From: a virus
Direction: 5' to 3' (one strand)
IMG/VR virus record: IMGVR_UViG_3300033153_016037
Coordinates: 1-25,505 of that record
Length of the DNA: 25,505 bases
Shown: positions 1 to 25,505 of the stretch, piece by piece
How positions within the stretch are numbered: the first letter of the stretch is position 1
Layout of the letters: every line of letters begins with the position of its first letter
Program-made: the position numbers and the translations under genes
The notes under the pieces: generated by a model
Database searches by the model: none
What the model saw: only the letters and a program-made list of their open reading frames with translations
Told to the model about the DNA's origin: nothing

Positions 1-3000
1 TTATTCATCAATCACCTTGAGGTTGAACCAGAAATCCCACGGGTCGAGGCTGCTCCAGCCGCTCGAGCGCTTTTCGGCGGCCTTTCCGTCGGCATATCCG
101 CCGGAAGTGTCGCCTCTGATTAGAAAGGGGTTTTCCGTCCAATATTCGCCTTCATCTATCGCCCACAGTTCTATTTTTAAGGATTCACCCACATGATAAT
201 CGCCGTTGATATCGCGATAAGATGGCGGATTGGCGGCGTCGGCATATTTCCGGCCGTAGGTCTTCACGAGCTGCTCGTCATGGTCTTCGTAGTGCACGGT
301 AATGTTCGGCTGCGCATTTACATGCCGCTCGACCGCATCCGTGTCCGTCAATATAGTTCTGTAATAGGTGGATTGCTCCCAGTTTATAACCGTCGAGGAA
401 AACGTTTTCCCCGTCCATTTCATGCCGTCCTGAACACGACAGGCCGTCGGCACAAATTGTCGGATAGTATATAGCTGATTGGGGGTTAGCTGTACGGGAG
501 TGCTAAATGTATACTGGCCGGAGGTCGAGCTGTTGCTCGTGGCTATCAACGTGGAGCGGTCCGCGCTGCGGATTTCGATGTACGTCGATTCGGCGCATTC
601 GGAGCAGTCTATATCTATTTGTGTAATCTTGGGGTTGATGTTCGGCTGCGCCGCCTGGTGGAGATAAAGAACATCCAGATAATCCAGGTTGTAATCCGGG
701 CAGTAATCCAGCAACGACAACTGAACGCCGCCATCTGGTTGCGTATAGGTTTTTCCGCTTACCGTTACGACAGGGGCGTCTATGACGATCGCGTAAAGCG
801 CGCCGCCGGCAAGAGCGATGTCGTCGAAATAAAACCTGAACCTTTCGCTGCCCTCGCCGGTCTTCGTAATCGAATTGACGCTCGTCGCCAGGAGGGTGTC
901 GGGATAACCCTCCGCATCGCAAGAATATATATAAGCGGTAAAGGTTTTTTGCTGCGAACCGAAATCATAACCGAGCGCCACTTCTACAGACTGCAGACGA
1001 TAATTTTCCCAGTAGGAAAAGCCCTTCCATATAGCGTTTGCCTGGTTGTCGGGAGGCAACAACAACCCCAACGGCTTGCCCCACCAGTTCGAAACGTAAT
1101 CCTTCGAAACCTGTGCCGAGATATTGATAAGCTGCGCCGCCGTCCAGTGGTCTTTCAGCGGCGTTTTTACGACCAGGCAATACGAGGTAGAGGCAGAGAG
1201 GACTTCGCTTTCCTGGGGGATAAAATCGAAAGTGACGATTTCTTGCGTGTAGCCTTCCAGCTTAACAGGCAGGCTGCGCGCCAGGAGCGCCCCGGTTGGG
1301 TAGCCGTTCGCGTCGGCCTGATATATTTCAGCCAACATATATTCTACCTGGTCGCCGAAATTGACCAAAATCAAGACGGAGGCCTGGCGCGGTTTTGCGG
1401 GGGCGCTTATCTGAAAGCTTTGTGCAATATATCCGGCGTCGTCGGACGGCTTCAGCCATTCCGTTGCGGAAAGCGGTTCATATTCTGTAAGCTGCGCGAT
1501 GATCGTGGGCTGTTGCCACCGGCGCGCTTTGATACGCACCCGGTGCTTGCCGTAGACGGCAATGGTTTCATTTATTTCTTCCACCACGAAAGTCGAATCG
1601 ATTCCGTATCTGTCATCGGTAAACGCGATTCGGTCGCCGAAATCGAGTTCGAGTATTTCCGGGTACTGCCCCTCCAAGGTAAACGTCAGCGATTCGGTTC
1701 CGTGCTTTCGCTCTTCGAGGATATAATCCGCGATTGCCTGAGCGTAGACTTCGTCGGGCATCAACTCGTTATCCAGCTCGTACTCCCGTAAACCGTAAAG
1801 CGCTTGCGCATTGAGATCTTCGGCGACCGCCGTGCCCGCCGGATAAACGACAGAGACCTTGTTGACGATATTGTCCAGCTTGTTGACTAGCTGATAATCC
1901 TGGACATTATACGATGAAAAACTATAAGCCGGTTCCGAATCCATAAGCCATTGATTGGTCCGCCAGACGTAACGCCCCCGCCTGTCGATGAAATGAACGT
2001 GCCGGCCGCATTCCACGATGACAGCCAGCTTGTCCAACAGGCCGACATCATCCCAGGTAACTTCCGCCAGCGCGAAATCATCGTTCGCAACGTCATAATC
2101 GGTAATATCCAAGTCGGTTTCCGCGAGCAACAGATTAACCAGCTCCGACGCCGTCTTACCGGTCTGATTGCCGATTGAGACTTTCGTTTTCTGAAACCGA
2201 AAGAGCATATCGCGCAGTTCAATTACGGTTTTTCCGGGCAGCCCCGCTTTGGGCTTCGCGTCGGTGACAAAGCCCACAAACCGGTCATAGACCCGGCCGT
2301 CATAAATGACCTGTATGCTTATCTCCTTCATGTAATCGAATACGCCGGCCAGAGGCGATGACGTGTTGCCGATTCTGTATTTCCCCGACGAATCGTCCAT
2401 CACCAGGCTTGCGGAGCCCTGCTTTATTTTTCCGGTCAGGTCGCTGATACCCCGATCTATATTAATTTCCCGGACGTCTTCCGTAATATCCAACGGGGCG
2501 GAACCTATCGAGTATTCCAACATGAATTTCGCATCTATCCCCGAAAAACAGGCGGTTTTGAAATTGCCGCCCATATCGTCACCGAGCATCGCCAGCTCGC
2601 CGTCGTCGTACTCTTTCCCGTGATTAATGGCGACGGTCCAGTAATTGTTCTCATCATCGCTTCCCGTTCGGGACAACAGCACCATATAGGTTTCGTTCGC
2701 ATCGAGAGCGCAGGGCAACGGAAAAACAGCCTGCCCCGCTGAGGAGGCCGTGGTCGGGGAGGTATTCAAAAGGTTTCCCGCCGAATCGTAGATTTGGCAT
2801 CGAACCTCGTCGGTCGGCGTGCCGACGGTATCCAGCCAGAACCTGACGGCGGACAACTGCATCTCTTCATCGGTCGTATGGAAGGTCTGCCCCAACATCT
2901 TTATGGGGTTGGTGGAATAGGAAATTTCAAAGTAGAGATCCTGCTCCGTCTGTTCGGAGTAACCGGAAGAGTTTTTAATGAATTTGTGCGCATCGGCGAG

Positions 3001-3978
3001 AATATCAGAACTATTATAAGACACCTCCCAATAATTCCCCGGCGCCTGGGTGTTTTCGCAATATATCTTAAAGGCGTAGACCGTCCCTCCAGTTCCCGCG
3101 GTGAGCTCGATGTCGGGAAAACTGAATACCGCCTTCCCATCTGCCGAAGGGGTGACAACATCGGGAGATTCGGCGATCAGGGTCCAGGAGCCGCCGGAAA
3201 GTCGCCCCAATTCACATTTCAGCCCGCCGGCGGGATTCCCGACGGGCACGGCGCTTATTGATACGCCGGATATCCATGCGTTTTCCTTTACTGTAAATTT
3301 CTGCCCGATTTCCATGTTTTCATCGCTGACGGAATCCACGAGAAAACCATCGTATTTTATCTGACCCAAATCGATCGGATCAGCGGAATTGAGTGAAATG
3401 CCTAGATAAAACCTGTCATAGACATGGCCGTAGTAATCCCAATCGTCCAGCGGTTCGTAAAACTCGTTCCAGCCGCCGGACAGCTCTGATGCCGAGTATA
3501 TCCTGTGCATATTGTTCACGCTCGGATTGGCCGAATCGTACCATTTTATTGTAATGCTAAAAATTAAATCTAAGACCTCCTCAGCGATATATACACGATT
3601 TTTTAGATACAGGTTGTCACCCCAGGTCAATCTATCTTCCGGCGGGTCGACGACACGACGGTAGAAGCCAAAAGTGCTGCTGCCGTCTGTACCCATCTTA
3701 ATTGAAGCGGTACCCATTTCGTGGTCGTCGGACAGGGCGGGGGCCAGCGCCGCAGAGTGGTATGTCCAGTCCGTAAGGTCGTCGGCGGGTATTTTCAAGC
3801 TGCTATCGGCGACGATCTCGCCGAGTTTATAAACGGAATCGCGTTCGGATTGAGTGAGAACCAACGGTATATTATCCGCTCCGCCCAGGCCGCGCCAGTC
3901 ATTATATTTAAGCTGCTCCACGGTCTGCGCGGCATACGGACTGCGCAGCGACACGCGATATGTCGGCACCACAGTCAC
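1..3978 (-). CDS. Tail hub / baseplate-type protein with flanking beta-sandwich modules
   Basis: This 1325-residue protein begins at a GTG that overlaps the tape-measure stop (GTGA) behind a GAGGAGGAAA ribosome site, and ends with TAA at base 1, so it is complete. Residues about 497-835 look like a tail hub domain: 'ITEDVREINIDRG' opens it, followed by 'YDGRVYDRFVGFV', a helix-rich part and a beta-rich end ('LDFGDRIAFTDDRYG'). This is the kind of fold that sits under the tail tube in siphophages and Mu-like phages. Around it are about five modules of roughly 100 residues (about 226-350, 360-485, 840-955, 965-1075, 1105-1180) that share a 'GQxF...L..V.......C.IY....G' pattern and resemble choice-of-anchor-type beta-sandwiches; they probably decorate the tail tip or bind the host surface. 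Position directly after the tape measure supports a distal-tail role. The hub assignment is by pattern only. Confidence 0.75.
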   Translation of the reverse strand: MTVVPTYRVSLRSPYAAQTVEQLKYNDWRGLGGADNIPLVLTQSERDSVYKLGEIVADSSLKIPADDLTDWTYHSAALAPALSDDHEMGTASIKMGTDGSSTFGFYRRVVDPPEDRLTWGDNLYLKNRVYIAEEVLDLIFSITIKWYDSANPSVNNMHRIYSASELSGGWNEFYEPLDDWDYYGHVYDRFYLGISLNSADPIDLGQIKYDGFLVDSVSDENMEIGQKFTVKENAWISGVSISAVPVGNPAGGLKCELGRLSGGSWTLIAESPDVVTPSADGKAVFSFPDIELTAGTGGTVYAFKIYCENTQAPGNYWEVSYNSSDILADAHKFIKNSSGYSEQTEQDLYFEISYSTNPIKMLGQTFHTTDEEMQLSAVRFWLDTVGTPTDEVRCQIYDSAGNLLNTSPTTASSAGQAVFPLPCALDANETYMVLLSRTGSDDENNYWTVAINHGKEYDDGELAMLGDDMGGNFKTACFSGIDAKFMLEYSIGSAPLDITEDVREINIDRGISDLTGKIKQGSASLVMDDSSGKYRIGNTSSPLAGVFDYMKEISIQVIYDGRVYDRFVGFVTDAKPKAGLPGKTVIELRDMLFRFQKTKVSIGNQTGKTASELVNLLLAETDLDITDYDVANDDFALAEVTWDDVGLLDKLAVIVECGRHVHFIDRRGRYVWRTNQWLMDSEPAYSFSSYNVQDYQLVNKLDNIVNKVSVVYPAGTAVAEDLNAQALYGLREYELDNELMPDEVYAQAIADYILEERKHGTESLTFTLEGQYPEILELDFGDRIAFTDDRYGIDSTFVVEEINETIAVYGKHRVRIKARRWQQPTIIAQLTEYEPLSATEWLKPSDDAGYIAQSFQISAPAKPRQASVLILVNFGDQVEYMLAEIYQADANGYPTGALLARSLPVKLEGYTQEIVTFDFIPQESEVLSASTSYCLVVKTPLKDHWTAAQLINISAQVSKDYVSNWWGKPLGLLLPPDNQANAIWKGFSYWENYRLQSVEVALGYDFGSQQKTFTAYIYSCDAEGYPDTLLATSVNSITKTGEGSERFRFYFDDIALAGGALYAIVIDAPVVTVSGKTYTQPDGGVQLSLLDYCPDYNLDYLDVLYLHQAAQPNINPKITQIDIDCSECAESTYIEIRSADRSTLIATSNSSTSGQYTFSTPVQLTPNQLYTIRQFVPTACRVQDGMKWTGKTFSSTVINWEQSTYYRTILTDTDAVERHVNAQPNITVHYEDHDEQLVKTYGRKYADAANPPSYRDINGDYHVGESLKIELWAIDEGEYWTENPFLIRGDTSGGYADGKAAEKRSSGWSSLDPWDFWFNLKVIDE

Positions 3979-5855
3979 CGGCTCTTTTCCTCCTCGATAT
4001 ACGGCGCGAGCAAGCGAGCCACCTTACGCAACTTGGTTTCGGATTCGAAAATATTCTCGGAAATGTTGAAGGTGTTATTATAAGTCCTGCTGACGGAAAC
4101 GCCTCCACCTCCTGCCGTGGCGGCAAACGTTCCCCCGCTTCCACCCCCTGCCGGCGCCGCCGCCGTATCCGCAAGCTGACCGTAGCCCGCCAGGAACGTG
4201 CCCGTCTTCAGCAGATTACGAAATCCAATACCCGACAATTGCGTCTGGATGTGCACGGCCAGTCTTTTTGCGACATCCAGGGCGCTCGGCGCGCCGGCCC
4301 GCATTCCCGCCGCCAGCTCGTTCATGATGCCCTGGCCGCCCTTGCGCAGGTTGCGAAGCGGCCCCATTTTGGCGGGAGAATGCGGGATATGGTCAACGAG
4401 CCACTGCAGCTTGCCGATGAACCATTCCTTAATCGCCGCCCACTTGGCCTTCAGGCCATCCCACAACTGCGTAAAAATCCCCTTGCCCGCCTCGTACAGC
4501 CTGCCGCCGATGCCGGTAATCCAGTCCACCATTTCGCCGAAGACGCCCTTGACGAAATCGTATATCCTGGTGAATACAGTCTGCCAGAGGGTGAAGTAGC
4601 CGGTCACTATTTTGAGCCACAGCCCTCCAATCCACTTGAGCGCGCCGATGACGGCCTCGCCGATTTTCTTAAACATGTCCTTGACGAAAGTCCACAGCCA
4701 GTTGAGCTTTTCGCCTATCCATCCAACGGTCGCCTTCGTCTTTTCCTGAATGCCGCCCCAGTCCTTCGTCCAGGCCACCACGAGCAGGGCCACCGCCGCA
4801 ATGATGGCCTCGATAATCCACAGTATAGGACCGCCGGCGATTTGTAGTATTATAAAATTAGCCGTTGCCGTCGCCAGCGCAGGAACTACGGAACCCATAA
4901 TGACGCCGCTCAAGGCGCCCCATGCTGTGGCGAGTCCGCCCAGCACCGGCCCCATTGCGGCCAATACGGGCACTAAATTAGTAGAAGCTACAATGAGACT
5001 GCCATACTGCATGCTGAGTTTAGAAAGCATGGCTTGCAGTTTCTGCGTAACAGTAACATTTTCCGCCTTGGCCTTTGCGTCTTCGGCCAGAGCATTTTTG
5101 AATCCCTCCACAGATTTTGTGGTTTTTTCGAATTCCTTTTGCGATATTCCGAGAATCTCTAAGAGTTTTTTCATGCTGCCTTCACTCTGCCCGTTGGCCG
5201 CCGTCAGGCGTTGCATGGCGATTTGAGCGCTCAGGCCCTTATCTTCCAGCAATTTCATCACTGCGGCGAGCTGGTTTGCCGACATCCGCACTCCGCCCTG
5301 TTCGGAGTTCACGTCCGCGAGCGTTTCGAGGTAATCCTGCATTTCGAGGTTTGTATTCCGGTGCACGAAACCCAGCGCGGCCAGCGCGGCTTTCTGATTG
5401 TCGGCGGCGATACCGGCGGACTGGAGCGCAGGAACGAAGCGCATGAGCTCCTCGATATTGGCATCCGTCGCATCGGCAACAGTGCTCCAGGTCTGTACGT
5501 ATTGCTGTATTCCGGCTGCAGTATCTAAGCCCTGCTTTTGCGCAGCTTTCATGAGTTGAAGGACATCGCCGGTGGAAGTGACAGCGCTTGTGTTGGCAAC
5601 CACCATTTCACGCAGCTTTTCTTCAGCCAGCCCGGTGGCGTTGGCTAGCTGCTGCAGTTTGCCACTTTCTTCTGCGGCGCGTCTCCCGACTGCTTCGATG
5701 CCCGCCGCGGCGGCGCTGGCGGCCACGGTGATTTTGCCCCAGTTGGCTTTCAGCTTCTGGGCGGCGCTCGAGCCGGCGCTCTGCACCTTTTGAAAAGCCT
5801 TCGAGGCCTTGTCCTGGGCGCTGATGATGATTGCGGCTTCGGCTTGCGCGGCCAT
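3975..5855 (-). CDS. Tail tape measure protein
   Basis: This 626-residue protein sets tail length and is threaded inside the tail tube. The N-terminus ('AEAAIIISAQDKASKAFQKV') is typical of phage tape measures, followed by a long alpha-helical, Ala/Lys/Glu-rich region. A hydrophobic block at about 310-365 probably forms the membrane-active segment, and Trp-rich repeats lie at about 375-470. 'PHSPAKMGPLRNLRKGG' near residue 500 is a motif often seen near the end of tape-measure proteins. At about 1.5 angstrom per residue the tail would be near 90-100 nm, a short siphophage tail. It starts at ATG behind AAAGGAT and overlaps the next gene by 4 bp. It is separated from the chaperone gene by a repeat array, an unusual interruption inside a tail operon. 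Confidence 0.92.
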   Translation of the reverse strand: MAAQAEAAIIISAQDKASKAFQKVQSAGSSAAQKLKANWGKITVAASAAAAGIEAVGRRAAEESGKLQQLANATGLAEEKLREMVVANTSAVTSTGDVLQLMKAAQKQGLDTAAGIQQYVQTWSTVADATDANIEELMRFVPALQSAGIAADNQKAALAALGFVHRNTNLEMQDYLETLADVNSEQGGVRMSANQLAAVMKLLEDKGLSAQIAMQRLTAANGQSEGSMKKLLEILGISQKEFEKTTKSVEGFKNALAEDAKAKAENVTVTQKLQAMLSKLSMQYGSLIVASTNLVPVLAAMGPVLGGLATAWGALSGVIMGSVVPALATATANFIILQIAGGPILWIIEAIIAAVALLVVAWTKDWGGIQEKTKATVGWIGEKLNWLWTFVKDMFKKIGEAVIGALKWIGGLWLKIVTGYFTLWQTVFTRIYDFVKGVFGEMVDWITGIGGRLYEAGKGIFTQLWDGLKAKWAAIKEWFIGKLQWLVDHIPHSPAKMGPLRNLRKGGQGIMNELAAGMRAGAPSALDVAKRLAVHIQTQLSGIGFRNLLKTGTFLAGYGQLADTAAAPAGGGSGGTFAATAGGGGVSVSRTYNNTFNISENIFESETKLRKVARLLAPYIEEEKSR

Positions 5856-5870
5856 TTTAAAATCCTTTAT

Positions 5871-6131
5871 GCCGCCGGGACGGCGGCGTTACCCGTGGTC
5901 GTAGCGCAGGCGTCCTCGCCGGCTTTATTTGCCGCCGGGACGGCGGCGTTACATGTAATCGTAGCGCCGGCGTCCTCGCCGGCTTTACGTGCCGCCGGGA
6001 CGGCGGCGTTACATGTAATCGTAGCGCAGGCGTCCTCGCCGGTTTTATTTGCCGCCGGGACGGCGGCGTTACATGTAATCGTAGCGCCGGCGTCCTCGCC
6101 GGCTTTACGTGCCGCCGGGACGGCGGCGTTA
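5871..6131 (-). repeat. Tandem 60-bp hairpin repeat array 1 (4.3 units)
   Basis: Four full units (starting at 5871, 5931, 5991 and 6051) and a 21-bp fragment (from 6111) lie head to tail. Units 2 and 4 are identical, and units 1 and 3 share different bases at the same variable places, so a 120-bp pair was probably duplicated. In the transcribed (minus) strand each unit has GCCGCC-GTCCC-GGCGGC and then GCCGGCG-AGGA-CGCC(G/T)GC, that is two GC-rich hairpins. The array begins exactly at the stop codon of the chaperone long form (TAA at 6129-6131 is part of the repeat) and ends just before the tape-measure ribosome site. Every unit is 20 codons long and free of stops, so it looks like coding sequence in one frame, but it is best read as an intercistronic repeat. 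Confidence 0.93.
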
Positions 6132-6714
6132 CATTTTGAAAATCGCTTCATTTCGCTTTTGCGCCTGCCGGGCGACTTCTTCGTGCACCATGTTCGTAAA
6201 GTCAGCCTGCAGCGGCGTCATCTCCCGTATTGTCGGCGCCAGCGGATTCCCCGCCGCCACCAGGTTCGCCAGTTGCGCCCCCTCCGCCGTCGCGAAAAAG
6301 CTCCTTCAGTTGCTCCTGCGGCGAACTCGCCATGCCCGAAATCTCGCAGATGCGTTCGTAAAGCGTATCCAGGACGCCCTCGGGGGCCGTCCAGCGCTTG
6401 ATATCGCGCACCGAGTAGGATTCCCCCTCGACGCTCAGCCCGAACGCCAGGGCGAGGAATTTTGCCTCCTCGTCGGCCAGCTCGGATTTTTCCAGGTCAA
6501 TCTCCATGTCAATCGCGCCGGAAGGCTGCCCGGTCACCGGGTCTACACGGGTTTTCTGCTTGAGGCCCATGCCCCGCCTGGCCTTCACCTGCGCCCGCTC
6601 GCCGTTGGTCAGCGGGCGCACGCCGAAGACGCCGATTTCGGTCTCGATGAGCTCGACGTGCGCCGCGCCGTTTATCAGCAGGCTCGACAGTTTCACTCTT
6701 TGGGCAGGTTCCAT
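6129..6714 (-). CDS. Tail assembly chaperone, frameshifted long form (GT-type fusion)
   Basis: The short chaperone frame reaches a run GGC GGA GGG GGC and goes on to a stop at 6202. In another frame, starting at 6278, there is a clearly protein-like 49-residue tail ('AQLANLVAAGNPLAP ... KRNEAIFKM') ending at TAA 6129-6131. Going from the first frame to the second requires a -2 (or +1) shift. A glycine tRNA on GGC at 6277-6279 slipping back two bases to GGG would do it, giving a protein of about 195 residues. Tail chaperones of long-tailed phages often use a programmed shift, usually -1; Mu itself is described as using -2. The extension ends just ahead of the tape-measure gene, as in the lambda G/GT arrangement. 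The shift is inferred; the two frames are seen directly. Confidence 0.72.
6202..6714 (-). CDS. Tail assembly chaperone, short form (G-type)
   Basis: This 170-residue acidic protein sits between the tail tube and tape-measure genes, the standard place for the G-type chaperone that coats the tape measure before tube polymerisation. It begins at ATG behind GGAGGAAAA. The N-terminal half carries a beta-rich part ('HVELIETEIGVFGVRPLT') and the second half is helical ('EGVLDTLYERICEISGM'). The last 35 residues are Gly-rich low complexity (from 'RDGGGGATG') and look like out-of-frame reading past the shift site, typical of the unshifted product. No catalytic motif is expected. I rely on position, length and the second frame for the assignment rather than on strong sequence resemblance. 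Confidence 0.8.
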   Translation of the reverse strand: MEPAQRVKLSSLLINGAAHVELIETEIGVFGVRPLTNGERAQVKARRGMGLKQKTRVDPVTGQPSGAIDMEIDLEKSELADEEAKFLALAFGLSVEGESYSVRDIKRWTAPEGVLDTLYERICEISGMASSPQEQLKELFRDGGGGATGEPGGGGESAGADNTGDDAAAG

Positions 6715-6764
6715 TTTTCCTCCTTCGTTTTTTTTTCAGGCAAGGGGTTTGAATCCCTTGTTTT

Positions 6765-6930
6765 GCCGCCGGGACGGCGGCGTTACCTGTAATCGTAGCG
6801 CAGGCGTCCTCGCCGGCTTTATTTGCCGCCGGGACGGCGGCGTTACCCGTAATCGTAGCGCAGGCGTCCTCGCCGGCTTTACCTGCCGCCGGGACGGCGG
6901 CGTTACCTAAAGCCGGGACGGCGGCGTTAC
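6765..6930 (-). repeat. 60-bp hairpin repeat array 2 (2 units plus fragments)
   Basis: Two full 60-bp units (6765 and 6825), a 22-bp fragment (6885-6906) and a shorter fragment (6912-6930) are the same family and orientation as the array at 5871. The last fragment includes the TAA stop of the tail tube gene (6927-6929), so the repeat again begins exactly at a stop codon. Between the array and the chaperone start there is a short AT-rich spacer with a T/A run and a small inverted repeat (CAAGGG...CCCTTG, 6741-6760) that could form a further hairpin. Confidence 0.92.
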
Positions 6931-8159
6931 GAGTAATTCGCCAGCACATTGGCGACGACCTCGAGCGATTTCCAGGTGGAAAGGTCGCGCATGATGTCCA
7001 GCGCCAGGGTTTCCTCCATCCGGTCGCGCCCGGACGGCTGGTGCGGCGCCGAACGGATAAGCGCCCGGGGCGCTTCGATGGTGGTGTCGCCGTACCCGGC
7101 GGCGCCGCCGGAATCGAGCGTTATCTTGCATTTCTTTTCCGTCGGCGTGGTGGTCGGGCCGCCCGCTCCGCCCCAGAAATCCTCCTTGTGCTCCTTCCCC
7201 TCGAATTTGAGGGTCAGCTCCACGCTCAACTCCCGCGCGCCGGCGTAGATTTTGCCGGGATAGCGCGAATTGAGGCCAAGTCCGGCCTCGGCGTCCGCGT
7301 TGTTTTTCGCCGACAACGTCAGGGCGTTCACCTTCGCGCTGACGTCGGAATACGACCCGTCCTTGTCGGCGTATTCGAACTTCATCGAGTGGAAGACCTG
7401 GTACTTGTCGGGCGGGAACTTGAGGTCGCTGTAGGTTTTCAGGGTCGCCGGCTCGTCCGGGCCGCCGGTAATTTCCATGCTCAGTCGCGCCATTTCACGC
7501 TCGACCTTGAGGCTGATGCCGCCGAGGGCGCAGGCCGGGAAAACGTGCTCGTAAGCGTCCTTGCCGAGCCGCACCGTCGCGGTGGGCAGCTCGATGTCGT
7601 TCATGCAGGTGATCGTGTGCTTGTATTGACCGTGCTCGTAATCTGTCGTGCAGGCCTCGTCGGGCGTGACGCCGGTGGCGTAAAGGGCGCCGGTGACGTA
7701 ATCGACGGTTCCGCTGACGCCCGATGCGTTTTCCTCGACGATTTTTCCGCAGCCGTCGTCGCTGGCGATAAGCCCGTCGCCGCTGTCGTAGATTTTCACC
7801 GAGCCGTAGACGACCGGCGTGTTGGCGAGCGTAACGTCGATCACGCCGTTGCCGTCGGCGGCGGTGGCCTCGTCGGACACGGAAGTGACGCCGGAGCTGT
7901 CGGTGGACTTGGAGCCGAGCGCCAGCCAGAGCAGGTACCAGAGGGTGGAGACGGTGACCGGTATTTCCACGCTTCCGCCCGATATGTAAGCGCCGGGCAC
8001 GTAGCGGTCGTAAAACTGCCCGAGGCCGTCTTCCAGCTTTATCACCGGGTTTTCCGGGCTGTCGAGGCCCGAGGAGAAAACCCGGCTGAAAAACACGGGG
8101 TCAACCTTCGTGCCGAAGGTCGCCTCCTTGCCTATTCCGAAATATCTGAGTATTTCCAT
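6927..8159 (-). CDS. Tail tube protein
   Basis: This 410-residue protein is the likely major tail subunit. The start 'MEILRYFGIGKEATFGT' is characteristic of phage tail tube proteins (the 'G.E..FGT' opening), and the rest alternates beta strands, with a final strand region 'LALDIMRDLSTWKSLEVVANV'. It begins at ATG behind GGAGGTAAAATAAA. Residues about 96-176 form an inserted module with 'DDGCGKIVEENASGVSGTVDY', closely like one in the capsid protein of this phage. No sheath gene lies next to it, which argues for a non-contractile tail. The length is larger than simple tube proteins because of the insert. The function is well supported by position between the terminator-like gene and the chaperone. 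Confidence 0.85.
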   Translation of the reverse strand: MEILRYFGIGKEATFGTKVDPVFFSRVFSSGLDSPENPVIKLEDGLGQFYDRYVPGAYISGGSVEIPVTVSTLWYLLWLALGSKSTDSSGVTSVSDEATAADGNGVIDVTLANTPVVYGSVKIYDSGDGLIASDDGCGKIVEENASGVSGTVDYVTGALYATGVTPDEACTTDYEHGQYKHTITCMNDIELPTATVRLGKDAYEHVFPACALGGISLKVEREMARLSMEITGGPDEPATLKTYSDLKFPPDKYQVFHSMKFEYADKDGSYSDVSAKVNALTLSAKNNADAEAGLGLNSRYPGKIYAGARELSVELTLKFEGKEHKEDFWGGAGGPTTTPTEKKCKITLDSGGAAGYGDTTIEAPRALIRSAPHQPSGRDRMEETLALDIMRDLSTWKSLEVVANVLANYS

Positions 8160-8177
8160 TTTATTTTACCTCCGTTT

Positions 8178-8197
8178 GCCGCCGCCACGGCGGCGTT
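8178..8197 (-). repeat. Remnant of the GC hairpin repeat
   Basis: The 8160-8200 gap holds only the ribosome site of the tail tube gene and a lone GCCGCC/GGCGGC inverted repeat, in the same orientation as the hairpin 1 half of the 60-bp family. It looks like a decayed or minimal copy. Confidence 0.55.
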
Positions 8198-8200
8198 CCG

Positions 8201-8659
8201 TTATCCGTCCTGGTTGTTGAACCGCACTTCTATTTCCACGGCTGCGCCGTAAAGCGCGCCGTCGTTTGTTATCCGGTCGGCAGCGGGCGAAAATCCCACC
8301 CGCGCCAGGTCGAGGCAGTTGCCGTCCAGGGTGCGGTCTTCCACCCCCTGCGAATCAAACAGCAGCGCCGCTGACGCCCGCAGGGCCAGCTCCTCCGCCT
8401 GCGCCATGCCCTCTTCCGGCTCGTAACTCTGCACGACGCCGATTACCAGGTATCGCGGTTTCCAGTATTCGTTCAGCGCCATCGACTCGTCTATCACCGC
8501 CGCGTTGGAGGGCATGAGCCACACCAGCGGCGGGTTGAAATCGGACAGGCGCCCTTTTCCGCCCACGATTACGCCGTTTATCTGCACGTTAAGCGCGGCC
8601 GCCTCGATGCGGGATTTCATGGCGTCCCTTATATTTTTGAGCTGCGTCCAGGTTTTCAT
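8201..8659 (-). CDS. Tail terminator / tail completion-type protein
   Basis: A 152-residue protein whose ATG overlaps the upstream stop (ATGA), so it is translationally coupled. The pattern of an N-terminal helix ('WTQLKNIRDAMKSRIEAA'), a mid-protein beta region ('YWKPRYLVIGVVQSYEP') and a helix ('GMAQAEELALRASAALL') fits the tail terminator or neck proteins that cap the tail tube below the connector. The gene order connector - gp10-like - this gene - tail tube is the usual siphophage order and is the main support. I see no catalytic motif. It could alternatively be called a hypothetical neck protein. Confidence 0.65.
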   Translation of the reverse strand: MKTWTQLKNIRDAMKSRIEAAALNVQINGVIVGGKGRLSDFNPPLVWLMPSNAAVIDESMALNEYWKPRYLVIGVVQSYEPEEGMAQAEELALRASAALLFDSQGVEDRTLDGNCLDLARVGFSPAADRITNDGALYGAAVEIEVRFNNQDG

Positions 8660-9099
8660 CGCGGCGATATTTCCTCCAGGGCGATATCCACGAATTCGTC
8701 AATGCGCGACTCGGTCTTGTCGATCGCGCGGTCTATGAACGGGTTGGCCGCCGCGCCCGGATGTTTCACCCGCTTGCAGAACACTTCGTTGCCGTCGACG
8801 TAAAAATGCAGCGCCCGCGCGCTGAAGGCCTCGATGACGTGCGCCTTCGAGCCGAACTGCACGGGCCGCCAGTAGTCGGCGCCGATAAAAATCTGAAATT
8901 CGAACTCGCCGGTGCGGCGGGGCATTTCGATGGAGCTTCCCATGTATCCCTCGTCCACCGGCGCTTCGATTATCGTTTGCCGGTTGAGCTCCTGCGCCAG
9001 AAGCTCCAGCGCCCGCGAAACCGCGCCCGGCACGTTCCGCGTCAGTTCGTCGAGTTCCGACAGGTCGAACCGTAACGACTCGTTTTGGTAGTCCGCCAT
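8656..9099 (-). CDS. HK97 gp10-like head closure / neck protein
   Basis: I place the start at ATG 9099 (protein 'MADYQNESLRFDLSEL...', 147 residues), because GAGGAGGACACC precedes it and the upstream gene stops two bases before (TGATATG); a longer frame to 9174 lies inside the neighbour. The central part 'QELNRQTIIEAPVDEGYMGSSI' and the later 'VQFGSKAHVIEA' and 'HPGAAANPFIDRAID' match the gp10/minor tail family (P(V/T)..G.L..S; .YG....; HPG...P.F...A). Such proteins complete the neck between connector and tail. 'GSKAHVI' followed by 'PGAAANPFIDRA' is especially typical of the family. Confidence 0.85.
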   Translation of the reverse strand: MADYQNESLRFDLSELDELTRNVPGAVSRALELLAQELNRQTIIEAPVDEGYMGSSIEMPRRTGEFEFQIFIGADYWRPVQFGSKAHVIEAFSARALHFYVDGNEVFCKRVKHPGAAANPFIDRAIDKTESRIDEFVDIALEEISPR

Positions 9100-9100
9100 A

Positions 9101-10597
9101 TCAGGTGTCCTCCTCGTCAGGCAGCGTGGAGCCGACCGCCAGCAAGGGGCTGCCGGATTTGCGGTGTTTTTCAAGTAATTCCTTCACATCGTTGCTCATG
9201 ACCTGGTCCTGCACCAGCTTGACGTTGAATTCGCCCACCTGCACCACGGGCGACTTCCGCCGCTGGACCGCAAGGCCGATGATGTTCGCCACCATTCTCG
9301 TGCAGGCGTTGGAGATGTCGGAGGGCTCGGCGCCGATGGTCCACGACTGGCCGCAATGGCTGTTTATAATCTGGGTGACCTCCATAATCCAGGTGTTCAG
9401 AAGGGCGTACAGCCCGGTTTCCGTGTCTTGCTGCAGGTCGGCGGCGGTGACGCCGGAATAGGCGATCACGTCCTCCGGCGTGGAATAGCCGTGCCGCACG
9501 TAGGACACCTGCACCGCCCCGGCGTCGAGGCCGCGGGCGCGCGGAGTGCCGTGGAGGTCGCACTCGCCCGGATAACCGGCCAGCAGCAGCGCGGGCGAAC
9601 CGGGCTGGGGCCTCCCGTCTGAAGCGAGTTTCGGATCGGCGTATATCGAATCGCGCTCGATGCCGAACCGGGCGGAGAGGGCGGCCAGGTCGTACTCGAC
9701 CGGGCCGATTTTCGCCACCGCGCCGCCGTCGGCGGCGTACCACAGGTTGTTGTTGCTGGAAAGCGCCGAACGGGTGACTATCGGTTCGTTGCTCAAATCG
9801 AAGATGGGGCCGGCGGCCGAGTGAAAGATGTTATTGAACTGGCCGACCATCCAGAACGAATCCTCAGACAGCGTCAGTTCCTTCCACACGCGACCGGTGG
9901 ACAGGAAGGTGGAATGAACGAGGAGCAAAAGTATAAAAAAGTTGGATTTCAGGTTGAGCAGCGGATAATCGGGTTCCTGGTTTCTCAACAGCGAATTGAC
10001 GACCGCGATAATCCGGCCGGTGCTGTCGCCCGTATAAACGGTTATTGCGTGCAGGCGCGTTTCCGCGCGGGTGCGTATGAATGAAATAGAAAAATAATTG
10101 TCCGCAACGCAGGCGGCGGCGATCTGGGTGTCCGCCGGGTTTTCGACGTCGCCGATGGCGCAATCCTCGAGTTGCACTGACGACCCCGGCACGCCGGGGT
10201 CCAGAATACCGGGGGCGGTGACCAGCCAGGGCGCGACTATGCCCGACTCCATTCTGATATTTTTGAACCGCAGCCCCTTCAATTCGGACTCGATGTTCAG
10301 GCAGAAATGGCCCGTCACCAGGTCGTAATCACGGCCGTACCAGCGCACGACGGCGTCGTCCTCCGTGTCGAACACGAGCGGATACTGCTCGCTGGACTGC
10401 AGGGAGCGGCTGCGAACCAGGGCCGCGCCCGCGCCGGCATCGGCGGGAACGCCGTAAGCGCCGTCGGTTCCGCGGATATACTGCGCCTCGGTAAACGGGT
10501 TGTCCACCGTTCCCGCGTCAACGGCGGCCTGCAGGGCCGCCACCGCCTCGTCGGGCGTTTTGCAGGTTTGTGCGGGGCCGTATTTCCAAATGGCCAT
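9101..10597 (-). CDS. Beta-helix domain fused to a head-tail connector (adaptor)
   Basis: This 498-residue protein has two unlike parts. Residues 1 to about 364 read as a right-handed parallel beta-helix: repeated short strand turns, Asn-rich turns ('SSNNNLWYAADGG'), and a terminal 'GSPALLLAG...DLHGTPRARGLDAGAVQ', the signature of a choice-of-anchor Q / pectin-lyase-like end. Residues about 365-498 ('STPEDVIAYSGVTAADL ... SNACTRMVANIIGLAVQRRK') look like an alpha-helical gp6/gp15-type head-tail connector. The helical part suits the position between capsid and neck genes; the beta-helix is unexpected there and could decorate the head vertex. A GTG at codon 367 (9499) has AGGTG six bases upstream, so a separate connector might also be made. 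No frame break is visible at the junction. Confidence 0.7.
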   Translation of the reverse strand: MAIWKYGPAQTCKTPDEAVAALQAAVDAGTVDNPFTEAQYIRGTDGAYGVPADAGAGAALVRSRSLQSSEQYPLVFDTEDDAVVRWYGRDYDLVTGHFCLNIESELKGLRFKNIRMESGIVAPWLVTAPGILDPGVPGSSVQLEDCAIGDVENPADTQIAAACVADNYFSISFIRTRAETRLHAITVYTGDSTGRIIAVVNSLLRNQEPDYPLLNLKSNFFILLLLVHSTFLSTGRVWKELTLSEDSFWMVGQFNNIFHSAAGPIFDLSNEPIVTRSALSSNNNLWYAADGGAVAKIGPVEYDLAALSARFGIERDSIYADPKLASDGRPQPGSPALLLAGYPGECDLHGTPRARGLDAGAVQVSYVRHGYSTPEDVIAYSGVTAADLQQDTETGLYALLNTWIMEVTQIINSHCGQSWTIGAEPSDISNACTRMVANIIGLAVQRRKSPVVQVGEFNVKLVQDQVMSNDVKELLEKHRKSGSPLLAVGSTLPDEEDT

Positions 10598-10613
10598 TTT
10601 TACCTCGTTCGGC

Positions 10614-10650
10614 CTCCGGGCGGCGGAGCTTTCGGTCCGCCGCCCATCAG
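10614..10650 (-). other. Intercistronic hairpin after the major capsid gene
   Basis: Between the capsid stop (10681) and the next gene there is a perfect inverted repeat GGGCGGCGGA...TCCGCCGCCC with an 8-base loop. There is no T-run after it, so it is more likely an mRNA stabiliser or weak attenuator, which could help keep capsid mRNA abundant, than a strong terminator. Confidence 0.5.
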
Positions 10651-10680
10651 CCTCTATGGCAGTTTAGGGTTGTCGTTACG

Positions 10681-11928
10681 TTACGCAATCAGCGCGACCA
10701 CCGCGGCTTCGGGGAAAGCGTAGCCGAAATCCATCTCCGCCGTGGTGTGGAAATAGTTCGACCGTTCCTCGGGTTTGCGGTTGCCCTCGATTTTCACGTC
10801 CTGCAGGATGCCCCACGCCGTGTTTTCGCCGGGGTGGGTGAGCCACGACCGGGTAACCGGCATCTTCGGGACGTCCACGATGGGCACGCCCTTGTAGTAC
10901 AGGGGCTTGCGGCCCATTTTGGCCTCATCGCCGAGCGGAGTGCCCCGCGCGGCGAGCAGGCTGTGGTAATCGTTCTTCACGCTCCACGGAACGTACAGCC
11001 TCCATTCTTCCGGGTTGGAGAAGTATTCCTTTGGCACGCTCAGCAGCAGCCGTTCGAACATGTTTTCCGGCCAGGTGTTGGCGGTCTTGTCGTAGTAGTC
11101 CACGGTGACCTCGCAGTAGAGGTTCACCGCGCCGCCGGAGCCGTTGGTGATGCTGATGTCGCCCGAGTAGTAGTCGATGGTGCCGGTGATGCCGGAGCCG
11201 CCCACCTCGACGATGTTGCCCTGGCCGTCGTCGCGCGCCAGCACGTTGGAGGGGCTGCCGGAAATGGGATAGGCGTCGTCGCCTATCTGGAAGTAACCGG
11301 CGGTGCTGTAAATCGTGAACGGAACGGCGTCGCTCCAGTCCAGGGTCACCGTCTCGCCGTCGGCGACGCCGCTCTTTGTCTCCTGCTTATTGCCGCTGGA
11401 GAGGCCGCTGTAGGTCTTCTCCGGGCACTTCCGCCCGGCCTGCTTGAGCCAGCCGTCGGTAAGCGCCAGGAAGCTGTCGCCGCTGCCGGTGTCGCCGTTG
11501 ATGCCGAGATCTTCCATGTCCACGCCGAACTGCGAGCCGATGAGGTCCAAAAGCGTCTGCTCGAAGTTGCCCTTCTCGATGTTTCGGCGCAGCACCTTGT
11601 CGGTGTACTTGACGTCCGCCCACACCTCGACGGCGGAAAGCTGCTGCTTGCCGAAGGTCGGCGAGGAGTAGCTGGAGGGTCCGGAGCCTTCCGAAGCCGG
11701 GGCCTTGGCGATGCGGCCCGAAAAACCGATGGTGTCGATGTCCTGCTTTTCGGCGTCCATCTCGATGAGGCGCGCTTCGGGCAGGACCTTGGTTTTGTAC
11801 TGCATCGCCCGGACGTACCGGGAGAACTGCCGCGCGTTGAGGGCCGCGGTGCCGAGCGCGGTGGTGTCCAGCGTGCCCTTGACCGCTGCGTCTATCCGTT
11901 CCAGGAATTGGTTGATCGTGAAACTCAT
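10681..11928 (-). CDS. Major capsid protein (HK97-like fold) with an inserted module
   Basis: A 415-residue capsid protein. Typical features are the N-terminal helix ('INQFLERIDAAVKGTL'), the arm region ending near 'VLPEARLIEMDAEKQDI', an E-loop-like part about 65-100 ('GRIAKAPASEGSGPSSYSSP'), the spine helix ('FEQTLLDLIGSQFGVDMEDLGINGD') and the C-terminal beta/helix part ('YKGVPIVDVPKMPVT'). Residues about 186-281 interrupt the A domain with a beta-rich insert ('GETVTLDW...DDGQGNIVEVGGSGITGTIDYYSGDISI') that is related to one in the tail tube. It starts at ATG behind GAGGAAAATGA and follows the protease/scaffold gene, the classic order. The assignment is firm from position and the general pattern. 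Confidence 0.88.
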   Translation of the reverse strand: MSFTINQFLERIDAAVKGTLDTTALGTAALNARQFSRYVRAMQYKTKVLPEARLIEMDAEKQDIDTIGFSGRIAKAPASEGSGPSSYSSPTFGKQQLSAVEVWADVKYTDKVLRRNIEKGNFEQTLLDLIGSQFGVDMEDLGINGDTGSGDSFLALTDGWLKQAGRKCPEKTYSGLSSGNKQETKSGVADGETVTLDWSDAVPFTIYSTAGYFQIGDDAYPISGSPSNVLARDDGQGNIVEVGGSGITGTIDYYSGDISITNGSGGAVNLYCEVTVDYYDKTANTWPENMFERLLLSVPKEYFSNPEEWRLYVPWSVKNDYHSLLAARGTPLGDEAKMGRKPLYYKGVPIVDVPKMPVTRSWLTHPGENTAWGILQDVKIEGNRKPEERSNYFHTTAEMDFGYAFPEAAVVALIA

Positions 11929-11950
11929 TTCATTTTCCTCCTGTCGATTC

Positions 11951-11998
11951 GCCGCCGGAACGGCGGCGTTACCGGCGAAGACGCCGGCGTTGCGTTAT
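11951..11998 (-). repeat. Single divergent copy of the hairpin repeat
   Basis: Downstream of the scaffold gene comes GCCGCC-GGAAC-GGCGGC and then CGGCG-AAGA-CGCCGGCG in the same orientation as the 60-bp family, but shortened to about 46 bp and with changed loops. The stems are intact although loops differ, which suggests the hairpins are what is conserved. The TAA of the upstream gene (11995-11997) lies at its edge. Confidence 0.7.
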
Positions 11999-12549
11999 CG
12001 GTAAATGCGCCTTCCCAGCGCGTCGCGCGGGAAGGGGTCTTCTTCCTTTTCGGCGGCGAGCGGCTCCGCGCCGTCCTGGCCGGACAGGCCGCGCGATTTC
12101 GCGGCGACGGCCCGCTCCAGCCTTTCCAGCCGCTTTTTCACTTCTTCCGGCAATTCGCCGCCGCCGCCGGACTTGCCGGCCTTGTCGGAGCCGGAATCTT
12201 CCACCAGCTCGGCGAGCACGGCCACCTTGCGCTTTTGCCGCTCGATTTTCTCGTCCTTGTCCTTCTCGTCCGAATCGTACAAATCGGCCAGCTTGAGCTT
12301 CTCGGTAACCAGCCGCTGCTTGATGGCGTCAATGCCGTTGTCGGTGCCCTCGCCCTTGCCTTCGCCGCCTTCCGGTTTATTCTTCGCCTCGCCGGTTTTC
12401 TCTTCCGGCTGCGCCTCCTTGTCGGCGCCGGGGGCGGCGATTTGTTCTTCCAGGTTTTTCAGTCGCTGCTCAAGGCTCTGCTTCTCTTCGGCGGCCTGCA
12501 TTTCCTTGAGCGCCTCCTTCGCGTATTGCTTGATGGTTTCCTTGTCCAT
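11995..12549 (-). CDS. Nested in-frame scaffold protein
   Basis: Inside the protease/scaffold gene, ATG at 12549 ('MDKETIKQYAKEALKEMQAA') is preceded by GAGGAGGAAAACGAA, a near-perfect ribosome site, in frame, exactly where the coiled-coil scaffold begins. The product would have 184 residues. Phages lambda (C/Nu3) and Mu (I/Z) make their scaffold from such nested in-frame starts, so the same is likely here, giving more scaffold than protease. The separate product is inferred. Confidence 0.65.
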   Translation of the reverse strand: MDKETIKQYAKEALKEMQAAEEKQSLEQRLKNLEEQIAAPGADKEAQPEEKTGEAKNKPEGGEGKGEGTDNGIDAIKQRLVTEKLKLADLYDSDEKDKDEKIERQKRKVAVLAELVEDSGSDKAGKSGGGGELPEEVKKRLERLERAVAAKSRGLSGQDGAEPLAAEKEEDPFPRDALGRRIYR

Positions 12550-13332
12550 TTCGTTTTCCTCCTCGTTACCGCCTTCGGCGGCGTTTTTTTCGGTTTTGGA
12601 TTTATCCGTAACGCCTCCGAAGAGGCGGTCAAAAAGTGAGCGCTTTTTATCGGCGCTTTTGAGCGCCACCCAGCGGGATTTCGGCACCGCCGGGTCGTCC
12701 ACCAGGCTGACGGCGGTAACAATCCACCGCTCCGCGCCCGGCTCGTTTCCCAGGTCTTTCAGGAGCGTCTTCTTTTCCGCCGCGTCCGGCTCGCCGCCCG
12801 CCGATTTGTCCACCCGGCCCGGCACGGCCATTATCGAGAAGCCCTTGAATTCGCCGTTTTCCACTTTAGCCCAGTCGCGGGCGCTGTTGACCTTGACGCT
12901 CATCATCCAGGTGCCCGCCGGAATTTCCAGCGGCTGGTTGTTCATGTCCCGGAATTTCAGCGGCGCGCGCGTGATCCAGCTTTCCACCGGCACCGCGGCC
13001 GATTGCAGCGTGTGCCCCTTATCCACGATGCGGTAATGCTCCATCCAGTATTCGGCCACGTCGGCGATATGCTCCCTGGTAACCGCTTCGCCGTCCTTAT
13101 CCGTTTCGCCCGGCACCAGCACCGGCCCGGTGGCGATTTGTTTTTTCGCATTTTTTTCGGCTATCAGCACGTTCATTTTCCCCTCCGATTTACCCGACCG
13201 CTGCCATTGCGTGTAGCAGACGCCGGCGCGGTTTTTTTCCTGGGGGTATTCGAGCATCATCCTCGAATCGCTCATGCAGCGGTTTATAAAATCCTGCATG
13301 GTTTCATCGTCCGTCGGTTTAGGCATCGGCAT
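11995..13332 (-). CDS. Prohead protease (XkdF-like) fused to scaffold
   Basis: This 445-residue protein joins the maturation protease and the scaffold. Residues 1-50 ('MPMPKPTDDETMQDFINRCM ... GVCYTQW') are a small motif often found at the start of such phage proteins. Residues about 55-225 read as the XkdF-type serine protease ('KQIATGPVLVPGETDKDGE', 'ESWITRAPLKF', 'GTWMMSVKV', 'FKGFSIMAVPGRV'). From about 250 on it is Glu/Lys-rich and coiled coil, the expected scaffold. The protease frees itself and trims capsid precursors, and the scaffold guides assembly. It ends just before the capsid gene. A strong internal start at codon 262 is described separately. Catalytic residues were not assigned with certainty. 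Confidence 0.85.
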   Translation of the reverse strand: MPMPKPTDDETMQDFINRCMSDSRMMLEYPQEKNRAGVCYTQWQRSGKSEGKMNVLIAEKNAKKQIATGPVLVPGETDKDGEAVTREHIADVAEYWMEHYRIVDKGHTLQSAAVPVESWITRAPLKFRDMNNQPLEIPAGTWMMSVKVNSARDWAKVENGEFKGFSIMAVPGRVDKSAGGEPDAAEKKTLLKDLGNEPGAERWIVTAVSLVDDPAVPKSRWVALKSADKKRSLFDRLFGGVTDKSKTEKNAAEGGNEEENEMDKETIKQYAKEALKEMQAAEEKQSLEQRLKNLEEQIAAPGADKEAQPEEKTGEAKNKPEGGEGKGEGTDNGIDAIKQRLVTEKLKLADLYDSDEKDKDEKIERQKRKVAVLAELVEDSGSDKAGKSGGGGELPEEVKKRLERLERAVAAKSRGLSGQDGAEPLAAEKEEDPFPRDALGRRIYR

Positions 13333-13347
13333 TGCTCGCTCCCCTTC

Positions 13348-14118
13348 TTACACCGCCGCGTCCACCAGGTCGGACTCGTAAAAATAACTCGCGCCCGGCG
13401 GCGGCATCTTGCCGCGCGGCATGATAAACGGCACGCTGTCGCAGCGGCAGTTGATCCAGTCCTCGATATCTCCGGCCCTGTCGCGCGGATGACGAAGACC
13501 GTTGGAAAACGTGTCTCCCACGCGCACGATCTGGCCGTCCAGGTATTCGTGTATGTCCCTGACGCGCGAATCCCGGGCGGTGATCCACTGGTGATATTCC
13601 ACGCCCGCCCGGCGCTTTTCCTCGAAACTCGCCTTGCCCTGCGCGCCGCCTATTTCCGTGCGGGCGATGCGGCGAAGCTCGTAATCGCGCATGTTCACGA
13701 ACTGCTTTCGCAGCCGCGCGGCGGCTTTCTTGATGCCCTCGCCCGCCGCCTGCGATTGCCGGAGCGTTTCCATCACGTCCCCGCGCAGGCGCGCCAGCGT
13801 TTTCGACGAAGCGTCGAAAGCGTGCGCCAGCAGTTCCTGCTCGGCGATGCTGTTCAGGCCCGGCAGTTTGCCGATTTCCCGCCGTATCGCCTCCGCCATC
13901 GCCTCTTTCGCGTTTTGGAATTCGCCCGTCACCTGCTCCGGCGCGGAGAGTCCCTGCTCTTCCAGGCGCTCCAGGGTGCGCCGCGCCACGCGGTTGAAAA
14001 TTTTCCGCAGCCTGCGCCTCAGTCGTTCTTCCGCGGCGGCCGGCTCTGGGTCAACACCCTTGAGCGCCCGCAGCGCCCGCCCGGTTTCCGCCTGCAGTGC
14101 GTCAAGCAGCGTCGTCAT
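13348..14118 (-). CDS. MuF-type minor head protein
   Basis: This 256-residue protein belongs to the phage Mu F / SPP1 gp7 family of minor head proteins that associate with the portal and enter the head. The C-terminal half carries the family signature: 'ARTEIGGAQGKAS', 'YHQWITARDSRVRDIHEYLDGQIVRVGD', 'HPRDRAGDIEDWINCRCDSVP', with the conserved W, RDxRVR, H and the CxC. The N-terminal half is helical and positively charged. It overlaps the portal stop by 17 bp. Its position between portal and protease is standard. No toxin-like domain is appended, unlike some MuF proteins. Confidence 0.93.
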   Translation of the reverse strand: MTTLLDALQAETGRALRALKGVDPEPAAAEERLRRRLRKIFNRVARRTLERLEEQGLSAPEQVTGEFQNAKEAMAEAIRREIGKLPGLNSIAEQELLAHAFDASSKTLARLRGDVMETLRQSQAAGEGIKKAAARLRKQFVNMRDYELRRIARTEIGGAQGKASFEEKRRAGVEYHQWITARDSRVRDIHEYLDGQIVRVGDTFSNGLRHPRDRAGDIEDWINCRCDSVPFIMPRGKMPPPGASYFYESDLVDAAV

Positions 14119-15616
14119 TTTTCGCTTCCTCTTTGATAGCGATGTTCACCAGCCGGTCGTGCAGGCTCTTGACGATGTTCTCCGCCTGCGACACCGATTC
14201 CGTCTGCGCCGCCGCTTCCGCCTCCACCGGCTTGCCGCCGATGTAATGCCAATCCATCGCCGGCTCGTCTTGGTCCGGCTCGATGCCGAAGCGGTCGCCG
14301 AAGTACCGGATGAGCTGGTTCGGGGTTATAGCGCCCTTGTCGAACAGAAATCCGGCCACTTCCATGTCGTGCTTTTCATCGGAGATGTCCAGGTCTTCCA
14401 GGTAGAACTTCCAGCTTTCGATTTCCAGCGCGGGCAGGATGTACAGGTTGAAAACCTGCTCCAGCTTGCGTTTGCGCGGCGCCAGCACCGATTCGCGGTA
14501 GATTTTGTCCGATGCGTCGGCGGTGTTGCCGCCCAGCGAGCCGGTTTCCACCAGCCCCACGCGATAGGCGGGAACTCCGTGGGCGCACAGTATCTCGTCG
14601 CGCGAGTCCTTCCGGTACATGCGGAAGTGGCTGTCCTTCGTTTCGACGGACAGTTTTTCAAATTCCACCTTTACCGTGCCGGTCGGGCTTGCCGACGGAA
14701 CGGCCATCACCAGCGGCGTGTGCGGATTGTCGGCGATGTTTTTCAGGTGTTTCTCCAGGTCCTTTATCACCGGGTATTCGCCGTTTTCGTCGGGGTCGCC
14801 CAGGTCGTAATCGCCCGTTATGTACACCGCGTAGGCCGGCACGCCGTAGTTGTCGAAGAATTCGATGTTGTAATCCCGCGCGGAGCGGATGGCCTCGATT
14901 GCGCCGATCGCCGGCAGCACGTCCGGCAGGCCGTAGAAGTCGGAGCGCGCGTTGTAGTTTTTCAGGTGGATGATTTCGGTCGCCCGCTCCTGCGGCGGCA
15001 GCGAGCCGAGAGCCGCCTCGGCGCCGGTCTTGTGCGAGACGTCCTTCGGGTGGCCGAACGTCTTGAACCACACCTGCAGCGCCCCGTAACGCTGGGCGTA
15101 GCGGGCGCCGTCCTTGTGGGCGCGCACCGTGTGCGCCGGCAGGCGCTTGAATATCACCGGCTTTCCCTCGGGGTCGTAGTTTTCGCGCACCACCTCGAAG
15201 TAGCAGTCCCCGGTGGCCTCGAAATCGTGCCAGGCGTCCACCAACACGTCTATGAGCGCCTGCCCCAGGCGACGGGCCTTTGCGAATTCGTAAAATACCC
15301 GCCGCTCTTCGTCGGAAGGATTTTCCACGAGCGGGGACAGGCCCCAGCCGAGACCGGCCACGTCGTTGGCCTTGGTGCGCACGCACCGGGCGTGCCAGGT
15401 GTTCACCTCCAACAGCGTGGCCAGCGTTTCCGGGTTGTACAGCGGCTGCACCAGGCCCGCCTGCCCGTAAGCTCCCTCGAAACGGTCGGAGGGTATGGCG
15501 CGGGACTGCTCGTCGCTCTTGAGCGCGAACTTGTCCAGTACGGACTTCCCGACCACGTGCCCGGTGTTGGTGATGACGGCTATCTGCCGCCTTTTATTCG
15601 CCGCTGAGGTGCTCAT
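14102..15616 (-). CDS. Portal protein (PBSX/HK97-like)
   Basis: A 504-residue portal, the ring through which DNA enters and leaves. Supporting motifs are 'LLEVNTWHARCVRTKANDVAGLGW', 'WHDFEATGDCYFEVVREN', 'IIHLKNYNARSDFYGLPDVLPAIGAI' and 'FFDNYGVPAYAVYI', which match the PBSX-type portal family (the 'GLP...PA' and 'F.DN...P' patterns are characteristic). Its ATG directly follows the upstream stop (TAAATG), implying coupled translation. Length is normal for this family. The last 45 residues are low-complexity and probably hang inside the head. Confidence 0.92.
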   Translation of the reverse strand: MSTSAANKRRQIAVITNTGHVVGKSVLDKFALKSDEQSRAIPSDRFEGAYGQAGLVQPLYNPETLATLLEVNTWHARCVRTKANDVAGLGWGLSPLVENPSDEERRVFYEFAKARRLGQALIDVLVDAWHDFEATGDCYFEVVRENYDPEGKPVIFKRLPAHTVRAHKDGARYAQRYGALQVWFKTFGHPKDVSHKTGAEAALGSLPPQERATEIIHLKNYNARSDFYGLPDVLPAIGAIEAIRSARDYNIEFFDNYGVPAYAVYITGDYDLGDPDENGEYPVIKDLEKHLKNIADNPHTPLVMAVPSASPTGTVKVEFEKLSVETKDSHFRMYRKDSRDEILCAHGVPAYRVGLVETGSLGGNTADASDKIYRESVLAPRKRKLEQVFNLYILPALEIESWKFYLEDLDISDEKHDMEVAGFLFDKGAITPNQLIRYFGDRFGIEPDQDEPAMDWHYIGGKPVEAEAAAQTESVSQAENIVKSLHDRLVNIAIKEEAKNDDAA

Positions 15617-15832
15617 TTACTTCTTACGCTTGCGCCTTTTTATCCTGTCCCTGTATTCGCGCAGGTTCACCGGCCCCGCCGGCTCGGAGTTATCCGGGTC
15701 GTCGTTGGCCCCGAGCTTTTCCCGCAGCACGGTTTCGACATCCGAAAGCGTATTGCATTCCTCGAACAGTCGCGGGGCGATCCTGTACTTGTTATCCAGT
15801 ATGACCTTCAGGGCCATCGTCTCCACGTTCAT
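15617..15832 (-). CDS. Small protein between terminase and portal
   Basis: 71 residues, starting at an ATG that overlaps the terminase stop (ATGA) and ending directly before the portal start. It has an acidic middle and a very basic end ('LREYRDRIKRRKRKK'). I do not recognise the family. The tight coupling on both sides suggests it is a real head gene, perhaps an accessory to packaging or portal assembly, and the basic end could bind DNA. Nothing in the sequence proves a function. Confidence 0.6.
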   Translation of the reverse strand: MNVETMALKVILDNKYRIAPRLFEECNTLSDVETVLREKLGANDDPDNSEPAGPVNLREYRDRIKRRKRKK

Positions 15833-17307
15833 CTGCGGCCTCCTTTCGTTACGACCGCGCCGCTGCGCGCCCGGTACGCGACGCTCAGTAGGTGCACGCA
15901 GGCGTCCACCATGTCGTCGTGCGCGCCGTCCGGGAAGAACAGGAACTCCTCGATTATCTCCGAGCCGAGCAACCGGCGGGGAAACCGGACGCGCCCGTTT
16001 TCCACCTGGGCGCTGAACTCGGCCGCGCGCGCCACTTTGTCCCGCTGCGCCCTCACGGCGACCACCGGCAGGCGGGTTTTCCTGCGTAAATGCTGCCGGA
16101 TGAAGTCCTGTGCGGCGTTGTTTTCAATTCCGATCTTCGCCACCTTCGCGCCGTTCCTGCGCCCCCGCGAATACCGGTGATATTCGTCCTGTATCCTGCG
16201 CACCTGCTCGTGAAAACTCCACCGCCCGCGCGTTACGCCCATAACGTAAAGCGTCTTGTCCTTGTAATCCCACGCGCCGGTGGCGATGGCGCAGTAATCG
16301 TTCGTTTCCTTCTGCCCGACGGCGGGGTCCACCGCCTGCACCAGGTAGCTGTGCTCCGGGATATCTTCGTCCGAGTAAGCGTTCCGCTCGAACCATTCGT
16401 AGCGGAACAGGCGGCCTTTCATCGCCTCGGTGTCGTTCTGGTACTGTGTGTTGAAAAAGACGGTTCCGATGTCGTTCTTTATTTGCAGCAGCCCCTTGAC
16501 GAGTATCCGCCCGTCCTCGCCGAGCACGTTATGCAGCGGAAACCGTTCGGGCCACAGCGCCGAGCCGTCGTCCCGGACGGCCTTGTAGATTTTATGCGTC
16601 AGGGCGAACATGCCGTCCTTTCCGATAAGCGTTCCGTAGAGGTCGTAAGGGTGATAGCGCGTGCCCACGATATGCAGCGAAGCGTCGGGCTCGAGCATCG
16701 GCAACAGCGTCTGCTTGAATTTTTCGATAACCCGCTTGCGGCGTTTTTCGGAATTCGCCTGGTCTTCGCTGACCAGGTCGTCGCAGATGACCAGGTCGTA
16801 ATGGCCGCCCTGAATTCCCGACAGAATGCCGGCGGCGGTTACGGTGGATTCCTTCTTCAGCGCCCGGCGGCGGTTGACGGTGAATTCGCCGTCGCTCCAC
16901 GGGTCGCCTCTCCAGTCTCCGAACAGGTCCCGCCACGCGGGCGATTCGAGGTATCGTTTCATCGCGCGGGTAAATTCGAGCGCGATATCTTCGGTTTCCG
17001 ACAGCACCAGAATGCGCGCATCCCGGTTGCGCAACATCCGCCACAGCGAATAACCGATGGTGAGAACCGTCGATTTGCCGTGGCCGCGCGGCGCAAGCAC
17101 CATCGTTTGCGGCTCGGTCAGCTGGTAACGGAACATGTCCTCGTGGAACCGGGCCGGCTCCAGGCCGATAACGTGGCGGAAAAAGTATTTCCAATCGCGC
17201 CGCGCCCGTTGCCGTTTCGGCTCGTCGTGCTTGTAGCCGACCTTTCGGCGGAATTTCGTAAGCGTTTCCACCGCGAAAGACGGCGCTGTCGCAGCCGCGG
17301 AACTCAT
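15829..17307 (-). CDS. Terminase large subunit (packaging ATPase and nuclease)
   Basis: This 492-residue protein pumps DNA into the prohead and cuts it. ATPase part: Walker A 'APRGHGKST' (residues 72-80), Walker B 'LVICDDL' (172-178), coupling motif 'GTRYHP' (215-220). Nuclease part (RNase H fold): D327 in 'AVDPAVG', E395 in 'GIENNA', and the 'HDDMVDA' acidic cluster (463-469). All key residues are present, so it should be active. It starts at an ATG overlapping the small subunit stop (ATGA). Length and motif order are normal. For a transposable phage the packaged DNA would carry host flanks (headful), but the sequence here does not show that. Confidence 0.95.
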   Translation of the reverse strand: MSSAAATAPSFAVETLTKFRRKVGYKHDEPKRQRARRDWKYFFRHVIGLEPARFHEDMFRYQLTEPQTMVLAPRGHGKSTVLTIGYSLWRMLRNRDARILVLSETEDIALEFTRAMKRYLESPAWRDLFGDWRGDPWSDGEFTVNRRRALKKESTVTAAGILSGIQGGHYDLVICDDLVSEDQANSEKRRKRVIEKFKQTLLPMLEPDASLHIVGTRYHPYDLYGTLIGKDGMFALTHKIYKAVRDDGSALWPERFPLHNVLGEDGRILVKGLLQIKNDIGTVFFNTQYQNDTEAMKGRLFRYEWFERNAYSDEDIPEHSYLVQAVDPAVGQKETNDYCAIATGAWDYKDKTLYVMGVTRGRWSFHEQVRRIQDEYHRYSRGRRNGAKVAKIGIENNAAQDFIRQHLRRKTRLPVVAVRAQRDKVARAAEFSAQVENGRVRFPRRLLGSEIIEEFLFFPDGAHDDMVDACVHLLSVAYRARSGAVVTKGGRR

Positions 17308-17867
17308 TCGACCGACCTCCGGTATTCGTCAACGATCAGACCGTCTATTATCTCCAAAAGCTCCGCGCGCACCCGGGCGCTTTCCAGAAGCTTCGCGAAC
17401 TTCGGATGTTTTTCGAGCGCCGCGAAAACCACGTCCACGGTGGTGTTGCGGCCTTCGCGCCTTTCGGCCTGGGAATGGTATTCCAGCAGCTTCGCTTCCA
17501 GCTGCACCATGCGGTTGAAGGCGTACACCGCCTGTGCCTTCCGGGCGTCCAGCTTGTTCGGAAATATCTGCCCGGTGACCGGGTCTTCCTGGCCCAAATC
17601 GAGCGAATTCTGTATCTGCTCGCGGATGCTTCGCACCTCGCCGAGCAGGATTTCGTAAGGCGACGCGGTCGGGTCGGCCTTCTGCGCGTTTTTCTTGTCC
17701 AGGTTTTCCGCCCGCTCGACCCAGTTGTAATAGCTCTGCCACCGCTTGAGCGTGTTCAGGTGAATGCCCGGGTAATCGCGCCTGAGCACCTGGTGCACCT
17801 TTTCCACGCTGCGGTGGTTGCAGTAAAGCGAGAATGCGCGTTCCCTTACTTTTGCCGGATAGCCCAT
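17304..17867 (-). CDS. Terminase small subunit
   Basis: About 187 residues from ATG 17867; an upstream TTG (17882) is also open, but the ATG sits directly after the preceding TAA (TAAAATG) and is preferred. The N-terminus ('KVRERAFSLYCNHRSVEKVHQVLRRDYPGIHLNTLKRW') is a helix-turn-helix like those of Mu-type terminase small subunits, with a 'W..Y..W' region following. The rest is helical, as expected for a ring that recognises DNA and regulates the large subunit. It is translationally coupled to the large subunit. Sequence support is moderate, position support is strong. Confidence 0.85.
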   Translation of the reverse strand: MGYPAKVRERAFSLYCNHRSVEKVHQVLRRDYPGIHLNTLKRWQSYYNWVERAENLDKKNAQKADPTASPYEILLGEVRSIREQIQNSLDLGQEDPVTGQIFPNKLDARKAQAVYAFNRMVQLEAKLLEYHSQAERREGRNTTVDVVFAALEKHPKFAKLLESARVRAELLEIIDGLIVDEYRRSVE

Positions 17868-17868
17868 T

Positions 17869-17973
17869 TTATTTTTTCCCAAGCTCCCATCCGCAGGTGC
17901 ATCGATGCCCTTGAATATATTTGCCGCACCAGGGGCATTTACGGGTCCATACGCCCGATTGCGGGCCGTTCAT
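17869..17973 (-). CDS. 34-residue zinc-ribbon peptide
   Basis: ATG at 17973 overlaps the upstream stop (ATGA) and the stop lies one base before the terminase ATG. The peptide 'MNGPQSGVWTRKCPWCGKYI...' has Cys-Pro-Trp-Cys and Cys-Thr-Cys, a plausible zinc knuckle. I do not know its function. Coupling on both sides makes it likely to be translated. By size and Cys content it recalls small phage regulators such as Mu Com, but there is no sequence match I can claim. Confidence 0.6.
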   Translation of the reverse strand: MNGPQSGVWTRKCPWCGKYIQGHRCTCGWELGKK

Positions 17974-18245
17974 TTCAGCCTCCCTATAGCCTCCAGCGCC
18001 GCCACGACGCCGCCCAGCGCGGCCCCGATCCACGCCGCGAACTTGGTCATGGCGCCGACCGTGTTTCTCTGAGTCTCCAGGCATACGATGCGTTGCTCCT
18101 GAGCGTCCAGCTTGGTTTCGATTCTCCGCAAATACTCCTTTATCTCGTTTATATCCTCGCCCAGATATTTCAGCGCGGCCGCCTGGTATCCCTGGCGGCG
18201 GGCCTCCTCCTTCGTCCAGGAGTTATTTTTCTGCTCGTCGCTCAA
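17970..18245 (-). CDS. XhlA-like membrane protein, candidate holin/lysis accessory
   Basis: I place the start at TTG 18245, which overlaps the stop of the upstream gene (TTGA) and has TAAGG just before it; the longer frame to 18503 is a shadow of that neighbour. The 91-residue product has a soluble N-terminal half with a heptad-like coiled coil ('DINEIKEYLRRIETKLDAQEQRI') and one C-terminal membrane segment ('FAAWIGAALGGVVAALEAIG'). This layout is that of XhlA-type haemolysin/holin accessories. With the endolysin two genes upstream it fits the lysis cassette. It could also be a holin itself; I cannot tell. Confidence 0.65.
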   Translation of the reverse strand: MSDEQKNNSWTKEEARRQGYQAAALKYLGEDINEIKEYLRRIETKLDAQEQRIVCLETQRNTVGAMTKFAAWIGAALGGVVAALEAIGRLK

Positions 18246-19126
18246 AACCTTACAGCCGCCACGGGTTCCGGGGTTGCGGGTTTGTTTTTCCCGCCGCCGT
18301 CCGAATGCCGCTCGATTATCGTAATCACCCGGATGTAGACGGCGATCAATCGCGATACGCTGCGCACCGCGAGCTGCACCGCTTCGGTGGCGCTCTGCAA
18401 TTCGCCGGCGTCGAGCGCGTCTTCGGCCTGTGAAATCAACTGCCCGGAGATGTCCAGCGCATCGTCGAGGTCGCTCTTGATGGCGGGCAGCTCGGAGCAC
18501 CAATCGCCCTCGGTGACGGCGCAGAGCGCATCCACCGATTCGTACAGCGCGGGCTTCGCCTCCACGACGGCCTTGATGGTTTCGCGCGCCATTTTCAGGT
18601 TGGCCCGAAGCCGCTCCTTCTGCGTGGGCGGCTCGCCGTCGCCCTGCCCGGCGGTCAGATGCGCGCAGGCTTGCAGCGACATGGCGCCGAGGCCGAGCAG
18701 GCCGATAATCAGGGGCGTTTTTAATTTCTTACCGATTTCCCGTATGAGCCTCTCAAACTTCGCCTCGACTTCATCGCGCCGCCGCTCGATTTCCTTAATG
18801 TCAACCTTGCCCCTGCCGATAATTTTCAGGGCGGTTTTCGCGGGCACGAACGTGGGAATCCAGCCGAAGTAACGCGCCCAGAAGGCGTCGTCCTTGTCGC
18901 CCGGCGTCAGGGACGTGACGACCGTTCCGGCCAGGCTGATGACACTGAGGCCGGCCAGCCCGACGGTCACCCAGATTCCCCACGGCTGAGTGGCCGCGAG
19001 GGCTTTGAGGATCGCAAAAAGCGCCGATGCCGCTTCCGGGTCGACCACCGGCGCGGCGGTTTCGGCAGCCAGGGCGAGCAGCGGTAAAAACGTGAAGGTG
19101 ATCGTTAACGCGATAAATTTTTTCAT
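18242..19126 (-). CDS. Two-part membrane protein of the lysis cassette (possible holin/spanin fusion)
   Basis: 294 residues from ATG behind GGAGGAGGAC. Residues 1-20 form a signal peptide ('MKKFIALTITFTFLPLLALA'), 50-73 a membrane segment, 105-135 a charged coil. At about 138-154 a second hydrophobic stretch ends in 'SLQAC', a lipoprotein-like lipobox (Cys154), followed by a soluble, mostly helical region to the end. It looks as if a membrane protein and a signal-anchored lipoprotein had fused, or as if an internal start gives a second lipoprotein product. Place in the cassette suggests a role in holin/spanin-type lysis, linking inner and outer membrane. I do not recognise a family; no function is certain. 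Confidence 0.55.
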   Translation of the reverse strand: MKKFIALTITFTFLPLLALAAETAAPVVDPEAASALFAILKALAATQPWGIWVTVGLAGLSVISLAGTVVTSLTPGDKDDAFWARYFGWIPTFVPAKTALKIIGRGKVDIKEIERRRDEVEAKFERLIREIGKKLKTPLIIGLLGLGAMSLQACAHLTAGQGDGEPPTQKERLRANLKMARETIKAVVEAKPALYESVDALCAVTEGDWCSELPAIKSDLDDALDISGQLISQAEDALDAGELQSATEAVQLAVRSVSRLIAVYIRVITIIERHSDGGGKNKPATPEPVAAVRF

Positions 19127-19144
19127 GTCCTCCTCCTCGTTCGG

Positions 19145-19606
19145 TTAATCCGTCCAGCGCCTGCCGCCGAAGCCGTAGGCGCAGTCAACATGTATCCACG
19201 CGATAGGGCCTTTCGACGGATAAAACCCCAGCCGATAGGGGCGATCCGTGAAATACTCGTCGGCGGCCTCGGCCAGCGCGCAGAAGTCCGCGTAGCTCAG
19301 GTCCGAATCGTAAGCCCGTGTCGGCCGCACGTCGGCCGCCTGGCCGGTGACATGACGCGATTGCGGCGCGCCGCCGACGCGGCGGTTATACCTTTCCGAG
19401 CGGTATCCGCTGGTGACGAACAGGCCGATATCGAGCCATTCGCCCAGTTGCGCGTGCAGGTGCACGTTCACCAGCAGGCGCAGCAGCTCCAGAAATTCCA
19501 CGGTGTCGCGGATTGTTTCCGCGAAATCTTCCGGCAGCGGCGACCCGTCCCGGCATTTGAATTCCGCGGCCCGGAAATGTTCGCTCAGTTTTTCGCCTTC
19601 GCCCAT
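19145..19606 (-). CDS. Endolysin, M15-type peptidase
   Basis: A 153-residue zinc peptidase of the D-Ala-D-Ala carboxypeptidase / M15 family that cleaves peptidoglycan peptide bonds at lysis. Motifs: 'VTSGYRSERYNRRVGG' (64-79), 'SRHVTGQAADV' (83-93) with H85 and D92, and 'WIHVD' (137-141) with H139; together these are the zinc ligands and catalytic region. All are present. There is no signal peptide, so a holin would be needed to release it. It is the first gene after the 247-bp non-coding gap and so heads the lysis-late run. Start is ATG 19606; the ribosome site (AAAGAG) is weak. Confidence 0.9.
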   Translation of the reverse strand: MGEGEKLSEHFRAAEFKCRDGSPLPEDFAETIRDTVEFLELLRLLVNVHLHAQLGEWLDIGLFVTSGYRSERYNRRVGGAPQSRHVTGQAADVRPTRAYDSDLSYADFCALAEAADEYFTDRPYRLGFYPSKGPIAWIHVDCAYGFGGRRWTD

Positions 19607-19853
19607 CCGGCATACTCTTTGCTATTCGCGGGATTTTCGGCCCCCGGGGCGGCCAAGGACCGCCCCGAAAGCCTATGCCACAGGAACCCACGATGTGCAA
19701 AAGGCTACCACAAAAAAAAAAGCGAATTTCACTTATTTCACATAATTTTCGGTTGAGGGCGATTTTTTGTGAAATGGAAGGTCTTGAAACGGCCGAAGCC
19801 GCCCCGGCGGTCGGGACGGCTCCGTTACTCGCCGCGCGCGGGGCAGAGGAGCT
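19607..19853. promoter_or_regulatory. Non-coding region ahead of the lysis and late genes, repeated ATTTCAC sites
   Basis: This 247-bp gap holds no gene. It contains ATTTCAC twice in direct order 9 bp apart (19726 and 19735) and once inverted (19769-19775), next to an A10 run (19712-19721). It also has a strong hairpin GGGGCGG-CCAAGGA-CCGCCCC near 19642-19664 and a weak resemblance to the repeat family near 19800. I see no convincing -35/-10 pair for the leftward genes. A regulated late promoter or operator is therefore the best guess, with the motif as candidate binding site for a phage activator. Confidence 0.45.
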
Positions 19854-20399
19854 TCAGTCCAGCAATTCCCCCGGCTCGACGCCGAGGGCTTCGGCGTATT
19901 TTTTCAACGTGTCGGAGCGCATGATTCGCCGCCCGGAAACGTGCGCCTGGACGGTGGGTTGCTTGACGCCGCAGCGGCGCGCCAGTTCGGACTGCGTAAC
20001 GTTTTTCGAGGCCATGACGAACGCCAGGGCGGTCGGGTAGTTTTCACGTATGCCCGCCAGCGCCGCCCGGGTGGCCGCCGGCAAAAGTTTTCTCTGGTCG
20101 TCGTCGAGAAAACGCTCGAGACTCCGAAGCGCCTGAAGGCTGCGAGGCGTCAGGTTTTCCATCACCATTGCGCCAGTCGATAATAACAGAAAAATATCCG
20201 AGCGCAGCACTTCGTAAATACGTTCCCAAGAGGCGCCCTCCGGATATTCGTCGCTCGCCCACCGGCTGCGGGCGGCGTCGGCGGCGTCCCGTGCGATGCG
20301 CCGCGCGATTCCGCTGAACGAGCCGTCCGGGTCGGGGACCTTGCTCAATATCTCCGCCGCTTTCTCTATCCGCTCCATTTCCTGCTTGTTGCTTACCAT
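19854..20399 (-). CDS. XRE-type helix-turn-helix regulator with extra N-terminal domain
   Basis: 181 residues from ATG 20399 behind GGAGGAATCAACT. The last 55 residues are a helix-turn-helix: 'NVTQSELARRCGVKQPTVQAHVSG ... LKKYAEALGVEPGELLD', with the typical Gln-Ser-Glu-Leu-Ala and recognition helix. The first 125 residues are helical and of unknown type ('RIEKAAEILSKVPDPDGSF'). It is not the divergent lysogeny repressor, which is the S24 protein at 21297. Placed behind a strong promoter ahead of the lysis genes, it may control the late genes. It overlaps a neighbouring frame for 350 bp (see the gene at 20044). Confidence 0.8.
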   Translation of the reverse strand: MVSNKQEMERIEKAAEILSKVPDPDGSFSGIARRIARDAADAARSRWASDEYPEGASWERIYEVLRSDIFLLLSTGAMVMENLTPRSLQALRSLERFLDDDQRKLLPAATRAALAGIRENYPTALAFVMASKNVTQSELARRCGVKQPTVQAHVSGRRIMRSDTLKKYAEALGVEPGELLD

Positions 20400-20736
20400 A
20401 GTTGATTCCTCCTTTCTTCTTGCTCCGCTTTATCCACTCCTTCCCGTATCCGGCGGCGCAAGCCTCTTCGTAGGTAACCTTGTCGAGGTTCCGGCGGATG
20501 TAATCTTCCTTCCTCTCCGCCTCTTCTTCCCGGGCGCGCTCGTCGGCGGTGATGAGGCCCTTCTGCTCGGCGATCCAGGGAGTCAAGTGGATCCTGGTGG
20601 GTTTTCCGATGACCTCATAATAATCGAGTTCCGCCATCTGGCTCCTGGGAAGCCAGATTTCCGCGGCGGTGAGGTCATCGAAGAAGAGAACGGCCTTTTC
20701 CGTTTTCCTTCTGATTTTTCCTTCCCTTGTTATCAT
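20044..20736 (-). CDS. Small phage protein with an out-of-frame extended end
   Basis: Behind the consensus promoter at 20760 lies a frame starting at ATG 20736. Residues 1 to about 112 look like real protein: 'MITREGKIRRKTEKAVLFF' and 'EIWLPRSQMAELDY' form an N-terminal beta part, and a charged helical part follows. From about residue 113 on ('GKQQAGNGADRESG') the sequence becomes Arg/Gly-rich and is read across the helix-turn-helix gene in another frame, which is typical of shadow sequence. The likely functional product is about 112 residues; its natural stop seems lost. One frame back, a TAA follows at 20395. Function unknown; perhaps a DNA-associated regulator. Confidence 0.55.
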   Translation of the reverse strand: MITREGKIRRKTEKAVLFFDDLTAAEIWLPRSQMAELDYYEVIGKPTRIHLTPWIAEQKGLITADERAREEEAERKEDYIRRNLDKVTYEEACAAGYGKEWIKRSKKKGGINYGKQQAGNGADRESGGDIEQGPRPGRLVQRNRAAHRTGRRRRRPQPVGERRISGGRLLGTYLRSAALGYFSVIIDWRNGDGKPDASQPSGASESRAFSRRRPEKTFAGGHPGGAGGHT

Positions 20737-20759
20737 TTTCTTTCCCCCTTTCGATTCTA

Positions 20760-20788
20760 ATTATAGTATATATCCTATGATTTGTCAA
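20760..20788 (-). promoter_or_regulatory. Consensus sigma70 promoter
   Basis: On the minus strand TTGACA (20783-20788) and TATAAT (20760-20765) are separated by exactly 17 bp. Both hexamers are perfect. The gene at 20736 starts about 24 bp after the -10 with AAAGGGGGAAAG as ribosome site. A perfect promoter would be on in the lysogen unless bound by a repressor; no clear operator is visible. Confidence 0.88.
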
Positions 20789-20841
20789 GGGGTTGGGAAG
20801 GATTTTTTTAATTTTTTTTTCGTGAACAAAATCAGGCGCTT

Positions 20842-20873
20842 ATAAAAAAAACCGGCCCGAAAGGGGGCCGGTT
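20842..20873 (-). terminator. Rho-independent terminator after the lipoprotein gene
   Basis: In the minus strand a 9-bp perfect stem AACCGGCCC/GGGCCGGTT with a 6-base loop is followed directly by a T-run. It lies 75 bp past the lipoprotein stop and closes the repressor-lipoprotein transcript before the next promoter begins. Confidence 0.9.
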
Positions 20874-20947
20874 ATTAGGACTGGGGGGCATTTATGGCCT
20901 TGACAGTTTTTGGCGGTAATGGCCGGAAAATTATGTCAAACAATTTC

Positions 20948-21286
20948 TTACATTCCGGTGGCGATAGTCACTATTCCGTAATCCGCCGTGGTTTCGGAGC
21001 TTTTAATAACCTTCCCGCCCCGCAAGATTTCGACGACAAGTCGGCCGCCTTTCGACTGCTTCTGAAAGGACACGGACACTGATGCGCCGGTCAGGTCGTA
21101 TTCACCCGGAACCGTCCCCTGCACGCTCCGCTGGCTGGTGTCTCCGCTGGCTTGCAGTACCATGTAACTGCCGGCGTACTCCAGCCCGTTGTCGCCGCCG
21201 ACTCTGACGGTGTACTCCTTTTCAGAGGGCGTACAGGCCGCTAAGAAACAAACCAGAACGGCAAAAATAATTATAATCCTTTTCAT
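20948..21286 (-). CDS. Lipoprotein with MmpS-like beta-sandwich, lysogenic cargo (moron)
   Basis: The frame opens at 21334, but I use ATG 21286 because GGAGGCGCTC precedes it and a signal peptide starts there ('MKRIIIIFAVLVCFLAAC'). The lipobox 'LAAC' puts the lipid on Cys18. The mature part (about 95 residues, 'YTVRVGG ... VSVSFQKQSKGGRLVVEILRGGKVIKSSETTADYG') has the pattern of MmpS-like beta-sandwich proteins. It follows the repressor within 10 bp on the same strand, is closed by its own terminator and would be expressed in the lysogen. That is typical of cargo genes that change the cell envelope, for example to block superinfection; this role is inferred. Confidence 0.78.
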   Translation of the reverse strand: MKRIIIIFAVLVCFLAACTPSEKEYTVRVGGDNGLEYAGSYMVLQASGDTSQRSVQGTVPGEYDLTGASVSVSFQKQSKGGRLVVEILRGGKVIKSSETTADYGIVTIATGM

Positions 21287-21296
21287 GAGCGCCTCC

Positions 21297-22016
21297 TTAA
21301 TCGAATTCTTTACCCGCCCACCTGATTCTGCCAATCAGGTAATACGACAATTCTTTTCCGGGTTCTATTTCTATTTCAAACGGCGCATAAGCCGGATTAT
21401 CCGATAAACAGACCAGTTTCGGCGCATCCTTCCCGGACGCAACAACTCGCTTCAATGCAAGACTTTCACCGTCCACAAGGCGTATGAGATATATTTTGCC
21501 GTTGTTTACGCTCAAGCGTTCGCCCATGCCTTGGTCTATAAGAACCAATTCACCGGAGTTGATAGTGGGTGACATACTATCGCCCCACGCACGTATAAGA
21601 ACCAGCTCTTTGCGCGGCTTGCCACGTCCGAATCTTCGTTCCACCCACTGGTGTTTAAATGGATAATAATCCTCTATTACATCTTCTACTATGGTGCCAT
21701 TCGGCCCGGCGGCCACCCGTCCTTCAACGAGTGGAACTTCCACATAATCGGATATGTCATTAAACGATTCCTGTATGATGCTTACGCCTTCTCCCGGCTT
21801 TGCCTCCGGATATTTTCTATCCTCCAGTGCCCGGCGCATCTCCAAGAGGGCCTCCATTTTCATTTTAGATGGTTCCGATATCCCTTTTAACCAACGATTA
21901 ACTGCTTCACCGGTAACATTTAACTTTCTACCAAATTTTGCTTTGTTTCCACGCGCAATTATATCAACTAATTCGCCTATCTGCTCCGGTGTGAGCTTTT
22001 TTCCGAATTTATCCAT
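21297..22016 (-). CDS. Lysogeny repressor, CI/LexA type (S24 autoprotease)
   Basis: 239 residues from ATG 22016, which has AGAGGG seven bases ahead; an upstream TTG (22037) is possible but less likely. The N-terminus is a helix-turn-helix ('NKAKFGRKLNVTGEAVNRWLKG'). The C-terminus is an S24 peptidase: cleavage site Ala103-Gly104 in 'GRVAAGPNG', Ser147 in 'GDSMSPTI', Lys189 in 'LALKRVV'. It should cleave itself when activated RecA accumulates, so the prophage is probably inducible by DNA damage. It stands divergent to the early promoter, like lambda cI/cro and Mu c/ner. All catalytic parts are present. Confidence 0.93.
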   Translation of the reverse strand: MDKFGKKLTPEQIGELVDIIARGNKAKFGRKLNVTGEAVNRWLKGISEPSKMKMEALLEMRRALEDRKYPEAKPGEGVSIIQESFNDISDYVEVPLVEGRVAAGPNGTIVEDVIEDYYPFKHQWVERRFGRGKPRKELVLIRAWGDSMSPTINSGELVLIDQGMGERLSVNNGKIYLIRLVDGESLALKRVVASGKDAPKLVCLSDNPAYAPFEIEIEPGKELSYYLIGRIRWAGKEFD

Positions 22017-22024
22017 TTTCCCTC

Positions 22025-22052
22025 TTGACAATCTCAATTAATTCGTTACAAT
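22025..22052 (+). promoter_or_regulatory. Early promoter with flanking ACAATC repeats (operator candidate)
   Basis: TTGACA (22025-22030) and TACAAT (22047-22052) with a 16-bp spacer form a good sigma70 promoter pointing right. ACAATC occurs at 22028-22033 and 22048-22053, exactly 20 bp or two helix turns apart, overlapping both promoter elements. These are natural candidates for repressor and cro binding. The expected transcription start is at about 22058-22060. No equally good leftward promoter for the repressor is visible. Confidence 0.75.
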
Positions 22053-22059
22053 CGTATAC

Positions 22060-22290
22060 ATGCAAACCGATAGACTAAAAAAAATCAAGCCGTCTCCTCC
22101 ACCTTGCCCAGAACGAATTCGGCTCAAGCACAAACTCGAACTCGTCGGTTATCAGCCCGGCGATGTTGCCGAAGTTGCCGAGGTGACGGTGCAATACGTT
22201 TACATGTATTTCCGCGGACATCGTAATTCCTCGCGAATTGAGGAGGCAATTAAGCTTCTGCTTTCGCAGGCGGAGGCGGAGGCGGCGTAA
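22060..22290 (+). CDS. Cro/Ner-like small DNA-binding protein
   Basis: A 76-residue protein divergent from the repressor, in the place of cro or Mu ner. It carries a helix-turn-helix-like stretch: 'RIRLKHKLELVGYQPGDVAEVAEVTVQYVYMYFRG' has a first helix, a turn and a recognition-type helix. Such proteins shut the repressor gene and moderate early transcription during lytic growth. The ATG is only seven bases after the -10 element and there is no ribosome site, so the mRNA may be leaderless. No later in-frame start would keep the domain intact. Confidence 0.7.
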   Translation: MQTDRLKKIKPSPPPCPERIRLKHKLELVGYQPGDVAEVAEVTVQYVYMYFRGHRNSSRIEEAIKLLLSQAEAEAA

Positions 22291-22500
22291 ATGGCGCGGA
22301 TTCCCGGGCCCCTTTTTCGGCAACGGCTGTGGCCTTTACCGGCGGCCATGGCGCATCTCTCCTTTCTTCACCCCCATGCGGGCGGGGGCAAACGCCCGCA
22401 TTATTTAGACCTCCATCCTGATTATTTCGGGTTCCACCCAACAAAATCCAAACTTATACCTGATTATCCTGATTTTTCAGGATTTGTCAATACTGAAATT
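22291..22500 (+). other. Non-coding spacer with two hairpins
   Basis: Between the cro-like gene and the next true gene (22635) lie 344 bp without a convincing gene; a 145-codon frame there runs through repeats and looks like shadow. It has a 9-bp stem ATGCGGGCG/CGCCCGCAT (22376-22401), terminator-like but without a proper T-run, and a palindrome ATCCTGA-TTTT-TCAGGAT (22466-22483). Either could attenuate early transcription. CCTGATTAT occurs twice (near 22413 and 22459). Confidence 0.5.
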
Positions 22501-22620
22501 GGTAACGCCGCCGTCCCGGCGGCAGGTAAAGCCGGTGAGGACGCCGGCGCTACGACCACGGGTAACGCCGCCGTCCCGGCGGCAGGTAAAGCCGGTGAGG
22601 ACGCCGGCGCTACGATAACA
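22501..22620 (+). repeat. 60-bp hairpin repeat array 3 (2 units, plus-strand orientation)
   Basis: Two tandem units (22501 and 22561) are nearly identical (only the last few bases differ). The sense strand is plus, opposite to the late-gene arrays, so the repeat again has the same orientation as the transcript. A G-U pair replaces a G-C pair in hairpin 2 (GCCGGTG/CGCCGGC), which keeps the stem in RNA. The array sits just ahead of the ribosome site of the next gene. Confidence 0.92.
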
Positions 22621-22634
22621 AAAAGGAGGCGACC

Positions 22635-22811
22635 ATGCAGGAACCACGGAAAAGAAAATCGTTTAACGAGCACGTGCTGCACCGGCTCAGGATGGGAAAC
22701 TGGTGCCCACGAGTTCAGGGATTCATGAAACGGGAGCACTGCAACCGGGTGGCGGACCCGCGCCACGAGGACTGCCGCGACTGCCCCCGCCGGGAAGTCG
22801 GGGAGGCTTAA
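22635..22811 (+). CDS. 58-residue Cys/His-rich early protein
   Basis: ATG at 22635 has a perfect AAGGAGGCGACC ribosome site. The peptide is strongly basic, with Cys24, Cys36, Cys47 and Cys50 and several histidines ('REHC', 'RHEDCRDCP'), a plausible zinc-binding fold. I do not know the family. It starts the early operon after the repeats, with the next ATG three bases past its stop, so it is very likely translated. It could be a regulator or an accessory to transposition. Confidence 0.68.
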   Translation: MQEPRKRKSFNEHVLHRLRMGNWCPRVQGFMKREHCNRVADPRHEDCRDCPRREVGEA

Positions 22812-22813
22812 CG

Positions 22814-23092
22814 ATGGCTGAAAAAATCAAAACAGTGTTCATTCAGCCTACCGCCGAGATGCCTAAAGATGTCTTTTTAAGATGTCATCACTTCTCTTTT
22901 TTCGCAGAATTGATGGAGCGCGATTCTGAAGGTTTGGTTATATGGGACGAAGCCGCTACTGCCCTTTATAGTGAGAGTTTAGCTGAAGCAGAATATTTTG
23001 GCCTCCAACAGGGTTTCTTCTGTCCCATATTAGAAGTGCCTATCAACTGGTTTTGTAGTGAACCCGAAGAAAGCGAGGTGGCTCATGGCTGA
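22814..23092 (+). CDS. Hypothetical early protein
   Basis: 92 residues from ATG 22814, right after the upstream stop and with GGGGAGG nearby. The sequence 'MAEKIKTVFIQPTAEMPKDVF ... LVIWDEAATALYSES' has a mixed alpha/beta look without a motif that I can name. Its base composition is more AT-rich than its neighbours, which suggests more recent arrival. It overlaps the next gene by 8 bp. Confidence 0.6.
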   Translation: MAEKIKTVFIQPTAEMPKDVFLRCHHFSFFAELMERDSEGLVIWDEAATALYSESLAEAEYFGLQQGFFCPILEVPINWFCSEPEESEVAHG

Positions 23093-23468
23093 CTTTGCGG
23101 ACGGCTACAGGGTAACCCGGGAGCTGGCCCGGAACGACTGGTACGGCATTACCGTGCGGGAGATGGCGGAGCGGCTCGGGTGGGAATACCAGAAAACCCA
23201 CCGGGTGCTGCGCGACGTCGCGGAAGCCGGCGTTTGCCGCTGCGGTGAAAACGGCGCGTGGCGGCTGAGCGAGAATTTTCTCGAACTGCTCACCCGCGCC
23301 CAGGCCAGTTATCTCGACAGGCTGAATCTGCTCGTTCGGCCCGAGCCGCCGAAGCCGTTTATTGCGGCCGTGAACGAATCCGCCGGGGCGGCCGGAGACG
23401 CCGAAGGCGGGGAGGAAATACTTTATTGCACCGGCGGCTATATCGGCGCTCCCCGGACGGGAACGTAA
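23085..23468 (+). CDS. Winged-helix DNA-binding protein
   Basis: 127 residues from ATG 23085 (GAGGTG ribosome site), overlapping the previous gene by 8 bp. Residues about 18-65 form a winged helix ('YGITVREMAERLGWEYQKTHRVLRDVAEAGVCRC ... GAWRLSE': HTH plus wing). The rest is probably an oligomerisation or effector part of unknown type. It likely regulates early or middle genes, or directs the transposase. The longer frame from 23058 lacks its own ribosome site. Confidence 0.7.
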   Translation: MADFADGYRVTRELARNDWYGITVREMAERLGWEYQKTHRVLRDVAEAGVCRCGENGAWRLSENFLELLTRAQASYLDRLNLLVRPEPPKPFIAAVNESAGAAGDAEGGEEILYCTGGYIGAPRTGT

Positions 23469-23487
23469 GAAGCGCGAGAGGGCGACG

Positions 23488-23700
23488 ATGAATCACGAAT
23501 TTTTCCAGTACCCCGACAAGTGCCCGCACTGCGACAGCAAAGACCTTATCTGCCGGACCGTCGGCATGGGATATCTCGCCCGCAGGGCGAGCGGCCGATG
23601 GGAAACCTACGATTTCGAGCCAAAGGACCATATCTTCCGGTTCTGCTGCGCCTACTGCGGCCACCTGTGGGAAGAGAGGATGGAAAAAAATGAGCGGTGA
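23488..23700 (+). CDS. Zinc-ribbon protein
   Basis: 70 residues with 'CPHC' at 12-15 and 'CCAYC' at 53-57, the two halves of a zinc ribbon, and a short basic/aromatic middle. ATG 23488 follows GAGAGGGCGACG. Such small zinc ribbons in phages bind nucleic acid or modulate transcription, but this cannot be specified. It overlaps the next gene by 11 bp. Confidence 0.72.
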   Translation: MNHEFFQYPDKCPHCDSKDLICRTVGMGYLARRASGRWETYDFEPKDHIFRFCCAYCGHLWEERMEKNER

Positions 23701-24046
23701 GCTCTACGCGAATTTTCTGGAACTGCTTCACCTGTTCCAGGGGCGGGCGAACGCGATAAGCCTGCGGGAATTGGCGCATCGGCTGCACACTTCCACCCGG
23801 AAAGTCCAGGAGCTGAAACACCGCGCCGTCCTGGACGGCTACCGGATCGGCAGCTCCACCGGCGGCAAGCACGGCCTGTACCTGATAGTGGACGCCGACG
23901 ACCTGGAACTCGCCGCCCGCCAGATACGCAACCGGATAATCAACCTGGCGCACCTCTTGCGGACTTACGACAAATCAGCGTGGGTTAAGGAGCTGCTGGG
24001 GCAACTCGAAACGCTGAGCGAAACGGAAGAGGACCATGCCGCGTAA
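23690..24046 (+). CDS. Helix-turn-helix / winged-helix regulator
   Basis: 118 residues starting at ATG 23690 inside the end of the previous gene. The N-terminal half is a winged helix ('AISLRELAHRLHTSTRKVQELKHRAVLDGYRIGSS ... GLYLIVD'), similar to HTH_11-type or DeoR/BirA-like domains. The C-terminal half is helical. It probably acts on transcription in the early phase; this is inferred from the fold and the operon place. Confidence 0.7.
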   Translation: MSGELYANFLELLHLFQGRANAISLRELAHRLHTSTRKVQELKHRAVLDGYRIGSSTGGKHGLYLIVDADDLELAARQIRNRIINLAHLLRTYDKSAWVKELLGQLETLSETEEDHAA

Positions 24047-24092
24047 AATCAAAAAACGTCCCGGGCGAAAAAATCGAAGAAGGAGGAAATGA
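24036..24092 (+). CDS. 18-residue very basic mini-ORF
   Basis: ATG at 24036 lies within the end of the previous gene and the frame stops (TGA) exactly at the start codons of the next. It reads MPRKIKKRPGRKNRRRRK, two thirds Arg/Lys. It could couple translation between the two genes or be just chance in a Lys-rich region. Kept at low confidence because I see no clear ribosome site. Confidence 0.3.
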   Translation: MPRKIKKRPGRKNRRRRK

Positions 24093-24829
24093 TGCCGCGA
24101 AAAAAAAATGATAATGGCAATGGCAATGGCAATGGCAAAAAACAAAAACCGGAACCAATCGAAGCGCAGCTTATTGATAAAGACAACGAAGTAAGACGAA
24201 TTGAAGAAGAAACCGCTGAACGGGCATTAATGCCTTTCACCGACAATTTGCCGTATGATTGCACTCGAATTAAAAACGAGTTGAAATTCCTTACGACAAT
24301 TCATGCGGTCAGCGGCTTTGAAATCGGAAAGAGGCTGGTGGCTATATGTGAAAACGAACCGCACAAAGATTTTCAGTATATCCTGGATGAGCTGAACCTC
24401 AGTCGGAGAACAGCCCTTCGTTACATGGAAGCAGCCCGCCGTTTTATTAACGCGCCAAAACTGCGAAAGGGAATTAAGAGCATAAATAAATTGCTCGCGC
24501 TGGACATCAGCGACAAGGAAATCGAAGAAGCGGAACGCACCGGCAAGGTGCTCGGCAGACCGGTGGAGCAGATTGACAGGATGACCATCGCCGAAATCCG
24601 GGAGGAAAACAAGAAGCTGAAAAAGCGCAACGAGGAGGCCAAGGAGCAGGTCGAGCAATTACGCAAGGAGAAGGCCGAGCTGGAGCAGCGGATAAACGAC
24701 TGGCAGGAGGGCGGCAGCGACGACCAGCGGGTGAACGAGTGGATAAACGACCTGGAAAAGAAAATGCGGGTCGTCGCAAGCGCTTTGTCGGCTTCGTCGC
24801 CACCACATTCGACCAGCTCGAGGAGCTGA
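24089..24829 (+). CDS. DUF3102-like helical early protein, frame-broken at its end
   Basis: 246 residues from one of two neighbouring ATGs (24089, 24092) behind AAGGAGGAA. The N-terminus has Asn-Gly repeats encoded by four AATGGC copies (24113-24136). Residues about 55-120 ('YDCTRIKNELKFLTTIHAVSGFEIGKRLVAICENEP ... LNLSRRTALRYMEAARRFI') match the DUF3102 / phage-KilA-like pattern, with a helix-turn-helix. Residues about 170-215 are a coiled coil ('REENKKLKKRNEEAKEQVEQL'). The last 17 residues ('VVASALSASSPPHSTSSRS') look like wrong-frame sequence. The proper tail seems to lie one frame back (24739-24939). The role is probably in early replication or regulation. Confidence 0.72.
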   Translation: MMPRKKNDNGNGNGNGKKQKPEPIEAQLIDKDNEVRRIEEETAERALMPFTDNLPYDCTRIKNELKFLTTIHAVSGFEIGKRLVAICENEPHKDFQYILDELNLSRRTALRYMEAARRFINAPKLRKGIKSINKLLALDISDKEIEEAERTGKVLGRPVEQIDRMTIAEIREENKKLKKRNEEAKEQVEQLRKEKAELEQRINDWQEGGSDDQRVNEWINDLEKKMRVVASALSASSPPHSTSSRS

Positions 24830-24939
24830 ACAGCCGGGTCTACGCCGACCAGGGCATCCACGCGGGCGCTTTGGTAAAGGACGGTTTTTACACGCCGCCG
24901 GATTTCGATAAACCGCTCAAGCCACAGGAAATGGAATAG
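24739..24939 (+). CDS. Probable displaced C-terminal part of the DUF3102-like protein
   Basis: This 66-residue frame has a protein-like body ('RRKRFVGFVATTFDQLEELNSRVYADQG ... PPDFDKP') but a poor GTG start without a good ribosome site, and its first residues overlap the end of the gene before. Going from the longer gene at about 24770 by a -1 shift would give one continuous protein. GAAAAGAAAATG lies there, an A-rich stretch where slippage by ribosome or polymerase is plausible. Alternatively this is an ordinary frameshift mutation. It ends 5 bp before the transposase. Confidence 0.55.
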   Translation: MDKRPGKENAGRRKRFVGFVATTFDQLEELNSRVYADQGIHAGALVKDGFYTPPDFDKPLKPQEME

Positions 24940-24944
24940 ACAAA

Positions 24945-25505
24945 TTGCGCGAGCTGGCCAAACTGTACGCCTCCAACAAACCGGAGGCTGAAATCGCAGT
25001 CATGTTCGCCGAGTGCGCCAACGCGCACGAACGCGCCCGGCTGCAGCGGCGCATCAGCGAGATTACCGGCTGGTCGCGCAACAAGGTTTACGAACTGGCG
25101 CGCAAGGGCGGCTGGTCGAGCGGGCGGAAAACCCGCGCGGATAAGGGTAGGTGGGCGCTATCACAGGAGCAGGTGCTCCAATTGGCGGCGCTTACGAAAA
25201 AGAGCAAGCGCAAGGGCAGGCGGATGATAGCTCCCGCTGAAGTGGTGCTCGACGTGGCGCGGATGAACGGGCTGGTGGACAAGGAGGTCAGCCCGGCCAG
25301 CCTGTGCCGGTACCTGCGTAATCTCAACCTGAGCCGCAAGCAGCAGCGAGAAGCGATAGATAACGGCACGCACACGAACATCGCTACGGAACATCCGAAC
25401 CACGAGTGGCAGGTGGACGTCACGCCGTGCGTGCAGTTTTATTTTAATAAAAAGGGCCTCAAAGTAGATGATTCCATATATGATCCGGTGGCAAAGAATA
25501 AAACC
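24945..25505 (+). CDS. Transposase of the DDE/rve type, N-terminal part (partial at window end)
   Basis: An open frame runs from TTG 24945 (GGAA eight bases ahead) to the end of the window; the upstream stop in frame is TAA 24909-24911, so no ATG is available. The first 60 residues hold a helix-turn-helix ('RRISEITGWSRNKVYELARKGG'), the middle is basic with 'SPASLCRYLRNLNLSRKQ', and 'HEWQVDVTPCVQFYFNKKGLKVDD' contains the first catalytic Asp of the DDE core. The rest of the core is beyond the window. This matches MuA-like phage transposases that integrate and replicate by transposition. It is the best evidence that this is a transposable phage rather than one using a tyrosine integrase. Confidence 0.85.
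   Translation, partial: MRELAKLYASNKPEAEIAVMFAECANAHERARLQRRISEITGWSRNKVYELARKGGWSSGRKTRADKGRWALSQEQVLQLAALTKKSKRKGRRMIAPAEVVLDVARMNGLVDKEVSPASLCRYLRNLNLSRKQQREAIDNGTHTNIATEHPNHEWQVDVTPCVQFYFNKKGLKVDDSIYDPVAKNKT

Follow-up and report, generated by a model that had tools for sequence, protein, structure and literature searches.

Tailed phages use −1, −2 or +1 frameshifts in the tail assembly chaperone gene, and a +1 shift is likely in the halovirus HSTV-2 (PMC5009743). A TTT-CGC +1 site was proposed in 2020 for the chaperones of HF1-group haloviruses (PMC7230728). A UUU_CGN +1 shift was demonstrated by mass spectrometry in influenza PA-X (PMC3498833) and has been proposed in plant amalgaviruses (PMC5052127), and in the +1 shift of bacterial prfB (RF2) the slip codon is preceded, at a distance of 3 nt, by a Shine–Dalgarno (SD)-like sequence (PMC12421855). 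Both the +1 UUU_CGN class and its proposal for the homologous halovirus chaperones are already known.

The window analysed here is the whole 25,505-nt stretch of an IMG/VR virus record (IMGVR_UViG_3300033153_016037, positions 1 to 25,505), and all chaperone features described below lie on its minus strand. Gene order on that strand runs from a tail tube protein gene (PF18906; 8159–6927) through the chaperone ORF (6714–6202) to a tail tape measure protein gene (5855–3975); the chaperone ORF occupies the position of a G/GT gene, between tail tube and tape measure. The G frame, recognised by gene order and homologs, encodes 170 aa from ATG 6714 to TGA 6204–6202. The T frame (6305–6129) is open from 6305, immediately after a TGA at 6308–6306, and ends at TAA 6131–6129, adding 54 aa past Phe140. 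Relatives retain the arrangement of G/GT genes, in which the 3′ end of G is overlapped by a second ORF in another frame.

Inspection of the frames placed T at +1/−2 relative to G, in agreement with the initial annotation, which had described two overlapping frames with this offset and not the usual −1. The glycine-rich character reported for the late part of the short frame was also found, after residue 142: the zero-frame tail past the shift site (6294–6202) is a Gly/Ala-rich stretch of 30 codons that overlaps T, compared with 1–24 codons in relatives. As had been noted as well, the T frame ends at a repeat boundary; the repeats form an array of 60-nt units whose edge provides the T-frame stop codon. 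This tandem repeat (GCCGCCGGGACGGCGGCGTTAC...GTAGCGCAGGCGTCCTCGCCGGC) occupies window positions 5870–6134, 6762–6930 and 22501–22615, the first two flanking the chaperone gene and the third lying at 22.5 kb; a search of IMG/VR for a 22-base core of the repeat gave no hit elsewhere.

The G part was modelled with AlphaFold (mean pLDDT 83). The best PDB match of the model was the HK97 chaperone 2ob9, a weak match (probability 0.84, TM 0.62 by target, E 0.4), and among viral models (BFVD) it matched Methanobacterium virus Drs3 and several proteins named tail assembly chaperone. The gene is identified as a split tail assembly chaperone gene by its place in the gene order, its division into G and T, and its homology to proteins annotated as chaperones (those of vir075 and the haloviruses).

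Within the overlap, the G frame reads CUU_UUU_CGC (6300–6292). The UUU is codon 140 (Phe), and UUU_C (6297–6294) is the sole in-frame TTT_C of the G ORF. The window has an in-frame UUU_CGN inside the overlap with the target frame at +1, the arrangement that defines the UUU_CGN +1 class. T-frame homology to relatives starts at 6293 (ATAEGAQLANL...). The initial annotation had taken the second frame to be coding from 6278, which is wrong; the 15-base difference matters because the conserved UUU_C lies just before 6293 and was missed.

Compared with the described systems, this site combines shared and distinct features. The HF1/HF2-group haloviruses and HSTV-2 (Hafunaviridae) encode a homolog of the chaperone (profile E 1e-9 to 1e-17) with UUU_CGC at the homologous Phe and T at +1, as in the window; unlike it, they are haloarchaeal myoviruses of very distant sequence with AAG or UCC in the E site, the HSTV-2 site being TCC TTT CGC. 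The Methanobacterium viruses Drs3 and PhiF3 and the Methanobrevibacter virus vir075 share the gene order, the +1 frame and UUU_C at the same residue, but carry CCU or CAU in the A site, not CGN. Their public records (L007, L012 and L011, respectively) carry only the G part as an annotated chaperone, the T extension being unannotated. Bacillota prophages (L009 of Polycladospora coralii, L057–L060 and L069) have UUU_CGC or UUU_CGU with the +1 frame, and the tail tube of L009 is clearly related to that of the window (E 6e-27); they differ from the window in a short G tail and in the E-site codon UCC, which gives the full UCC_UUU_CGN nonamer. The influenza A PA-X and amalgavirus sites match the window in slip codon and A-site codon class but belong to unrelated genes of eukaryotic RNA viruses, a convergent likeness.

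Used directly as queries, the chaperone and tail tube of the window returned no homologs in viral contigs or in the phage collection, and the L009 chaperone as query gave no match in viral contigs. Relatives were reached via the capsid, which led to L003, L005 and the methanogen viruses, and afterwards via alignments; L005 and Drs3 showed the same +1 chaperone layout, with TTT CCT GAA close to the stop codon of G. Relatives from methanogen viruses, from Bacillota prophages and from metagenomic phages were then obtained by searching phage records, viral contigs and genomes. A first set comprised 55 loci in 17 clusters below 50% identity. The full set comprised 73 loci (the 55, plus 15 found via the tail tube and 3 haloviruses) in 29 clusters below 50% identity, and spans the window phage, Bacillota prophages, methanogen viruses and haloarchaeal viruses. 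Left out of the 73 were L063 (first part of G only), L096 and L100 (no T detected) and L064 (−1). L003 was not used either, being a −1 relative with a different tail: it is related through the capsid, its tail tube is a different one, and the T frame of its chaperone (4600–5360) lies at −1, with GGGAAAA as the likely slip site.

The UUU_C site was conserved throughout. In the first set, the T frame lay at +1 in 55/55 loci and an in-frame TTT_C was present in the overlap in 55/55, this being the only TTT_C of the entire G ORF in 17/17 representatives. In the full set, all 73 loci in the 29 clusters combined a +1 T frame with an in-frame UUU_C, always at the homologous position, and two further instances of TTT_C occurred outside the overlaps. 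Among the 29 cluster representatives, TTT_C accounted for 29 of the 508 codons in the overlaps, against 1 of the 3765 in the rest of the gene (Fisher p = 2e-26, a guide value only, as the loci are related). Many overlaps are just 5–7 codons long, which pins TTT_C as the site. The A-site codon across the 29 clusters was CCU in 10, CGC in 9, CGU in 6, CAU in 2, and CAA and CUC in 1 each, with CGC or CGU accounting for 15 of the 29. The commonest E-site codon was UCC (11/29 clusters), unlike the CUU of the window.

The long form of the window's chaperone is most likely produced by a +1 skip at UUU-C and not by the less common two-base backward slip of the initial annotation. Specifically, sequence comparison points to a lambda G/GT-type chaperone gene in which a +1 slip from UUU to UUC at codon 140 would yield a 194-aa G–T fusion, a reading to which we assign a probability of about 0.9. 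The frames, the gene position, the conservation of UUU_C and the homology that the T extension shows from this site on were observed directly; that ribosomes shift here, in which direction and how often, and what G and T do, is inferred. In the proposed mechanism, the majority of ribosomes would produce the 170-aa G protein. In a minority, tRNA-Phe on UUU (codon 140, 6297–6295) in the P site would slip with CGC occupying the A site, re-pairing one base ahead with UUC (6296–6294) and skipping one base, and translation would then proceed in the T frame, yielding the 194-aa fusion. By analogy with lambda, G would coat the tape measure and T would recruit tail tube subunits (PMC5009743). The predicted tryptic junction for the +1 product is ELFATAEGAQLANLVAAGNPLAPTIR, with a computed neutral monoisotopic mass of 2607.40 Da.

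An SD-like AAGGAG (6306–6301; duplex −8.4 kcal/mol) lies 3 nt upstream of UUU_C and may aid the slip by pairing with 16S rRNA in the fashion of prfB, which has the same spacing and a P-site +1 slip; the prfB slip, however, takes place on CUU_U ahead of a UGA stop, whereas the window has the sense codon CGC. The role of AAGGAG is just suggestive, because 3.3% of the in-frame positions across the genes of the window equal its duplex strength and because it is not conserved: a strong SD-like sequence upstream of the site was found in the window alone and not in the homologs, whose median was −2.1 kcal/mol. The RNA downstream of the site showed no unusual structure (z −1.1) and was rejected as a stimulator. 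With 166 of 6739 codons, CGC is used frequently in this genome, which makes a rare-codon pause unlikely.

To compare possible shift sites, every possible junction in the window was scored against profiles built without the window, either from 54 homologs or from bacterial-type homologs only. With the 54-homolog profile, a +1 shift at UUU scored 70.3 bits, a −2 shift at GGGGGC 62.3 bits and the zero frame 43.8 bits; the corresponding values with the bacterial-type profile were 97.6, 89.0 and 62.5 bits. Overall, the T part raised the profile score of the window by 26.5 to 35 bits. The best-scoring junctions lay at codons 136–141, not at 146. Scores peak 1–3 codons upstream of UUU_C, and the exact codon is therefore set by the motif and not by the scores.

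Among the alternatives, a −2 slip on the U-run itself survives best, although we regard it as highly unlikely. Here tRNA-Phe would move from UUU two bases back to the UUU in CUUUUUC, giving ...KELFFATAEG... in a product of 195 aa. Such re-pairing is possible in the window and in L062, and the profile scores cannot separate this product, with its one extra Phe, from the +1 product (97.3 versus 97.6 bits). In nearly all relatives, however, UUU is preceded by UCC, GAC, AAA, AAC and similar codons, on which −2 re-pairing of tRNA-Phe is impossible, whereas the +1 move from UUU to UUC is possible in all of them. Drs3 and HF2 are among those whose site does not permit the −2 move. The public annotation of HRTV-13 labels the homologous shift −2: GenBank describes gp21 of this virus (L085) as a putative −2 case. 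The conserved site there is AAG TTT CGC AGA TAG, and comparison with the relatives, which a +1 shift on UUU_C fits better, argues against the −2 label. The two products would differ by mass, the predicted junction being ELFFATAEG... at about 2754.47 Da for the −2 slip on the U-run (+147.07 Da, one extra Phe) versus ELFATAEG... for the +1 shift (computed values).

Even less probable is the Mu-like −2 slip put forward in the initial annotation. The run GGC GGA GGG GGC G (6288–6276) is present in the G frame exactly as it was described, but it is most likely not the shift site. The slip would take tRNA-Gly from GGC (6279–6277) back to GGG and give ...KELFRDGGGGAQLANL..., again 195 aa. GGA GGG GGC G is in frame and allows re-pairing, and phage Mu, whose corresponding gene employs a −2 shift (PMC5009743), resembles the window in gene role, target frame and the presence of a G-run in the overlap. 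Conservation of GGGGGC in homologs had been suggested as a check, and the comparison came out against it: in none of the homologs in the 73-locus set does a G-run stand at this position. Among the 29 representatives, a GGGGC able to re-pair by −2 occurs only in the window and, at a different place, in HSTV-2. Across both profiles, the −2 product at GGGGGC fell 8.0 to 8.6 bits below the +1 product at UUU and lost the conserved TAEG; in the +1 frame, the ATAEG between UUU and the G-run aligns with KTDEG (Drs3), KTAEG (vir075), RTEEG (L095) and RTQEG (L091). Its predicted tryptic products are ELFR (563.31 Da) and DGGGGAQLANLVAAGNPLAPTIR (2132.13 Da; computed neutral monoisotopic masses). The Mu-type −2 class is not supported for the window, where T homology starts upstream of the G-run and conservation falls on UUU_C, not on the run. 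What stands of the earlier proposal is a tail chaperone whose long form would require a +1/−2 shift and not the usual −1; the Mu-like slip at GGGGGC finds no support, as the homologs share UUU_C and not the G-run.

That there is no programmed shift, T being either a separate protein from the internal GTG 6260 (a 43-aa ORF does start there) or a frame killed by mutation or sequencing error, has a negligible probability: the conserved T segment begins directly at UUU_C, 11 codons upstream of that GTG, the same split is retained in 73 loci, and a sequencing error near 6280, once considered as a possible cause, is excluded because the frame relation recurs in all of them.

Some relatives depart from the common layout. 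In L064 (genome G107, a Bacillota relative; about 1850–1890), the T frame lies at −1 and the sequence reads GAT AAA AAA AAG AAT TAA, which appears to reflect a switch of direction within the family, with a putative −1 shift at A_AAA_AAG. In two viral contigs, L022 and L023 (about 3979–4283), some 100 additional residues, in the +1 frame, separate the shift site from the T domain.

Returning to the +1 shift at UUU_C, it is probably an old and stably inherited solution for the chaperone across bacterial and archaeal tailed viruses, with mostly UCC_UUU_CGN (the PA-X nonamer type) in the bacterial branch, UUU_CCU in the methanogen branch, an apparent switch to −1 in L064, and public annotation that misses T or calls the shift −2. 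The CCU of the methanogen branch means that A-site codons other than CGN also occur. Relative to the literature consulted, what seems new is the breadth of the solution (bacterial phages, Bacillota prophages and methanogen viruses), the presence of UUU_C in every +1 case, the A-site codons beyond CGN and the apparent use of −1 by at least one relative, L064.

Taken together, these results correct a plausible Mu-like −2 reading that is probably wrong. They indicate that a +1 signal of eukaryotic RNA viruses, once proposed for haloviruses, has probably been retained throughout a broad family of tailed viruses of prokaryotes. Looking for an in-frame UUU_C where the two frames overlap would be a simple rule for annotating split chaperones in which T has been missed or the shift labelled −2, and the natural variants of the A- and E-site codons would provide material for testing the slipperiness of UUU_C in bacteria and archaea.
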